Shown: piece by piece, positions 1 through 64,000 of the stretch
Layout: each line of letters starts with the position of its first letter
Numbering within the stretch: position 1 is the stretch's first letter
Source: an uncultured Alphaproteobacteria bacterium
GTDB taxonomy: Bacteria > Pseudomonadota > Alphaproteobacteria > Rs-D84
Direction of reading: 5' to 3'
DNA: 64,000 bases
Assembly (NCBI GenBank): GCA_944389555.1
Contig: CALXMU010000003.1
Span: forward strand, 62,001 to 126,000
Notes under the pieces: generated by a model
Seen by the model: only the letters and a program-made list of their open reading frames with translations
Told to the model about the DNA's origin: nothing
Databases searched by the model: none
Position numbers and translations under genes: made by a program

Positions 1-87
1 ACTTTAACCGCCCCGAAAAATTCGGATTTTTTGATAAAAAATAAGTTTACATACGACTCATTGGCGACCCTTTTTATATACACACTT

Positions 88-333
88 TTATTTTATCAAG
101 GAATACCCAATTGTCAAATTATAAAAATATGCGAATACAACAAACAGCAGGAAAGAAGCCCAGTATTCATTAGACTTGTCGCGATTAGGAAGATTTTTCT
201 GGTTGGGTTCCTGTGAGATAGCTTTTAACTTTGCCTGTGATTTACCGTCTAGTATGCTTGGCATATTATGTCCCCAAACCAGTTCTATTAAGTAATCGTT
301 TAAAACTTTCTCATTCAATAAATTTATCGGCAT
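88..333 (-). CDS. small hypothetical membrane protein
   Basis: 81 residues, family not recognised. The N-terminal two thirds is polar, and a hydrophobic segment at about residues 58-75 (WASFLLFVVFAYFYNL) could be one C-terminal membrane anchor. An AGAAGG ribosome site lies just upstream of the ATG on the minus strand, which supports translation. It stands alone downstream of the Hsp70-like gene. An overlapping plus-strand frame at 31-216 has no ribosome site and looks spurious. Confidence 0.5.
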   Translation of the reverse strand: MPINLLNEKVLNDYLIELVWGHNMPSILDGKSQAKLKAISQEPNQKNLPNRDKSNEYWASFLLFVVFAYFYNLTIGYSLIK

Positions 334-455
334 AATTTTACCTTCTTTGCTGTTGGTTATTATACCACATTTTATTGATTTTTCTGGCGGAGTATGATTT
401 TATCACGATCAACCACATACAAATTCCATTTTTACAGGGAATTTACAGGGATTTT

Positions 456-1739
456 TTATTTCGTATGTTGTGGTTCGGCAAATCGACGCATTGCATCGTA
501 TGCCAAGCCAAGGCCCACACTGGCCATTTTGTTTGCCGATGACAATTCTGCGTTTGGAAAATATGACTGCATAACACGACTGACATATGGAATTTCGGTT
601 GAACCACCCGTTAAAATGACTAATTCTATATCTGTATTTTTTATGCCTGCCTGGGCGATGCACTCTTGAACAGACTTTTCAATTTTGGCCATATCAGACT
701 TGATAGAGTCTTCAAAAATAGAACGATTAGTTTTGACCAATGGAGCATCTGCTAAAAAGTCTAAAACTATTTCATAGTCCTGCTGTGAAGATAGTGCCAT
801 TTTAGCATTTTCAACATAATCTAAGTTTTTATGCCCCAGACGATTTTCTATTATTTCATATAGACGTTTTGTTTTTTCTGGTTCCAGCCCCCAAACAGTA
901 TAGCCACGCACCATATTCAGTGTTTTATAGTTATACACTTCGTTCACAGATGACCATGTGGAAAGACTAATATACGGACTGGTTGGGATTGTGATGTTTT
1001 TATCATACGATTTATATTCTGTTCCCAATCCAAAACATGGCATAAATGATTTCATTGATAGTGCCTTGTCAAAATCATTCCCGCCAATACGAACACCCGT
1101 ATTAGCCAATACATCTTCGGTTCTGTCCAACTTGAACTTGCGTTCTGGCGATAGTCTGATAATGGTAAAGTCAGATGTTCCGCCACCAATATCAACAACA
1201 AAAGCAAGCTTTTCCGATGTTAAATTCTGTTCGTGTGCAAAGGCCGCCGCAATTGGCTCATACTGAAATGCGACATGTTTAAATCCAGCTGCAAGCGCGA
1301 TTTTTTCCAATTCTGCCTGAGCTTGGGCATCACCAGCAGGATCGTTATCACGAAAATGTACCGGTCGCCCCATAACAACATATTCAACCTTGGCGCCTGC
1401 AGCCTTGTCAATTTTCTGTTTCAGGTGTTTTACAAAATATTCAATAATTGTATCAAAGCGGGTCATTTTTCCATTTACAACCGTCCCGCCACGCATTGTT
1501 TGCGACCCCAAAATACGCTTCATGCTACGCATAAAACGACCAGAACCATCGCCATTTGTATATTTGTTTTGCGCATCACGGCCATAGTGAACACGGTTGG
1601 TTTTATCCGCAAAAAAAAGTGCTGTTGGAATCGTGTCTTTGCCGCCTTCTACATCCACCATACGTGGTGTCGCCCCATCAGAAATCGCAGCAGCAGAATT
1701 AGTTGTTCCAAAATCAATCCCTGCAACATATTTAGCCAT
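456..1739 (-). CDS. Hsp70-family ATPase (YegD-like)
   Basis: 427-residue actin/Hsp70-fold ATPase. The phosphate-1 loop is near the N terminus (GIDFGTTNS, residues 7-15), phosphate-2 is VVDIGGGTSDF near residue 182, and an adenosine loop LTGGSTEIPYV lies near residue 380. The chain ends there, so the substrate-binding domain and lid of true DnaK (about 640 residues) are absent. That domain content and length match YegD-type Hsp70-like proteins, whose clients are poorly known. A GAGGTG ribosome site precedes the ATG. It is divergent from the kinase-like gene at 1807. The fold is certain; the cellular role is not. Confidence 0.85.
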   Translation of the reverse strand: MAKYVAGIDFGTTNSAAAISDGATPRMVDVEGGKDTIPTALFFADKTNRVHYGRDAQNKYTNGDGSGRFMRSMKRILGSQTMRGGTVVNGKMTRFDTIIEYFVKHLKQKIDKAAGAKVEYVVMGRPVHFRDNDPAGDAQAQAELEKIALAAGFKHVAFQYEPIAAAFAHEQNLTSEKLAFVVDIGGGTSDFTIIRLSPERKFKLDRTEDVLANTGVRIGGNDFDKALSMKSFMPCFGLGTEYKSYDKNITIPTSPYISLSTWSSVNEVYNYKTLNMVRGYTVWGLEPEKTKRLYEIIENRLGHKNLDYVENAKMALSSQQDYEIVLDFLADAPLVKTNRSIFEDSIKSDMAKIEKSVQECIAQAGIKNTDIELVILTGGSTEIPYVSRVMQSYFPNAELSSANKMASVGLGLAYDAMRRFAEPQHTK

Positions 1740-1806
1740 AAAAGCACCTCTTTTTACTTGAAAAGTTTATAACAAACTGCTTAAATGTCAAGCATAAGGT
1801 TATACT

Positions 1807-2418
1807 ATGTTTATTGTAATCGAGGGTGGTGATGCCGCTGGCAAAACCACATTGATAAACGGACTCAAACAAACAATCCAACAAAATGGACTGGGGAATT
1901 TGTCACCACAAAACACTCATTTTCTCAAATCCCCAACCGCCCCATTTGCCCCCGTATGGAAGGATTTAATCAAAACATCCAGCCCACTAACTCGATTCTA
2001 TTTATTCCGATCTATTGCACAAAATGATGTAGAGGTCGCCAAAAAACTTTTACAAAACGGACAACACGTTATTCTTGAACGATATTTTCTATCCAGCGAA
2101 GCGTTTAATTGGGCATTAGACGAACAAAATAAAATCACAGATCCAAACATGCGTTCCGAAAACCACGTTAATTATTCCGGATTGCAAAAACTTGACTTAG
2201 GTTTCTTTTTGGATGCATCTGACAAAACCCGCGAGCAAAGATTACAACTAAAAGAAAAACGATCAGATTGGGAAAATCGCGAATTTCAGACCATATTCAA
2301 CCAAAAGCTTAGAGAACTTGCCCAGCGCGACAATTGGATTTTTGTAGATACAGATAAAATGAATATCACAGAGGCATTACAATTTGTTTCAAACAAGATT
2401 TTACAACATCAGCGCTGA
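1807..2418 (+). CDS. thymidylate-kinase-like nucleotide kinase
   Basis: 203-residue P-loop kinase of the thymidylate kinase fold. Walker A is EGGDAAGKTT (residues 6-15), an ERYFLSSEAF segment near residue 95 takes the place of the usual DR(Y/F)xxSxxAYQ motif, and a basic lid-like stretch lies near residues 140-160. The REPGGT motif of classical dTMP kinases is missing, so the substrate may not be dTMP. It converges on the adenosine-deaminase-like gene with a 10-base overlap. It could be a divergent Tmk or a specialised nucleoside or nucleotide kinase working with the neighbouring radical SAM/NUDIX genes. Confidence 0.7.
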   Translation: MFIVIEGGDAAGKTTLINGLKQTIQQNGLGNLSPQNTHFLKSPTAPFAPVWKDLIKTSSPLTRFYLFRSIAQNDVEVAKKLLQNGQHVILERYFLSSEAFNWALDEQNKITDPNMRSENHVNYSGLQKLDLGFFLDASDKTREQRLQLKEKRSDWENREFQTIFNQKLRELAQRDNWIFVDTDKMNITEALQFVSNKILQHQR

Positions 2419-3365
2419 CGCCAATTATTAAAGAACAGCGGGTCATCACGATTTATTGTATATTCAACCCCGCATTTGTTTAACATATCTAATCTATTAC
2501 TATCAATACGTTTAATGGGCGTTAACAGCGCATTCGATCCCGGACACAGGTCAAACCTGGTATGCCCCGAAAATAGTTTTAATATCTTTTGTTTTGTGTC
2601 ATTTGCCCATAGATATGTTCCATGACCAATATTATCCAGTTGCAATTTTGATAAATTAACAAAATATTCATCATAAAGTTCGTCTTGCGTAGTTCCTGTA
2701 ATTATTTCACCCGCATGCAATCCGACAGTCGTTTTTAAGCAAAAGGTTTTACTTATTTCTATTATTTCAGACAAAACACACAAATTAGATTCTAATATGT
2801 TTTTATCAGGATATTCATATCCAGAAATATCAAAACCAACGCAACGCGATTTAAATGGCTCTTGTTGTAATAATTTGCAAATATCAGATAACAATTTATA
2901 CGAATAATTTTTTAATTCTCCAGATTGCGTACGAATAAAGGTTATACAAATTTTACCTTTTGCGGCTTTATGTAACTTTTCGACATCTTCAAAGCCTTGA
3001 ATCATACCTATATAGCGCTTATATGTATTGTCTATGGTTATGTCAGGACCTGCAATAATTGTGTATTCTGATATTCCAAAACGCGCCAAATTAAGAGCTA
3101 ACTCACGTGTTGCCAGACGGTATGTTTGATATATTTCATTTGTATTTTTTGGTTTTGTAACAGATTGCACCAGCGAATACATTTCGTTAAACTTTTGTTG
3201 ATTTAATTTATAGTCGTTGCCAAACATACTAACAAAAGTATAGGACAAATCATCGGGCGACAGAATAGAATACTTATCTAAAAACGCCTGATTTGACTCT
3301 TGTAATTTTCTGTACACGTATGTAGGCGATAAAGAACCTGTAAAATGTAAATGTTTGTCTATCAT
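2409..3365 (-). CDS. adenosine-deaminase-like amidohydrolase
   Basis: 318 residues with the motif order of the adenosine/AMP deaminase family. It has an N-terminal HLH metal pair (DKHLHFTGSL), VGFDISGYE (family VGxDLxGxE), TVGLHAGE with the metal histidine and catalytic glutamate, NIGHG, a CPGSN segment (family CPTSN), and a terminal NRDDP in place of NTDDP. Metal ligands therefore appear intact. The reaction in this family is hydrolytic deamination of a purine-type base; the actual substrate is unknown. Its start overlaps the stop of the upstream radical SAM gene by four bases, implying translational coupling as the last gene of the minus-strand operon. Confidence 0.75.
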   Translation of the reverse strand: MIDKHLHFTGSLSPTYVYRKLQESNQAFLDKYSILSPDDLSYTFVSMFGNDYKLNQQKFNEMYSLVQSVTKPKNTNEIYQTYRLATRELALNLARFGISEYTIIAGPDITIDNTYKRYIGMIQGFEDVEKLHKAAKGKICITFIRTQSGELKNYSYKLLSDICKLLQQEPFKSRCVGFDISGYEYPDKNILESNLCVLSEIIEISKTFCLKTTVGLHAGEIITGTTQDELYDEYFVNLSKLQLDNIGHGTYLWANDTKQKILKLFSGHTRFDLCPGSNALLTPIKRIDSNRLDMLNKCGVEYTINRDDPLFFNNWRQR

Positions 3366-4552
3366 TTAACTTTACCGATCCAAGTACACAGATAGTCCAT
3401 ATGAACCAATCTTTGTGTGTTTACCATATTTTGTTCTTGCGAGAAGTCATACTGATAGTCCTTGGGACAATATGGATCCTTGCATAAAAAAGACTTATTA
3501 CCTGTTTGTACCGCATTAAACAGATAAGATCTGGCCGCACATCCACCACCACACACATCTACTTTTTCACACCCCGCGCATCCACGTAACATTTCTGGAT
3601 TTGCATTTCGTTGCCTAAACACCTTAAATTCATCTGAATTTATAATGTCTGATAATTCGTGTGTTAACAGGTCTTGTGAAGATTTGTAATCATGCATATA
3701 AACACACGGCGAAACAAAAATTTTTCCATCTGGCGTAATAGAGTGAATCCTGAAACTGGATATTCCACATGGACAACGTTTTGAATTTTTTTGTCCTGTC
3801 ACTGTTCTCAACACACTTTCACCATTTTCTACATTATCACAGTGTTGCATCAAATACTGAAACCCATCATAAAACTGTTTAATAGACATAACGTATTTCA
3901 TTTGTACCGAATTTAAGGGTTTCATCGTATTGATACGAACAAAAGCATCGTATTTCTTGCATAATTCTATTAGCGCTGACAAGTGTCTTTCTGTAAAATT
4001 CCAATTCATGCCAGCAATAATCACACTGTGCGGCTTCCCGGTTTGCTTACAAATATCTAAACATTGAATGGCATCATCATATAAGTCATCACCACGATTG
4101 GCATTATGTTCTTCTTTGAATGGCGAATCCAAACTTATATCAAAATCATTTATTTTTTCATAAATATCAGGGCGATTTTTATACAAATATAATAATGTAT
4201 CCCCACTGGTGGTAATTCCCGCCGACAATCCGTACGAATCCAAACGTTCTATTATATACGGCAACAAAGAATCTTTAACGTTTGGACCATTTGTAAATAT
4301 TGGCTCATTTCCACCAAGATTTATTGTTTCAACATTATTTTTGGCCAATTGTTCTACTATTCTATCTACAATTTCAGGCGTCATATTAGCACCAAGACGG
4401 CGGGCAGACATAGAATAACAATGCTTGCACTTATGCGGGCAATAATTTCCCAGTGTCCAACCAACATTTTTTATTACCGATAGGGTCTCTGGGGCGTTGC
4501 CAAATTCGGTAACAGGACCACGTACCTTGTAATGTTCAGTTGAGTTATACAT
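3362..4552 (-). CDS. radical SAM/SPASM domain protein
   Basis: 396 residues. The radical SAM cluster motif is Cys38-x3-Cys42-x2-Cys45 (YCPHKCKHCYS). A glycine-rich GGNEP strand near residue 98 binds SAM. A C-terminal SPASM-type cysteine array begins near residue 330 (GCAGCEKVDVCGGGCAARS, then CKDPYCP) and would hold auxiliary iron-sulphur clusters. SPASM enzymes often modify peptides, but some act on small molecules or nucleosides, so the substrate cannot be read from sequence. It sits one base downstream of the B12-type radical SAM gene and four bases into the deaminase-like gene, so the enzymes are probably made together. Confidence 0.85.
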   Translation of the reverse strand: MYNSTEHYKVRGPVTEFGNAPETLSVIKNVGWTLGNYCPHKCKHCYSMSARRLGANMTPEIVDRIVEQLAKNNVETINLGGNEPIFTNGPNVKDSLLPYIIERLDSYGLSAGITTSGDTLLYLYKNRPDIYEKINDFDISLDSPFKEEHNANRGDDLYDDAIQCLDICKQTGKPHSVIIAGMNWNFTERHLSALIELCKKYDAFVRINTMKPLNSVQMKYVMSIKQFYDGFQYLMQHCDNVENGESVLRTVTGQKNSKRCPCGISSFRIHSITPDGKIFVSPCVYMHDYKSSQDLLTHELSDIINSDEFKVFRQRNANPEMLRGCAGCEKVDVCGGGCAARSYLFNAVQTGNKSFLCKDPYCPKDYQYDFSQEQNMVNTQRLVHMDYLCTWIGKVK

Positions 4553-4553
4553 A

Positions 4554-6137
4554 TCATTTCACCTTTATAAATGGGTTTACTGCCGCCTTGTATTGTAATC
4601 GCGCTTTGCGATATAATTCGTCTGTTTTTGACTCTTGTTTATAAAAGAACCTTCTATTGTTTTCTATTGATTTTTCTACAAAACTTGCAACCGTTGTGGC
4701 ACTTGCATTACTGTCAACCAAATCTAATATTTTGCACATAATATCTAAATCCAGCTGTCGTATTTTTAAATATTCGGCATAAAAATCTGCCATTTCTGAT
4801 TTTGTAAGTGCCTTTGGCGATGTAAGCGGGTCTATTGCCTTGTCATAAAAAGCCATATGCACCGTGTGCCAACGTTTCAAGGCGTCATACGCTATTTTGG
4901 CCCTATCGTCTAATATTTTATAATTGTAATTCCCCAACACTGGATTTTCACTGGTCACAATATTATTTCTGGAAACCTTCCGTTGAAATGTTGTACCTGT
5001 TGCTGCAAACATTTCTGTAAAAACACCCTTGCTTATAATCCAATCATATTTCCGCATATATTCATAGTTCTCTTGCAACTCAACCAATGTGGTATAAGGG
5101 TCAAACAATATCTGGCCAGCTTGAACATAAAAGTCATGTTTTTTAAACAAATCTAGTGCCATGCAATTCTGCTCAACCGATGCCCCTTTGGCCATTCGTT
5201 TCAAGGCAGTTGGGGAAAAATTTTCGATTCCACAAGAAAACGAGAAAAAACCGGCACGTTTTAACTCTGCAAGCGCTTCATCGGTTACCCTGTCTGCACG
5301 TATTGAACCACGCAAATCAAAAACAAGACCATGCTCCTGCATCCTGTTTGCAAAATCACGGCACCATTGTGCATCCCTATCAGCATCAACAAAGGAATCA
5401 TCAATAACTTTGATATGTTGTACACCTAAACTTTTCAAGTGTTGCATTTCAGATATAATATTGTCTATGCTACGCCCACGCCATTTTGGAGACTTTGAAA
5501 GTTTAAAAAACGAATTGATACTACAAAAAGAGCAATACCCAGTACAACCACGTGCCGTCAACAGGTGTATGGGCGTACGTTTATCTATTGCTATTTTTAC
5601 CGTATCACGAACTGGGATTGGCAAATCGTCCAACTGGCATGATAACTTCACAATGGGATTATGCGTATTTTGGGTGTTTTCTTTATAACTTAGATTCTTA
5701 ATACCTGAAACAGGGGTTTTATCTTGCAACGCTTGTGCTAAATCACAAATCGCCTGCTCGCCCTCGCCACGAATTACGAAATCAAATCCGCTGTCTAAAA
5801 ATAAGTCTGGACTAAAAGTGGGGCCAAAACCACCTGCCACAAAGGTAATGTTTTTTTCTTGCTTTATAGCATCTAATGTCTTTAATGCCTGATCTATATT
5901 GGATTGATACGCAGAAACACCAATGAACAACGGTTTTTTGTCTTGTAAAATTTTATTTGCTAATTCGTCTGGTGTCCAACCATTTAACCAAGCATCTAAA
6001 ATTTTTACCTCAAATCCATTTTTTTGCAAAACGGCAGACAAATACCCCAACCCCAGATTTTCTTCCGCTGTTCTATGACTTACGGGTGCTGGGGTCGCTA
6101 AGATAATAAAATTATTTTTGTTCTGAGTATTTTGCAA
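4554..6137 (-). CDS. B12-binding-domain radical SAM protein
   Basis: 527 residues. The N-terminal 150 or so form a Rossmann-like B12-binding-type domain (ENLGLGYLSAVLQKNGFEV, later VAGGFGPTF and RGEGE). The radical SAM core starts near residue 195 with Cys-x3-Cys-x2-Cys (GCTGYCSFCS). A canonical DxHxxG cobalamin histidine is not evident (the region reads VSAYQSN), so cobalamin may bind base-off or not at all. A C-terminal region of about 150 residues is unassigned. Many relatives are methyltransferases or ring-rearranging enzymes. The start overlaps the end of the NUDIX gene by 26 bases. Confidence 0.85.
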   Translation of the reverse strand: MQNTQNKNNFIILATPAPVSHRTAEENLGLGYLSAVLQKNGFEVKILDAWLNGWTPDELANKILQDKKPLFIGVSAYQSNIDQALKTLDAIKQEKNITFVAGGFGPTFSPDLFLDSGFDFVIRGEGEQAICDLAQALQDKTPVSGIKNLSYKENTQNTHNPIVKLSCQLDDLPIPVRDTVKIAIDKRTPIHLLTARGCTGYCSFCSINSFFKLSKSPKWRGRSIDNIISEMQHLKSLGVQHIKVIDDSFVDADRDAQWCRDFANRMQEHGLVFDLRGSIRADRVTDEALAELKRAGFFSFSCGIENFSPTALKRMAKGASVEQNCMALDLFKKHDFYVQAGQILFDPYTTLVELQENYEYMRKYDWIISKGVFTEMFAATGTTFQRKVSRNNIVTSENPVLGNYNYKILDDRAKIAYDALKRWHTVHMAFYDKAIDPLTSPKALTKSEMADFYAEYLKIRQLDLDIMCKILDLVDSNASATTVASFVEKSIENNRRFFYKQESKTDELYRKARLQYKAAVNPFIKVK

Positions 6138-6519
6138 TTTCGGCCTTTAAGCTGGGGTCTGCAGACATATCTGCAAATTCTGCAGGATCTATCCACTTAT
6201 ATTCTGTATGTTCGCTTGACAGTTTTACTTCTCCCCCCAGATATTTTGCCAACAGCGTAATACCAACAGTCTGTCTTTCTTTTGCCGGCGTCATAAATGA
6301 CCACAATGACCACGGTCTAAATTCGATTTCTACATCAAGCCCCGTTTCTTCAAAAACTTCGCGTTTAATACCATCTGTTGTTTTTTCGCCATACTCTATT
6401 TTTCCGCCTGGTATATCCCACAACTCGGCATAAACATCTTCTTCGCAACTGCGCTTCAGAACTAAAATCTTATCATTTTTGTATATAATCGCCTTTAATG
6501 CAACCTTGAATTCCGCCAT
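6112..6519 (-). CDS. NUDIX hydrolase
   Basis: 135 residues with a complete NUDIX box beginning GGKIEYGE near residue 37 and ending REVFEETGL, which fits Gx5Ex7REUxEExGU. Such enzymes hydrolyse nucleoside diphosphates linked to another moiety; MutT-like members clean up damaged dNTPs. Its place as first gene of an operon with two radical SAM enzymes and a deaminase-like enzyme points to a dedicated nucleotide substrate rather than general housekeeping. A GGGAGA ribosome site sits seven bases before the ATG, and a promoter lies just upstream. Confidence 0.88.
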   Translation of the reverse strand: MAEFKVALKAIIYKNDKILVLKRSCEEDVYAELWDIPGGKIEYGEKTTDGIKREVFEETGLDVEIEFRPWSLWSFMTPAKERQTVGITLLAKYLGGEVKLSSEHTEYKWIDPAEFADMSADPSLKAEIAKYSEQK

Positions 6520-6542
6520 TTGATTCTCCCTGTATGGGTAGT

Positions 6543-6570
6543 ATCTTACTGTATAAATTCACAAAATCAA
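6543..6570 (-). promoter_or_regulatory. sigma70-type promoter of the NUDIX/radical SAM operon
   Basis: On the minus strand TTGATT (complement of 6565-6570) and TAAGAT (complement of 6543-6548) are separated by 16 bases, just upstream of the NUDIX ribosome site. This would drive the four-gene minus-strand operon. Confidence 0.5.
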
Positions 6571-6728
6571 GTTTTGATTAAATTTTTCCTTTACTCATAA
6601 CAAAACTATATGGGAAAAATTTAAAATTTGTTTTCAAGTAAAATATTTTCAATTTTGGCGATTTTTACAAAGATCACATTTGAAAAAAATTCCTTTCCCG
6701 TTATTAATTAATTATAAGGAGTCAAAAA

Positions 6729-6821
6729 ATGAAGAAAAACCGCAACTTTTTAGTAATGGGAGAAACACATGAACCGTTTAGAAATAAAAAATACAAATAT
6801 TGGTCAAATACATGGATATGA
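6729..6821 (+). CDS. possible 30-aa leader peptide overlapping ParB-methyltransferase remnant
   Basis: ATG at 6729 has a strong AGGAG site seven bases upstream, then an open frame of 30 codons ending in TGA. It runs out of frame through the start of the ParB-like gene at 6769. The product is basic and unlike known proteins. It may couple translation to the next gene or be left over from decay of the element. Confidence 0.3.
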   Translation: MKKNRNFLVMGETHEPFRNKKYKYWSNTWI

Positions 6822-7764
6822 ACGCAATGCACGGAATCATCCTGAATCACAAATTAAACAAATAAGAAAATCTATTACCGAATTTGGTTTTAATAATCCG
6901 ATCCTGATTGATGAACACTGCGAGATTATCGCAGGCCACGGCAGATATATCGCCGCAAAACAAATGGGACTTAGCACCGTTCCCACTATCACACTTTCAC
7001 ACCTGAACGAAAAGCAAAAACGAGCATATAGACTGGCAGATAATAAAATTGCAGAAAATGGCGGATGGAATCTGGAACTGTTGCAATTGGAAATCAAAGA
7101 TTTAGAACAGATATGTGCGGGCGATTTGGACATACGAATTACCGGCTTTAACGATGCAGACTTAGATTAAATAATCAATCTGGGCAACACCGTTCCTGCA
7201 GACCCAAAAGCCAACCACATACCGTTTATACCCGAAGATGAAATAGTGTCTGTGCCTGGCGATATTTGGCAAATTGGCCCGCACAGAATTATTTGTGGCA
7301 ACAGTTTAGAAGAATCTACTTTTAATCAACTAATGGACGGGGCGGTGGCCGATACTGTTTTGCAAGATCCGCCATACAATATAAAAATCAATGGGCATGT
7401 TTGCGGTTCGGGCGCAATACACCATAAAGAGTTTGCCATGGCATCGGGCGAGATATCAGCGGAAGAATTTATCAATTTCCTGAAACAAAACTGTTTACTG
7501 TGCAAGGCACACTCTAAGGATGGCGCCCTGCACTATAATTTTATGGACTGGCGCCACATATCGGAAATTATGACCGCAGGAAATGCCGTATTTGATGAAT
7601 TTATCAATATGTGCGTATGGGTAAAAAAGACCGGTGGCATGGGGTCGCTGTATCGCAGTCAGCACGAATTATGCTTTATATTCCGCAACGGTAAGACAAG
7701 CCATATGAATAACGTGCAATTGGGCAAACATGGCCGATATCGCACCAATGTATGGCAATATGCG
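6769..7764 (+). pseudogene. ParB-domain DNA methyltransferase, nonsense-interrupted and truncated
   Basis: The first 133 codons encode a ParB/Srx-type N-terminal domain (IAGHGRY, LADNKIAENGGW). An in-frame TAA at 7168-7170 interrupts the frame. The same frame then resumes with a linker and the methyltransferase catalytic region, including QDPPYNIKI. It stays collinear with the intact copy at 14780-16090 until about YAG near 7764, where the sequence switches to a serine-recombinase tail. The C-terminal SAM-binding motif FxGxG and target-recognition part are therefore lost. A reinitiation start with modest context exists near 7246, but with the C terminus gone activity is unlikely. Confidence 0.85.
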
Positions 7765-8027
7765 GGGGCAATGGCACGCTGAGCATTACAGAAAATAACC
7801 ACTTGATATTAAAGGCCTTTGCAACTGCGTGGAGATATAAAGAACTGTATGAACAAGGTATTGGGTCCGATAACATTTGCAAAAAAGAACATATATCTCC
7901 ACGCCAGCTTTATAGACACTTAGATTTAGTTTATATGAATCCGGATAAAATAAATGAAATTTTGTCTGGAACAACTTCTGTAAAAATTAATGAGCTATTC
8001 CAGATTGCAAAAACATTTTTGATTTAA
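7764..8027 (+). pseudogene. serine recombinase C-terminal fragment
   Basis: From about 7764 the +3 frame reads GNGTLSITENNHLILKAFAT, followed by a helix-turn-helix-like region ending QLYRHLDLVYMNPDKIN. It aligns along its length with the C-terminal 90 residues of the intact recombinase at 27920-29527 (GNDTILTVSENNNLIVKAFA, TIYRYLDIAYMNPELVN). The catalytic resolvase domain is absent. It abuts the methyltransferase remnant, so one internal deletion removed everything between those genes in an element built like the one downstream. Confidence 0.85.
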
Positions 8028-8052
8028 GATAATGCACAAGTTATTATACGCT

Positions 8053-8394
8053 TCAATATGTTATTATCATCTGAAAAACTGTCACGAAAAAGCCGATTAT
8101 AACTGGTAGTAACAGTATAAATCCTGCCATCTTATATTGCTTATGTTTTATAAAATACAGCCCACACAAAAAAACAACCATAGATTCAACAAAGGACACA
8201 ATAAAAAAATATGTATTTATTTCTGGATTTATCCATGCCAGTCCCATAGACTCCGCCCCCCATGGACATTTTCCAAGTGGCCCCCACGAACTACATTTAT
8301 TTATGATATTGTCATAATAATCTTTACAACACGCAAACATCATAAATGCGTGCCATAAAAATAACAGCCATAAAAATACTTTTTGAAACTTCAC
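8053..8394 (-). CDS. small hypothetical membrane protein
   Basis: 113 residues, beginning with GTG. Predicted membrane segments lie at residues 5-22, about 62-82 and about 88-110. A loop with cysteines (CSSWGPLGKCPWG) may face the periplasm. No family is recognised. A TAGAAT -10-like box lies nine bases before the GTG and no clear ribosome site is seen, the same layout as several other genes in this window. Confidence 0.5.
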   Translation of the reverse strand: MKFQKVFLWLLFLWHAFMMFACCKDYYDNIINKCSSWGPLGKCPWGAESMGLAWINPEINTYFFIVSFVESMVVFLCGLYFIKHKQYKMAGFILLLPVIIGFFVTVFQMIITY

Positions 8395-8565
8395 TATGTT
8401 AGTATTCTACATAAAGTAGCAAATCTTTTCCAGTGCTTTCAAACCAAGAAGTAAACATATTTATTTGACCAGTCAAATCTATACATCCCGCAGACACAAT
8501 AAATCAATACAAACAGGTATCGTATTTTTTATTTACATAACAATCCGTTCGCAAAAGTTCTATGT

Positions 8566-8594
8566 TTGACTTATAAAACAAATTATCTTACACT
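8566..8594 (+). promoter_or_regulatory. promoter giving a leaderless transcript
   Basis: TTGACT (8566-8571), 17-base spacer, TACACT (8589-8594), then seven bases to the ATG at 8602. Transcription would start at or next to the start codon. No ribosome site is present. Confidence 0.6.
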
Positions 8595-8601
8595 GTCTCT
8601 G

Positions 8602-9015
8602 ATGAAAAAATTAATAACTATATTTTTATTAGTATTACCGATATCCACATATGCTGAGAATCTTCTAAATTATAAGACAGATATAGAAAAATGCGATAAA
8701 CAGTTTGAACACGATATGGATGGAAATTTAACATCTGCAGAAATGATTGCAGCGACAGATTCACAAGTTATCTGTTACGAATCTGTCGCCCATAAAATTA
8801 TTGATAAATATTATTCTAAACAATCGGAATCCATGAAAAATAATCTTCATGAATCTATAATTGCTTATAAAAAAACCGCAAACGATATGTATAATCCAGA
8901 CAGGTGCTATAACGAATGTGGTAATTTAACCGCCCTAATGGCATATAGTCCAATTTTGGACTTTGTTAAAAATTACATTGAACATTTAACAAATGCTATA
9001 AATTCCGATTTTTAG
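8602..9015 (+). CDS. exported four-cysteine protein, paralogue 1
   Basis: 137 residues with a signal peptide (residues 1-18, ending STYA). The mature chain is helical, with a spaced cysteine pattern: EKCDKQFE, VICYES, and DRCYNECGN near residue 108. It is clearly paralogous to the next gene: both share a CDK start, CYxxVxxKIID, and a late CxxxCG. The cysteines probably form disulphides in the periplasm. Function unknown. The start at 8602 is chosen over an upstream TTG because the signal peptide begins there and a promoter ends seven bases before it. Confidence 0.65.
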   Translation: MKKLITIFLLVLPISTYAENLLNYKTDIEKCDKQFEHDMDGNLTSAEMIAATDSQVICYESVAHKIIDKYYSKQSESMKNNLHESIIAYKKTANDMYNPDRCYNECGNLTALMAYSPILDFVKNYIEHLTNAINSDF

Positions 9016-9125
9016 CTTAATATCTGTCGCAGAATTCGCGCCCCAGATGGCGGACAGATATGTTATGCATGCAACGACGATTGCAAAAAAGAACCCGTAT
9101 CCCCTTCAAAATAACTTGTTTTGAA

Positions 9126-9154
9126 TTGACGACAAATGTAATTAGAACTATTAT
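9126..9154 (+). promoter_or_regulatory. promoter giving a leaderless transcript
   Basis: TTGACG (9126-9131), 17-base spacer, TATTAT (9149-9154), seven bases to the ATG at 9162. The geometry is identical to the promoter of the paralogous gene at 8602. Confidence 0.65.
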
Positions 9155-9161
9155 ATTAATC

Positions 9162-9572
9162 ATGAAAACATCTTATTTTGGCTTTCTGGTGGCTTTTATA
9201 ACACCAACCGTATGTGTAGCAAGCACATATAATGAAATGATACAGCAATGTGATAAAGCTGCTGAAACAGAATTGGAAAATGCGTTATCAACCGTACAAA
9301 TGACACAAATTATTAACGACCAAAAAAACTGTTATAAAGATGTTGTATACAAAATAATTGATACAGAATATGCAAAGAACAAGCAAAAAATGATGTTAGA
9401 TTTTGATAACTTTATTACAAATTCTTCTATGGTTACTTATTCTATGCAATATCCTGATGTGTGCACCCCTAATTGTGGAACAGACATTGGATTAAATGCA
9501 ACAAATGCTGACCTTGAAATAATCAAAGTCTATATTCAACAACTTTTATATGCTTTGCCGGTAAAACAATAA
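9162..9572 (+). CDS. exported four-cysteine protein, paralogue 2
   Basis: 136 residues with a signal peptide (residues 1-19, TPTVCVAS). It shares with the gene at 8602 the pattern QQCDKAAE, KNCYKDVVYKIID, DVCTPNCG and a C-terminal amphipathic helix. Tandem duplication followed by divergence is the simplest history. It lies between two phage-derived segments and ends four bases before the convergent MuF-lysozyme gene. No function can be assigned; a periplasmic or secreted small protein is inferred. Confidence 0.65.
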   Translation: MKTSYFGFLVAFITPTVCVASTYNEMIQQCDKAAETELENALSTVQMTQIINDQKNCYKDVVYKIIDTEYAKNKQKMMLDFDNFITNSSMVTYSMQYPDVCTPNCGTDIGLNATNADLEIIKVYIQQLLYALPVKQ

Positions 9573-9576
9573 ATGT

Positions 9577-10710
9577 TTAATTATTAAATAGCTTAAATTC
9601 TTGCTGCCTGCGATTAGTTAAACCTGCCATTTCCCTGCCACCAGATTTATTCCATGCCATCCATGCAGATTCCAATGTTGGGTATTTTGTATTATGATAA
9701 TTTGAATCATTTACATATTTTACAACTGTGGAATTAGCAAAGTTTTTTGCGCCTATGTTATACGCCAAAGATACCAGTGCATCATATTGATTTTGAGACA
9801 GCGGGACAGTTATATTGTCTTTAATTGCATGTTCTGCCGTTGATATATCTGAACGCAATATTTCAGTTGCTTGTCTTTCTGTGATACCATGCTTAAAATC
9901 TTCATCCGATTTTATCAAATGACCATAACCAATTGTTGCGCCAGCGGGTAATTCTTTATCTGAATTTAAAGGTCTTCCTGTTTTATCATCATAGATAACA
10001 TGCTTGTCACCGATTTTAACACTGCCTTCAAATCGTTTTAACATATTTATACCATTATCGCTGATTTTCATATTGCTTGCTTCACTTGTTTTATTTTCTT
10101 TTTTGTAACCTTTATATACTCTGCTGAAAACAGTTCTATTATTATCATCTAGTTCCTGTTCTTCCACCCAGCAACGACAATTCGGATGTACCGGTATTTC
10201 AGGAATATCTGACTCTTCAAAAAACACTGTTTCGTCCAGTGCGGCACATTCATCGCACGTACCATCGGTCCCTTCGCTGTGCCATCGCCATATTTTTGGT
10301 TGTTTTGCAAAGTTGGGAATGTTTAAATCATATATAAGCAGATTACGTGTTATAATGTTGCCCGCAGGATATAATACTTTGACCGCTATGGTTTCGGATT
10401 GGATTACATAATTGTCTATATCAAAATCAATTCCCAGATTGTCAAAATATTCACCATATTCTGTTTGAATTGCGTCTTCGGCTTCTTGTTTAGCATTTTC
10501 AAAATCGGAATCTAATTCAAATTGGGCTGTTTGGAATTGTTCCAATGTCATATCATACTGTGGTTGAATCATATTGCCCGATGTATCAAAATTAATTTTG
10601 CCGGGATATAATAAATTCATATACTTGTTTGCGCGCGCGAATTCATCGCTGTGTTTGTTTGCATACGCTGGTGATGTTATTAATTTTGCCAAAAAACCTG
10701 GTTGTTTCAT
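9577..10710 (-). CDS. phage MuF-type head protein fused to GH24 lysozyme
   Basis: 377 residues. The N-terminal part (about 1-190) resembles phage minor head/MuF proteins, ending in the metal-binding-like signature CDECAALDETVFF...VHPNCRCW. The C-terminal part (about 215-377) is a phage-type lysozyme: RFEG carries the catalytic glutamate, YDDKTG the aspartate and TIGYGH the threonine. MuF proteins of temperate phages are known to carry C-terminal toxin domains, so a cell-wall-cutting tail fits that pattern. The start at 10710 has AGGA seven bases upstream; ATGs further upstream run into leader hairpins. It is the only phage-type gene on the minus strand. Confidence 0.8.
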   Translation of the reverse strand: MKQPGFLAKLITSPAYANKHSDEFARANKYMNLLYPGKINFDTSGNMIQPQYDMTLEQFQTAQFELDSDFENAKQEAEDAIQTEYGEYFDNLGIDFDIDNYVIQSETIAVKVLYPAGNIITRNLLIYDLNIPNFAKQPKIWRWHSEGTDGTCDECAALDETVFFEESDIPEIPVHPNCRCWVEEQELDDNNRTVFSRVYKGYKKENKTSEASNMKISDNGINMLKRFEGSVKIGDKHVIYDDKTGRPLNSDKELPAGATIGYGHLIKSDEDFKHGITERQATEILRSDISTAEHAIKDNITVPLSQNQYDALVSLAYNIGAKNFANSTVVKYVNDSNYHNTKYPTLESAWMAWNKSGGREMAGLTNRRQQEFKLFNN

Positions 10711-10740
10711 ATTCATTTCCTTTTTTTGGTAAACAAAAAA

Positions 10741-10799
10741 ATCCCGCGGGGCGGGATAAAATAAAAAAAGTGGGCGCATCGCGTCCGTTCTTTGCCCAC
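10741..10799 (-). terminator. two tandem terminator-like hairpins in the MuF-lysozyme leader
   Basis: Reading the minus strand, GTGGGC (10799-10794) pairs with GCCCAC (10775-10770) and is followed by seven T residues. Then ATCCCGC and GCGGGAT (10757-10741) form a second stem followed by a T run. Both lie between the promoter and the coding start, so they would act as attenuators unless bypassed. Confidence 0.6.
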
Positions 10800-10800
10800 A

Positions 10801-10829
10801 ATTATACCATAAATACGCATAAAAATCAA
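10801..10829 (-). promoter_or_regulatory. promoter of the MuF-lysozyme gene
   Basis: On the minus strand TTGATT (complement of 10824-10829) and a perfect TATAAT (complement of 10801-10806) are spaced by 17 bases. The start of transcription would be near 10794, directly at the first leader hairpin. Confidence 0.65.
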
Positions 10830-11275
10830 TATAAACTGACATCGGGATTTGGGACAAGGTATGCAATGCTGTGGATTTTGGTTGGATTTGGTATAATAGC
10901 AAGTATACACTGGTAACATCATACAGTAAAACCGCCGGAAATAGGGCGAAAAAGAACACCCCGTGGGATTACCACGGGATGTCAGATATTCCTGGCGGTG
11001 CAAGTAATCTTTTACCTTTGGCTTATGAAAGACCTGTGCCCAAGACACAATCAAAACAGCCAAAATCATAAAAAAACAGGGAAAAACAGGGAATTTTTGC
11101 AAAAAACGGTATTTTGGGGCATTTTTTACACAACCCAGACTAGAACACACCCGCAGAATTTCGGTATTTTTACCCTGCCCCGCACAAAAATTCCCTACAA
11201 AAATAACAGGGATTTTTTTATAACATAACAGGAAAATCCAATGTAACATCAGGGAAAAACTAAAAATATAAATAC
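10830..11275. other. intergenic stretch without a supported gene
   Basis: About 450 bases. It holds a perfect 7-bp hairpin CCCGTGG/CCACGGG at 10960-10978 and three ACAGGGA motifs (11076, 11086, 11206). Open frames on both strands here lack ribosome sites and have low-complexity or Cys/Phe-rich translations, so none is called. Confidence 0.6.
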
Positions 11276-11304
11276 TTGAAATACTAACACTTCTTACGTA
11301 GAAT
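11276..11304 (+). promoter_or_regulatory. promoter of the structured leader and 37-aa gene
   Basis: TTGAAA (11276-11281) and TAGAAT (11299-11304) have a 17-base spacer. Transcription from about 11311 would give a leader of about 125 bases before the ATG at 11435. Confidence 0.65.
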
Positions 11305-11310
11305 TATCTC

Positions 11311-11434
11311 TGTAATACTGGCTGAGGGGTTCCTTTCGCCCGCATAGTAACGTTAACGCCCTAATATGGCAGGGGGGCACAATAATGTGACTACCGAGCG
11401 AGTGGCTTTAACCACCAAACTAAAGGAACCAAAA
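11311..11434 (+). promoter_or_regulatory. structured 5' leader that can mask the ribosome site
   Basis: GGTTCCTTT (11328-11336) is a perfect complement of AAAGGAACC (11422-11430), which contains the AAAGGAA ribosome site of the next gene. The enclosed segment can form GCCCT/AGGGGGGC (from 11358 to 11378), CACA-ATAA-TGTG (11378-11389) and GTGG/CCAC (11402-11415). Such a closed multibranch leader is typical of a riboswitch-like or protein-binding control element. It matches no class I can name. Confidence 0.5.
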
Positions 11435-11548
11435 ATGTCTAGATTTAAAATAGGCAGAGATGCTGGGACTGGGCGTTTTGTAAGCATAAAAGAAGCAAAC
11501 AAACGCCCTAAAACGACAGTAATTGAAACAATCAAAAAAAAGCGATAA
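11435..11548 (+). CDS. small phage-type basic protein
   Basis: 37 residues (MSRFKIGRDAGTGRFVSIKE followed by a basic tail with PKTTVIETIKKK). Short basic proteins with a KIGRxxxTGRFV core recur in mobile elements of alphaproteobacteria; their function is unknown to me. The start at 11435 is chosen because AAAGGAA sits seven bases upstream. An upstream in-frame ATG would place coding sequence through the structured leader. Translation may be controlled by that leader. Confidence 0.65.
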   Translation: MSRFKIGRDAGTGRFVSIKEANKRPKTTVIETIKKKR

Positions 11549-11617
11549 CTGTCCCCCTCTCAGTCGGTATTATACCACAAAAAAACAACCCAACCAATAA
11601 AATAAAAATCAAACTTT

Positions 11618-12370
11618 ATGCCGATCTACGAAAGCAAACTAGATTTTATACGCTCTTTTACACCTGAACCAATTCCTGTTTTTATAGGTTCAGAAAGTAT
11701 GCTACTGTACATAACTTGGAATTTATATGACAGAATTGTTCGAGGTTTACGGTCTTTCGTTATATTATGCGACTCGCGGTGCTATTATGATGCTGTTTTA
11801 GTTGCAGGTAATGTTTTAGAAGCCTGCGCCATACTTAGCTACATAAAAGACAATGAAACAGAACAACAAAAAATCGTAAATCAAGAAAAATATTTTGCAC
11901 GATGCACGGCAGGACGTTTAATATCGATACTATCGACATATAATTCATTAAAATCACTACACGCTTGGGCCGCATACACAGCCGTATTAAAATTATTTTA
12001 TCCAGTTGGACACAGAATTATTATCAAACCGAAAGGGATAACAGCAAAAGCCCACCATGAAAATATCATAAAGCAAATAAACTATCGTTTAGGCGAAAGC
12101 CAAGAAAAAATACGCCTAATAACGAATAACTATAATAGACCAGATCCAGAAGGCTATATAAAGTCTTTTTCTAAACGTATAAAAAAAATGGATGATGGAT
12201 TTTTTGAAAAATCTTATAAAAAATACTGTGATTTTAAGCATTTAAATTTTGTATCTCCTGGAACACTTACAGAAAACATAGACGAATTTACAATTGACTG
12301 GTTTGCAGATTTAATGACATTAATAGTGGGCTACTTACAAAAATACAAATTAAATGCCTGCATCATATAA
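11618..12370 (+). CDS. hypothetical helical protein, possibly DUF5677/HEPN-like
   Basis: 250 residues, mostly helical. An N-terminal segment (LYDRIVRGLRSFVILCDSRC) and a late YKKYCDFKHLNFVSPG resemble the layout of DUF5677-like proteins, which are long helical bundles with a terminal Y/S-x-x-x-H region. No classic RxxxxH nuclease motif is present, so activity is uncertain. It lies alone in the accessory region after the 37-aa gene. Low-confidence family link; the reading frame looks genuine from its composition. Confidence 0.5.
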   Translation: MPIYESKLDFIRSFTPEPIPVFIGSESMLLYITWNLYDRIVRGLRSFVILCDSRCYYDAVLVAGNVLEACAILSYIKDNETEQQKIVNQEKYFARCTAGRLISILSTYNSLKSLHAWAAYTAVLKLFYPVGHRIIIKPKGITAKAHHENIIKQINYRLGESQEKIRLITNNYNRPDPEGYIKSFSKRIKKMDDGFFEKSYKKYCDFKHLNFVSPGTLTENIDEFTIDWFADLMTLIVGYLQKYKLNACII

Positions 12371-12462
12371 CTACAAACGCAAAATGCCAGACACAAAATT
12401 CCAGTATGTCAAATCCCTCCAGCCGCAGTTAAGAATAAACCGTTCTTAGTTATTTAGAAGTC

Positions 12463-12990
12463 CTAAATTAATTGTTTTAAAACTTCTATATTAGTTTGTG
12501 TCTGAGAAATATATTTAACTATTTGTTCTTTTATTGCATTCTCAAAACTTAATGCAAGCTTTCCATTATGGCCACCAGTTATTTCATCTGGCATAGGAAC
12601 TTCTATAATTTTTGTTCTTACATCATTTTCTGATATATCCATACAAAAGTTATGGTTTTCTAAATATATAAATAACTCAAACTTATGCTTTACTCTTTCT
12701 ATTCTACCAGGATATCGCATAGAAAAATCTTTAAGAAAATCATTCCAATCATTAAGCGTTATTTTCCTTTCATCTAATTCTGCTTCTTTATCCCTATATT
12801 CATTACCTAAAATACTCTTATATACCAGATATGGATGATTTTTAACAATTATAGCATTATGTTTTTTTAGTTTAGAAGTACTCTTACTATTTGTTTTTTC
12901 ATTTGACGATAAAGCATATTTTTTTAATATTCTTATTAAGTCATAAAAATTTGATTCCTCTAACGATAATTTTTCATCAACTTTTTTCAT
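12463..12990 (-). CDS. hypothetical protein
   Basis: 175 residues, charged and soluble, no signal or membrane segment. No motif is recognised. The middle contains YRDKEAELDERKITLNDWND and the C terminus is helical. A TACAAT box lies 11 bases before the ATG and the ribosome site is weak, which suggests a short leader. It is isolated between convergent and divergent accessory genes and its base composition is even more AT-rich than the housekeeping genes. Confidence 0.5.
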   Translation of the reverse strand: MKKVDEKLSLEESNFYDLIRILKKYALSSNEKTNSKSTSKLKKHNAIIVKNHPYLVYKSILGNEYRDKEAELDERKITLNDWNDFLKDFSMRYPGRIERVKHKFELFIYLENHNFCMDISENDVRTKIIEVPMPDEITGGHNGKLALSFENAIKEQIVKYISQTQTNIEVLKQLI

Positions 12991-13222
12991 TTAATCGACC
13001 TATTGTAGATACTTATATTAATAAAAATTGTAACCAATCAAAATAAATAAACAATATTAGACTTATAATTAATATATAACGTCAGTCCAGTTGTTTTTAA
13101 TTACCAAAAATATAGCTTCCCTTAGTTTTGGCTAATCATACTAAATATTTTTATTCCTGCCGCCACCAAGTTCACATATTCGGTGATTTTTTTAATTAAC
13201 AAATAAAGTTTCATATAAAATA

Positions 13223-13245
13223 AAAACTGCCTTCTGGGCAGTTTT
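13223..13245 (-). terminator. intrinsic terminator after the exported hypothetical gene
   Basis: AAAACTGCC and GGGCAGTTTT flank a four-base loop. On the minus strand the stem is followed by a TTTTTATTTTA tract. It begins at the stop codon of the minus-strand gene at 13247. Confidence 0.75.
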
Positions 13246-13246
13246 G

Positions 13247-13711
13247 TTATTTATTGGTTCTGACCAAATCCATGAGCTTTTCTTTCATATCTTGAACATC
13301 CGATCCTGCCATAAGAATGTTGGTTACGCGCCCACCTTCCGATGCATTTATTAATTGATATCTAACATCAATGTCACCCAAGTTCTTTTTTGTCCCATCT
13401 TTAGTATTTTCAATAGCAACAGATACACTAGCGGAACAAATAGAACCGTTTTCTAGCTCATTATATAAAGTAGTACCCAAACGCAATGGCGAACGCAAAA
13501 ATTTTTGATAACCAGACACGGAGGTCACCACGATTTTTTGCTTTTGACCTTCTTGCACCCACTCTTCTATAGAATTTCTTACAAATAACGCATTCTCACC
13601 GCCACAATCTGGCTGATTTGGATGATAAGCAATTTTATGTAAAGAAACTGTGCAAATTAGCAAAAATACTGTAAATATTATTCCAAAAATTATCGATATA
13701 GCTTTGTACAT
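13247..13711 (-). CDS. hypothetical membrane-anchored protein
   Basis: 154 residues. An N-terminal hydrophobic segment (residues 4-25, ISIIFGIIFTVFLLICTVSL) anchors or exports it. The rest is a soluble mixed alpha/beta domain with two cysteines (DCGGENALFV, GSICSASVSV). A strong AGAGGGG ribosome site precedes the ATG and a clean terminator follows the stop. The family is not recognised. Single-gene transcription unit. Confidence 0.6.
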   Translation of the reverse strand: MYKAISIIFGIIFTVFLLICTVSLHKIAYHPNQPDCGGENALFVRNSIEEWVQEGQKQKIVVTSVSGYQKFLRSPLRLGTTLYNELENGSICSASVSVAIENTKDGTKKNLGDIDVRYQLINASEGGRVTNILMAGSDVQDMKEKLMDLVRTNK

Positions 13712-13951
13712 ATTTTCCCCTCTTTTTGTTTAATTGTAACACGTGATTTTGATAAGTCAGCTTATTTTTGGTTATCCACAATAAGACGCTTTTATAACCG
13801 TCTCTGTTGTTTCACGCAAAAAGCCCCACTTTTCTTTAACCCTTTTCATCATATTCCCTTACGTTTATATAACAAGATAACACCGCAAAAAATGATTATC
13901 AACTTGATTTACCGCGGTTTTCATTTTACCTTAATTTCAAAAGGTTATGAT

Positions 13952-14713
13952 ATGAAAAAGTGTTTAGATTTTATTGCAGAAACAGAAGAACAAACTATCA
14001 CCAACAGGATTGCAATGATTAACACGTATAATGTTTCTAAGGTTGCAAAACGGGCACCGTATCCGCTTAGTTTTGACAGATTTTACGACCAAATATTACC
14101 CTTAACCAAAAATGCAATTGCAGACTTCAAACAACTTGTCCGCGCCAACAATGCCAACCTGCCCAAATACATTGCCGACCTTAAATCACGGATGCGAATA
14201 AAAAACTTTGACAAATTGCCGCACAATCCAGATGGCGAATTTATATTCAAAGTAGATAATAAAGTCAAAAAGTTATCACGTCGGGAGTGGTGGACAATTG
14301 GCGCAGCAAACGCATTAAGCCTTATGCTATATCAAGCTGCTGGATATATAACAAAAATTGAATCCGACACCAAGTTGAACACATCAGAAAAGCAAACTGT
14401 TTTTGAAAACTGGAACTCTGCATTTGTAGAATATTCTGCATCTATGCTTATGATTGCAAAAGAAATGCGCAAAAAATCCGGCAACGCAACTCACCAAGCA
14501 GAAAATGTGTTGAAAAAAGAGTTTATAAAAATCGCTAAAAAAATTAAAACCAAGCGCCCCACAATAACCAATAGTAAACTTATCACAGAAATACTAAGTT
14601 CCGACAAATATACGGCGTTTCAAGATAGCCTTATGAACATTCTTAAAACAGATAATCCTGCTGAAACCGTTAGAAAATGGCTTCCGCCAAAGAATTCTGA
14701 AATTTGGAAATAG
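13952..14713 (+). CDS. phage-type hypothetical protein
   Basis: 253 residues from ATG 13952, which has AAGG seven bases upstream; an earlier in-frame ATG at 13892 lacks a ribosome site. The N-terminal half is helical. A segment LSRREWWTIGAANALSLMLY near residue 120 is hydrophobic but is probably a buried helix. The C terminus is lysine-rich. No family is recognised. It ends in a strong terminator and precedes the ParB-methyltransferase, so it may be the first gene of the second phage-like element. Confidence 0.55.
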   Translation: MKKCLDFIAETEEQTITNRIAMINTYNVSKVAKRAPYPLSFDRFYDQILPLTKNAIADFKQLVRANNANLPKYIADLKSRMRIKNFDKLPHNPDGEFIFKVDNKVKKLSRREWWTIGAANALSLMLYQAAGYITKIESDTKLNTSEKQTVFENWNSAFVEYSASMLMIAKEMRKKSGNATHQAENVLKKEFIKIAKKIKTKRPTITNSKLITEILSSDKYTAFQDSLMNILKTDNPAETVRKWLPPKNSEIWK

Positions 14714-14741
14714 GCGTCTGCTAGCAGACGCCTACTTTTTT
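14711..14741 (+). terminator. intrinsic terminator
   Basis: A perfect palindrome at 14711-14734 (stem TAGGCGTCTG/CAGACGCCTA) begins at the stop codon and is followed by a run of six T. It separates the hypothetical gene from the ParB-methyltransferase operon. Confidence 0.85.
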
Positions 14742-14779
14742 GCCCCCTCTGTTACATACTCCAAAAAAAGGAGGTCCAA

Positions 14780-16090
14780 ATGGCAGAAATAAAAGTTACA
14801 TATGTTGACTTAAATTCACTAAAAACATACCAAAACAACCCAAAAGAACACCCGCAAAAGCAGGTGCATCAAATCGCAGATTCTATTAAAAAATTCGGTT
14901 TTAACAACCCTATTCTAATAGATGAGAACAACGAAATAATTGCTGGTCACGGCAGATATCTGGCAGCACAACAATTGCAAATGGAGACCGTGCCTGTCAT
15001 TCGTTTAACGCACCTGGACGAAACGCAAAAGCGTGTTTATCGCCTGGCCGACAATAAAATTTCAGAAAACGGTGGCTGGAACAAAGAGCTGTTAGCGTTG
15101 GAAATATCGGATCTGGAACAGATTTATGTGGACGACATAACAATCACAGGGTTTGAGCAAATTGAAATCAACAACCTGATAACAGACACAACGCCAACCC
15201 CAGACAAAAAACTGAATAAAATAGAATTTGTTCCCGAAGACGAAATCATAACGCAACCTGGCGACGTATGGCAGCTGGGGCGTCATAAAATCATATGCGC
15301 CAACAGTCTGGACGAAGAGAGTTTCGCCCGTCTACTGTCCGACAAACGCGCCAATATGGTCATCCAAGACCCGCCTTACAACGTTAAGATTTCGGGACAC
15401 GTTTGCGGATGTGGAAATATACGCCACGATGAATTTCCCATGGCGTCTGGAGAAATGTCACCCGAAGAATTTACCAAATTTTTAACAGATAACTTTACCC
15501 TGTGCCAAAAGTATTCTAATGATGGCGCAATGCAATATAACTTTATGGATTGGCGCCATATAACAGAAATAAAAACCGCCTTAGATTCCGTATTTGGTGA
15601 TTTTATAAACCTGTGCGTTTGGGTAAAGACATCTGGTGGCATGGGCAGTCTTTACCGCAGTCAACACGAACTGTGCTTTGTATATAAAAATGGCGACGCA
15701 CCAAACGTTAACAATATTCAACTGGGCAAGTACGGCAGATACCGAACAAACGTCTGGAATTATGCTGGTGTAAATTCTTTTGGTGTGCACAGAGATGACC
15801 TGAAGATGCACCCGACGGTAAAGCCCGTAGAAATGATACGCGATGCAATTTTAGACGTTACAAACCTGCACGACACTGTATTAGACAGTTTTCTGGGTTC
15901 GGGCAGCACGCTTATCGCCTGTGAACAGATAGAGCGTACCTGTTTTGGTATAGAGTTGGAGCCCAAATACATAGACACAACAATTCGCAGATTTCAAAAA
16001 CTATTTGGTACAGATGCCGTAAACATATCAAACGGCAAAACATATAACGAATTATTACAGGAGAAAAAAGATGGAATTAAACAACAATAA
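14780..16090 (+). CDS. ParB-domain DNA methyltransferase
   Basis: 436 residues. The N-terminal ParB/Srx-like domain (about 1-125) carries IAGHGRY and LADNKISENGGW. The catalytic domain has motif IV QDPPYN near residue 195 and the SAM motif DSFLGSGST near residue 375, the IV-then-I order of beta-class amino methyltransferases (N6-adenine or N4-cytosine). Phage and gene-transfer-agent-like elements often carry such genes beside the terminase. AAGGAGG precedes the start and the end overlaps the next gene by 20 bases. A broken paralogue lies at 6769. It probably methylates element or host DNA without a partner nuclease. Confidence 0.9.
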   Translation: MAEIKVTYVDLNSLKTYQNNPKEHPQKQVHQIADSIKKFGFNNPILIDENNEIIAGHGRYLAAQQLQMETVPVIRLTHLDETQKRVYRLADNKISENGGWNKELLALEISDLEQIYVDDITITGFEQIEINNLITDTTPTPDKKLNKIEFVPEDEIITQPGDVWQLGRHKIICANSLDEESFARLLSDKRANMVIQDPPYNVKISGHVCGCGNIRHDEFPMASGEMSPEEFTKFLTDNFTLCQKYSNDGAMQYNFMDWRHITEIKTALDSVFGDFINLCVWVKTSGGMGSLYRSQHELCFVYKNGDAPNVNNIQLGKYGRYRTNVWNYAGVNSFGVHRDDLKMHPTVKPVEMIRDAILDVTNLHDTVLDSFLGSGSTLIACEQIERTCFGIELEPKYIDTTIRRFQKLFGTDAVNISNGKTYNELLQEKKDGIKQQ

Positions 16091-16448
16091 AAACTACAAA
16101 GTCGGCTATCAAAATCCGCCCCTTGAAACGCGCTTCAAAAAAGGCGTCTCTGGCAATCGCAAAGGTCGTCCAAAGGGCCACAAAAACTTTAACACCAAAT
16201 TAAAGTATTTTCTGGACGGTAAAATTTCAATTACCAACGCAGGTGAAACCGTAGAAGCTACAAAAAGCGACGCTATTTTACTGCAACTAACCAACAAAGC
16301 CGCCCAAGGTGACAACAAGGCAATCAAAACACTGTTGCCCAAAATGGAAGCGCTTTACAATGCAGACGCCGAAAGAACAGCCCGTGCATTTAGTAAAACG
16401 GATATGGAAATATTAAAAGATTTCTTGGATGAAAACGCCAACAATTAA
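16071..16448 (+). CDS. DUF5681 protein, likely terminase small-subunit partner
   Basis: 125 residues. The N terminus has the DUF5681 signature: a NPPLETRFKKGVSGNRKGRP segment, followed by a helical domain. Proteins of this type sit immediately before terminase large subunits in alphaproteobacterial prophages, so a DNA-recognition role in packaging is inferred. It overlaps the methyltransferase upstream by 20 bases and the terminase downstream by 20, implying a coupled operon. Confidence 0.8.
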   Translation: MELNNNKNYKVGYQNPPLETRFKKGVSGNRKGRPKGHKNFNTKLKYFLDGKISITNAGETVEATKSDAILLQLTNKAAQGDNKAIKTLLPKMEALYNADAERTARAFSKTDMEILKDFLDENANN

Positions 16449-17877
16449 AGTCTTAAACGCAATCTTACGGACAGACTTTCATGCCTTTGTGCAGAAAGTC
16501 TTTGAAACAGTATCGCCGAACGCAACGTATCTTGATAATTGGCACATAAAGTTAATATGTTCTGAAATATCAGATATGTTGGCAGGCAACAACAGACGGC
16601 TGATAATAAATATTCCCCCAAGATATATGAAGTCCATTATCTGTTCCGTTGCCCTGCCCGCTTTTATTCTGGGGCACAACCCAAAGGCAACAGTTATATG
16701 CGTCAGTTATTCTGATGACTTGTCCTTAAAGTTCGCAAATGATTGCAGAAATGTAATGGAATCCGATTGGTATAAAGATATGTTCCCTGGCACACGTATC
16801 AGTAAATCCAGACGTTCCGTTGCAGACTTTGAAACCACCAAAAACGGTGGCAGGCTGTCCACATCTGTTGGAGGAACACTTACTGGACGTGGGGCAGATT
16901 TTATAGTCATAGACGACCCAATAAAGCCAACAGATGCCATGTCCGACATAATTCGTGAAAAAGTAAACCAGTGGTTTCAATCCACACTTTGTTCACGTCT
17001 GAATGATAAAAAGCTTGGTTGTATATTGCTGATAATGCAAAGACTGCACGAAAACGATATGACGGGCTTTTTATTAAATTCAGATATGGGCTTTAAACAT
17101 TTGTGCCTGCCCGTAGTTGCCGAAGAAGACGAACATTGGGAAATTAAACGCCCCTTTTCAAATAAAACTTTATACATAACTCGTGCACCAGGCGATTTAT
17201 TACATCCCGACCGTGATGGTGAGCAAGAAATTCTGGAGCTTCGCAAGACTATGGGCGAACTAGCGTTTGCCTGCCAATACCAACAACGCCCCGCCCCATT
17301 GGTCGGCAACCTTATTCATAAGGATTGGATACACTACTACAACGAATTACCTGACAAGATGGACAGAATATTTTTATCTTGGGACACTGCCAGCAAAGTC
17401 AGTGCAAATAATGCTTTTTCAGCATGTAGCGTTATAGGTATTAAAAATCAAAAATTATATTTATTGCAAATTTATCGTGAACGATTGGAATTCCCGGCAC
17501 TTTGTAGAAAAATTTCCGAACTGCACGAAGAATACAAAAATAAATACCCATCGGCGCTTATAACTACACTAATAGAAGATGCATCATCGGGACCATCTTT
17601 GGCACAGCAATTACAGTATGAACACAGAGATATGAAAGTAACACTAGTCAAACCAGACACAGATAAAATCACACGCCTGGAAAGCGTATCAAGTTATATT
17701 GAAAATGGATTGATATTATTTCCAGCAGATGTCGCAAATTGGTGGCAAGATTTTTCCAGTGAACTGTTTACTTTCCCGAACACGACTTTCAAAGACCAGT
17801 GCGATGCATTTTCACAGTGCCTTCACGTTGCGGCACCAATTGCGACAAAACCTGCCCCACAAGTGTTCGTTTTATAA
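16429..17877 (+). CDS. phage terminase large subunit
   Basis: 482 residues. The ATPase part has a Walker-A-like NIPPRYMKS near residue 62, a VSYSDDLS strand, GGTLTGRGAD and a Walker B FIVIDDP near residue 160. The nuclease part has SWDTASK near residue 306 and IEDASSG near residue 385, the acidic residues expected of an RNase-H-fold nuclease. This is the motor that packages DNA into heads. No portal, capsid or tail genes follow, so this element is a defective phage or a satellite-like element rather than a full prophage. Confidence 0.9.
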   Translation: MKTPTIKVLNAILRTDFHAFVQKVFETVSPNATYLDNWHIKLICSEISDMLAGNNRRLIINIPPRYMKSIICSVALPAFILGHNPKATVICVSYSDDLSLKFANDCRNVMESDWYKDMFPGTRISKSRRSVADFETTKNGGRLSTSVGGTLTGRGADFIVIDDPIKPTDAMSDIIREKVNQWFQSTLCSRLNDKKLGCILLIMQRLHENDMTGFLLNSDMGFKHLCLPVVAEEDEHWEIKRPFSNKTLYITRAPGDLLHPDRDGEQEILELRKTMGELAFACQYQQRPAPLVGNLIHKDWIHYYNELPDKMDRIFLSWDTASKVSANNAFSACSVIGIKNQKLYLLQIYRERLEFPALCRKISELHEEYKNKYPSALITTLIEDASSGPSLAQQLQYEHRDMKVTLVKPDTDKITRLESVSSYIENGLILFPADVANWWQDFSSELFTFPNTTFKDQCDAFSQCLHVAAPIATKPAPQVFVL

Positions 17878-17914
17878 GTTGATAAAAACACACATCCGTG
17901 ATAAACTGAAAGAG

Positions 17915-18090
17915 ATATCAGGAGTTCTGATATTGGGGTGTAGTAACCTCTTCACATGCGTCAGCGCTGACGAAACAGTGCCCTCAACCATAATGGTTGG
18001 AGGGCTGGCGAATAAGACCTATGTCAAATAAGCCACACAATTCATGTGATTGTTACTAACCTCCAACCACCAGATTTCTTGGTGGTTTTT
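17915..18090 (+). ncRNA. candidate structured RNA downstream of terL
   Basis: The intergenic stretch folds into nested perfect stems. ATATCAG/CTGATAT (17915-17933) is a hairpin. TAGTAAC (17941-17947) pairs with GTTACTA (18052-18058), extended by GGGG (17935-17938) with CTCC (18061-18064). Inside that closing stem are CGTCA/TGACG (17959-17972), GCCCTC-AACCA with TGGTT-GGAGGGC (17980-18005, one bulge), TGGC/GCCA (18006-18035) around GAC/GTC (18016-18025), and CACA/TGTG (18036-18048). An intrinsic terminator ends it. No coding frame explains this. Position beside the terminase recalls phage packaging RNAs, but that is only analogy. Confidence 0.6.
18065..18090 (+). terminator. intrinsic terminator of the terL/ncRNA transcript
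   Basis: AACCACC (18065-18071), a nine-base loop, GGTGGTT (18081-18087) and a T run. It stands before the lipoprotein gene, which has its own GGAGG ribosome site. Confidence 0.85.
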
Positions 18091-18108
18091 AACTAATACG
18101 GAGGTCCT

Positions 18109-18639
18109 ATGAGAAAAACATTATTATGCCTAGCAGTTTTATGTTTAACTGGTTGCTACAGCATGGCGCACCTAGAAGACCCAATATCTGCAGAACAAGG
18201 TATTGAGTGTGAATACGATAACTTTGCCAAAACAAATATCTGCAACGGCAGACACATTGTTTCAAAGGCACAAGATTTAACCTCTCCAAGTGCAAACAGT
18301 TACCTTAGCATTGACTTAGCACAACAAGATTTATCACCAAAATTAATTATAAGAGTTAATCAGACCAACAATTGGACATTCCCAAAGCAAGTCATTGATT
18401 CAAATGGCCAAAAACTTGCAACAACCCGAATAGATTCTCAAATACCAGTATGCTACAGCGGTGTTTGTATGACTTGGGAATATATTAGTGTAAATCTTAC
18501 AATGGATTATTTGCGTCAACATGCAGACACAGGCTTTAGCATGAAAACCTATGGAATACGAGGAAACGTAATTATAGAAGTACCTGCTGCATATGTACAA
18601 GGCTTCCTGAATTATATAGACAAACATAAGGCCATATAA
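18109..18639 (+). CDS. putative lipoprotein
   Basis: 176 residues. The signal peptide ends in the lipobox LTGC (Cys about residue 16), so it is probably anchored in a membrane facing the periplasm. The mature part contains a repeat-free beta-rich region with VCYSGVCMTWEY near residue 120. The family is not recognised. GGAGG lies upstream of the ATG. Its stop codon shares a base with the start of the GIY-YIG gene (TAATG), so the two are coupled. Confidence 0.65.
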   Translation: MRKTLLCLAVLCLTGCYSMAHLEDPISAEQGIECEYDNFAKTNICNGRHIVSKAQDLTSPSANSYLSIDLAQQDLSPKLIIRVNQTNNWTFPKQVIDSNGQKLATTRIDSQIPVCYSGVCMTWEYISVNLTMDYLRQHADTGFSMKTYGIRGNVIIEVPAAYVQGFLNYIDKHKAI

Positions 18640-19298
18640 TGAACCGCGGTATTATATATGTAATGTGGAATGAATTGTTCCCAGAATTAGTAAAAATTGG
18701 CATAACACAGGGGCACACCAGTGCAGACGTTGAAAAACGCAGGAAAGAATTATCTCACGGTGAAAATATGCCACAGCCATATGAAGCAAAGTTCGCTATT
18801 TGTGTAAACAACTATGAGAAAATAGAATCCGTCATCCACAAAAGTCTAAACAAACTACGGCATAATCCACACCGTGAATTTTTCAAACTAAGTGTAGATG
18901 AAGCCATAAGTTTATTATCAAGCTATATAATCAGTGGTGGCGCCGTTGAAGTCCCGATAAAGAACTCTTTCTTGCCAGAAGAAAAGAAGGCCATTAAAAA
19001 CCTGGAAAAACAGCGTTCTGCGATTACTTTTCGCTCATTAGATATACCTGTTGGCACAACACTGACCTTTATATCTGCACCGCAATTAAAGGTAAAAACT
19101 TATAATGACTCACGTCGAGTTGTTTTACCAAACGGAGAAACAACCACACTATCAATAGCCGCGAAACGATTACGCGACCAAACAAAACCACAAAATGGAA
19201 TTAAGGGGCTACCCGATGGTGCAAAAGATTTTGCATACCGTGGTAAAAGCCTGTGGGAATTATCATTGGAGAAGCAACGTAATTATATAGAAGCATAA
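18639..19298 (+). CDS. GIY-YIG/T5orf172-type nuclease-like protein
   Basis: 219 residues. The N-terminal 95 or so match the Mug113/T5orf172 branch of the GIY-YIG fold: GIIYVMWN, VKIGITQG, RRKEL, IESVIHKSLN and HREFFKLSVDEAI. This gives the Y, R, H and E expected at the active site, although the second tyrosine motif is VKIG. The C-terminal half is unassigned. Such proteins occur in phages and defence loci. It is coupled to the preceding lipoprotein gene. Confidence 0.75.
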   Translation: MNRGIIYVMWNELFPELVKIGITQGHTSADVEKRRKELSHGENMPQPYEAKFAICVNNYEKIESVIHKSLNKLRHNPHREFFKLSVDEAISLLSSYIISGGAVEVPIKNSFLPEEKKAIKNLEKQRSAITFRSLDIPVGTTLTFISAPQLKVKTYNDSRRVVLPNGETTTLSIAAKRLRDQTKPQNGIKGLPDGAKDFAYRGKSLWELSLEKQRNYIEA

Positions 19299-19301
19299 CC
19301 C

Positions 19302-19739
19302 TTAAAAATTATAATACGTTGTGCCACCGATTTTATTTGCACTGGATGATACACGGCGATTACCAATACTTCCCGTTGTATATGTTGTCGCCCCTATTCT
19401 ATTTGTACTTGTATTAACACGGCTGTCGCCAAAACTGCCCGAATGATAAACAGTATTTCCAATTCTGTTTTCACTGACGTTTACACGCCTATCACCAATA
19501 GAGCCACTGGTATAAACCGTTCCACCTATTCTATTAGAACTAGTATTTACCCTTTCATCACCAATACGACCAGTGGTATACGTCGTATTGCCAATTTTAT
19601 TCGTTGTGGTACTGACATAGTTTCCATCAGAATCACGCCCAGAACAGTAAACAGTATCACCAATAGTATTACAACTGACACCTGCCAAGCACGACATTGG
19701 CACACAAACCATTGCAAATAAAAAACTTAGTTTTTTCAT
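19302..19739 (-). CDS. secreted tandem-repeat protein
   Basis: 145 residues from ATG 19739 with a signal peptide (MKKLSFLFAMVCVPMSCLAG). The mature part is about five repeats of 22 residues built on NxIGxTxYxxGxxGxxRVxxS, giving a beta-helix-like or adhesin-like periodicity of T/S, N, G and Y. The first unit carries two cysteines (VSCNTIGDTVYCSG). Repeats of this sort form surface or fibre structures. The start is chosen for the signal peptide; a -10-like TATATA lies seven bases upstream without a ribosome site. It ends three bases from the convergent GIY-YIG gene. Confidence 0.7.
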   Translation of the reverse strand: MKKLSFLFAMVCVPMSCLAGVSCNTIGDTVYCSGRDSDGNYVSTTTNKIGNTTYTTGRIGDERVNTSSNRIGGTVYTSGSIGDRRVNVSENRIGNTVYHSGSFGDSRVNTSTNRIGATTYTTGSIGNRRVSSSANKIGGTTYYNF

Positions 19740-19744
19740 ACTGT

Positions 19745-19775
19745 TATATATAATACAAATCACACCATTTATCAA
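19745..19775 (-). promoter_or_regulatory. promoter giving a leaderless transcript
   Basis: On the minus strand TTGATA (complement of 19770-19775) and TATATA (complement of 19747-19752) have a 17-base spacer, and the -10 box ends seven bases before the ATG of the repeat protein. Confidence 0.5.
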
Positions 19776-19800
19776 CTCGTTACAAGAATCTTTATTTATC

Positions 19801-20113
19801 ATGATGCGGGATCATATAACTTACAAAATGCAAACATTTTTGGATATACGCCATGATTAAAAGAAAATAGTCATTTTACCACTCTTATTTCTTAAAAACT
19901 ATCAAGTATAGATTCATAAAATCTTAATAATTTGGCACACTCATCGTAAATTCTTTAGCTGTTTAACATTGATACAATTGTCATGATCAAGGATCATTAT
20001 AACCAGTTTACCAAATAATTCCATTTTTTTATTTGATTATGATCAAAATATATTAAAAATGTTGCAGGAATTAGCTTTTTAGTATACTCTAGTCAAGGAT
20101 AAAAGAGGAAACA
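19801..20113. promoter_or_regulatory. intergenic region with GATC-type dyads before the restriction-modification operon
   Basis: No gene is seen in these 310 bases. Three inverted repeats stand out: ATGAT/ATCAT (19801-19815), ATGATC/GATCAT (19983-19997) and TTTGAT/ATCAAA (20032-20047). A TATACT -10 box lies at 20083-20088. They could be operators or methylation-sensitive control sites for the operon starting at 20114. AGAGG supplies the ribosome site. Confidence 0.4.
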
Positions 20114-20845
20114 ATGCCAAAACAAAAAAATACAAATTTAAAAGATTTATGTGATGGGATTTGTTTTGAAAATTGTGATTACAAAGATCTAATAAAAAAA
20201 ATAGAAGAAAAAAATATAAAAGTAGATTTAATTCTTACTGATCCACCATATTGTGTTAGTCGTACCAATCAATTAGGCTTTTCGAATATGGGAAGATCTG
20301 GCATGAATTACGGCAAATGGGACTATGACTTTGATCAAAAAGAGTGGATAAAACTAAGTGCTCCTCTACTAAAAGAAGGAGGTAGTTTTATCATTTTTAA
20401 TGATTGGAAAAATTTTTCATACCTTGTTGAAGAGTTAGAAAAAAACAATTTTTGTATCAAAGACTTGTTACGCTGGGAAAAAAGCAATCCTATGCCAAGA
20501 AATGTTAACAGTCGTTATGTAACTGATTGCGAAATGGCTATCTGGGCAGTTAAAGGGAAAAAGAAATGGACCTTCAATAAAGACACAAATGAACCGTATT
20601 TAAAACCATGTTTTAAATCTGGGGTAGTTTTAGGAAAAAATAGAATTCACCCCACACAAAAAAATTTAAATTTATTTGAAGAAATTATAAAAATACATTC
20701 AAATCCAAATGATTTGGTTTTTGACCCATTTTGTGGTTCGGGAACAACTGCTGTTGCATGTAAACATTTAAACCGCAAATTTATTGGCTCAGAAATAGAC
20801 TCAGAATACTATAAAAAGGCACTAAAAAGGTTATTATGTTCATAA
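20114..20845 (+). CDS. type II DNA methyltransferase, beta-class
   Basis: 243 residues. Motif IV LTDPPYC lies near residue 42 and the SAM-binding motif FDPFCGSGTT near residue 204, so motif order is that of beta-class N6-adenine/N4-cytosine enzymes. The length is close to the minimal catalytic core. It overlaps the next methyltransferase by ten bases and is followed by an AlwI-like nuclease gene, so it is inferred to protect one strand of an asymmetric site. The three genes are markedly AT-rich, in line with horizontal transfer. Confidence 0.9.
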   Translation: MPKQKNTNLKDLCDGICFENCDYKDLIKKIEEKNIKVDLILTDPPYCVSRTNQLGFSNMGRSGMNYGKWDYDFDQKEWIKLSAPLLKEGGSFIIFNDWKNFSYLVEELEKNNFCIKDLLRWEKSNPMPRNVNSRYVTDCEMAIWAVKGKKKWTFNKDTNEPYLKPCFKSGVVLGKNRIHPTQKNLNLFEEIIKIHSNPNDLVFDPFCGSGTTAVACKHLNRKFIGSEIDSEYYKKALKRLLCS

Positions 20846-21708
20846 ACCCTATAAGTTATCCAGGAAATAAAAACAAGCTGCTATCTCAGATAACAGCAGA
20901 GATTCCACATGAAACGGAAGTGTTTGTGGATATTTTTTGTGGCAGTGGCGTTGTTGGTGTTAACTCACCTGCTAAAAATATTATTCTTAACGATATATCA
21001 AAACAAGCTCTAGAACTTTTAAACTTTTTCTATACCGAAAATTTTGAAAATATTGTATCCAAAATAGAAGATATTATAAACAAATATCAATTGACCTATA
21101 CTAGACAACAACCAAAAGGTTTTTATATAGAATATAATCATGAGGGCTTATCTAAATACAATAAAGAAGCTTATAATGAATTAAAAAAAGACTATAACCA
21201 AGACAGATCCGTAGATAAATTGTTAGTTCTGCTGATTTACGGATTTAATCATTATATAAGATTTAACAAAAAAGGATTGTTTAACGTCCCTGTTGGTAAA
21301 GTAGATTTTTCAGATTCTATCTACAAAGCATTAGAAGCTTTTGTTAATCATATAAAGACAAAAGAAATATGCCTTAGCAATAAAGACTTTAGAGACGAAA
21401 CACTTTATGCCGATAAAAATGCACTATACTATTTTGATCCTCCATATCTTATCACAACAGCTCCATACAATCAAATATGGACAGAAAAAGAAGAAAAAGA
21501 ACTATTGTACATACTGGACTCTTTAAATGAACAAAAAATAAAATTTATGCTTTCAAACGTACTTCTATCAAACGGAAAAGAAAATATTATGCTAAAAGAA
21601 TGGTCTAAAAAATATCTTGTACTTCCTATAAAAAGACAATACAGAAACGCAAATTATCAAAAAATAAACATTACAGATACAAATGAAGTGCTAATTAAAA
21701 ATTTTTAA
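20836..21708 (+). CDS. D12-class (Dam-like) DNA adenine methyltransferase
   Basis: 290 residues. PGNKNKLLSQI near residue 7 is the SAM-binding FxGxK-like motif of the D12 class, then VDIFCGSGVVG, and FDPPYL near residue 195 is the catalytic DPPY. These enzymes methylate N6 of adenine, often in GATC-like sites. As the second methyltransferase of the operon it would modify the other strand of an asymmetric target, as expected in type IIS systems. Overlap with both neighbours is tight. Confidence 0.9.
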   Translation: MFINPISYPGNKNKLLSQITAEIPHETEVFVDIFCGSGVVGVNSPAKNIILNDISKQALELLNFFYTENFENIVSKIEDIINKYQLTYTRQQPKGFYIEYNHEGLSKYNKEAYNELKKDYNQDRSVDKLLVLLIYGFNHYIRFNKKGLFNVPVGKVDFSDSIYKALEAFVNHIKTKEICLSNKDFRDETLYADKNALYYFDPPYLITTAPYNQIWTEKEEKELLYILDSLNEQKIKFMLSNVLLSNGKENIMLKEWSKKYLVLPIKRQYRNANYQKINITDTNEVLIKNF

Positions 21709-21724
21709 TATAAGAGGTAAAATT

Positions 21725-23428
21725 ATGGGAACTTCTGGCGACAGACAAGGATATAAAGTTTTTTCTATAAATACAACTATTCGTAATCCTCAAAGAAATA
21801 CAGAATTTTTAGAAACTTTTGTGCCATTCAATGGACAAAAGATGGACAAAGATAAACTTATGGATTATTTAATAGAGCTAATAAAAAAAGGAATATATAA
21901 ATTTCAAATTATACCGGAAAAAATAAAGAACAAACTAGACACAGAAGCCCCACTGAATTCAAATGAAGTCGCAGAATTGATTAAACTCAACCCCCAAGCT
22001 ACAGGATGGAATGGCCGCGTACTAACCCAACTAAGATCACTTAAAGATCAGGGTTTTTTACGTTTTGATGAACAAACAATAAAAATAACAAAATTAGGAG
22101 AAGAACTATTAGCAAATAAACAAGACGCTTCTTTTGTTTATACAAAAGCGATGTTGGGTTTACATTATAGCAATCCATGCAGAAAATCCGTCTTAAATAA
22201 AGCCGTTCCATTTTTAAACACACTGTTTGTTATCGATGAAGTTAATAAAATGTGGCAATCTTTAGGAAATGAACCCAAAGGTATATTAAAACACGAATTT
22301 GGGGCTTTTGTTTTATCAATGAAAGATTGTGACTATAAAACAGCAGCAAATAATATAATAGCGTATAGAAAAAAGTATCGTTTTGAACCAAATGAAAACT
22401 TTTTTAACGAATATTTAATAAAAAATAATATATTACCTATTGCTTACAAAACCCTTATTAACGACTATCCTGACGAAGTTTTTAGAAAATTTGAAATGAC
22501 GGGTTTGATTGTACAGCACGGTAAATTCAAATATATGTATTATAATCTTTCTCAATACAATATCGAAAAAGTAAGAGCATTACTGGAACTATATAAAAAT
22601 TATTCTTTCACCGAGTTCCTAACCGAAGATGAGTATTACGCCTACTTATCTTCACTTAACTTACCTTGGGAAAATGATGAAAAAATACACAAAAAAATAG
22701 TTGAAGCTAAAGCCACTGCACTAAAAATGACGCCAGATAAAAGCCTTCCTTTAGAAGCCCAAGAAGCGTATTTAGACAGAGTCTTTTATACCAAAGCTTT
22801 AGAGAAAGCCGTACGAAATACAGATCTAAACATTATCTATAAAGAACTATTAATTTTAGCAGGAAAGATTAAATCTCGTTCAAATTATAATATGATTCCA
22901 GAACCGTTACGCTTAGAATACTTATTGGCTTTAGCCATAGGTAAAAAGTATGGAGTAGAAGGTTTAATTTCCAATATCATATATAACGAAGAAGGTTTTC
23001 CTTTACACTGCGCTCCATCAGGAAAATGTGATATAATATATCTAAATAAGCATGGGGCTTACATACTAGAACCAACTATGCAACGTAACAGAAACCAAAT
23101 ACTAAATAGTGAAACGACAAATGTTGTTAGACATATAGAAAAAGAACAAAAAGAAACTAATTTAGATTACAGACTTATGATGATCGCACCTTATGTGCAT
23201 CCAGATGTAATTAGCTATTTCAAATATCATATAATATCTGATTCCGCAAAAATTCTTTCTATAACAATAGAAAGAGTTGTAGGTCTATTAATAGATAACG
23301 ATACTATCAATGAGCTGAATGATAATTTTGATAATATTTTGGATTTCTTCAGAACAACCCCAAAAGAAGATATCGCTGATATAATAAATAGCTATTCAGT
23401 AAACCAAAATAAAATTATGAATGTGTAA
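21725..23428 (+). CDS. AlwI-family type IIS restriction endonuclease
   Basis: 567 residues. Overall architecture and the segment CAPSGKCDIIYLNKHGAYIL followed by EPTMQRNRNQ resemble the AlwI/PleI/MlyI family. The aspartate of GKCDII and the glutamate of ILEPT are candidate metal ligands of the PD-(D/E)xK core. AGAGG precedes the ATG, which follows the second methyltransferase by 16 bases. Family members cut outside GGATC or GAGTC. The presence of a Dam-like partner makes a GATC-containing site possible, but specificity is inferred only. Length is normal for the family. Confidence 0.75.
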   Translation: MGTSGDRQGYKVFSINTTIRNPQRNTEFLETFVPFNGQKMDKDKLMDYLIELIKKGIYKFQIIPEKIKNKLDTEAPLNSNEVAELIKLNPQATGWNGRVLTQLRSLKDQGFLRFDEQTIKITKLGEELLANKQDASFVYTKAMLGLHYSNPCRKSVLNKAVPFLNTLFVIDEVNKMWQSLGNEPKGILKHEFGAFVLSMKDCDYKTAANNIIAYRKKYRFEPNENFFNEYLIKNNILPIAYKTLINDYPDEVFRKFEMTGLIVQHGKFKYMYYNLSQYNIEKVRALLELYKNYSFTEFLTEDEYYAYLSSLNLPWENDEKIHKKIVEAKATALKMTPDKSLPLEAQEAYLDRVFYTKALEKAVRNTDLNIIYKELLILAGKIKSRSNYNMIPEPLRLEYLLALAIGKKYGVEGLISNIIYNEEGFPLHCAPSGKCDIIYLNKHGAYILEPTMQRNRNQILNSETTNVVRHIEKEQKETNLDYRLMMIAPYVHPDVISYFKYHIISDSAKILSITIERVVGLLIDNDTINELNDNFDNILDFFRTTPKEDIADIINSYSVNQNKIMNV

Positions 23429-23453
23429 TAATAGACATTTTTTATTCTTAATC

Positions 23454-23482
23454 TTGACTTCCTGGGAAAGGTGAGCATAAAT
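23454..23482 (+). repeat. promoter-like repeat R1
   Basis: TTGACT, then a 17-base spacer containing GGGAAAGGTGAGC, then ATAAAT. The same spacer core occurs in R3 (27051) and partly in R2 (24711). The shared spacer suggests a common operator, or repeated copies of the element's integrase-operon promoter. Confidence 0.55.
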
Positions 23483-23570
23483 GCGACAACTGATTAAAAG
23501 GGGGCCGCATGAAGTATAAATCTTAAGAAGATATCAAGCCTAATAACGTTTCTACCGGCAATATCTTTAT

Positions 23571-23608
23571 TATTGATCCTGTCGCATTTTGAATAAAATG
23601 GAACATCG
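23571..23608 (+). repeat. direct repeat, left copy beside the hrgA-like gene
   Basis: 38 bases sharing GTCGNATTTTGAATAAAAT and a terminal CATCG with 24744-24781, with about seven mismatches overall. The pair brackets the HrgA-like gene. Confidence 0.6.
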
Positions 23609-23711
23609 TATCAGACGTCGTAATAACGGCTACCTTCCCTGTCGCGATAGAATATTATTACGCCGTCTGCACCGTAAAATTACCCAACTTGCAGCTGTTT
23701 ATAAAAATATC

Positions 23712-24641
23712 TTATAGTTTCCCAGGACACGCCATCCAGTGTGTTTCCTGAATCTTGTTTTTCGGATTTGCAGAGTAAAAATTATCAACAGCCGCTATAA
23801 AATCTTTAAAATCTGAGTTTACAGAACAAATCCTATTCATAACATTCCAATCCAATAACTCTGTTTTTGGTGCTGGAATAAGGATCTGACTTTCTTGAAT
23901 ATTATCTATATCCAGTTTTATAACACCAATATTATGTGCTTCAGATAAAATTCTAAGATCTTTTAACGCCTTTTCTTCAATATCTGCCGCAACTAAATAG
24001 GAATAATTAGCCCAAGAAGAATTAGATACGGTTTGAAAAAAACTCTCTCTAACATTTGCCATAGTTAAAGAAACTTTTACCTCAAAAGACCATAAATCAG
24101 TTTCTGATCCCTGATAGTGCTTTATACAACGTTTTATATTATCATCCCAATTATCAGATAAAACTCTCATTCCTACTACATCAGGGTACAACCACTTATT
24201 ACCATTTCGTCCATTTGTATTTGAAGATTTCTTCTCATTTATACGCTTAGCATAAATATTTAAATCATCGGCTAAAAATTTACCTAACAAAGAATACAAA
24301 TCTTGCTCCCGCAACTCTTTTTTCTTGCCAACGTGCGATACAAGTACCTCTTTATTAGAAAATCCCCCTTCACTAAAATACGCCAACTTCTTTGGACTAG
24401 TAGCGGCTACTATTATATCTTGATCTAATCTGCCTTGAGAATTTGCTGAATAAATTTCTCTCTGAAACTGTTCAAGCAGATCAGCGACATCTTTTATTCT
24501 ACCTGATTTTTCCATTCGCTTTTTACAATAATCAGGAAAATCTGATACTATGAACTTTGCGATTTCCGGCACTGTAAAATATATTCCTTCACGTTCTTGT
24601 AAAACATTCCTTATATAATCTACAAAAGTCATATTTTTCAT
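23712..24641 (-). CDS. HrgA-like (COG2958-type) restriction-associated protein
   Basis: 309 residues. The N-terminal 80 or so look like a winged-helix domain (FVDYIRNVLQEREGIYFTVP, then EIAKFI). The C-terminal part has the family block LYPDVVGM, WSFEVKVSL and FQTVSNSSWANYSYLVAA. The last resembles nuclease-fold strands with a D and an ExK. Helicobacter HrgA and COG2958 proteins are found in strain-variable restriction loci; activity is not established. The ATG at 24641 has GGAG upstream. It is transcribed against the restriction operon and bracketed by direct repeats, as if inserted as a cassette. Confidence 0.75.
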   Translation of the reverse strand: MKNMTFVDYIRNVLQEREGIYFTVPEIAKFIVSDFPDYCKKRMEKSGRIKDVADLLEQFQREIYSANSQGRLDQDIIVAATSPKKLAYFSEGGFSNKEVLVSHVGKKKELREQDLYSLLGKFLADDLNIYAKRINEKKSSNTNGRNGNKWLYPDVVGMRVLSDNWDDNIKRCIKHYQGSETDLWSFEVKVSLTMANVRESFFQTVSNSSWANYSYLVAADIEEKALKDLRILSEAHNIGVIKLDIDNIQESQILIPAPKTELLDWNVMNRICSVNSDFKDFIAAVDNFYSANPKNKIQETHWMACPGKL

Positions 24642-24710
24642 TTTTTTCTCCAACTAGCATAGGCGAATTATATAACCAAAACTATTCCCAAACAATAAAA
24701 TTTATTTAAC

Positions 24711-24739
24711 TTGACTTTATGAGAAAATTAAGCGTAGCA
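24711..24739 (+). repeat. promoter-like repeat R2 (degenerate)
   Basis: TTTAACTTGACTTT followed by a GAGAAAATTAAGC spacer. It aligns with R1 and R3 but its -10 (GTAGCA) is poor. It sits on the far side of the HrgA-like gene from R1. Confidence 0.5.
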
Positions 24740-24743
24740 GCAC

Positions 24744-24781
24744 TATTGTTCTTGTCGAATTTTGAATAAAATATAGCATCG
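24744..24781 (+). repeat. direct repeat, right copy beside the hrgA-like gene
   Basis: Partner of 23571-23608, offset by 1173 bases and in the same order after its promoter-like repeat. Confidence 0.6.
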
Positions 24782-24785
24782 AATT

Positions 24786-24814
24786 CTGATTTCTTTTTTT
24801 ATTTATGATATAAT
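24786..24814 (+). promoter_or_regulatory. promoter with short leader for the ASCH gene
   Basis: CTGATT (24786-24791), 17-base spacer, perfect TATAAT (24809-24814), nine bases to the ATG. No ribosome site is visible. Confidence 0.5.
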
Positions 24815-24823
24815 CACACATTT

Positions 24824-25096
24824 ATGGGCTCATCAAAAATATTGCATCTTGTATTAAAGCACCGTTGGTTTGAAAAAATCGTATCTGGTGAAAAAACATC
24901 AGAATATCGTGAACGCTCTGACTATTGGAATAAAAGGTTAACGAACAAACAATATGATACGGTTGTATTTCACAAAGGATACACAGATACAACCGCAACA
25001 TATAAGATTGTATCTATTGGTATTACAACAGCCCCAAATGACTTAAATTTACCAAAATGTTGGAAAATCATACTCAAAGGTACACCTAAAACATGA
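24824..25096 (+). CDS. ASCH-domain protein
   Basis: 90 residues. The ASCH fold (PUA-like, RNA- or modified-nucleoside-binding) is indicated by LHLVLKHRWFEKIVSGEKTS, then EYRER, YW..RL and VVFHKGY. The conserved GEKT-ExR segment includes the lysine and glutamate used by YqfB-type amidohydrolases, so RNA binding or hydrolysis of a modified cytidine are both possible. It ends in a short tail. It stands as a single gene in the cargo region with its own promoter. Confidence 0.75.
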   Translation: MGSSKILHLVLKHRWFEKIVSGEKTSEYRERSDYWNKRLTNKQYDTVVFHKGYTDTTATYKIVSIGITTAPNDLNLPKCWKIILKGTPKT

Positions 25097-25329
25097 CCGC
25101 CATACCCATAAAAAGCACCGGCTCGAAAAAACAAACTAAAATTTTTCTATTTTATTTGGTCGTTTGTTTAAGTAATTATAAATGAACGAAAACACATCAC
25201 AACAACAACAAATATTAGTCCTAAACTTAATATAACAAATAAAACCACATAATATAAATTCAAAATATCTTGAATAAGCTATCGTAGATATACTATAATA
25301 CTACAAAGTGCAAGTATAGGAAAATTAAA

Positions 25330-26421
25330 ATGACAACTCCTCAAGAACTCCTTCAAGCTGAAATAGAATATAAAAGAAAAGAAATGCTTTCAGAGCGTCA
25401 AGATTTAACGATTGGAGAGCTAAAAAATCTTTATGAAGACAATGAATTAATTATCAACCCCGAGTTCCAACGTTTCTTTAAATGGACCATAGAACAAAAA
25501 AGCAAACTTATAGAATCAATATTATTAAATTTCCCTCTACCACCTATTTTTATTTTTGAGCGCAAAGATGGAAAATGGGAAGTTGTAGACGGTTTACAGC
25601 GCTTAAGTTCTGTATTTGAGTTTATGGGCATTTTAAAACAGTCTGATGGGAAGAAAATGAAAAAGACAATTCTAGGAAGTGTGCCATACTTAACACATTT
25701 AGAAGGAATGTCTTGGGATGATCTATCAGATCCGCAACAACGTTATATAAAAAGAGCGACTTTTTCTATAATAAAACTAAAATTTGATAGCCAAGAATTT
25801 ACAAAATATGAATTATTTCAACGCCTTAATCGTGGTGGCACACCTTTAACCGAACAAGAAATTAGGAATTGCATTATAGTACAAAACAACCCCGACTTTT
25901 TTTATTGGATGCTGGATAAATTGTCAAAAAATAAACATTTTGTAAAAACTTGTTGCCTTTCCGATAAAAAAATTGAGGACTCCGAAAATTTAAATCTTGT
26001 CACTCGTTTTTTGGTCTTTAAACATTCTTCTATAGAAGAACTAAAAAGTGTTGAACGTGTAGATGAATTCTTAAATAAAAAAATTATAGAAATATCATTA
26101 AATAAAACGTTTGATTATAAAGCAGAAAAACATTTTTTTGACAATGTTTTTTCAAAGTTATTTGACCAACTAGGTGACAAAACATTTAAAAAATATTCAC
26201 AAAAATCACAAGAATTCAAAGGCGGTTTTTCTTTATCTGTATACGAAGGTATAATATATGCAATGGTTCAAAAAAACGCCTCTTTTAACAACCTAAAAGA
26301 AAAAGCCATAAAACTACAAAATAGCGAAACATTTAAAAAATATTCGGGTTCTGGAATAAGTGTAAAATCCAGATGGGGCCATATATTAGATATTGCAAAT
26401 GAGATTTTTAACAATGCCTAG
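25330..26421 (+). CDS. DUF262 protein (GmrSD/ParB-like nuclease family)
   Basis: 363 residues. The N-terminal DUF262 block is clear: PEFQRFFKWTIEQKSKLIES, LPPIFIFE, then VVDGLQRLSS with the DGxQR motif. The helical tail lacks a C-terminal DUF1524 HNH nuclease, so it is shorter than full GmrSD enzymes. The next gene, a HEPN protein, overlaps its end by eight bases, so the two should be read as one two-gene system. AGGAAAA precedes the start. Probable antiviral or toxin-like module. Confidence 0.85.
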   Translation: MTTPQELLQAEIEYKRKEMLSERQDLTIGELKNLYEDNELIINPEFQRFFKWTIEQKSKLIESILLNFPLPPIFIFERKDGKWEVVDGLQRLSSVFEFMGILKQSDGKKMKKTILGSVPYLTHLEGMSWDDLSDPQQRYIKRATFSIIKLKFDSQEFTKYELFQRLNRGGTPLTEQEIRNCIIVQNNPDFFYWMLDKLSKNKHFVKTCCLSDKKIEDSENLNLVTRFLVFKHSSIEELKSVERVDEFLNKKIIEISLNKTFDYKAEKHFFDNVFSKLFDQLGDKTFKKYSQKSQEFKGGFSLSVYEGIIYAMVQKNASFNNLKEKAIKLQNSETFKKYSGSGISVKSRWGHILDIANEIFNNA

Positions 26422-27040
26422 AAAAAATTCCTTAGAAGCAAAACTTACTGACGAAATTTTTGCTTTAACAGCTAGAGCAAAGAAAAACATATCTGCCTTT
26501 GATAATAAGCTGTTTGATACTTTTTCTGATTCAAATAATGAAGAATTATTCTTTTATACAAGCATTTTAACTTTTTATGCACATATCGAAGGTTGTATAA
26601 AAAATATCTCTATCAAATATATTGATTATCTTTATAAAAAAGATCAAAATGTACAGATTTTACCGCATCTGCATTTTATAGTAAAAAATAAAAATAATGC
26701 CACTTGGATAAAATGGATGAAAAGGGTTTCTATATTAAAAAAAATAGATAAAAATAATTCTGGCACACTAATAGATACCTTAAACAATTTAAATTTTGAA
26801 ATTTTAGAGCAAATTTTATTCATAAATAACATATCTGAAAAGGATTATGTAAAATATAAAACAGATTTAAACAATTTGGTACAACTTAGAAATGATATTG
26901 CTCATGGAAACATATCTATATATTATAAGAAGCATGCTATAACAAAAACAGATATTACGAAATTTAAAAAAATGACTTTAGATTTAATACAAAAATTTTC
27001 CAACGATATTATAAATACTCTTGATTCTATAAAAATTTAA
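26414..27040 (+). CDS. HEPN-domain protein (MAE_28990-like)
   Basis: 208 residues from ATG 26414, overlapping the DUF262 gene's stop. The C-terminal helix carries LVQLRNDIAHGN, an exact RxxxxH HEPN motif with R-N-D, typical of HEPN ribonucleases and of the MAE_28990/MAE_18760 family that pairs with DUF262. The N-terminal half is helical and includes FYTSILTFYAHIEGCIKN. An RNase toxin activated through the DUF262 partner is inferred. An alternative start at 26393 would overlap more. Confidence 0.8.
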   Translation: MPRKNSLEAKLTDEIFALTARAKKNISAFDNKLFDTFSDSNNEELFFYTSILTFYAHIEGCIKNISIKYIDYLYKKDQNVQILPHLHFIVKNKNNATWIKWMKRVSILKKIDKNNSGTLIDTLNNLNFEILEQILFINNISEKDYVKYKTDLNNLVQLRNDIAHGNISIYYKKHAITKTDITKFKKMTLDLIQKFSNDIINTLDSIKI

Positions 27041-27050
27041 TCTATTTAAC

Positions 27051-27079
27051 TTGACTTTCAGGGAAAGGTAAGCAGTAAT
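27051..27079 (+). promoter_or_regulatory. promoter-like repeat R3 of the recombinase operon
   Basis: TTGACT, a 17-base spacer holding GGGAAAGGTAAGC, then AGTAAT. It drives the small gene at 27121 and probably the operon through the recombinase. It shares its spacer with R1 at 23454 and, less well, R2 at 24711. Confidence 0.55.
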
Positions 27080-27120
27080 TGGACAAACTTAAAAACATAG
27101 TAAAAACAAAGGAGTCCAAT

Positions 27121-27315
27121 ATGCCTAAATATCCTGATATAAAGGTTTCTTTAACCAATCGTGATGGGAATGCTTTCGCTATCCTTTCGCGGTGTAAAAA
27201 TGCCCTAACCTTAGCCGGGAAAGAAGATAAATGGTCCGAGTTCTTGACCGAAGCCACCAGTGCCGATTATCCACATCTGCTTGTCACCGTTATGAAATGG
27301 TTTGAGGTTGAATAA
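27121..27315 (+). CDS. small recombinase-operon protein
   Basis: 64 residues (MPKYPDIKVSLTNRDGNAFA and so on) ending WFEVE. AAGGAG precedes the ATG. Its stop shares a base with the next start (TAATG), so the small genes and the recombinase form a coupled operon. Small proteins of similar look occur before DUF2924 and recombinase genes in alphaproteobacterial elements, where they may help regulate excision. No biochemical function is known to me. Confidence 0.6.
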   Translation: MPKYPDIKVSLTNRDGNAFAILSRCKNALTLAGKEDKWSEFLTEATSADYPHLLVTVMKWFEVE

Positions 27316-27500
27316 TGCCATATAAAAATCCACCCAAAACAACCAGATTCCACATTGGTAAGTCCGGCAATCCGTTCGGGCGTATGCCCATAATTACCAA
27401 CAAAGACCTTTATCATAACTTGCGTATTCTACGGGCATTGATTGATATTGCTATGCAACAATTACGCCAAAAAGGAAGCAATAATGCAACGGAAAGTTAA
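27315..27500 (+). CDS. small DUF5681-like fragment
   Basis: 61 residues. The N terminus NPPKTTRFHIGKSGNPFGR resembles the DUF5681 head seen in the terminase partner at 16071 (NPPLETRFKKGVSGNRKGR). The remainder is short, ending in helices. It may be a minimal member of that family or a truncation. It overlaps the following DUF2924 gene by 17 bases. Confidence 0.6.
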   Translation: MPYKNPPKTTRFHIGKSGNPFGRMPIITNKDLYHNLRILRALIDIAMQQLRQKGSNNATES

Positions 27501-27933
27501 AGATATTTTGCCAAAGACATTTGAAGAGTTAAAAGCGTTATCACAAGATGAGCGTGCACGTTTATGGGCACGGTATTCGCCCCATCCTTTTAAGCGTCAA
27601 ATGCGACCACTGTGGTACTATATTCAATGCGAACGGTTAAACCTGCGTATTGAGCCAAAGTTCATCAAGAAAATAAAAAAGTATAAAGATAACCCTGCGG
27701 AATGTGTAAACCGCGTATTAAAGCATAGATACAACATTGCGCCAGGCACAACTATCATTAGGCACTTTCGGAGTATAGAACACAAGGTCCTGGTCAATTA
27801 TGACAACACATTTTTATATAATGGAAAACAGTATCGTTCTTTGTCTGCGATTGCGTCTGACATTTGTGGTGCGAAGACATCAGGACCACACTTTTTTGAA
27901 CTGGATAAAAGGAAAGTAAATGCCGGTGATTAA
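27484..27933 (+). CDS. DUF2924 protein
   Basis: 149 residues from ATG 27484 with AAGGA upstream. It matches DUF2924: KRQMRPLWYYIQCE, later GTTIIRHFRSIEHKVLV, YNGKQYRSLSAIASDICG and GPHFFEL. This family is found directly upstream of serine recombinases in alphaproteobacterial mobile elements and probably assists recombination, though this is unproven. It overlaps the recombinase start by 14 bases. Confidence 0.85.
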   Translation: MQRKVKDILPKTFEELKALSQDERARLWARYSPHPFKRQMRPLWYYIQCERLNLRIEPKFIKKIKKYKDNPAECVNRVLKHRYNIAPGTTIIRHFRSIEHKVLVNYDNTFLYNGKQYRSLSAIASDICGAKTSGPHFFELDKRKVNAGD

Positions 27934-29527
27934 ATGTGCTGTTTATGTCCGTAAGTCAACTGAACATGGGTTGGAACAAGAGTTTAATTCTCTGTTAAAT
28001 CAAGAAGAGTCTTGCAAGGCCTACATTGCGTCCCAGGCATTTAACAACTGGGAATACGTTCGCACTTATACCGATGCAGCGATTTCTGGTGGAACCATGG
28101 AACGACCCGCACTAAAGCAAATGTTGGAAGATATATCCAAAGGGTTAATAAACACCGTTGTTGTGTACAAGGTTGACCGATTATCACGTTCTATCTTGGA
28201 CTTTCACAATATGATGAAATACTTTGATAAGTATAACTGCAACTTTGTGTCCATTACCCAGGCATTTGATACCAGTACTTCTATGGGCAAGCTGACATTG
28301 AATATGTTATTATCATTTGCACAGTTTGAGCGTGAAGTTGCCAGTGAACGTGTGCGTGATAAAATACGTGCCAGTAAAGCCAAGGGTTTATGGATGGGTG
28401 GTAATCCACCATTAGGATACGATATAAAAGACAAAAAGTTGGTTATAAACGAAGCAGAAGCCCAGCAAGTAAAACAACTGTTTAAAAAGTATTTGGAGTT
28501 GCAGTCATTTGTTGATACGGCGACTTATGCCAGACGAATTGGCATAACAACAAAACACTGGCATACAATAAAAAATAAACCTATGGGCGGGCGACCGTTA
28601 AAACCGTATAATTTGCACTTAATTCTAACCAACAAAATCTATATCGGACTAATTACGCATAAGAAACTGGGTACCGCTGTTCGTGGCGAACATAGTCCGA
28701 TTATATCAGAAGAGTTGTTTAACCAAGTCCAAGAAATCATAAAATCCAGAAAAAACACCCGTGAAAAGACAAGCCCATCACCAAACATATTTTCAAACAA
28801 AGTGTTTTCGGCATCTGGCGAAAGGTTTTACAACCAAAGAAGCAATCAAAACCTGTTCTATTACGCAATTAAGGGATTCTATTTACCAGCAGTAAAACTG
28901 GACAAGATTGGTCTTGATACTATATGCAACTTTTTGAACAGCGATATGAAAAATCTGCCGACACAAAATGTCAATGCTTTGAAATCTATAAACTTCTGTG
29001 ATATGGACTACACGCACAAAAAAGAATTTATCGGCGCATTTGTAACCAGAATCATTTACACTAAAAATCAACTTACGTTTTATTTGAATACTAATCCCGA
29101 TGACTTGGCTGGTTTTATGTCTGCCGAATATATAAATCAAAACACGACGAAGCCGGTTGATTACATAGTTTCCGGGAATCAGGTAATTATTACAGTTCCG
29201 GTTATATTACGCCCCTTTGCAAACACAAGATTTAACAAAGGTAACGATACGATTTTAACTGTATCAGAAAACAACAACCTTATTGTCAAGGCGTTTGCAA
29301 CTGCGTGGCGATATCGTGAAATGTACGAAGAATGCGGTGATGTGGATACGGTTGCAAGAAAAGTTGGTTCCACACCACGCACAATTTACAGATACCTTGA
29401 TATTGCTTATATGAATCCAGAATTAGTAAACAATATTCTATCAGCTAAAAAAATTTACAGCCTTAAAGAAATATTTGCCATTGCCTTAAGACAGCATTTA
29501 AGCTACAATCAATGCAATAGCATATAA
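27920..29527 (+). CDS. serine site-specific recombinase
   Basis: 535 residues. The resolvase domain has VYVRKSTEHG with catalytic Ser13, VVYKVDRLSRS, and LSFAQFEREVASERVRDKI. Then comes a recombinase domain (LGYDIKDKKLVINEAEAQQV) and a C-terminal region with a DNA-binding TPRTIYRYLDIAYMNPE. It is the integrase of the element and is intact. It ends the operon 27121-29527. The degenerate tail at 7764-8027 is its paralogue, so two related elements integrated or duplicated in this locus. Attachment sites could not be identified. Confidence 0.9.
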   Translation: MPVIKCAVYVRKSTEHGLEQEFNSLLNQEESCKAYIASQAFNNWEYVRTYTDAAISGGTMERPALKQMLEDISKGLINTVVVYKVDRLSRSILDFHNMMKYFDKYNCNFVSITQAFDTSTSMGKLTLNMLLSFAQFEREVASERVRDKIRASKAKGLWMGGNPPLGYDIKDKKLVINEAEAQQVKQLFKKYLELQSFVDTATYARRIGITTKHWHTIKNKPMGGRPLKPYNLHLILTNKIYIGLITHKKLGTAVRGEHSPIISEELFNQVQEIIKSRKNTREKTSPSPNIFSNKVFSASGERFYNQRSNQNLFYYAIKGFYLPAVKLDKIGLDTICNFLNSDMKNLPTQNVNALKSINFCDMDYTHKKEFIGAFVTRIIYTKNQLTFYLNTNPDDLAGFMSAEYINQNTTKPVDYIVSGNQVIITVPVILRPFANTRFNKGNDTILTVSENNNLIVKAFATAWRYREMYEECGDVDTVARKVGSTPRTIYRYLDIAYMNPELVNNILSAKKIYSLKEIFAIALRQHLSYNQCNSI

Positions 29528-29535
29528 TTACCAAA

Positions 29536-30324
29536 ATGAAGATTGCCTTATTATTAACATTAACACTAGTAATCAAGCCTACTAATGCTTTCGCTTATGT
29601 AGATAAGTATAACCCCAGCGATACAGGAAGTATATTGGATTTATATATATTTTTTATCCTTATAGCTTGTAGTATTATTGGTTATAGCATAAAAAAAATT
29701 GTAACTAGCAAAACTATTCGTACACCTATAAAAAGATGGTATCGCACGTATTGTAATAATCTTTCTATTACCATTAAACAAAAAATAGAAAACGATCTAA
29801 CCGAATTATTTCAAGGTCTTGATCATAATTTACCCGCAGTAAAAGAACTACAAAAAATGTGCTTAGAGGGGCTCATAGAAATCTATCCGAATTATGACAA
29901 TCAGGTTATAAAAAAATGCATATTTATGGCCATAGATCATTTGAAAAAAGACCCCAATTTTACAAAAGATTGTGAAACAATAACCAATCATTTTAATTCT
30001 GTTGAATCAAAATCAAGCATAACCAACATATTTTATGACAATTTTCCTAAAGCTCGTTGCATCTTTGGACCTATGATAGGATTACTTGTACATACAAGTA
30101 TGTACGGAGACAAAGTTGGAATCTATGTTACCGCATTTGCAACAATATCCTGTTTAATTCCGATATGTATTGCTTTGTATCGTGATGCAAAACATAAACA
30201 GTTAATATACTGGCTTGCGTTTATAAGCACCTTTATTCCGTTGGGGTTTATTGGGGCAATTATAGCGATTGTATGGGCGGCTTATGACAAGCCCAACGTA
30301 ATTCTCCCACAAAATGATGTTTAG
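29536..30324 (+). CDS. hypothetical membrane protein
   Basis: 262 residues. It has a signal peptide (ends NAFA), a membrane segment at about 35-55, a cytoplasmic helical domain of about 110 residues, and three hydrophobic stretches from residue 170 onward ending WLAFISTFIPLGFIGAIIAI. The final hairpin has the look of small immunity or superinfection-exclusion proteins, but this is weak. A TATAAT box seven bases before the ATG (29523-29528) and lack of a ribosome site suggest a leaderless mRNA. It is the last accessory gene before the core region. Confidence 0.55.
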   Translation: MKIALLLTLTLVIKPTNAFAYVDKYNPSDTGSILDLYIFFILIACSIIGYSIKKIVTSKTIRTPIKRWYRTYCNNLSITIKQKIENDLTELFQGLDHNLPAVKELQKMCLEGLIEIYPNYDNQVIKKCIFMAIDHLKKDPNFTKDCETITNHFNSVESKSSITNIFYDNFPKARCIFGPMIGLLVHTSMYGDKVGIYVTAFATISCLIPICIALYRDAKHKQLIYWLAFISTFIPLGFIGAIIAIVWAAYDKPNVILPQNDV

Positions 30325-30464
30325 CTATTTTATAACTCTAAACAATATTCCTTATAACAATGTTTTTCTTCTGTTTTTGACCCCCTATTTTTTGGCGAAG
30401 TATGTCATAGTGGGTAAAATGGGAGATTTCTGGAAAGTAAAGACATACCAGAGCAACAACGCAC

Positions 30465-30502
30465 TAAAAAAGTCCCAGAAACCAGCGGGTTTGTGGGACT
30501 TT
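30465..30502 (-). terminator. terminator downstream of tRNA-Ser
   Basis: On the minus strand AAAGTCCCA and TGGGACTTT flank a roughly 16-base loop and lead into a T run. It closes the rpoZ/tRNA-Ser side. Confidence 0.7.
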
Positions 30503-30531
30503 ATATAAATTTTTGGAATTTTTTGTATTCC

Positions 30532-30622
30532 TGGCGGAGACGAAGGGATTCGAACCCTTGATACCCTTGCGAGTATACCACATTTCCAATGTGGCGCACT
30601 AGACCAACTATGCGACGTCTCC
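30532..30622 (-). tRNA. tRNA-Ser (GGA)
   Basis: 91 nt including an encoded CCA. The minus strand reads GGAGACG for the 5' acceptor and CGTCTCC-G-CCA for the 3' end. The anticodon stem-loop is CCACATTGGAAATGTGG with GGA, the T loop GGGTTCGAATCCC, and a long variable arm, as expected for class II serine tRNA. It reads UCC/UCU codons. Confidence 0.95.
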
Positions 30623-30631
30623 CGCAACTCC

Positions 30632-31009
30632 TTATTCGGCAGACTCTTCCGCTTCGTCTTCCTGCTCTTCCGCGTCCTCAATGGGCTCTTCTACTAACGC
30701 GTTCTCTAATTCCGCGTCTATTTCACGCAGTTTCGGATCCTCGGCAACAGCAATCTCTAATGAATCATCACTGTCAGCAGAAACTGGCGTCTCCTTATAT
30801 GACTGAATGAACTCATGACGTAAATTATCTATATCTAACTTGCCCGTCGCCATCTCTCGTAAAGCTACTACCGTAAGCTTATCGTCTTCTTTGTCAACGA
30901 CAGGTTCCGCACCACCGTTTAAATCACGAACGCGTTGTGATGCCAGCATACCCAGCTCATAACGACTTTCCACAAATGGTAAAGTATCTGAATTTGTTAT
31001 ACGAGCCAT
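30632..31009 (-). CDS. rpoZ: RNA polymerase omega subunit
   Basis: 125 residues. The N terminus has the omega signature MARIT, RYELGMLASQRVRDL, and KLTVVALREMATGKL. The C-terminal 50 residues are an acidic extension of E/A/D repeats, longer than in E. coli (91 residues) but usual in alphaproteobacteria. Omega helps assemble and stabilise RNA polymerase and can bind ppGpp. It lies just upstream of tRNA-Ser and divergent from mtaB, whose promoter fills the gap. Confidence 0.93.
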   Translation of the reverse strand: MARITNSDTLPFVESRYELGMLASQRVRDLNGGAEPVVDKEDDKLTVVALREMATGKLDIDNLRHEFIQSYKETPVSADSDDSLEIAVAEDPKLREIDAELENALVEEPIEDAEEQEDEAEESAE

Positions 31010-31023
31010 TATAAAATCCTTTG

Positions 31024-31051
31024 TTGAAAACGTTTCTAACCTCGTTATAAT
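31024..31051 (+). promoter_or_regulatory. mtaB promoter
   Basis: TTGAAA (31024-31029), 16-base spacer, perfect TATAAT (31046-31051). The leader to the ATG at 31070 is about 12 bases with no clear ribosome site. Confidence 0.65.
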
Positions 31052-31069
31052 GCCCTATGGGTGTTAAAA

Positions 31070-32305
31070 ATGCAAGAAGAAAATACAAAAAACAACATTG
31101 AAACCTTATCGCTAGGATGTCGCTTAAACGCATTAGAAACAGAAAAAATACAAAAAATGCTCGCGACAACCGTTAAAAAAGCCGTTCTGGTAAATACTTG
31201 TGCCGTAACAGCTGAAGCAGAACGTCAATCCGGGCAAGCCATTAGAAAAATTGCTCGCGAAAACCCAGACGTACCCATTTTCGTAACAGGATGTGCTGCA
31301 ACAAGAAATCCAGAACTTTTTTCTACAATCCCAAACGCACTTATAATCCACAATCAAGATAAAATGAACCTAAATGCATATTTGACGCTTCTCGCTTCAT
31401 CAACCTGTAATCTAACAACGCGTCAAATAATCAATTTTAACCATCCAACCCAAAAACTTTCTAAACAATTCATCCAAGTTCAAAATGGATGTAACCATAA
31501 GTGCGCATATTGTGTAACACGTCTGTTGCGCGGTCCCGCCGTATCTTTTGATTATAAAGACATTTTAACTGACGCCGAAAACGCCATAAAAAATGGCTTT
31601 GAAGAAATCGTACTGACCGGCGTCGACACCGCAAGTTACGCTAAAAATGGCAAACTCATATCAGACATATGCCGTTCTTTATTACAAGACGTGCCGGGAA
31701 TCCGCAGATTACGGATATCTTCTATGGATCCTGCTTCCCCAGAAATATTCAAAATCATAGATTTAATACATAAAGATGCTCGTATGATGCCACACATGCA
31801 CCTGTCAATGCAGTCTGGTTCCAATGACGTTCTACAAGCCATGCATCGCAGACATAACGCAGAAACTGTACTTAAAATTTCACGCTATGCCGGTACAGAC
31901 ATTACTTTTAGTTGGGACATAATTTGTGGGTTCCCAGGCGAAACTGACGATAAATTTCAAGAAACACTTGATTTGGTTAACAAGACTAAACCAATAAAGA
32001 TTCACGCGTTCCCTTTTTCTGCAAGACCCGATACAGAAGCTTTTAATATGACAAATCAAATAGAGCATGCAATTGCGAAAAAACGCGTAAAAATTATCTC
32101 TGACCTTGCCGACAAATTTCGTATAGATTTTATGCACTCTCATATTGATGACATTGTTTCCGTGTTGGTTGAGGAAAATAACATAGGTCGAACCCCGCAC
32201 GATATACCAGTTAAAATTCAAAATGACAGAATCCCCAGCAGAACAATTTGTAAAGTGAAACTTACCGATATCAAAGACGGAAATTATATTGGTCTTGCGG
32301 TATAA
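31070..32305 (+). CDS. mtaB: tRNA t6A37 methylthiotransferase MtaB
   Basis: 411 residues from ATG 31070 (a GTG nine bases earlier is also possible). It has the MiaB/MtaB plan: an N-terminal UPF0004 domain with SLGCRLNALE, NTCAVTAEAE and VTGCAA cysteines, radical SAM CNHKCAYC near residue 145, GVDTASY, SMQSGS and a C-terminal TRAM-like region. The wording SLGCRLN and CAVT places it nearer MtaB than MiaB. It adds a methylthio group to threonylcarbamoyl-adenosine 37 of tRNAs reading ANN codons. Confidence 0.85.
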   Translation: MQEENTKNNIETLSLGCRLNALETEKIQKMLATTVKKAVLVNTCAVTAEAERQSGQAIRKIARENPDVPIFVTGCAATRNPELFSTIPNALIIHNQDKMNLNAYLTLLASSTCNLTTRQIINFNHPTQKLSKQFIQVQNGCNHKCAYCVTRLLRGPAVSFDYKDILTDAENAIKNGFEEIVLTGVDTASYAKNGKLISDICRSLLQDVPGIRRLRISSMDPASPEIFKIIDLIHKDARMMPHMHLSMQSGSNDVLQAMHRRHNAETVLKISRYAGTDITFSWDIICGFPGETDDKFQETLDLVNKTKPIKIHAFPFSARPDTEAFNMTNQIEHAIAKKRVKIISDLADKFRIDFMHSHIDDIVSVLVEENNIGRTPHDIPVKIQNDRIPSRTICKVKLTDIKDGNYIGLAV

Positions 32306-32313
32306 AAAATCTG

Positions 32314-32342
32314 TTGGCAATATGATTTATAGTTGCTAATAT
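32314..32342 (+). promoter_or_regulatory. dacA promoter, near-leaderless
   Basis: TTGGCA (32314-32319), 17-base spacer, TAATAT (32337-32342), then nine bases to the ATG at 32352 and no ribosome site. Confidence 0.6.
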
Positions 32343-32351
32343 CATATTACT

Positions 32352-33527
32352 ATGAAAAAGAAACTATTTATCCTGTTATTATCACTGATAACAACTGTTG
32401 CGCATGCAGAGTTTTCTACACGCGCAAAATCTGCTTTTTTAATTGATTATGATTCCGGCACAGAAATTGTGGCGAAAAACGCAGATACGTTAATGCCACC
32501 ATCTTCTATGATAAAATTGATGACGTTAACTGTATTATTTGACGAGATAAAGGCCGGAAATCTTAAAATGGACGACCGTCTTACGGTCAGTGAAAACGCC
32601 GATTATAACAACCCACTGTGGTATCCGGCCAGCAAGATTTGTTTAGTAGCAGGTCAAACAATAACAGTACGTGACGCGATTATGGGGTTAATTGTTTTGT
32701 CTGGTGGTGACGCAAGCGTTGTCGTTGCAGAAAAACTGGCAGGGTCTGAATCTGCGTTTACAGAATTGATGCAGAAAAAGGCTCGAGAATTGGGCATGAA
32801 TCAATCAACTTTCGGAAATGCAAGCGGGTTACCCAATCCGAATAATCTTATGACCAGTCGCGAATTAGCCATTCTTGCGCAGCATATAATTTCTGATTAT
32901 CCTGACATATACCCTTTATTCGCAACGAAACGCTTTGAATTTAAGGAGTACCAAAGCGATTGGTGTCGCGATTGGGGCAGAACCCATACGATGAATTACA
33001 ATAAATTATTATTCATTATGCCGGGTGCAGACGGCCTGAAAACAGGGCATACAGATGACGGTGGGTATGGTATGGTCGCTAGTGCCAAAGTCGGTGGGCG
33101 TCGTCTAGTCGGAGTTATAAATGGTTTTAACGGTAAAAGTCACGATGCGCTGGCAGCAGAAATGAAAAAAATGTTGGAATACGGATATTCAAGCACGACA
33201 AATCATACTTTTTATAATCCAGGAGATAAAATTGCAGAAATCCCTGTTTGGTATGGCAAAAAACCTTCTGTAATAGCAACAGTTGAGAAACCATTCGTTA
33301 TAACAGTTTCTAAATCAAATGGGTTGAACGGAATAAGAGTTTTAGCTCGTTATAACGACCCAGCATCCGCGCCAATTAAAAAAGGCGACAAAATTGGTGA
33401 AATAATCGCCCAGAAAGATGGCGAAGTAATTGCTCGTGCCCCGTTGGTAGCATTGGATACAGTTAAAAAGACTCAACTATTTGGGCGAGTAATAAAAAAT
33501 ATTCGTGTAATATTTGGAATTGACTAA
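32352..33527 (+). CDS. dacA: D-alanyl-D-alanine carboxypeptidase
   Basis: 391 residues, exported (signal peptide 1-19, VAHA). The penicillin-binding motifs are S52-M-I-K55 (SxxK), SGGDAS near residue 118 in place of SxN, and KTGHTDDGG near residue 224. A C-terminal beta domain follows, as in PBP5/6-type low-mass penicillin-binding proteins that trim peptidoglycan stem peptides in the periplasm. Its stop overlaps the start of the holB-like gene (TAATG). The thymidylate kinase gene often found between these two in alphaproteobacteria is absent. Confidence 0.88.
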   Translation: MKKKLFILLLSLITTVAHAEFSTRAKSAFLIDYDSGTEIVAKNADTLMPPSSMIKLMTLTVLFDEIKAGNLKMDDRLTVSENADYNNPLWYPASKICLVAGQTITVRDAIMGLIVLSGGDASVVVAEKLAGSESAFTELMQKKARELGMNQSTFGNASGLPNPNNLMTSRELAILAQHIISDYPDIYPLFATKRFEFKEYQSDWCRDWGRTHTMNYNKLLFIMPGADGLKTGHTDDGGYGMVASAKVGGRRLVGVINGFNGKSHDALAAEMKKMLEYGYSSTTNHTFYNPGDKIAEIPVWYGKKPSVIATVEKPFVITVSKSNGLNGIRVLARYNDPASAPIKKGDKIGEIIAQKDGEVIARAPLVALDTVKKTQLFGRVIKNIRVIFGID

Positions 33528-34429
33528 TGGCAACGAAGAAAACAACCAATTCTTACAACTTTCCCGCCCCAATGGATAATGACATACTAGTTGGTCATAC
33601 GGCTGTACTAAATGAATTTTTAAGCGCTTGGAACGGAAGAGAGGCACACCCAATACATCCTGTATGGATGTTGACGGGACCACGTGGTATTGGTAAAGCA
33701 ACTCTTGCGTATAAAATTGCAAAAATGATTTATGGTAATGTCGGTGATTTCTTTATCATTGATATGGAAAGAAATATTGACAAAGACGGCAAACCAAAAC
33801 CAGACGGTAAAAGCGTATCTGTTTATACGGTACGTGCAATGATTGAAAAAATGCAAATGTCATCTATGTCTGGGGATTGGCGCGTAATTCTTATAGACTC
33901 TGTTGACGAATTAAATACCGCTGCGTCAAACGCATTACTTAAATTGTTAGAAGAACCGCCTGCCAAAACTTTGTTCTTATTGATAGTTCATCAACTAGCA
34001 AATGTATTACCAACCGTTCGTTCGCGTGCACGCGTTGAAAAAATGCGCCCTTTATCACTATCTCAATTACGTGAATTGTGCGAAAAGTTTATGCCTGATA
34101 CAACCGTAAGCGATGAAACGCTTAGATTGGCAAACGGAAGTTTCGGAAGAATCGCAAACTTAAAAAAATCAGGCGGCGATGTAATATACGAAGAATTACT
34201 TGATTGCCTTAAGAACCCCCGCAGCAATACTATCGACATGATGACAATTGCAAAGAAAATTGCACCAGACCCTGCTCTACATGGTATTTTATTAGACGCA
34301 ATCGCTTATTTCGGTTTGGCAGATTTATACCCGACGGCCACTCATGCCATCGCAGATATTGCAAGAATAAATCTAGAACCAGAACTGGGTTTGTTTAAAA
34401 TAATTACGCAAATAAAACAATGTTTATAG
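33527..34429 (+). CDS. holB: DNA polymerase III delta' subunit-like
   Basis: 300 residues. Walker-A-like GPRGIGKATLA near residue 50 and sensor-like NAASNALLKLLEEPP wording (TAASNALLKLLEEPPAKT) are characteristic of delta' clamp-loader subunits. The zinc module is not obvious, as in several alphaproteobacteria. It belongs to the replisome clamp loader. It overlaps tatD by ten bases and dacA by one, giving a three-gene operon. Confidence 0.88.
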   Translation: MATKKTTNSYNFPAPMDNDILVGHTAVLNEFLSAWNGREAHPIHPVWMLTGPRGIGKATLAYKIAKMIYGNVGDFFIIDMERNIDKDGKPKPDGKSVSVYTVRAMIEKMQMSSMSGDWRVILIDSVDELNTAASNALLKLLEEPPAKTLFLLIVHQLANVLPTVRSRARVEKMRPLSLSQLRELCEKFMPDTTVSDETLRLANGSFGRIANLKKSGGDVIYEELLDCLKNPRSNTIDMMTIAKKIAPDPALHGILLDAIAYFGLADLYPTATHAIADIARINLEPELGLFKIITQIKQCL

Positions 34430-35178
34430 ACACACACTGTCATTTAACAGATAATTATATATCCGGTGATTTAAACGACGTCATTGCTCGTGCCGCAGAA
34501 GTCGGCGTTGATACGTTAATATGCCCGACCGCCGACCCAGATGCAATTGAAAATGCGTTACACATAACTGAAATTCACCCGAACATTTATGCAACCATCG
34601 GTATTCATCCTGAATATGCCGGAATAAATGCTGAAGAATATTTAACTAGTGCCGTTTTGAATCACCCAAAAGTAATAGGTATAGGAGAAATTGGACTCGA
34701 TTATCATAGTGGGAACAACAACCGTGAAGCACAAATAAAACTGTTCGAGCAGCAACTGGATTTAGCAAAAAAATATAATTTACCAGTCGCAATTCATACA
34801 CGTGATGCCGAGGAAGATACAGCATCAATATTAACAAGTGATTATAGTGGTGTTATGCATTGTTTTACAAGTTCTTGGAATTTAGCAAAGGCAATGCTAG
34901 ATAAAGGATTTTTCTTTTCCGCAAGTGGCATTTTGACTTTCAAAAACGCAAGCGAAATTCGTGAAACATTTTCTAAAATTCCCCTTGATAGGCTAGTAGT
35001 AGAAACGGATAGTCCGTACTGCGCACCGGTTCCTTATCGCGGCAAAGTATGCGAACCAGCCTTTGTGGTAGAAACGGCAAAAGTGCTGGCAAATATTAAA
35101 AATATCCCTTTAGAAAAAATGGCTTCAATATTACGTACCAACACCAAAAATTTATATCCAAAATTATCTTTATCTTAA
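34420..35178 (+). CDS. TatD-family metal-dependent hydrolase
   Basis: 252 residues with all family motifs: DTHCHL (H6, H8), GEIGLDYH, VAIHTRDAEEDT, GVMHCFTSS and VETDSPYCAP. Members are metal-dependent DNases of the amidohydrolase superfamily; TatD and YcfH are E. coli relatives. Placement after holB matches the YcfH position seen in many bacteria. Followed by a bidirectional terminator. Confidence 0.9.
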   Translation: MFIDTHCHLTDNYISGDLNDVIARAAEVGVDTLICPTADPDAIENALHITEIHPNIYATIGIHPEYAGINAEEYLTSAVLNHPKVIGIGEIGLDYHSGNNNREAQIKLFEQQLDLAKKYNLPVAIHTRDAEEDTASILTSDYSGVMHCFTSSWNLAKAMLDKGFFFSASGILTFKNASEIRETFSKIPLDRLVVETDSPYCAPVPYRGKVCEPAFVVETAKVLANIKNIPLEKMASILRTNTKNLYPKLSLS

Positions 35179-35179
35179 A

Positions 35180-35208
35180 TAAAAACGCCCGATACGGGCG
35201 TTTTTATT
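35180..35208. terminator. bidirectional terminator
   Basis: AAAACGCCCG and CGGGCGTTTT flank ATA with A and T runs on either side. It serves tatD on the plus strand and the hypothetical gene at 35204 on the minus strand. Confidence 0.85.
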
Positions 35209-35686
35209 TAAGATGCTTTTTCAATTCTCTTACTTTTTCTTGCGTCAACATATGCAAATTTTCAAACGCAAAATAACTTGCCAAATGACGCATTCGTTTA
35301 AGATTATCTTTTACATCCAAAGGAACGAAGACAATATAATAACTGCCACCAGTCGCCAAATTATCATCAGGTTCTAATTCAAGCAATTTAACAATACGTT
35401 TTACATAATTATATGCCCACTTACGTTGCTCTTTATATTTTGAAGATTTAAGCTTTGGCGAGACATTAGGCAGGAACGATACCACAGGTCTATTCTGGAC
35501 GTATGTAAATTCAATTTTAGCCGTTTCATTCAAATACTCTGCCAAAGTATCAAAACCTTTTATTTTATTTCGCAGGGTATAAAAAATATTTTTGGTTCCA
35601 AAATAAGGGTGACATGTATTATAACGTTCCTTATATGTAAAAACGCTTTTTTCTCCTAAAACAGGTCTATATTTTTCCCAATTCAT
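35204..35686 (-). CDS. hypothetical protein
   Basis: 160 residues from ATG 35686. Soluble, basic and rich in aromatic residues; no motif recognised. A beta-strand-like stretch GGSYYIVFVPLDVKD lies two thirds along and the C terminus is a lysine-rich helix. AAGTGAG precedes the start. It sits between tatD and smpB, divergent from smpB. Confidence 0.55.
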   Translation of the reverse strand: MNWEKYRPVLGEKSVFTYKERYNTCHPYFGTKNIFYTLRNKIKGFDTLAEYLNETAKIEFTYVQNRPVVSFLPNVSPKLKSSKYKEQRKWAYNYVKRIVKLLELEPDDNLATGGSYYIVFVPLDVKDNLKRMRHLASYFAFENLHMLTQEKVRELKKHLK

Positions 35687-35734
35687 TGTAAAACTCACTT
35701 CTCTCAAAATAGTACCACAAGTTATTAAATTTGC

Positions 35735-35763
35735 AATTTTTTAGATTGTGATATAGAATGTTC
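35735..35763 (+). promoter_or_regulatory. smpB promoter, near-leaderless
   Basis: TTGCAA, 17-base spacer and TAGAAT lie between about 35732 and 35760, leaving nine bases to the ATG at 35769. No ribosome site is seen. Confidence 0.5.
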
Positions 35764-35768
35764 GCATT

Positions 35769-36236
35769 ATGACACGTCAGTTGATAAAATTTGGTCAAGT
35801 TTCTGAAAACCGTAAAGCACGGTATAGCTACTCTATTGAAGATACAATAGAGGCCGGGATTTCATTGACCGGTGCAGAAATAAAATCGATACGATACGGT
35901 CTTGTAAATATCGTTGACGGTTTTGTACAACGTCGCGGCACAGATTTATACTTAGCAGGAATAGAAATTCAAAAACTTCCTACTGCCGCACGTATCGTAA
36001 ACTTTGATGAACGTAGACCACGCCAATTATTATTACATCGTTCACAAATAAACAGGTTGATTGGTAAATTACAAGAAAAAGGTGCGACCATTGTACCGCT
36101 TAAATTATATTTTAATAATCGCGGGCGTCTAAAAGTTTTACTTGGTATCGGTTATGGTAAAAATAAATTTGATAAACGCGAAACTATTAAGCAACGCGAA
36201 TGGAACAAAAGTAAAGCCCGCATATTAAAAGGCTAA
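35769..36236 (+). CDS. smpB: SsrA-binding protein SmpB
   Basis: 155 residues. Typical SmpB: NRKARYSYSIEDTIEAGISL, TGAEIKSIR, FVQRR, LPTAARIV..., LKLYFNNRGRLKVLLGIGYGK and a basic KRETIKQREW tail that enters the mRNA channel. It works with tmRNA to rescue stalled ribosomes. tmRNA itself was not seen in this window. Length is normal. Confidence 0.95.
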   Translation: MTRQLIKFGQVSENRKARYSYSIEDTIEAGISLTGAEIKSIRYGLVNIVDGFVQRRGTDLYLAGIEIQKLPTAARIVNFDERRPRQLLLHRSQINRLIGKLQEKGATIVPLKLYFNNRGRLKVLLGIGYGKNKFDKRETIKQREWNKSKARILKG

Positions 36237-36283
36237 AAAAATAAATCCGCCCAAAGGCGAATTTATTTTACCCATAAGGAAAA

Positions 36284-36781
36284 TTAATTGCGCATACCGC
36301 GTTCAATACCATTACCAGCGCGCATTTGACGTCCCAATTCTTTTCTTATTGCGCGATATTCTTCATGTGTAATGCAACCATCATGATCTATATCCATCAT
36401 CGGCAAAACTTCCTGCATTTGCGGACACTTTACAGATGACACATCTAGACAACCGTTGTCAAAATCAACACGAGGTCCACGGAAATAGCGGTTACCGTCA
36501 ACAAACTTTGCCGCCGCAAATCCTAACGCAAAAACAATCAAAATCATTATAAATTTTAACATGAAACGAACACATCTTGAACCGCGATGTGCACATTTAC
36601 AATCTGGGCCACAATTGCAATGACCACCGCACATGCAAGGTGCACTTTCTGGCATCGGTGCAACTTTGATTTCTTCTTTTACGACAGCTGGCTTTACCGC
36701 TTTTTTAGGTGCGGCTTTTTTTGCTGTTTTCTTTACTTCGGTTGCTTTCGCAGTTGTTTTTTTTGTAGATTTCTTTGGCAT
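36284..36781 (-). CDS. Lys/Ala-rich, Cys-rich membrane protein with EF-hand
   Basis: 165 residues with four distinct parts. Residues 1-40 are a lysine/alanine/proline-rich histone-H1-like tail. Residues about 44-70 hold eight cysteines and two histidines (CMCGGHCNCGPDCKCAHRG), which look metal-binding. About 73-95 is one membrane segment (FMLKFIMILIVFALGFAAAK). The C-terminal domain has one canonical EF-hand loop DIDHDGCITHEE. The tail and cysteine array would lie in the cytoplasm and the EF-hand in the periplasm. GGAAGG precedes the start. No named family is recognised. Confidence 0.7.
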   Translation of the reverse strand: MPKKSTKKTTAKATEVKKTAKKAAPKKAVKPAVVKEEIKVAPMPESAPCMCGGHCNCGPDCKCAHRGSRCVRFMLKFIMILIVFALGFAAAKFVDGNRYFRGPRVDFDNGCLDVSSVKCPQMQEVLPMMDIDHDGCITHEEYRAIRKELGRQMRAGNGIERGMRN

Positions 36782-36853
36782 TTTATATCCTTCCTCTTAT
36801 TTGTTTTACGCGTACGATTGTATTCTTTTCATAAAAATATGTAAAGAATAAAT

Positions 36854-37774
36854 TTAATCATCTTCTACATGTGCGCGCGGATGGGCATGCTCATACACAT
36901 TCATAATTTCAGACATGTTTACTTTGGTATATAATTGAGTCGTCGATAATGACGAATGCCCAAGCAATTCTTGTAAACTTCTTAAATCCGCACCACCGGC
37001 AAGTAATGCCGTTGCAAAAGTATGACGCAAAGCATGCGGCGTCACATAATCTGGTAATTGTAAATAGTGCCGTAATTTTTCAACAACCTTTTCTGCCATA
37101 CGAGGCGACATCGGTAACCCCCGAACGCTACGAAACAATTCATCTTCTGCCGCATTACCAAACGGACGTAATGAAATATATTTTTCTATAGCGTCTAATA
37201 CCGCTGGTAATACCGGAACAATACGTTCTTTTGACCCTTTACCCAAAATTCTAAACGAATCCGGCCGTCCACGAACATCTATATTTTTTAACGCTAACGC
37301 TTCTGATATACGTAAACCGCAACCAAATATCAGTACTACTAAAGCCCAATCACGCGCAGCAATCCAAGGTTCCGCCTCATCTATTGCTCGGATTGCATCA
37401 TGCATATCTTCTACGTCACTAACTTCTATAGCCTTTGAAAGTTTACGTGGAACTTTAGGTGATGAAATCAATCCAATCGCATTATTAGTTACATTATACT
37501 TCCTTGCCAGAAACCTATAAAAACCGCGTAAAGAAGATAACGCACGCGCAGTAGACTTATGTGCTAAATCTCTTCGCTGTCTATCGGCAAGCCAAGAACG
37601 AAAGCATATTGTGTCTGCACGCGCAAAATCTGATAAAAAAACATCCGCGCCATTAAAGTTTTCATAAAACTTTATGAAATCGCGGATGTCCGTTTCATAC
37701 GCAGTTGCCGTATGCGCAGAATAATTTTTAGTCTGCGTTAAATATTCAATAAAAGCAGAAACATATTCTTCCAT
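36854..37774 (-). CDS. tyrosine recombinase XerC/XerD-like
   Basis: 306 residues. An N-terminal SAM-like core-binding domain (about 1-100) is followed by the catalytic domain: GCGLRISEAL (Arg), GKGSKERIVP (Lys), HALRHTFA (His-x-x-Arg), LGHSSLSTTQLYTKV (His and nucleophile Tyr). It resolves chromosome dimers at dif with its partner recombinase, or acts as one of the two. XerC and XerD cannot be told apart by eye. It is followed upstream by a SIMPL-domain gene with a short gap. Confidence 0.85.
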   Translation of the reverse strand: MEEYVSAFIEYLTQTKNYSAHTATAYETDIRDFIKFYENFNGADVFLSDFARADTICFRSWLADRQRRDLAHKSTARALSSLRGFYRFLARKYNVTNNAIGLISSPKVPRKLSKAIEVSDVEDMHDAIRAIDEAEPWIAARDWALVVLIFGCGLRISEALALKNIDVRGRPDSFRILGKGSKERIVPVLPAVLDAIEKYISLRPFGNAAEDELFRSVRGLPMSPRMAEKVVEKLRHYLQLPDYVTPHALRHTFATALLAGGADLRSLQELLGHSSLSTTQLYTKVNMSEIMNVYEHAHPRAHVEDD

Positions 37775-37780
37775 TATATA

Positions 37781-38521
37781 CTATTTTATCTCAAAGGTTG
37801 CAGAAACACTGACCGAAACCTCCGTATCTTTAGCAACTATACTGCCCGCCGCACTAAAAGCATCTGCTTCTGCAACCGCCATTTTAGCACTTGTCGTTAG
37901 AAAATTTGATGCTCTTGGTTGAATAGACGGAGCACTTACATTATATGATACGCTAAGCATTTTACCGGCAGTGCGCCCATCACCCGCCGCCAAAGCGTCC
38001 GCCCGTTCACGAGCGTTTTCAACGGCTGCCCCCAAACATTCTTCTAGTACAGGTTTCATCGCCTCTGCACTAGTATACATACGTAAATTTTCCGAATATA
38101 CATTTTCTTGACCTGCAAACTGAGTCAATATCTTTTCAATCGTTTCTATGTTATCTGCAGATACTTCTATTGCTATCGTGGTCTCTGTTCCCAATACAAC
38201 AGATTTTTCCAGCTCTCGATTCCATTCACTCTTTTCATAAGAATTGAACTCTGTCGTCTGCATCTGAACGTCTTGCTTTTTTAAGTAATCCGTAATTTCA
38301 GCAATTTTTGCGGTCGCCATTTTCATCGACGTGGCCGCACTTTTATCCAAAGTCGTTACGCGTAAAGTAATAGCAGTTCTATCTTTCTGAACGCTTGTTA
38401 AGCATTGACCGTCTACAGAAATTACACGCGGAGGCACAGGTTTTTCCAACCAACCAAACAATAATGCTAATACCGCACCTGTACCTATTACGCTGCCGCC
38501 CCAAATCAATGACTTCTTCAT
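37781..38521 (-). CDS. SIMPL-domain (DUF541) protein
   Basis: 246 residues from ATG 38521 (GGAGAGG upstream). An N-terminal membrane segment (LIWGGSVIGTGAVLALLFGW) anchors it, and the rest is the DUF541/SIMPL fold: DGQCLTSVQKDRTAITLRVT, DVQMQTTEFNSY, and the C-terminal EVSVSVSATFEI strand. SIMPL proteins are periplasmic or inner-membrane and mostly uncharacterised; some respond to oxidative stress. It lies between trpS and the Xer gene in one minus-strand unit. Confidence 0.75.
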   Translation of the reverse strand: MKKSLIWGGSVIGTGAVLALLFGWLEKPVPPRVISVDGQCLTSVQKDRTAITLRVTTLDKSAATSMKMATAKIAEITDYLKKQDVQMQTTEFNSYEKSEWNRELEKSVVLGTETTIAIEVSADNIETIEKILTQFAGQENVYSENLRMYTSAEAMKPVLEECLGAAVENARERADALAAGDGRTAGKMLSVSYNVSAPSIQPRASNFLTTSAKMAVAEADAFSAAGSIVAKDTEVSVSVSATFEIK

Positions 38522-38546
38522 AACCTCTCCTTTCCTTAAAATAATT

Positions 38547-39602
38547 TTAATCAAAATAATTTAACTTCATCGCTCGCTTTACACGAGAAACCGTTTCTGC
38601 TGCTGCTGCACGTGCCTGCTCTGTACCAACACGCAATACTTCCATTACCGCATCTGGATCGCGCGCAAATAACTCGCGACGTTCACGTATCGGTTCCAAT
38701 GTCTCTTGCAATACAGAGTTCAAGAATTTCTTTACCTTCACATCGCCCAAACCTCCGCGTTCATAGTGTGCGGCCAATTCTTCATAATTAGAATACTCTG
38801 GTAAAAATGCGGCAAAGTGTTCCGGTTTGGCAAAAACAGACAAGTATATAAACACAGGATTTTCCGTAGTATTACCAGGGTCTTCTATGCGCAAATGATT
38901 TGGATCAGTAAACATAGTTTTTACTTTAGCCGCTATTTCATCTGCAGAATCTTTAAGATAAATACAATTATTTAATGACTTGCTCATTTTAGCGTTACCA
39001 TCTGTACCCGGCAATCTTGCCGCAGCCTCAGACTTAGGAACAATAGCATGCGGGGTAACCAAAGTTTCCCCATAAATACTATTAAATTTATGAACAATTT
39101 CTGCCGCCTGCTCTATCATCGGTAATTGGTCTTCACCGACGGGTATTATGTTCGCATCAAAAGCAGTTATATCTGCTGCCTGAGATATCGGATATGTGAA
39201 AAAACCAACGGGAATTCCACCATTGAATTTCTCTTTCTGTGAAATTTCCGTCTTTACCGTAGGATTGCGCTGCAAGCGCGCAACTGTAACCAAATTCATA
39301 TAGTAAAAAGTTAGTTCCGTCAGCTCTGATACTTCTGACTGTATAAACATAACAGTTTTATTTGGGTCATAACCGACCGCCAACATATCCAAAACCACTT
39401 CCATAACATTTTCATGGACCTTTTCCGGTTTATCAAAGTTATCTGTTAAACCCTGAGCGTCGGCAATCATACCGTACATACGGCTATAATCGCCTTTATT
39501 CTGAATTTCCACGTTTGAAGACAATGCCCCTACAAGATGTCCTATGTGTAAAGCACCTGTGGGTCTGATACCTGTTAAAATTATATTTTTTGATTCTGCC
39601 AT
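38547..39602 (-). CDS. trpS: tryptophanyl-tRNA synthetase
   Basis: 351 residues, class I. The HIGH motif is LHIGH in TGIRPTGALHIGHLVGAL and the KMSKS motif is AKMSKSLNN near residue 205. GEDQLPMIE holds the ATP/Trp pocket. Length fits bacterial TrpRS (about 330-350). It charges tRNA-Trp. Confidence 0.95.
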   Translation of the reverse strand: MAESKNIILTGIRPTGALHIGHLVGALSSNVEIQNKGDYSRMYGMIADAQGLTDNFDKPEKVHENVMEVVLDMLAVGYDPNKTVMFIQSEVSELTELTFYYMNLVTVARLQRNPTVKTEISQKEKFNGGIPVGFFTYPISQAADITAFDANIIPVGEDQLPMIEQAAEIVHKFNSIYGETLVTPHAIVPKSEAAARLPGTDGNAKMSKSLNNCIYLKDSADEIAAKVKTMFTDPNHLRIEDPGNTTENPVFIYLSVFAKPEHFAAFLPEYSNYEELAAHYERGGLGDVKVKKFLNSVLQETLEPIRERRELFARDPDAVMEVLRVGTEQARAAAAETVSRVKRAMKLNYFD

Positions 39603-39651
39603 CTGAAAAATCCTTTGTCATATTATGATAAAACGTTTGCAAAAACTTTAC

Positions 39652-39685
39652 CAGTAAAAAGAAATCCCGCCGAAATGGCGGGATT
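39652..39685 (-). terminator. rpsD terminator
   Basis: AATCCCGCC and GGCGGGATT flank a five-base loop (39663-39685). The minus strand continues with a TTTCTTTTTA tract. Confidence 0.8.
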
Positions 39686-39706
39686 CTTTTTCCTTTCGCG
39701 TTATTT

Positions 39707-40339
39707 TTAACGAGAATAGAATTCAACGACCAATTCCGGGAACATCTGAACAGGATATGGAACGTCCGCGAATGCTGGAACACGTGTATATGTTGCAGTA
39801 AAGTTCGCGCTGTCCACATTGATGTAATCCGGCCAAGTGCGTTCCGCTGATTCCAATGCCAAAACAACCAACGGCATTTGCTTTGCTTTTTCACTAACAG
39901 TAATGACATCACCAGGTTTTACCTGATATGAAGCAATTTTAACGCGTTTACCATTTACATAAATATGACCATGGCTTACTAATTGACGCGCTGAAAATAC
40001 AGTCGGAGCCAATTTAGAACGGTATACAACAGCGTCTAAACGACGTTCCAATAAACCGATCAAATTATCTGGTGTATCGCCTTTCATATTAGCAGCTTCC
40101 AAATAATATGCGCGGAACTTCTTTTCACCGACGTTACCATAGTAACCTTTTAAAGTCTGCTTTGCGCGCATCTGTTTTGCGTAATCAGATGAATTACCAC
40201 CACGAGATGTTGGACCATGCTGTCCAGGTTTATACTTACGTTTATTAAACGGAGATTTTGCCTGACCCCACAGGTTTACACCCAAACTGCGGCCGATTTT
40301 TAACTTTCTTGTGCTGCGCTTTGCGCCTGCTCTTGCCAT
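39707..40339 (-). CDS. rpsD: 30S ribosomal protein S4
   Basis: 210 residues. Alphaproteobacterial-type S4: [30 protein letters not shown], and an S4 RNA-binding domain with [12 protein letters not shown] and [13 protein letters not shown]. It starts 16S rRNA folding on the small subunit. The four-cysteine zinc site of some S4 proteins is absent. Monocistronic with its own terminator. Confidence 0.97.
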
Positions 40340-40485
40340 AATATTATCCTTTTTCTTTTGGTTTTTACGGTGCCAGACTTTTCACAGAATCCTTATCAAT
40401 GATATGACCAAAAGACATATCTCTTATTCAGTTCTGGTTATCCAGCGGGGTTTAGTTTATAGTGTTTTTCTAGAAAAATCAAGTA

Positions 40486-40510
40486 AAAATCCCGCAATGC
40501 GGGATTTTTT
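40486..40510 (-). terminator. lemA-family gene terminator
   Basis: AAATCCCGC, loop AAT, GCGGGATTT, with T residues on the minus strand after the stem. It begins beside the stop of the gene at 40511. Confidence 0.8.
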
Positions 40511-41050
40511 TTAAAATTTTACTTTCGGTGCAACTTTTTCTTTCTCATCCATTTCAAACATTTTTTCCTGCTTTATATTGAACATGTTCGCAATTATATT
40601 AGAAGGAAATTGTTCAATCTGAGTGTTTAACCCCATAACAACCGTATTATAAAACTGACGAGCCGCCTGAATTTTAGTTTCCGTATCCGTCAATTCACGT
40701 TGCAATTCTAAAAAGTTTTCATTCGCACGCAACGTCGGATAATTTTCAGATAAAGCAAAAATACTTTTTAATGTTTCCGTCAAACGATTTTCTGCATCTG
40801 CCTTAGACGGACCGTTAGCCTTCATCGCCGCATCACGAGCAGAAACAACAGATTCTAATGTTTCCCGTTCGTGCTTTGCCGCCCCGCGAACTGTTTCTAT
40901 CAAATTAGGAATCAAATCATAACGACGCTTCAATTGAGTATCTATCGTCGCCCAGGCTTCTTTAACCTGATTCTGCCTAGAAACTAATCCATTATATACA
41001 GCGATGAAATATAATAATATAACAGCAATAACCGCAATCGCAATCCACAT
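40511..41050 (-). CDS. lemA: LemA-family protein
   Basis: 179 residues from ATG 41050 (AAGGAG upstream; upstream in-frame ATG has no ribosome site). An N-terminal membrane segment (WIAIAVIAVILLYFIAVYNG) is followed by a coiled-coil bundle carrying the LemA blocks VKEAWATIDTQLKRRYDLIP, NLIETV, ARQFYNTVVMGLN and FPSNIIANMF. LemA proteins are cytoplasmic-membrane or envelope proteins of uncertain role. It is next to HU by position only. Confidence 0.85.
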   Translation of the reverse strand: MWIAIAVIAVILLYFIAVYNGLVSRQNQVKEAWATIDTQLKRRYDLIPNLIETVRGAAKHERETLESVVSARDAAMKANGPSKADAENRLTETLKSIFALSENYPTLRANENFLELQRELTDTETKIQAARQFYNTVVMGLNTQIEQFPSNIIANMFNIKQEKMFEMDEKEKVAPKVKF

Positions 41051-41121
41051 ATAAGAACTCCTTTTTTCTTTATTTAGATTTATTTTATACGCACTATGAA
41101 TTAAAAGCAAAGATTTTTATA

Positions 41122-41151
41122 AAAAAAACGTCGCTCGATCGAGCGACGTTC
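41122..41151 (-). terminator. HU gene terminator
   Basis: A perfect palindrome AACGTCGCTCGA/TCGAGCGACGTT at 41128-41151. On the minus strand it is followed by eight T residues. Confidence 0.9.
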
Positions 41152-41171
41152 TTAACAAAACCTTAAACGAT

Positions 41172-41444
41172 TTAGTTCAAAGCATCCTTCAATGCTTTAC
41201 CCGGCTTAAATTTAGGCTGAGTAGAAGCTGGGATTTTAATAGCAGCACCTGTCTGAGGATTGCGGCCTGTTGTAGCTTTACGTTTCGCTGTTGTGAATGT
41301 ACCGAAACCAACCAAGCGAACTTCGCCCTTCTTTTTCAGAACTTTTGTAACTGTGTTGATGAATGCATCCAAGCATGCAGCTGCTGTTGCTTTTGTTACT
41401 TCAACTTCGTTTGCGATTGCTTCAATCAATTGCTGTTTGTTCAT
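41172..41444 (-). CDS. HU-family DNA-binding protein
   Basis: 90 residues, exactly HU length, from ATG 41444 with AAGGAG upstream. Signature: MNKQQLIEAIA, VRLVGFGTFTTAKRKATTGR and NPQTGAAIKIPASTQPKFKP with the intercalating proline arm. It bends and compacts DNA as a dimer. Transcribed from a good promoter through an unusually structured 5' leader. Confidence 0.95.
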   Translation of the reverse strand: MNKQQLIEAIANEVEVTKATAAACLDAFINTVTKVLKKKGEVRLVGFGTFTTAKRKATTGRNPQTGAAIKIPASTQPKFKPGKALKDALN

Positions 41445-41490
41445 GTGTTTTCTCCTTTCATATAAATTTATATAAGGTGTCCGGCAGACC

Positions 41491-41586
41491 CAAGGCAATG
41501 TCTATAGAATCTTTTATTTGCAGATATACGCCTCTTTTCACAAACCGTGTATCGCAAGCCATTGTATTCTATGGACATTGCCCTTG
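41491..41586 (-). promoter_or_regulatory. long stem-loop in the HU mRNA leader
   Basis: A 20-base arm at 41491-41510 (CAAGGCAATGTCTATAGAAT) is complementary to 41566-41586 apart from one G-U type change and one extra base. An inner stem GATATACG/CGTGTATC (41523-41530 with 41547-41554) is set off by internal loops of 11-12 bases. It starts about nine bases after the predicted transcription start and ends 46 bases before the HU ATG. Confidence 0.65.
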
Positions 41587-41598
41587 CTGCTTGTACGA

Positions 41599-41627
41599 AT
41601 CGTAGAGAATTCGCGGCTTTAAGTCAA
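41599..41627 (-). promoter_or_regulatory. HU promoter
   Basis: On the minus strand TTGACT (complement of 41622-41627) and TACGAT (complement of 41599-41604) are separated by 17 bases. Predicted transcription start is near 41592, giving a leader of about 150 bases. Confidence 0.65.
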
Positions 41628-41679
41628 GAGCATATTTAATTCAAAGAAATTTTTATAAATGTTGACAAATTTATTGAAT

Positions 41680-42156
41680 TTAATTATGAACCGCTTCTGC
41701 CCTGACGGCGCGCGCACCAGGTGTATCACTTTCACACAATACATACTGACCGTTTAACCCGTCTACTGTTACACTTCTAAAATGGTTTGGCGTCATGACA
41801 AACAATAAAATTATCACGCTGACCCAGAACGTGAATTTGGTCAACTGCCACGGTTTCTGAAAACTTTCGCGCTTAAAAGAATCGTTCAATAAATTTTGAT
41901 ATAACGCCCACCCCCAACTAAATGCCAACAACATTACCGCAAAAAATAATATTATTATCATATACTGTTTAAAATACGATAATGCAGAAGCAAATCCATC
42001 CCAAAAACCGCTGGTCGTCGGACATATGTACAACGCGTCCGCCGCCGTTTCCGGTGAAAGCATAATTGCCGCCTGTGGTGCCAATTGAAGATCAAACGAC
42101 GTAACTATAACGATAGATACCAACGCGACTATGGCAAATAACATAAGTGGTTTCAT
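41680..42156 (-). CDS. hypothetical membrane protein
   Basis: 158 residues with three hydrophobic segments: 4-20, about 63-85 (YMIIILFFAVMLLAFSWGW) and about 105-122 (FTFWVSVIILLFVMTP). The final 35 residues, with one cysteine (YVLCESD), and the loop after segment one (YICPTTSG) probably face the periplasm. The family is not recognised. It is a single gene divergent from the glycosyltransferase-like gene. Confidence 0.6.
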   Translation of the reverse strand: MKPLMLFAIVALVSIVIVTSFDLQLAPQAAIMLSPETAADALYICPTTSGFWDGFASALSYFKQYMIIILFFAVMLLAFSWGWALYQNLLNDSFKRESFQKPWQLTKFTFWVSVIILLFVMTPNHFRSVTVDGLNGQYVLCESDTPGARAVRAEAVHN

Positions 42157-42210
42157 TTATTTGATTCCTTAAAATCTTTGTTTTATATTATAACATAAAT
42201 AAGTAAGCAA

Positions 42211-42239
42211 TTGCAATTTTATAAACTTTTATTTAGAAT
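42211..42239 (+). promoter_or_regulatory. near-leaderless promoter of the glycosyltransferase-like gene
   Basis: TTGCAA (42211-42216), 17-base spacer, TAGAAT (42234-42239), then nine bases to the ATG at 42249. No ribosome site. Confidence 0.6.
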
Positions 42240-42248
42240 CACGAAATC

Positions 42249-43061
42249 ATGATGCGTAAAAAAAACGATATTGTTATAGGCTTAACGACTTTCAATAATG
42301 AAATGCTGCAAATATCTGTACCGGCATTGGGAAAACTGCACCAAAAGTTCACTCTTATCATTCATAATAATAACCCGATGACTAACGTCGGACGTCGACA
42401 AATTCGTAAACTTGGTTACACTGGCGATTTAATAATCATAAACTCCAATGAAAATATCGGTGAATTGCGTGCACGGCTTCAAATAATACATACTGCAAAA
42501 GAATTGAAACCCGATTGGTTTATTTTCTGCGACGACGACGATTTAATTATAGATATTGATATTCCAAACGTTTCTAGCGACAATTTCGCTATAATACAAA
42601 ATGCTGTCGCATTACGTCACAGATTATGTGACTTATTACGTGTCATGAATAACCCAATAGATTTTAATATAGACGGTGAAAATGTAATACTACTTCGTCC
42701 AAACATAGGATTATCTGGAACAGTCATTCGCGCGCCTATACTATTCGGATTAGAAGAAATATTATTCCCAATTACCGACGATATTATAAAATTGGACGAA
42801 AAATTAGATTACTATCCACCGGTTGGTATGATGCTATGGAATTTTATAAACATATATGCTCGTTATATAAACCCTAACGCCGTACCAATTTATATGGATA
42901 AAATAAATTATATAAAAAACGACATAGACTCGTCACAAATAAAATATGAAAGACTGGCTAAACCTGCCCGAAACGCAGAAGAACATTATAGACGAGCACT
43001 GACGAAGTATGACGCTTTATTACAAGATGCTTTGAAAATTGCCGCTGCCCCACGGGGCTAA
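42249..43061 (+). CDS. glycosyltransferase-like (GT-A fold) protein
   Basis: 270 residues. The N terminus DIVIGLTTFNNEML, IIHNNNP and NENIGELRARLQII resemble family 2 glycosyltransferases, and FIFCDDDDL near residue 95 supplies the acidic metal-binding motif. The C-terminal part (DYYPPVGMMLWNFINIYARY) is unlike well-known members. No transferases or polysaccharide genes lie nearby, so acceptor and sugar are unknown. Confidence 0.65.
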   Translation: MMRKKNDIVIGLTTFNNEMLQISVPALGKLHQKFTLIIHNNNPMTNVGRRQIRKLGYTGDLIIINSNENIGELRARLQIIHTAKELKPDWFIFCDDDDLIIDIDIPNVSSDNFAIIQNAVALRHRLCDLLRVMNNPIDFNIDGENVILLRPNIGLSGTVIRAPILFGLEEILFPITDDIIKLDEKLDYYPPVGMMLWNFINIYARYINPNAVPIYMDKINYIKNDIDSSQIKYERLAKPARNAEEHYRRALTKYDALLQDALKIAAAPRG

Positions 43062-43163
43062 GAATATACTATTTATACTTATTTTTACAAAAAAACAAAA
43101 TATCTGATTGAAATAACGGTGTAATGCATATAGAATTGCACCGAAAACTAATGAGGCTTTATA

Positions 43164-45221
43164 ATGAAATATAATGATATTCGCAAAACATTTTTAGATT
43201 TCTTTGAATCAAAGGGACACAAAATAGTACCTTCGGCGTCTCTGATTCCAAACGATCCAACTTTGCTTTTCACCGTCGCTGGTATGGTACCTTGGAAAGG
43301 TATTTTACAAGGTACAGAACCCGCGTTCGCACCACGCGTCGCCGACGTTCAAAAATGCATTCGCGCAGGCGGAAAACATAACGATTTAGATGAAGTCGGT
43401 TTTGACGGACGTCATCATACGTTTTTTGAAATGCTTGGTAACTGGTCTTTCGGAGATTATTTCAAAGCCGGCGCTATTGAAATGTCTTGGGAATTATTAA
43501 CCAAGGTATTAAAACTGGACCCAGCCCGTTTACGCGTTACAACGCACGAAACAGACGAAGAATCTACAGAGATATGGCGTAAAGTTTCCGGTAAAGAAGC
43601 AATTCGTTTAGGTGATAAAGATAATTGGTGGTCTGCTGGCGACACAGGACCATGCGGTCCTTGCACTGAAATATTCTATGATTTTGGTGAAAGTTTTTCT
43701 AATGAAGACGATCGTTGGGTAGAAATATGGAATGACGTATTCATGCAATTTGACCGTGATGCAAACGGTAACTTAACGCCACTGCCGAAACAGAACGTTG
43801 ATACTGGTGGCGGTCTGGAACGTTGGGCTGCTTTATTACAGAATAAAGTTGATAATTTTGATACAGATTTATTCGTAAATCTTATCCACGCCACAGAAGA
43901 CATTACCGGTGTAAAAAAGACGCAAGAAAATACTCCATCATTTAAGATAATTGCAGACCATCTGCGCGCCGTTGGTTTCGCAATTGCAGACGGAGTAATT
44001 CCAAGTAATACAGACCGTGGTTATGTAATTCGTCGCATATTACGTCGCGCTATGCGTCATGGTCAGATGTTAGGACATAAAGGCGCTTTATTATCTAAAT
44101 TATACCCTGCTCTGATTACAGAAATGGGCGACGCGTATCCAGAACTAGCCCGCGAAGAAAAGCACGTCGTAGAAATTATACAAAACGAAGAAAACGCTTT
44201 CGCAGATATGTTACAAAATGGTATAAAGTTATTGGACAACGAAATACCTAATGTTCATGACGGGGTATTACCTGGTGAAATCGCTTTTAAGTTATTTGAC
44301 ACGTATGGTTTCCCATTAGATTTAACTCAAATGATATTAAGAGATAAAAATATAGACGTTGATGTCGCGGGTTTTGAACGTGCAATGGCGGAACAAAAAG
44401 AACGCAGCCGTGCTGATACAAAAGGCACACGTACATTATGGGAATCTCAGACAAACTTGCCGGCAACAGATGACCATTACAAATACGAACCAGACGAAGA
44501 TATAGAGTCTTCTGTCTTAGCCATTCTACGTGACGGTGAATTCGTACAAAATGCAAACGCAGGTGACAGCGTAGAAATTTCATTGGATAAAACTAATTTC
44601 TATGGTACCCAAGGTGGGCAAGTTGGCGATGCCGGTGAATTAGTAAAAGACGGTCAAACCGTTATGACGGTTACTGAAGCGGGGCGCGTCGATAACGTAG
44701 TCATTCACAAAGGCACATTGACGGCCAACCTTTCTGTCGGCGATAAAGTGAAGACCAAAATAAACACGGCTGCGCGCCAACAGACAGCACGCGCCCATAC
44801 TGCGACTCATTTATTACAAGCTGCTTTAAGAAATGTTTTAAACGAAGATGTTGAACAACGCGGTTCCAAAGTTTCACCAGATTCTGTACGTTTTGATTTT
44901 CGCTTTGGCCGTGCAATGACCGCCGAAGAAAAACAAGCTGTAGAAGACTTAGTGAATAAATGGATTGCATCAGATATGCCTGTTACTCACGAAGAAATGT
45001 CATTAGACGAAGCAAGAAAACGCGGTGCTATGGCTTTATTTGACGAGAAATACGGTGACAAAGTAAAAGTAATTACTGCCGGTGACGTATCTTGTGAACT
45101 TTGCGGTGGTACCCACATCTACCATACAGGCGAAATCATTCGCGCCAAAGTAAATAAAGAAAAATCTATCAGCAGTGGTATTCGTCGTATAACTATGTCT
45201 GTCGGGACATTGGCAGAATAA
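43164..45221 (+). CDS. alaS: alanyl-tRNA synthetase lacking C-Ala domain
   Basis: 685 residues, class II. Aminoacylation core at the N terminus (FLDFFESKGHKIVPSASLIP, GRHHTFFEMLGNWSFGDYFK, DTGGGLERWA), then the editing domain with HTATHLL near residue 550 and CELCGGTH near residue 650. The chain ends at IRRITMSVGTLAE, where bacterial AlaRS normally goes on for about 180 residues to the C-Ala domain. The stop is followed at once by a terminator, so it is not a frameshift of the downstream gene. Editing residues are intact. Confidence 0.93.
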   Translation: MKYNDIRKTFLDFFESKGHKIVPSASLIPNDPTLLFTVAGMVPWKGILQGTEPAFAPRVADVQKCIRAGGKHNDLDEVGFDGRHHTFFEMLGNWSFGDYFKAGAIEMSWELLTKVLKLDPARLRVTTHETDEESTEIWRKVSGKEAIRLGDKDNWWSAGDTGPCGPCTEIFYDFGESFSNEDDRWVEIWNDVFMQFDRDANGNLTPLPKQNVDTGGGLERWAALLQNKVDNFDTDLFVNLIHATEDITGVKKTQENTPSFKIIADHLRAVGFAIADGVIPSNTDRGYVIRRILRRAMRHGQMLGHKGALLSKLYPALITEMGDAYPELAREEKHVVEIIQNEENAFADMLQNGIKLLDNEIPNVHDGVLPGEIAFKLFDTYGFPLDLTQMILRDKNIDVDVAGFERAMAEQKERSRADTKGTRTLWESQTNLPATDDHYKYEPDEDIESSVLAILRDGEFVQNANAGDSVEISLDKTNFYGTQGGQVGDAGELVKDGQTVMTVTEAGRVDNVVIHKGTLTANLSVGDKVKTKINTAARQQTARAHTATHLLQAALRNVLNEDVEQRGSKVSPDSVRFDFRFGRAMTAEEKQAVEDLVNKWIASDMPVTHEEMSLDEARKRGAMALFDEKYGDKVKVITAGDVSCELCGGTHIYHTGEIIRAKVNKEKSISSGIRRITMSVGTLAE

Positions 45222-45225
45222 AACA

Positions 45226-45252
45226 AAACGCCTTGAAAAAGGCGTTTTTTAT
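45226..45252 (+). terminator. alaS terminator
   Basis: AAAACGCCTT, GAAA, AAGGCGTTTT with a following T run. Confidence 0.85.
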
Positions 45253-45258
45253 TTCTCT

Positions 45259-45286
45259 TGCTTTTATATTTAATAATAGTAAAATT
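45259..45286 (+). promoter_or_regulatory. candidate RNase J promoter
   Basis: TTGCTT (45259-45264), 16-base spacer, TAAAAT (45281-45286). It would start transcription next to the GGGGTAT hairpin. Confidence 0.4.
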
Positions 45287-45289
45287 ATT

Positions 45290-45439
45290 GGGGTATGAGA
45301 GATTTCGGGAAAGTTCCGAAAATACCCCCGTTATTTTAATTATTGTTCTAATTATTAAACGGGTAAAAAGCCGCACCGTCATTTAGATTCACTACAAATA
45401 AAGATTCTTCTTTATTAGCAATGAATTGCATGACGGTGC
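45290..45439 (+). promoter_or_regulatory. structured 5' leader of RNase J
   Basis: Two separate hairpins. The first has GGGGTAT/ATACCCC (45290-45296 with 45322-45328) around TTTCGG/CCGAAA (45303-45321). The second has a perfect 10-bp stem GCACCGTCAT/ATGACGGTGC (45373-45382 with 45430-45439) around AATAAAGA/TCTTTATT. RNase J autoregulating through its leader would be analogous to RNase E; this is inference. Confidence 0.5.
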
Positions 45440-45469
45440 ATAAGTACAACATTAAAAAAGGATTTATTT

Positions 45470-47272
45470 ATGGTAAAAGTAAAAGAAAAGAAAACCGCCC
45501 CAGAAACAGAGGTAGGTTCAGATATACAAAGAACCAGACAGATAACTGGTATGAATAAACACGAAAACGACCAAAATGATGAAAAATTATATTTCATGGC
45601 TCTTGGTGGGTTAGAACATGTCGGTCAAAACATGTACCTGTATAAATACAAGGGCAAATATCTGGTTGTTGATTGCGGTATGGGATTTCTAGAAGAAGAA
45701 ATTGGTGCCGGTGACGTGCAATATTGCGATACCACATGGTTAGAAAAACGCAAAAAAGATGTCGTCGGTTTTGTAATTACTCACGGACACGAAGATCATA
45801 TCGGTGCATTAAAATATATATGGCCGAAATTTAGAAAACCTATTTATTGTACGCGATTCCCAGCAGAAATTTTACGTCAAACGTTCCGCGGGATTGAACT
45901 GGACTTTGACCCAGAAAAAGATATTGTTGAATTTGATCACCACGGCGCAACTTTAAAATTAGATCCGTTTGAAGTAGAAACTTTTCACGTATCTCACTCT
46001 GTACCAGAAGCACAGATGTTGATAATTAAAACACCGGCAGGGAAAGTTTTACACACTGGTGACTGGACATTTAACGATGATAATCCGATAGAAGAACCAA
46101 CAGATTACGCCCGCTTACGTGAAATAGGTTCAGACCCAAAATTATTGGCCTGTATGTCTGATTCCACGTCGTCATCACGTCAAGAAACACAAACAACCGA
46201 AATTCAGGTTCGTGAAACCCTGACAGAAATTATGAAAAATGCTCCGGGGCGCGTATTGGTAACGGGATATTCTCGCTCTATTGCGCGTATGAAAATGTTC
46301 GCCGAAGCAGCACGCGCTGCAGGAAGAGTTGCTGCAATCAAAGAACGTAGTAATCCTAACCCTGTTCCATTTGTTGGTCTGCCAGAGTTCCGTGAAATGG
46401 GAATTGAATTCGGTTATCTGAATAAAGACGACGTTTATCTGCACAGCGAAATCAAAGACCTGCCAGCAGAAAAACAAGCCATCTTTCTAACAGGTTCACA
46501 AGGTGAACAATATGCAATGTTGACACGTCTTTGTCGTGGTCACGTAAAGGAAATGAAATTACAACCAACAGATACTGTTCTGTTTAGTGCCATTGTTATT
46601 CCTGGGCGCGAACAAGATGTTTCATACCTATATAACAAACTGGCTCGTATGGGTATTAAAACGCATACAATATTTGATACGACTCATTTACACGCCAGCG
46701 GTCACGCCGGGCGACCAGAATTTGAACGCTTCTATGATATGGTACACCCACAAGTATCTGTTCCGATGCATGGGGACTATATCAACGAAATGTTAAACGG
46801 TAAAATGGCGATGGAACGCGGTGGCGCAAAATATATGATGGTCGTTCACAACGGTGAAATGATCGCCCTGTCAGACGGTGAAGCACCGTATATTACAGAG
46901 ACCATAGAAACAGGCTTCGTCGTTATGGAAGGAGAAACAGAACGTAGCACTGACGACCCCGTTTACAAAACACGGAAAAAAATCGCTACAAACGGTGCTA
47001 TTTTTGTAACACTGCCTGTTGATAAGCGTGGTTTCTTAAAAGGCACGCCAGAAGTATCTAGTGCTGGTATATTTGAAACAGACGACACAGGTTTCATGAA
47101 ACGTCAAATTCAAATTGAAATTACCAAAGCAATTGACGATTTGACGAAGACAGAGCGTAAAGACAAAAATAATTTGATTCGCGCTGTTCAAATTGCGTCT
47201 AATAAAGTCGTCCGCGCATCACTGGGCGCAGATAAAAAACCGCAATATAGCGTGCACTTCGTTCAAAAATAA
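45470..47272 (+). CDS. rnj: ribonuclease J
   Basis: 600 residues. Beta-CASP metallo-beta-lactamase: ITHGHEDHIGAL binds zinc, then HTGDWTFNDD, MSDSTSSSR, the beta-CASP block with FLTGSQGEQYAML, and HASGHAGRPEF. A C-terminal domain completes the enzyme, which acts as 5'-to-3' exoribonuclease and endonuclease in mRNA decay and rRNA maturation. The N terminus has about 40 extra charged residues compared with usual starts; an internal Met28 would shorten it. AAGGA lies upstream of the chosen ATG. Confidence 0.93.
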   Translation: MVKVKEKKTAPETEVGSDIQRTRQITGMNKHENDQNDEKLYFMALGGLEHVGQNMYLYKYKGKYLVVDCGMGFLEEEIGAGDVQYCDTTWLEKRKKDVVGFVITHGHEDHIGALKYIWPKFRKPIYCTRFPAEILRQTFRGIELDFDPEKDIVEFDHHGATLKLDPFEVETFHVSHSVPEAQMLIIKTPAGKVLHTGDWTFNDDNPIEEPTDYARLREIGSDPKLLACMSDSTSSSRQETQTTEIQVRETLTEIMKNAPGRVLVTGYSRSIARMKMFAEAARAAGRVAAIKERSNPNPVPFVGLPEFREMGIEFGYLNKDDVYLHSEIKDLPAEKQAIFLTGSQGEQYAMLTRLCRGHVKEMKLQPTDTVLFSAIVIPGREQDVSYLYNKLARMGIKTHTIFDTTHLHASGHAGRPEFERFYDMVHPQVSVPMHGDYINEMLNGKMAMERGGAKYMMVVHNGEMIALSDGEAPYITETIETGFVVMEGETERSTDDPVYKTRKKIATNGAIFVTLPVDKRGFLKGTPEVSSAGIFETDDTGFMKRQIQIEITKAIDDLTKTERKDKNNLIRAVQIASNKVVRASLGADKKPQYSVHFVQK

Positions 47273-47274
47273 AA

Positions 47275-47300
47275 ATCGCCCATTCGGGCGATTTTTTATT
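47275..47300 (+). terminator. RNase J terminator
   Basis: AAATCGCCC, ATTC, GGGCGATTTTTT. Confidence 0.85.
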
Positions 47301-47312
47301 CATTTAATAAAA

Positions 47313-47657
47313 TTATTTTTTCCAGAACGCAAAACCAGAACGACGTTCAGATTTTTCTTCACGTTGTTTGCGATCTTCCGCTGCGCGGCGACGTTCTGCG
47401 CGACGTTCCTGAAATCTTTTTGCTGATTCCTCATCTCTTTGAATTAGCTTCAATGTAGTAACTGATAATTTGTCGTTACGGACCTCCTCATCAAATTCAA
47501 CAATATCATTTTCATTTAAGAATCTGATACCCGCGGCTTTTAACGCACTAGAATGAACAAATACATCATCTGTATTGCCGTTTTCGTTTGGTGTGTCCGG
47601 CGTAATAAACCCGAAGCACTTTTTACCATTGTACCATTTTACTTTACCTTGACGCAT
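47313..47657 (-). CDS. cold-shock-domain protein with basic tail
   Basis: 114 residues. The first 75 or so are a cold-shock domain: GKVKWYNGKKCFGFI (RNP1) and DVFVHSSAL (RNP2). The remaining 40 are Arg/Glu/Lys-rich. It binds single-stranded RNA, probably as a chaperone. GGAAGG is the ribosome site. Confidence 0.9.
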   Translation of the reverse strand: MRQGKVKWYNGKKCFGFITPDTPNENGNTDDVFVHSSALKAAGIRFLNENDIVEFDEEVRNDKLSVTTLKLIQRDEESAKRFQERRAERRRAAEDRKQREEKSERRSGFAFWKK

Positions 47658-47752
47658 AATGTGCCTTCCTTTCTTATGCTTGTTATGGTTCCATACAACA
47701 ACAGGAACCTATAATTATTGTTGCCGATTAAACAGTAGAAAGCAAGAAAAAA

Positions 47753-47800
47753 CACCCCAACAAAAATAGTTTGATTTCCTACCATATTTTCTAAGGGGTG
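47753..47800 (-). terminator. possible terminator after the RelA/SpoT-like gene
   Basis: On the minus strand CACCCC pairs with GGGGTG across a 36-base loop and is followed by TTTTTTC. The long loop makes it less certain. Confidence 0.45.
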
Positions 47801-47810
47801 GGTTATTGTA

Positions 47811-49235
47811 TTAAGCTTTTTTCTTGTAATAACGCTGTACCTCAGTCATTACAAAGTTAAATAATTTACCCGCCATTGTATCCAACGGCACAGCCCAATC
47901 TTTCTGAACGTATGGCATCGCAGAAACCAACGTAAAACGAGCCATAAAATGAAAAATCTCACTTTCTTGAGCCATAGTTAAGTTAGCCGGCGCTTTCGTA
48001 AAACGAAAGACCTCGTTTTCTATCGCATTATCTAATTTCTCACCTATAACATCCAATATTTTCTGCGGGTAATACAATTTACAAGGTTTCGGGAAACCGT
48101 CAAACATTGATACACCATTCCCTTGACTGTACAAAATATTCCAGCCCACACGATCAAACAAATCTTCTAGGCACTGGCATATCATTAAATTATATTCTTT
48201 GACGCCACGCTCCATAAAATCCGCTAATTTACGCTCAATAGTTGCACTAGCTTCTGCAACCTTCTTATTATTCTTATTTTCCCTTTTTCTAGAAACCTCA
48301 TAATGTCCATGAGTCTGCTTTTCAAACTCAAAGAACGTACGTACCTGACATATGATTTCCATAGGCACGACCCGCCCATCTTTACCGATATCTATGACTA
48401 ACTTTGCATCACGGTAATTACGCGGATTTTTCATATCATAGAAGTTATCACGAACCGATAAAATTCTATCTGGCATCATTTCGCATACACGCTCAATAAA
48501 AGTTCTTGCTTGCGGTATCAAATCAAACAAGCATTTTACACGCCAAACATCTTGTAGTCTCATACGCGGTCGTGGCACTTTATCCAAAGCTCTTACCAAA
48601 TCAACCGCCAGTTTTTCATGTCCAGAACCTATTATAGATAGAACCGCTTCTGACGGAGTTGAAACATACTTTTCGGTTAATTTGGCACGTATTTTATCTG
48701 CAACTGCGCGCGCCGAAGCTTCGCGTTCTTGAGCAGCAATAACCCGATAAACCGTATTTACAACTTCTTCCACATAAGCCGCATAATATTTTCCTGTAAC
48801 TTTATCCAGCGCCCTATCCACGCTTTTCTGTGCGCCAACAATGACAGTAACGATAGAAGATACCGCCAAATCTATTTTATGCCCCGCTTCGCTAGTAAAA
48901 AACTGATTTCGCATAGGGTCTGCATCTAAACGGTGGTGTACAATATATGGCGACAAAGGATTGATATCAGAAATCTTTATCGGTTCGTCTATTGCTGAAT
49001 CCGTTGCATAGTCATATCGCATAACAGGAGCCTTAGGCGCACCGAAACATTTCCCCAGGAAATAAAACACTTCTCGAAACCATGTCATACTATCAGAATA
49101 CAACTCTGATAAATATTGAGCGGCCTCATCATTTATCCGCCCGGCTACTCTTGCGGCTTCAATCGCTGCTTGGTTTTTACGGTCGTGATCAGCCGCTGCA
49201 TCTGCCGCATAAAATTCTGAATGTGGAATTAACAT
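47811..49235 (-). CDS. divergent RelA/SpoT-like nucleotidyltransferase-fold protein
   Basis: 474 residues. The middle (about residues 235-330) resembles the RelA/SpoT synthetase region: DVWRVKCLFDLIPQARTFIE, SVRDNFYDMKNPRNYRDAKL, VVPMEIICQVRTFFEFEKQT, then HGHYEVSRK. The histidine usual after YR in ppGpp synthetases is replaced (YRDAKLVI), and no HD hydrolase domain is seen. Flanking helical parts are unassigned. It ends lysS's operon with a ten-base gap, which is an unusual partner. Function is uncertain; a nucleotide-binding or alarmone-related role is possible. Confidence 0.5.
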   Translation of the reverse strand: MLIPHSEFYAADAAADHDRKNQAAIEAARVAGRINDEAAQYLSELYSDSMTWFREVFYFLGKCFGAPKAPVMRYDYATDSAIDEPIKISDINPLSPYIVHHRLDADPMRNQFFTSEAGHKIDLAVSSIVTVIVGAQKSVDRALDKVTGKYYAAYVEEVVNTVYRVIAAQEREASARAVADKIRAKLTEKYVSTPSEAVLSIIGSGHEKLAVDLVRALDKVPRPRMRLQDVWRVKCLFDLIPQARTFIERVCEMMPDRILSVRDNFYDMKNPRNYRDAKLVIDIGKDGRVVPMEIICQVRTFFEFEKQTHGHYEVSRKRENKNNKKVAEASATIERKLADFMERGVKEYNLMICQCLEDLFDRVGWNILYSQGNGVSMFDGFPKPCKLYYPQKILDVIGEKLDNAIENEVFRFTKAPANLTMAQESEIFHFMARFTLVSAMPYVQKDWAVPLDTMAGKLFNFVMTEVQRYYKKKA

Positions 49236-49245
49236 ATTACATCCT

Positions 49246-50724
49246 CTACTTCATTATCGGAAATAATATAACGTCACGCAAAGTCGGTTGGTTAGCAATT
49301 ATAGAAAAGAATCTATCAATACCTAAACCCAAACCGGAAATCGGCGGCATACCATGTTCCATAGCACGTAAGAAGTCTTCGTCTAAGTCAAAAGCTTCCT
49401 CGTCACCAGCAGCCTTGTTCTTTGCCTGCTCTTCAAACGCAGCACGTTGTACAATCGGATCAACTAATTCAGAATACGCTTTTATCAATTCTGCCCCGCA
49501 TACAATCAGCTGGAAAATATCTATACGACGATTATCTTCATCGTTACGACGCGCTAATGGTATCAAGTACGCAGGATAATTATAGACTATCGCAGGTTGT
49601 ACAATCTGATCGCGTATCTTACGCTTAAATACGTAATCTACAATAGAAGGCACAGACTTCAACGGTTCTAATTCATCTGCTGGGAACATACCCTGCTCTA
49701 CCAACTGTTTCTTTAAGGCCTCTGTATCATTGAATTCTAAAATATCTACACCCAGCAAATCGTTCATACGAGCCGTATAATCAATTTCTTCATACTTACT
49801 GAAATCTAACGTAGTACCTTGATATTCTATCTGTAAAGTCCCACGTAAATCCATCAACAGTTTCTGAACCATATCCCAAGAAAATTTGATATTATCCTTG
49901 TAGTTCCAATACGCCGCATACCACTCAAGCATTGTAAATTCTTGCAAATGCATTGCATCCATGCCTTCATTACGAAAGTTTTTACCTAATTCATAAACCC
50001 GGTCAAAACCCGCGGCGATGGTCTGCTTCAAAAACAACTCTGGCGCAATACGTAGATAAAAATCTGCATCTAATGCATTATGATGCGTAATGAACGGTCT
50101 GGCCGCAGCACCACTAGCAACCACTTGCATAATTGGCGTTTCAACTTCTACAAAACCATTGTCATTCAAATACTCACGTATCAGACGTAACATCTTAAAA
50201 CGCATTTTCATTGTATTACGAGTATCTTCATTGGAAATGATATCTAAATACCGCTGACGATATCTCGTTTCCATATCTGTAAGCCCATGGAACTTTTCCG
50301 GCAAAGGACGTAAAGCCTTTGACAAAATATCGTACTTTGCCACCCGAACCGTCAGTTCACCCGCAGTCGTATGATATAATTCACCGTCAATCCCGATAAA
50401 ATCCCCAAGATCAACATTTGCTTTCATAAACTTATATTGCTCTTCACCCAATTCTTCACGAGACATAGAAAATTGAATTTCGCCATCAATGTCGTAAATG
50501 CGTCCAAACATCAACTTACCCAACCAACGTAACGCAGTAATACGTCCTGCTAATCTAACATGCGAACCATCTGCTAAATTTCGGGCATCCGCAATCGTAC
50601 TGGTTCTGTCATATTTATCTTTCCAAACAACACCGTCACGCGCACGGATATTTTCTGCTTTCTGCAAACGCGCTTCTAATTCGTTAGTTGAGATTTTTGT
50701 TGCGTTGTTTGTATTTTCTGACAT
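49246..50724 (-). CDS. lysS: lysyl-tRNA synthetase (class II)
   Basis: 492 residues from ATG 50724 (AAGGAAA upstream). An N-terminal OB-fold anticodon-binding domain (SHVRLAGRITALRWLGKLMF) is followed by class II motifs: ETRYRQRYLDII and RPFITHHNALDADFYLRIAP, RNEGMDAMHLQEFTMLEWYA, and the terminal GLGLGIDRFF. This is the bacterial class II enzyme, not class I. It lies between a terminator-like hairpin behind tRNA-Gly and the RelA-like gene. Confidence 0.95.
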   Translation of the reverse strand: MSENTNNATKISTNELEARLQKAENIRARDGVVWKDKYDRTSTIADARNLADGSHVRLAGRITALRWLGKLMFGRIYDIDGEIQFSMSREELGEEQYKFMKANVDLGDFIGIDGELYHTTAGELTVRVAKYDILSKALRPLPEKFHGLTDMETRYRQRYLDIISNEDTRNTMKMRFKMLRLIREYLNDNGFVEVETPIMQVVASGAAARPFITHHNALDADFYLRIAPELFLKQTIAAGFDRVYELGKNFRNEGMDAMHLQEFTMLEWYAAYWNYKDNIKFSWDMVQKLLMDLRGTLQIEYQGTTLDFSKYEEIDYTARMNDLLGVDILEFNDTEALKKQLVEQGMFPADELEPLKSVPSIVDYVFKRKIRDQIVQPAIVYNYPAYLIPLARRNDEDNRRIDIFQLIVCGAELIKAYSELVDPIVQRAAFEEQAKNKAAGDEEAFDLDEDFLRAMEHGMPPISGLGLGIDRFFSIIANQPTLRDVILFPIMK

Positions 50725-50755
50725 TTTATTTTCCTTTTTGGGTATTAAAATTAAA

Positions 50756-50788
50756 AAAACGGACGCAAGAAAAGTGCGTCCGTCATAT
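50756..50788 (-). terminator. terminator between tRNA-Gly and lysS
   Basis: On the minus strand GACGGACGCAC, loop TTTTCTT, GCGTCCGTTTTTTT. It lies 30 bases before the lysS start and can end tRNA-Gly transcription or attenuate lysS. Confidence 0.7.
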
Positions 50789-50865
50789 TTCTGAAGGTCG
50801 CACCACGTCATTCAAATGTTTTTTTAGAATTCAAAATCATTATGCACAGACCTTTTTTAAAACTC

Positions 50866-50942
50866 TGGTGCGAGCAAAGGGGCTCGAACCCTCGACCTCA
50901 ACCTTGGCAAGGTTGCGCTCTAGCCAACTGAGCTACGCTCGC
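50866..50942 (-). tRNA. tRNA-Gly (GCC)
   Basis: 77 nt with encoded CCA. Minus strand: acceptor GCGAGCG with TGCTCGC-A-CCA, D arm AGCTCAGTTGG, anticodon stem-loop AACCTTGCCAAGGTT with GCC, T arm AGGGTTCGAGCCCCT. It reads GGC and GGU codons. Confidence 0.95.
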
Positions 50943-50999
50943 ACTGCGTGGCATATTCTGACATATCTTTTTGCCAATTGCAAGCCTTTTTTACACCAA

Positions 51000-51026
51000 A
51001 AAAAGAACCCGCTTCCTGCGGGTTCT
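51000..51026 (-). terminator. terminator of the coiled-coil membrane protein gene
   Basis: AGAACCCGC, TTCCT, GCGGGTTCT (51004-51026), followed by a T run on the minus strand. Confidence 0.85.
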
Positions 51027-51034
51027 AACTTACA

Positions 51035-52066
51035 TTATAACCATTTCCATGGCTGCAAAACTTTCAACAGGCTATATGCCGTGCGTCTGTCCGCAAACGT
51101 ATGACCGCAACGAGGACATACTATAAACGGCGCTATCATTGCCTTGGCTTTCTTAAACATGGACATCCATATATATAAACCAAGCAACCATACCGCTATT
51201 ACCAAACCCCATGCTACGTAACCAAAATACTTATCAACAGTGTCGGTAATAACGTTGATCACAGTTACATCAGATTGAGACAAATCATCGTATATCTTCG
51301 TCGCAACGGGCCAAGATGACGGACGCCATGGATATACATGCTCTATGCCATAATTCGTCAGTAATGTAGTACCAAGACCACCTGTATTCTTATCCAATTG
51401 GGTCTTGATTACTTCATCTATCATATCATCAATCTGAACCTGTAATAAACCGGTCAAGTCTGTTTCTATTTCATCTAACTTCTCGTTCACTAACGCGGCT
51501 GTATCGTCAACCTTAGCAATAGCCTCATTCGCTTTATCAATACCCGTATTTGCCGCGTCTACGCCCTTATTCACACTGTCCAAAGCTTTATCAACACCAC
51601 TTGTATTTATACCAAACTTACTGGCCAACCCACTAAGTTTTTGAACCTTACCAGTCGTTTCTTTTACTTCTTCCGTTTTTTCTTCTGCCTTAGCAGTAGC
51701 ATCTTTGGCTTTGGCGGTTGTATCCGTTACTTTTTCAACCGCATCTTCTGCCATACGAACCTTATCAACAGCAAACGCAACCGGTTTCTCTAAATCAATT
51801 GCATCCTTTATACCATCCAAAAGTTTCTCGTACTGCTCTACAATATTCCTTTGCAAATCAAAGAACATGGATACAACAATTGATTTCTTTATAGGCTGAG
51901 AATATGTATTCTTTACCCACAACGGCGTCCAGATTACCAGCGCAATCCAGATAATAGATACAATGGCAAATACCCGCTTAGTCCACGTAACAAAAGATGT
52001 CTTCTTTTTTACCGTCTTTGCGCCGCCCATATCAATGACTTCTACTTCTTTTTTCTTTCTTGGCAT
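51035..52066 (-). CDS. membrane protein with coiled coil and zinc-ribbon-like tail
   Basis: 343 residues. A basic N terminus, membrane segment at about 30-50, then about 120 residues of heptad-like K/E/A/T repeats (residues 95-220, VEKVTDTTAKAKDATAKAEE and similar), a beta-rich portion with YPWRPSSWPVATK, a second membrane segment (AWGLVIAVWLLGLYIWMSMF) and a final CPRCGHTFADRRT, half a zinc ribbon. The coiled coil is probably periplasmic between the two membrane segments. No family assigned. Confidence 0.6.
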   Translation of the reverse strand: MPRKKKEVEVIDMGGAKTVKKKTSFVTWTKRVFAIVSIIWIALVIWTPLWVKNTYSQPIKKSIVVSMFFDLQRNIVEQYEKLLDGIKDAIDLEKPVAFAVDKVRMAEDAVEKVTDTTAKAKDATAKAEEKTEEVKETTGKVQKLSGLASKFGINTSGVDKALDSVNKGVDAANTGIDKANEAIAKVDDTAALVNEKLDEIETDLTGLLQVQIDDMIDEVIKTQLDKNTGGLGTTLLTNYGIEHVYPWRPSSWPVATKIYDDLSQSDVTVINVITDTVDKYFGYVAWGLVIAVWLLGLYIWMSMFKKAKAMIAPFIVCPRCGHTFADRRTAYSLLKVLQPWKWL

Positions 52067-52127
52067 TTTTAACTCCTTTTCCGATGCTTTTAGTTTAGTA
52101 AATTATCAGTTTTTATTTCAACAGTTT

Positions 52128-52474
52128 TTAACGTACTCGTTCATTAAATTCCTTAATTTGTTCGGTCATCATTTCACGAATTTTTTGAACCCCTATATGC
52201 TTCCCTTGAAAGCGCATAACCTCTTCTATAGTTTTATGATATATGGATGCGTCTTTTTTATTATCAAATGTTGCAATCTCTGTCGTTGGAAATACATTGT
52301 AGTTTCTTCCGGAACGCAAAGACACCAAAGTATAAATAAAAATCATTTCTTTCACAGACTTTACTGACAACGCCAGATAAATTTTTTCCATGACATCTAA
52401 TTTTAATTTAGGTTCTCCACTAAATACGTTAGACTGTTTAATAGTACTAACTTCCACTTCTTTACTATTTTTCA

Positions 52475-52475
<1 letters not shown>
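52128..52475 (-). CDS. hypothetical protein at the end of the era operon
   Basis: 115 residues, soluble, helical C terminus. The start shares a base with the tgt stop, so it is made with tgt. No motif recognised. Confidence 0.55.
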
Positions 52476-54626
<2,151 letters not shown>

Positions 54627-54630
54627 AAAA

Positions 54631-55089
54631 TTATCTGACCTTCTGATTTGATTGGCTAATATGACCTAGCAAGCTATCTCGCTTAGCAATTTCTCTAATT
54701 TCTTTTAATTTCTTACCATTGATTCTACGAATATTGGATACTTTGCTCAAAAACGGCGAAATGCGATAATTATCACAAGTTAGAAAATTCTTGAAATCGT
54801 ACTTTATGTCCAACGTATCACCAACATTTATATATTTATAATATTCCATACCTTCGGCAACATCTTCAAAATGCATTACTCGTAATGAAGTATCATTAAG
54901 TTCTATACTTTTAAACACCACCGATTTATTACCTTTATACTTCACAACGTGTTTTGATAGATCTTGTTTTTGACCGGCAATTAACAATATCATCACAACA
55001 GAGAATAATACCCCTAACTCGACGGTTCTCGGTATATTTATACGCGCCTGCTTCGACTCTTTTAATTTTTCATCAAAATCTTTACTCAT
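54631..55089 (-). CDS. hypothetical single-pass membrane protein
   Basis: 152 residues. One membrane segment at about 26-42 (VELGVLFSVVMILLIAG) and a soluble domain likely outside the cytoplasm. It overlaps era by four bases and lies four bases before queA, so it is part of the operon. Unknown family. Confidence 0.55.
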   Translation of the reverse strand: MSKDFDEKLKESKQARINIPRTVELGVLFSVVMILLIAGQKQDLSKHVVKYKGNKSVVFKSIELNDTSLRVMHFEDVAEGMEYYKYINVGDTLDIKYDFKNFLTCDNYRISPFLSKVSNIRRINGKKLKEIREIAKRDSLLGHISQSNQKVR

Positions 55090-55979
55090 TTTTTAAACTC
55101 CAAACCTTGTTCTTCGTAATTTTCGGCTTTATTCTCCCAATCCGGTTCTACACGTACAAACAAGTGAAGTCGTGCATTTACCCCCCACTGATCTTGTATA
55201 TCGTGTCTGGCCGCCGTTCCAATCCGTTTCAACTGCGCACCGCCACGACCAATTACTATCTTTTTATGCGCCTCGTTCTGAACAGCTATCTTTTGATATA
55301 TATCCAGAACCCCTTCGTCATCAACATCTACTTTTTCTGTAACAACATTGATATGATACGGCAATTCTTGATGAATGTATTTATAAATCTTCTCTCGCGT
55401 CAATTCTGCTAAATATAATTTATCTGGAACGTCCGAAGCATCTTTTGGGTCAAACATATATGGTCCTGCCGGCATTACAGATGCCAAACTTTCTAACATT
55501 TGCTTTACACCGTCGTTCTTTAATGCGGATATCATAAATATCTCACGCGGGTTTGCTAATTCTACAATCTTCGCGGTTAACGGTAATAACTCCGACTTTG
55601 CAACCGCATCTACCTTGTTTAATGCAACAAACAAGTTCTTATGGTCTTTTACCTTTTCTATTAAAGCCCGAACGGTATCTGTCACGCCTTTTTGCGCGTC
55701 TATTACCAATAAAATAGCATCCGCATCTGACGTAGCGTCCATAGCAGCGCCAACCATAGCACGGTCAAGCCGTCTTGACGGACGAAAAATTCCCGGCGTA
55801 TCAACAAAAATCAATTGCCGATTACCAACCATCTTTATCGCGCGAAAATTCGTACGCGTGGTTTGAACCTTATGCGACACAATGGACACCTTGCGTCCCA
55901 TAATTTGGTTTAATAAAGTGCTTTTCCCGGCGTTCGTCGGTCCAATAATTGCAATAAATCCAGAATATGTTTCAGTCAT
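55086..55979 (-). CDS. era: GTPase Era
   Basis: 297 residues from ATG 55979. G motifs: GPTNAGKST (G1), VDTPGIF (G3), ALNKVDAV (G4), SALKND (G5). The C-terminal KH domain ends KIVIGRGGAQLKRIG. It binds 16S rRNA and assists 30S assembly. A longer reading frame to 56027 exists, but homologues start here. Confidence 0.95.
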   Translation of the reverse strand: MTETYSGFIAIIGPTNAGKSTLLNQIMGRKVSIVSHKVQTTRTNFRAIKMVGNRQLIFVDTPGIFRPSRRLDRAMVGAAMDATSDADAILLVIDAQKGVTDTVRALIEKVKDHKNLFVALNKVDAVAKSELLPLTAKIVELANPREIFMISALKNDGVKQMLESLASVMPAGPYMFDPKDASDVPDKLYLAELTREKIYKYIHQELPYHINVVTEKVDVDDEGVLDIYQKIAVQNEAHKKIVIGRGGAQLKRIGTAARHDIQDQWGVNARLHLFVRVEPDWENKAENYEEQGLEFKK

Positions 55980-56079
55980 ACCCGAAACATAGCACACTTT
56001 CAACAAAAGTGAACAAAAATCTTGCAAAAATTAGACTATGGTATTAAATTGTCAATAAAGTTTAGAAAAGGACTATATT

Positions 56080-56799
56080 ATGCAATTGACAGGCCCTGAA
56101 ATATTACGACGTATGAATACGCCAAATCCTAATAATCCAGATAACAGACCTGATATTATGATATCACCGTTTAACGAACAATGTATGGGAAGCAATAGTT
56201 ATGATTTACATCTTGGCGACATGTTAAAAATATATAAACATACTCTGCCAGCCGGAATGTTACCCGCAATTAAATACGACCCGAATAAAAAATATTCTAT
56301 GCGCGACTGGTTCACAGATGATAGCCACTTTGTAGTATACAGAAATTCTCCGGAGAATTTCGACCCAAGGAACCCCTCTTTTTTAATAGACCCGTGTGCA
56401 GAACAATCCCATCAAACAATTGATATTACAATTCCAGAAAGCGGCCTGATTTTATCACCGTCCATCGGCTACCTTGGGCATACGGTTGAATACACAGAAA
56501 CATATAATTTATTCCCCTATATTGACGGGAAATCATCTGTAGGTCGGAACTTTATCTTAAATCATCATACCGCTGGACGGGGCGACGACGGCTTTTGCGG
56601 ACAATGGACTTTGGAAATAAAAGTTTTATATCCGACAGTTGTATACCCTAATATGCGAATTGGGCAAATATATTACGAAGAATTTATCGGCAAACGTAAA
56701 CCTTACAACAAAAACAAAGCAAGCCACTACAACGGTCAAATGGGACCAACGCCGGCGGCAAAAATTCCAATAGATAAAATAAAGCAAAGACAAAAATAA
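56080..56799 (+). CDS. dcd: dCTP deaminase
   Basis: 239 residues. Trimeric dUTPase-fold family: GSNSYDLHLG, LSPSIGYLGHTVEY, DGKSSVGRNF (family RSSLAR-type), GFCGQWTLEI with the catalytic glutamate, and MRIGQIYYEE. It makes dUTP from dCTP for thymidylate supply; a bifunctional form cannot be excluded. It is about 45 residues longer than E. coli Dcd (193), mainly in the N-terminal third. AAAGGA is upstream. Confidence 0.88.
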   Translation: MQLTGPEILRRMNTPNPNNPDNRPDIMISPFNEQCMGSNSYDLHLGDMLKIYKHTLPAGMLPAIKYDPNKKYSMRDWFTDDSHFVVYRNSPENFDPRNPSFLIDPCAEQSHQTIDITIPESGLILSPSIGYLGHTVEYTETYNLFPYIDGKSSVGRNFILNHHTAGRGDDGFCGQWTLEIKVLYPTVVYPNMRIGQIYYEEFIGKRKPYNKNKASHYNGQMGPTPAAKIPIDKIKQRQK

Positions 56800-56824
56800 A
56801 AAGCCCCAAAAGGGGCTTTTTCAT
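56799..56824. terminator. bidirectional terminator between dcd and rlpA
   Basis: AAAAAGCCCC, AAAA, GGGGCTTTTT at the facing gene ends. Confidence 0.85.
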
Positions 56825-57717
56825 TAAATGCTATCAGCGTTTATCCAACGTCCGTTTAACAACAAACCTGGCGCCATACCTTCATTACTGCGCAAAGCAT
56901 CAATTACATTACGTGCCTGAGCCGCATCTAAGTTTATAATACGTACTTTGTACATATCTCCTTCTTGAACTACGACAGCATTACCGTATTGAGCCATACG
57001 AGCCGCTAATGTGTCTGCACTGTCCTGAGCATAGAACGCCGCAACCTGAACGCTATAATCACCACTTGTTGCAGCAGGTGCCGTTGTTGCCCCAGGTGCA
57101 GTAGTCGTTGTTATAACCGTTGTTTCTGTTGTTTGAGCAGGTGCAGACTGTACAGAATTTCCCAACGTAGCGTTCTTTACAGCCGTTGATTCATTTGCCA
57201 TAACCTGAACCTGAACTTTTGTCTGACCGTTCATGCCAATTTTCTGTGCGGCAGCCGGAGATAAGTCCATAATACGCGTATTTACAAATGGTCCACGATT
57301 ATTTACACGAACGACAACAGATTGACCGTTATCTAAGTTAGTAACTCTTGCAATTGTCGGCAACGGTAATGTCTTACTTGTTGCGACCATTTGGTTCATA
57401 TCAAAGACTTCACCATTGCTAGTTTTAGTACCGTTTAATTCCGCTGGTATTATACCGGCAATACCCGTTTGATTATATGTTAAATCTTCAACTGGAATAT
57501 ATTGTACATCTTCAACCTTATATGCACTGCCGACGTAATATTTTGGCGCCGGAGCCAATAAGTATGTATTATTCAAAGAATCATCTGTAGTAACCAATGT
57601 TTCTTCGCCGAAACCGTCGCTACCGTAACCGTTCATTGCACTGGTATCCGTGGAATTTAAATCAGTACAACCGACCAGTACTGCGGTCAATACTGCCAAA
57701 GAAATTACTTTTTTCAT
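56824..57717 (-). CDS. rlpA: RlpA-type lipoprotein with SPOR domain
   Basis: 297 residues. The signal peptide ends at the lipobox LVGC. A double-psi beta-barrel domain follows (TKTSNGEVFDMNQMVATSKT, then RVNNRGPF and RIMDLS), then a low-complexity threonine/alanine linker (residues about 190-215), and a C-terminal SPOR domain (YSVQVAAFYAQDSADTLAA) that binds denuded septal peptidoglycan. The usual YYG-x-H segment of active RlpA enzymes reads GIAGIIPAEL here, so enzymatic activity is less certain than localisation. Confidence 0.85.
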   Translation of the reverse strand: MKKVISLAVLTAVLVGCTDLNSTDTSAMNGYGSDGFGEETLVTTDDSLNNTYLLAPAPKYYVGSAYKVEDVQYIPVEDLTYNQTGIAGIIPAELNGTKTSNGEVFDMNQMVATSKTLPLPTIARVTNLDNGQSVVVRVNNRGPFVNTRIMDLSPAAAQKIGMNGQTKVQVQVMANESTAVKNATLGNSVQSAPAQTTETTVITTTTAPGATTAPAATSGDYSVQVAAFYAQDSADTLAARMAQYGNAVVVQEGDMYKVRIINLDAAQARNVIDALRSNEGMAPGLLLNGRWINADSI

Positions 57718-57787
57718 TATGGGACTCCTTACATTCTTATGTATAAGATTTTATCACATAAAAAGCCCACTTTCAACTTTATTTTGA

Positions 57788-59248
57788 CTATATTTTTTTG
57801 TTTATAAGATATGCTATCGGTAAGTAAATTATCGCAAAACCACCAATTACTAAAAATAACACCCATATATTGGTAACTGGAACAAACCACAAGCCGCACC
57901 CCATTAAAACCGCCAAAGCACCAAAGGCAAATACCGCACGACGTGTACAAGGTTCTGTATGAATTAAATCGCGACGACGACACGCACGACGCAACAGGTA
58001 ATTCTTTAAGTACCCGCTAATAACTATACCGACAGGAATGGCCAAATAACCTATAAAATAGAACGCAGATAAATATATTACCGCCGCCACAGCCAAAGAC
58101 ACTATACTTGTCTTTACAGGCGTACGAACGTCTTGCGACGCATATAGCGTCTTGCTATAAATCTGACTTATCATCATCGCAGGTAATACAAGTACTTGAA
58201 TCATTATGGCCAACGCAACAGCATGCGTTGAGTCCGCCGTCCACGCACCATATTGAAATAAGCAACGTATTATAGGTTCCGCCAACACAAATAATCCAAC
58301 CATACAAGGCATTATCAACATCATTGATTGACGCATAGACGAATTTTGCTGAATATACACGCTCCGCATATTCTTTTCTGCCAGCGCGTTAGATATTGAA
58401 GACATCAACACGGTACCTACGGCTAAACCAATTAAAGCAAAAGGCAATTGCACTATTCTGTCTGAATAATACAACCACGAAACCGCACCATTTTGAAAAC
58501 TTGCCACCAAAGTACCTACAATTATTGTAATTTGATAAAAACCATTTCCTATAATGCTTATTCCTAGACGCTTAAACATACTTTTAATAGCAGGCGTCCA
58601 ACGCGGTCTTACCAATCGCAATCCAAAATGTCTTTTCCTTATTCGAGACCACAAAATTCCGAACTGTATAATACCAGACAAAACGACCGTAAACGCCATC
58701 AAGTATAAAATTGTACCCTGCGCAAAGAATGCCCCAAGCAGCAATACACATATCAACATTATGTTCAGTAATACAGGCATAAACGCAACCAGCAAAAATT
58801 TTGAAAAAGCATTCAAAATTGCAGAAAGAAACGCGGAACCACATATAAATATAACATACCAGAACATTATTCTGGAAATCAATACTGTCAATTGCATCTT
58901 ACCGGGATCATCCGCGAAACCAGGTGCCAATATCCATACAACCAGCGGCATAAAAATTTCAAATAATAACGTAATTCCCAGCAAAACAACCATCAACCAT
59001 GAAAATACATTCTTTGCAAAATTTTCGTCTTTATTTTTATCCGTATACATAGGAATAAAAATTGAAGACAAAGCCCCCTCACCCAACAAATCGCGGAATA
59101 AGTTAGGTAATTTGAATGCGGCCAAAAAAACGTCCGACAGACGTCCTGCACCAAAGACATGAGCAATCAGCATATCGCGTACGAACCCGAACACGCGACT
59201 GATTCCTGTCATAACACCTACACCGAAAATATGTTTGCCTAGTTTCAT
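57788..59248 (-). CDS. murJ: lipid II flippase MurJ
   Basis: 486 residues with about 13-14 hydrophobic helices. MurJ start: GVMTGISRVFGFVRDMLIAH and VFLAAFKLPNLFRDLLGEGA, where the arginines line the lipid cavity. It flips peptidoglycan precursor across the inner membrane. Close to the usual MviN/MurJ length (about 510). Divergent from bamD with 46 bases between starts. Confidence 0.93.
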   Translation of the reverse strand: MKLGKHIFGVGVMTGISRVFGFVRDMLIAHVFGAGRLSDVFLAAFKLPNLFRDLLGEGALSSIFIPMYTDKNKDENFAKNVFSWLMVVLLGITLLFEIFMPLVVWILAPGFADDPGKMQLTVLISRIMFWYVIFICGSAFLSAILNAFSKFLLVAFMPVLLNIMLICVLLLGAFFAQGTILYLMAFTVVLSGIIQFGILWSRIRKRHFGLRLVRPRWTPAIKSMFKRLGISIIGNGFYQITIIVGTLVASFQNGAVSWLYYSDRIVQLPFALIGLAVGTVLMSSISNALAEKNMRSVYIQQNSSMRQSMMLIMPCMVGLFVLAEPIIRCLFQYGAWTADSTHAVALAIMIQVLVLPAMMISQIYSKTLYASQDVRTPVKTSIVSLAVAAVIYLSAFYFIGYLAIPVGIVISGYLKNYLLRRACRRRDLIHTEPCTRRAVFAFGALAVLMGCGLWFVPVTNIWVLFLVIGGFAIIYLPIAYLINKKI

Positions 59249-59294
59249 AGTTTGGATTATACTCTCGTTTAAGAAACAAAATCAAGGCAGGAAT

Positions 59295-60059
59295 ATGCGT
59301 ACAAAAAAAATATTTGTTTTATTAACTTTAGCGGCATCACTAGCAGCGTGTGCCGGCACCGATAACGAAATAGAAATGGATCGTAGTTTACGGGAAATAT
59401 ATGAAACCGCTTACGAAGAGTTTAATGATAAGAATTATGAAACTGCTGCCGCTGAATTCCTAAAAGCAGAATCGCAGTACCCGTCCAGTCCATGGGCAGC
59501 CGACGCACTAGTAATGGCGGCCTATTCTCATTATATGGATAAAGACTTTGCCGGTGCAATCCTAGTTGTTGACCGTTTTATGCGATTCCACCCAGGGCAC
59601 AAAGATGTACCTTATATGTTGTATCTGCGTGGTATGTGTTATTACCGCCAGGTAAGCGACGTACGCCGCGAACCGGGAATGTCTGCATATGCTTTACAAC
59701 AATTTCAACAATTAGTTGACCGTTTCCCTAAGTCAGAATATGCTAAAAACGCGGAAAATAAAATAATAATATTAAAAAATTATATTGCGGGGAAAGTCAT
59801 GTATTCCGCACGTTCTGATATGGCAAAAGAAAATTGGCCAAGTGCAATTTCTCGGTTGCAGTCGGTAATTGAAACCGCCCAAGAAACGGCGATGACGCCA
59901 GAAGCGTTATATCGATTAACCGAATGTTATACCGCGATAGGGCTGCCAGAACAAGCATATGGTTATTCCGAAATGCTGCGGTTAAATTTCCCGGATAACT
60001 CTTGGACGAAAAAATTAGAAAAAAAACCAGCAGACTTCGATTCTGGTAAAGACAAATAA
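59295..60059 (+). CDS. bamD: outer membrane assembly lipoprotein BamD
   Basis: 254 residues from ATG 59295 (AGGCAGGAA upstream). Lipobox LAAC with Cys19. TPR repeats: YETAYEEFNDKNYETAAAEF, YSHYMDKDFAGAILVVDRFM and later YALQQFQQLVDRFP. It is part of the Bam complex that folds outer membrane beta-barrels. The gene ends directly before the Smr-domain gene. Confidence 0.93.
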   Translation: MRTKKIFVLLTLAASLAACAGTDNEIEMDRSLREIYETAYEEFNDKNYETAAAEFLKAESQYPSSPWAADALVMAAYSHYMDKDFAGAILVVDRFMRFHPGHKDVPYMLYLRGMCYYRQVSDVRREPGMSAYALQQFQQLVDRFPKSEYAKNAENKIIILKNYIAGKVMYSARSDMAKENWPSAISRLQSVIETAQETAMTPEALYRLTECYTAIGLPEQAYGYSEMLRLNFPDNSWTKKLEKKPADFDSGKDK

Positions 60060-60431
60060 ATGAGACAACTTTCTGACAAAGATATTGCCGAAATGGTTGG
60101 CAGCGCTTTTGCCCCAGATGATGAAAGTACTCGTAAAAAAGTACGCGCAGAACTAAAACTGTCACAAAGAATACCACATAAAGTTACCCCGCTGCCGGAA
60201 CACGCAGTTCTTGATTTACATCAACTGACAGAAGAACAAGCCTGGCAAGAAATTATGAGTCTTGCAACATCAGGAATTAAACAAGCCACTATAATTACAG
60301 GTGCTAGTGGCATTCTGCATAAGAAATTTCCTGTATGGGCAACCGAAAGTATATTGTCCCCTTATATAGTATCAGCGATACCAATAAACAACGGAAGTTT
60401 TCAAGTAAAATTTAAACGAAAAAATAATTAA
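60060..60431 (+). CDS. Smr-domain protein
   Basis: 123 residues. The C-terminal Smr domain shows VLDLHQLTEEQAW and IITGASGI plus FPVW, the D/H of the LDLHG-type motif. Smr domains nick DNA or RNA. Short stand-alone members are common in alphaproteobacteria and uncharacterised. The start is the ATG right after the bamD stop. Confidence 0.8.
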   Translation: MRQLSDKDIAEMVGSAFAPDDESTRKKVRAELKLSQRIPHKVTPLPEHAVLDLHQLTEEQAWQEIMSLATSGIKQATIITGASGILHKKFPVWATESILSPYIVSAIPINNGSFQVKFKRKNN

Positions 60432-61279
60432 TATTGTGCATAAATCCAATTAGCTGGATTTATAAAATTACCATTTTCTTTTATGGCGTAATGCAAATGT
60501 GGCCCCGTCGTACGACCAGTGTTACCTGTTTCTGCGACTTTACAACCAGCATCTACACTTTCACCTTCTTTCACTAAAACTTTATTCAAATGACAATACA
60601 GTGTTTCATATCCATTAGCATGCGATATTTTTAACCCGTTACCGCAAGTACTATCTGTCCACACAGATTCAACAGTGCCATCAGCAGGCGAAAAAACATT
60701 TGTTCCAACCACGGCAGAAAAGTCTATTCCTTTATGCCCAGACGGCTTACCAGTTACAGGATGTATACGCCCCCCAAAACTAGATGTTATTCTAGGACTA
60801 CCCGTTAAAGGTAAACCAAAAGGTAATTTTTGCCCGAAAGAAATATCTGAATTTGACGGACTACAGCGCGGCTGTTGCGTTTTATTTATAACATCAACAA
60901 TTTTCTTTACGGTAGCATCTGATAAAGTATTAGTTTTTTCTTGTTGTACCTGTTGTTGCTGTGGCAAATACTGAGTTGGTTGTTGAATTTGCATATATTG
61001 TTGCGCACGCGCCCAAGCCTCATCGGTATATTGACGAGCGATATCAAACTCTTCTTGAATCGTAATTCCAGGGTACAAACATCCAGATATACAACGACCA
61101 TTTGCGTCGTATTCTGATTCCCATGGTTCATAACCTTCTTGTTTTAATTCTACTGTTTGAATAAAAGTTAAATCACCCGCAGTTTTTGGGAAAGATTGTT
61201 GCTGCAAAAGACTGGCACCAAGCGAGCTTTTAATAAAAAACGTACACGCTAAAAAAGTATAAAATCTGATATTCTTCAT
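60428..61279 (-). CDS. M23-family peptidoglycan endopeptidase
   Basis: 283 residues with signal peptide (ends SLGA). A glutamine-rich linker (about residues 90-120) precedes the LytM/M23 domain: GRIHPVTGKPSGHKGIDFSA with HxxxD, and GPHLHYAIKENG with HxH. It cuts peptide cross-links in the periplasm. TATAAT stands 11 bases before the ATG. It overlaps the convergent Smr gene by four bases. Confidence 0.88.
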   Translation of the reverse strand: MKNIRFYTFLACTFFIKSSLGASLLQQQSFPKTAGDLTFIQTVELKQEGYEPWESEYDANGRCISGCLYPGITIQEEFDIARQYTDEAWARAQQYMQIQQPTQYLPQQQQVQQEKTNTLSDATVKKIVDVINKTQQPRCSPSNSDISFGQKLPFGLPLTGSPRITSSFGGRIHPVTGKPSGHKGIDFSAVVGTNVFSPADGTVESVWTDSTCGNGLKISHANGYETLYCHLNKVLVKEGESVDAGCKVAETGNTGRTTGPHLHYAIKENGNFINPANWIYAQY

Positions 61280-61314
61280 AATTATAGGTTATTATACCAG
61301 ATTTATATCAAAAA

Positions 61315-62472
61315 CTAAAACGCTATCTTTAATTTGGCCCAAATTGTATGCAAACTATAATCAGAGCGCATGTCAAAAGAATAACTTAACCCTGCGGCAA
61401 AATATTCATTGAAAAAATCTAAACCTATACCGGAATTAAATATTGCACGGTTTGGCGCTTCTATTGGTATGTCATAGAACTGATTGTCTATCAATTGTAC
61501 CTGCATATTATCGCTTCCTTTACTGATAACGTCATAACCGCCACCAAGATGAACGTTAGGACGCAAAACGAAATCTGAACCTATAAAATCAAAACCTAAA
61601 TTCAATCCTGCAGACGCCGTCATCATATTATACCACCAATCATCAAATTCTTGTGCAACTGCATCTATATATTTGTCAGCATTTATCAAAGTATACTTAA
61701 CTGTAATCCCAGGCGTCATAGATATACGTCCACGCATAATTCTCATTCCTAAATTCATCTGACCGGCATAGAAATATGTATCATATATACTATCATCAAT
61801 AATTACGCCAATTGTTTTATCTGTGTTCCAACTGATATGACCCGCATTTAAACCAAAATTTAAGAACACACCTCTTTCAGATAAATATTGCGTAAATAAA
61901 GTAACACTATTACCCGTAGCATCCGAATAAACACGAGTATCATGAGTATCCGTCATAGAACGAGTATATTCTACCCCAAACAACCAACCGTCTGACAAAT
62001 AGGCTTTTGCATTTACGACGAAACCTGTATTGTTCGTCTTAAAATCTCTATTATCACCGCCATGATAGTCTGCAAACTCTCCGAAAATATTACCGTCAAT
62101 TACAACCAACCTGCGTCCATAATCGCACACTTTCAAATTAGCGGTACACTCGTTACGTCTAGCAACCAATGGAGAACTTACTACATTAAAAGCTTGATCT
62201 ACATGCTGGTTTACCTCTAACAGCGCCATCGTGGTATTATTAAAACCCAAAGTAGATATAGTATCCAAGTATTGCGTAACGTCACTGGTTTGAACTTTAT
62301 TTATATATGCCGCCACATCTGCACCTGGCCCGAACTCTGAAAATATTCCGGCCCACGCGTTGGCCGCACCAACTAAATAATCGGGCATTCCAGAAAAGAC
62401 ATTTTTAGGAAGCGTATTTGCAGCCGCTTCAAAACAAAATAAAAACATAAATAATTTTAAAAAATTTTTCAT
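61315..62472 (-). CDS. outer membrane beta-barrel (autotransporter-type) protein
   Basis: 385 residues with signal peptide (ends EAAA). The last two thirds alternate amphipathic strands with aromatic girdles, and the chain ends IWAKLKIAF, with terminal phenylalanine as BamA substrates have. Segments such as WLFGVEYTRSMTDTHD resemble autotransporter barrels. The N-terminal 100 residues are a small passenger with one cysteine pair (NECTANLKVCDYG). No cleavage-site motif seen. Confidence 0.75.
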   Translation of the reverse strand: MKNFLKLFMFLFCFEAAANTLPKNVFSGMPDYLVGAANAWAGIFSEFGPGADVAAYINKVQTSDVTQYLDTISTLGFNNTTMALLEVNQHVDQAFNVVSSPLVARRNECTANLKVCDYGRRLVVIDGNIFGEFADYHGGDNRDFKTNNTGFVVNAKAYLSDGWLFGVEYTRSMTDTHDTRVYSDATGNSVTLFTQYLSERGVFLNFGLNAGHISWNTDKTIGVIIDDSIYDTYFYAGQMNLGMRIMRGRISMTPGITVKYTLINADKYIDAVAQEFDDWWYNMMTASAGLNLGFDFIGSDFVLRPNVHLGGGYDVISKGSDNMQVQLIDNQFYDIPIEAPNRAIFNSGIGLDFFNEYFAAGLSYSFDMRSDYSLHTIWAKLKIAF

Positions 62473-62540
62473 GATGACGCGCCTCGTTTTTTGTTTATAA
62501 TATGGTGGAAATAATGATTTTTTAACAGGAAGTATTTACT

Positions 62541-63476
62541 ATGAACAAAGTCAAAACAGTATATGATCATATTCGCAGCAATAATATAAAAACTATATTA
62601 TTAGTTGTCGCATTTCCTCTGATTTTCATAGCATTAGTTTTTTTGTTCACTTGGTTCGTTGTACCTGCAGACCAAGCCTTAACCACAACCATACAGGTTG
62701 CAATTCCGACATTCATCGCTTGCGCTGTATGGTTACTTATATCGTGGGCGTTCGGGGATTCTATGATGTTACATTCTGCACGCGCGCATGAAATATCTGA
62801 TTCAGATCCGAAAAACCGTGAAATATTTCGTAGCGTTGAAAACGTTGCCATTGCAGCGGGACTCCCTTGCCCACGCGTTTATATAATAGACGATGATTCT
62901 ATGAATGCTTTCGCAACAGGTCGCAGTCCCAAAGACGCGTCTGTCGCGCTTACTCGCGGCATTATAAAGAAACTAGACAAACTAGAACTAGAAGGCGTTA
63001 TCGCACATGAAATGGCTCATATAGGTAACAGAGACATCCGCTTAGACATGATGTTAATAACTGGAGTTGGAGTTACCGTTTTTGCTGCAGATATTATTTT
63101 TAGACTTGCAATTAGCAGCAACCGTAATAGTAACGATAGTAAAAATAATAGTGGTGCCATACTGCTTATGGTATGGCTGGCCTTTATGGTATTTAACTGG
63201 ATAATTACGCCTATTTTACGTATGGCCGTATCACGTAACCGTGAATATGCGGCCGATGCAACAGGAGCGCACATTACCAGGAACCCAAAAGCCCTGGCTT
63301 CGGCACTACGTAAAATTACGACGGATTCACGCGTAGAATGTCTTGACAAAGTAAAATCGATGGCGGCAGTATGCATTGCCTATCCGGGTGGTCCAAAAGA
63401 ATTTGCTAGCTCTTTAATGGCAACTCATCCGCCAGTAGAAAAAAGAATTGAACGCTTAGAATCAATGTCAGAATAA
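62541..63476 (+). CDS. htpX: membrane zinc metalloprotease HtpX-like
   Basis: 311 residues. Two N-terminal membrane helices (residues 20-65), the zinc motif HEMAHIGN near residue 157, two further helices after it, and NREYAADATGA with the third ligand. M48B family; it degrades misfolded membrane proteins. AGGAAG precedes the start. Confidence 0.92.
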   Translation: MNKVKTVYDHIRSNNIKTILLVVAFPLIFIALVFLFTWFVVPADQALTTTIQVAIPTFIACAVWLLISWAFGDSMMLHSARAHEISDSDPKNREIFRSVENVAIAAGLPCPRVYIIDDDSMNAFATGRSPKDASVALTRGIIKKLDKLELEGVIAHEMAHIGNRDIRLDMMLITGVGVTVFAADIIFRLAISSNRNSNDSKNNSGAILLMVWLAFMVFNWIITPILRMAVSRNREYAADATGAHITRNPKALASALRKITTDSRVECLDKVKSMAAVCIAYPGGPKEFASSLMATHPPVEKRIERLESMSE

Positions 63477-63500
63477 ACTTTTGGAAAGGAGAAAATAGGA

Positions 63501-64000
63501 ATGGCCAATTTGCATTTTCACTATGGGACAATGGGGTGCTCTAAGTCTGCGTTATTAGTAATAAACGCATACAACCAAAGTAAAAACGGGAACAAAACAG
63601 AAATAATAAAACCAAAAATAGACAACCGTTTTAGCGAAAACAAAGTAAATTCTCGTATTGGAATATCTGCAGATGCAACAGTTCTATCATCGTTGAAAAA
63701 TTGGAAACCCGCACCAGATACAAAAATGGTTTTAATTGATGAAATTCAATTTTTTACGCCGAAAGACGTAGATACGCTTGTTCGCATTGCCGACAGTACC
63801 CCCGTAATAATTATGTGTTACGGTTTAATGGTTGATAGTAACGAACATATATTTCCGGCTTCACGCAGATTGATAGAGGTTGGAGCAAAATTACATCGTA
63901 TGGAATCAACGTGCCAAATACTTGGTTGCATGCGCTTGGCAACGCATCATTTGCGTTATGATTCTACAGGTAAAGTAATACGCGAAGGTGCACAAATAGC
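63501..64000 (+). CDS. tdk: thymidine kinase (runs off the window)
   Basis: At least 166 residues, open to the window end. Type II thymidine kinase: P-loop GTMGCSKSA (residues 9-17), DEIQFF near residue 75 (Walker B), CYGLMVDSNEHIFPAS, and zinc-ribbon-like cysteines CQILGCMRL. It phosphorylates thymidine. It follows htpX by 24 bases with GGAAAGGAG. With dcd and the Tmk-like gene it gives a salvage route to dTTP. Confidence 0.9.
   Translation, partial: MANLHFHYGTMGCSKSALLVINAYNQSKNGNKTEIIKPKIDNRFSENKVNSRIGISADATVLSSLKNWKPAPDTKMVLIDEIQFFTPKDVDTLVRIADSTPVIIMCYGLMVDSNEHIFPASRRLIEVGAKLHRMESTCQILGCMRLATHHLRYDSTGKVIREGAQI

Follow-up and report, generated by a model that had tools for sequence, protein, structure and literature searches.

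A multicopy leader RNA behind a terminase gene of an uncultured alphaproteobacterium has the features of a transcription attenuator and is probably akin to the Brt RNAs of Bartonella

Introduction

The Brt RNAs of Bartonella, of which Brt1-9 accompany the trp genes (Tu et al. 2017, PMC5387305; review PMC8070961), are the closest described counterparts of the RNA analysed here. Brt transcripts are 194-203 nt long; B. henselae has nine of them, and other species have up to 34. Each precedes a poorly transcribed HTH gene, and they have been reported as unique to Bartonella (PMC5387305). Deletion of the 3' end of brt1 raised the transcription of trp1, and the signal for Brt has been suggested to be heme (PMC8070961). 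An additional action of Brt1 in trans has also been proposed (PMC5387305).

We analysed a 64,000-nt stretch of alphaproteobacterial DNA, referred to below as the window, in which a sequence-only reading had marked a candidate structured RNA next to the terminase gene, with a hint that it might be a packaging RNA. As suggested by our comparative analysis, the most probable explanation, to which we assign a probability of about 0.8, is a cis-acting leader RNA that would control the following gene by transcription attenuation in a riboswitch-like manner.

Architecture of the leader RNA

The fold and the match of covariance model R2 (17913-18092 on the plus strand, 137.8 bits) place the whole structured leader RNA at 17913-18092(+); all features named below lie on the same strand. 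The terminase large subunit gene (16429-17877) is its upstream neighbour and stands outside the unit. A predicted sigma70-like promoter, consisting of the -35 element TTGATA (17879-17884), a 17-nt spacer and the -10 element TAAACT (17902-17907), is followed by hairpin P0 (17914-17934) with the pentaloop GAGTT, a loop that mostly reads G-N-R-U-U among the copies; all eight pairs of P0 are double-changed and 97% of its cells are paired. Directly after P0 begins the closing stem P1 (17935-17939 and 17941-17947 with 18052-18063), which encloses P1b, P2, P3 and P4 and whose seven upper pairs are all formed in 93 of 93 aligned copies, several of them with up to four pair types. Stem P1b joins TCACATG (17952-17958) to CATGTGA (18043-18049), and its four core pairs, each double-changed, are 96.7% paired in the 93 copies.

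Hairpin P2 (17960-17971) is shortened or missing in some copies. Hairpin P3 (17980-18005) has a 3' arm, GGTTGGAGG (17995-18003), that is also complementary to 18060-18068, and hairpin P4 (18006-18035) carries the conserved internal-loop motif GAATA...AATAA, with the loop GAAUAUAUUGAAUAA nearly invariant within the family. A predicted pseudoknot, CAAT (18038-18041) with ATTG (18049-18052), flanks the 3' strand of P1b. The switch strand CCTCCAACC (18060-18068) is common to P1, to the base of the terminator and to an alternative antiterminator pairing with P3. The intrinsic terminator, AACCACCA...TGGTGGTT with its T-tract (18065-18090), is followed ten nt further on by the ribosome-binding site GGAGG (18100-18104) of a gene (18109-18639) coding for a 176-aa lipoprotein-like exported protein (MRKTLLCLAVLCLTGC...), for which no Pfam match was found.

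The stems proposed in the sequence-only reading, namely an outer stem (17935-17947/18052-18064), a hairpin preceding it, the hairpins enclosed by it and a final terminator, are all present. The same reading held their density to be unlikely in AT-rich spacer DNA, and folding of a 236-nt stretch agrees, with a minimum free energy of -74.9 kcal/mol against -54.0 +/- 4.2 for dinucleotide shuffles (z=-5.0; none of 200 shuffles reached this value). Its statement that the gap has no coding frame needs a correction, as the region is traversed by a 100-codon mechanical ORF (17729-18031), although there is no support for this ORF being a gene.

Covariation, pseudoknot and switch

Model R1 was built from nine sequences, including six near relatives in which the RNA is likewise kept behind terL. 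The expected covariation downstream of related terminases was evident already at this stage, as 17 of 50 pairs were double-changed in the nine relatives and none of 500 shuffles reached 17. In the alignment of 93 copies that belongs to R2, standard pairs make up 94.0% of cells, 43 of the 53 pairs are double-changed, and the covariation score is 0.587 versus 0.173 for shuffles and at most 0.084 with the partners slid. G-U cells outnumber A-C cells by 349 to 53, which fits an RNA of the plus strand. Conservation and covariation together strongly support the earlier proposal of a discrete structured RNA with a terminator of its own.

An unbiased scan of mutual information returned 21 top column pairs that all belong to the structure, followed by two non-nested couplings, columns 223-245 and 179-254. 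The former corresponds to the pseudoknot, in which C[A/T]AT before the 3' strand of P1b would pair with AT[T/A]G after it. This pairing is concordant in 93 of 93 copies, each of CAAT/ATTG or CTAT/ATAG type with no mixed rows, and two rows have G-U at the last pair. In an independent set of 29 copies, taken from other families and outside model building, the complement is kept in 22 copies versus at most 15 in shuffles, and the variants CCGT/ACGG, CTGT/ACAG and CCAT/ATGG occur as well. A conserved core with a structure supported by covariation, as is typical of riboswitches, is thus present in this family.

The second coupling (179-254) joins the 3' arm of P3 to CTCCAACC, the strand that completes P1 and opens the terminator. 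This antiterminator pairing is formed in 93.6% of cells. A complementarity of 8.79 bp versus 7.51 bp for shuffles was obtained for it, and it survives changes such as CTCCTGACC/GGTCAGGAGG and CTTCCTGCC/GGCAGGAAG. The independent set gave a mean of 7.72 bp versus 5.66 for shuffles (shuffle maximum 6.38). Part of this covariation is shared with P3 itself, because the 5' arm of P3 resembles the switch strand. As judged from the alignments, covariation between the P3 arm and the switch strand is the signature of an attenuator switch, and the mutually exclusive structures expected of a riboswitch expression platform are seen here at the level of sequence covariation.

When forced, the antiterminator fold is weaker than the minimum-free-energy fold by 14.6 kcal/mol on average, and in the window copy the two reach -57.6 and -72.8 kcal/mol, respectively. 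With the terminated fold favoured by about 15 kcal/mol, the default would be termination, and read-through would need a ligand, a protein or a kinetic effect.

Distribution of the leader family

A DNA search located two further, diverged copies in the window's own genome (882 kb in 5 contigs); they follow rplQ and trxB, respectively, and a short signal-peptide gene comes immediately after each. With R1, seven plus-sense copies were detected in this genome, i.e. six away from the window terminase, and 24 in the single-contig genome G003. The RNA was found by R1 in 170 of the 183 genomes of the family, in all 13 genera, and reaches 56 copies in about 1 Mb, yet it is missing from Rfam. The window RNA is thus one copy of a large family of leaders that occurs in many alphaproteobacteria with reduced genomes. 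Model R2 returned 7 copies in the window's genome (G000), 30 in G003, 56 in G145 and 27 in G153, and it also detected the RNA in two other families of the order. The R2 search found no copies in G009 and G049. These two near relatives have good completeness and sit beside genomes that carry as many as 56, and they may be useful for finding a trans-acting partner.

Across the class, R2 was positive at E<=1e-4 in 24 of 385 evenly drawn genomes; in the phylum-wide control, the window's genome was the sole positive among 399. Matches outside the order reach 1e-19, the E-values of these models being rough, and the positive genomes there are 0.9-2.1 Mb in size. The host genomes are mostly MAGs. The same leader was also observed in three IMG/VR contigs (L142 12021-12195, L144 769-943 and L143 8442-8615), in two of which it precedes a gene for a signal-peptide protein; these leaders may travel on viruses or may lie in host DNA that was wrongly filed as viral.

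A cmscan with all 4227 Rfam families gave no match over this region. Nothing relevant came from Rfam searches of the window and of 14 diverse loci at gathering score, or of the element with E-values allowed up to 10, and a tRNA/tmRNA search gave none at the RNA site.

Transcription unit and downstream genes

In 111 aligned copies, P0 is preceded at a distance of 6-12 nt by a TTG...TATAAT promoter pattern, and in the copies that were examined a sigma70-like promoter stands just 5' of P0 in each and a terminator is present in most. An ORF begins 14-107 nt (median about 27) past the terminator in 117 of 124 copies, and 87 of these 117 ORFs have a signal-peptide-like N terminus according to a simple hydropathy rule. 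One Cys-containing exported family follows 31 copies; other families behind the leader are Cys-rich exported proteins, outer-membrane beta-barrels (PF13505) and small HTH regulators (HTH_3). Outside the order, the downstream genes code for lipoproteins, beta-barrels, pilin-like proteins and HTH regulators. In other alphaproteobacteria (L211 290-495 and L235-L242), the leader precedes pilin-like genes, e.g., GFSLVELSIVLL and GSITVEAIVMLGLIAALTPILYKHV, and some of these leaders have no U-tract after the switch strand, which suggests a different expression platform.

Tandem arrays of four units each were found in L111 (822-1705) and L172 (100-912). Every unit has its own promoter and terminator, no genes intervene, and only the last unit precedes an HTH-like gene; G145 also has tandem leader arrays. 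Such gene-less tandem copies are unexplained by the leader model alone.

The DNA around the window copy shows signs of gene exchange. The window is about 97% identical to the DNA of a relative (L014) up to the end of the terminator (18090) and again from 19295, and between these points window 18091-19294 takes the place of L014 7663-8832. The segment holds the lipoprotein gene and a T5orf172 gene in the window, versus a 383-aa nuclease-like gene (MSTARIVQRP...) in the relatives, and leader copies may serve as recombination points for such exchange. Two further observations concern the terminase region: the ParB/N6-N4 methyltransferase gene preceding the terminase genes has a second, about 67% identical stretch in the window (6871-7766 and 14780-16090), and near the terminase region of the relative lie two adjacent reverse-transcriptase-like genes (L014 3-2555), a possible defence module.

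Proposed mechanism and alternative explanations

In the proposed mechanism the promoter would set the 5' end of the RNA at P0, and the transcript would fold into P0, P1, P1b, P2, P3, P4 and the pseudoknot, with the terminator preceding the ribosome-binding site; both steps are supported by sequence. The switch strand would then have a choice between completing P1 together with the terminator and pairing with the 3' arm of P3; covariation is seen for both pairings. The default fold is expected to terminate and leave the gene off. A small molecule or protein may recognise the pseudoknotted core, which comprises P1, P1b, the pseudoknot and the conserved loop of P4, and this recognition would tip the balance to read-through and switch the gene on, or the reverse. 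Since the same device stands before many genes of exported proteins and small HTH proteins, one signal could set a genome-wide programme of surface proteins. The family suggests that surface proteins may be under the control of RNA in organisms that have very few transcription factors.

The explanations that compete with attenuation differ widely in weight. That the terminated RNA of about 175 nt is itself the product, acting as a multicopy trans-acting sRNA or protein-binding sponge with the downstream gene secondary, is rather unlikely; it draws on the tandem copies that have a promoter and a terminator with no gene between them (four in a row in L111; the arrays of G145) and the trans action also proposed for Brt1 (PMC5387305). 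The regular start of an ORF 14-107 nt downstream in 117 of 124 copies argues against such a product, as does the covariation of the antiterminator strand, which only cis control needs. A translational mode, in which the CCTCC strand occludes the ribosome-binding site and control does not proceed by termination, appears quite improbable: CCTCC is indeed complementary to GGAGG, and Brt and some intermediates have no clear U-tract after the switch strand, but covariation between the ribosome-binding site and the switch strand is barely above that of shuffles (4.40 vs 4.23, shuffle maximum 4.37), and most copies of the family have a strong intrinsic terminator.

Function at the DNA level, as a mobile or recombination element that folds as a single strand in the manner of attC or REP and reshuffles the genes downstream, is regarded as very unlikely. 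The exact stop of homology to L014 at the terminator and its return at 19295 with a different gene between, as well as the dispersed and tandem copies, would fit such an element. The G-U to A-C ratio of 349:53, the conservation of promoter and terminator around the fold and the fixed spacing to the ribosome-binding site and start codon nevertheless point to RNA, and homologous recombination between leader copies can explain the gene exchange. The packaging-RNA hint has hardly any credibility left, whether read as a phage packaging RNA or as another terminase-associated RNA. It drew on the site directly after terL, an arrangement kept in six relatives, but the other copies examined in the own genome have no terminase upstream, its diverged paralogues following rplQ or trxB, and relatives carry up to 56 copies. 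Furthermore, the RNA comes with its own promoter and is coupled in position to the start of the next gene, other leaders precede unrelated genes, and no Rfam family matches, that of the phage packaging RNA included. Similar DNA was not found in phage records; viral TerL relatives (L004-L011, 32-33% identity) were left out of the comparison as too distant.

Comparison with known systems

With phage packaging RNA (pRNA), the present RNA shares only its position beside a terminase gene, and it differs in having no Rfam match, in not being tied to the terminase and in being multicopy in the chromosome. With transcription-terminating riboswitches it has several features in common: a 5' leader, a conserved pseudoknotted core, exclusive terminator and antiterminator pairings and a ribosome-binding site behind them. 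In contrast to those riboswitches, the present family has an extreme copy number (as many as 56 in about 1 Mb), its targets are mostly exported proteins and not a metabolic pathway, and it forms tandem units each with its own promoter.

Like the present family, Brt is a multicopy leader of about 175-200 nt with its own promoter in an alphaproteobacterial host, and it lies about 15 nt before a gene and attenuates that gene. In the five copies on Bartonella plasmids that make up the Brt alignment, P0, P1, P1b and P3 could be recognised by reading the sequences. A pseudoknot CTGA/TCAG is seen around P1b, and TTCCGGGAG, which forms the 3' arm of P3, can be paired to CTCCCGGAA following P1, so that the P1b-flanking pseudoknot and the complementarity of the P3 arm to the strand after P1 are shared as well. 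The differences lie in the genes behind the leader (HTH (Trp) genes for Brt, mostly genes of exported proteins here), in the P0 and P4 loops and copy numbers, and in the aligned Brt copies having no clear U-tract.

On the Brt of pBGR3, R2 scored 4.4 bits on the right strand, i.e. no direct recognition; a 17.8-bit antisense match on the same plasmid was set aside, because genuine copies also give antisense matches. Viral contigs scanned for exact patterns of a Brt-like P1 yielded apparent coding sequence only. A model of Brt alone (R3), run over 45 loci (98.6 kb), gave three matches at E<1, namely L196, L197 and L198, which are all elements that R2 had already found in G195, a genome of the same order as the window's. 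In the class search, four of the five R3-positive genomes were among the 24 R2-positive ones. R2 in turn matches loci L239 and L237 of R3, the strands of the two models agree at L196-L198, L237 and L239, and the intermediates carry the Brt P4 motif AUGUCCA...AAAAG. Since R3 and R2 coincide in location and strand where they match intermediate genomes, the present leader family and the Bartonella Brt attenuators probably belong to one superfamily, as far as sequence comparison can tell.

Of the marks of a Brt RNA, the window copy has promoter-like and terminator sequences and a covarying switch pairing that may correspond to the promoter and the attenuating 3' end, and a lipoprotein-like gene directly downstream where Brt has an HTH (Trp) gene; elsewhere, HTH_3 proteins are encoded behind a minority of copies. 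The window RNA is not classed as Brt, because the HTH neighbour is absent and the direct match fails. We lean slightly towards a broader view in which Brt would be an outlying branch of one alphaproteobacterial attenuator superfamily that has been amplified in reduced-genome gut lineages to dozens of promoter-leader-terminator units, one signal gating much of the exported-protein repertoire and the tandem terminator-only copies possibly being sRNAs. The orphan and supposedly genus-specific Brt regulators would hereby be tied to a far larger body of sequences, in which fold, pseudoknot and switch are defined by covariation, so that what Brt-type RNAs sense becomes testable with minimal constructs.
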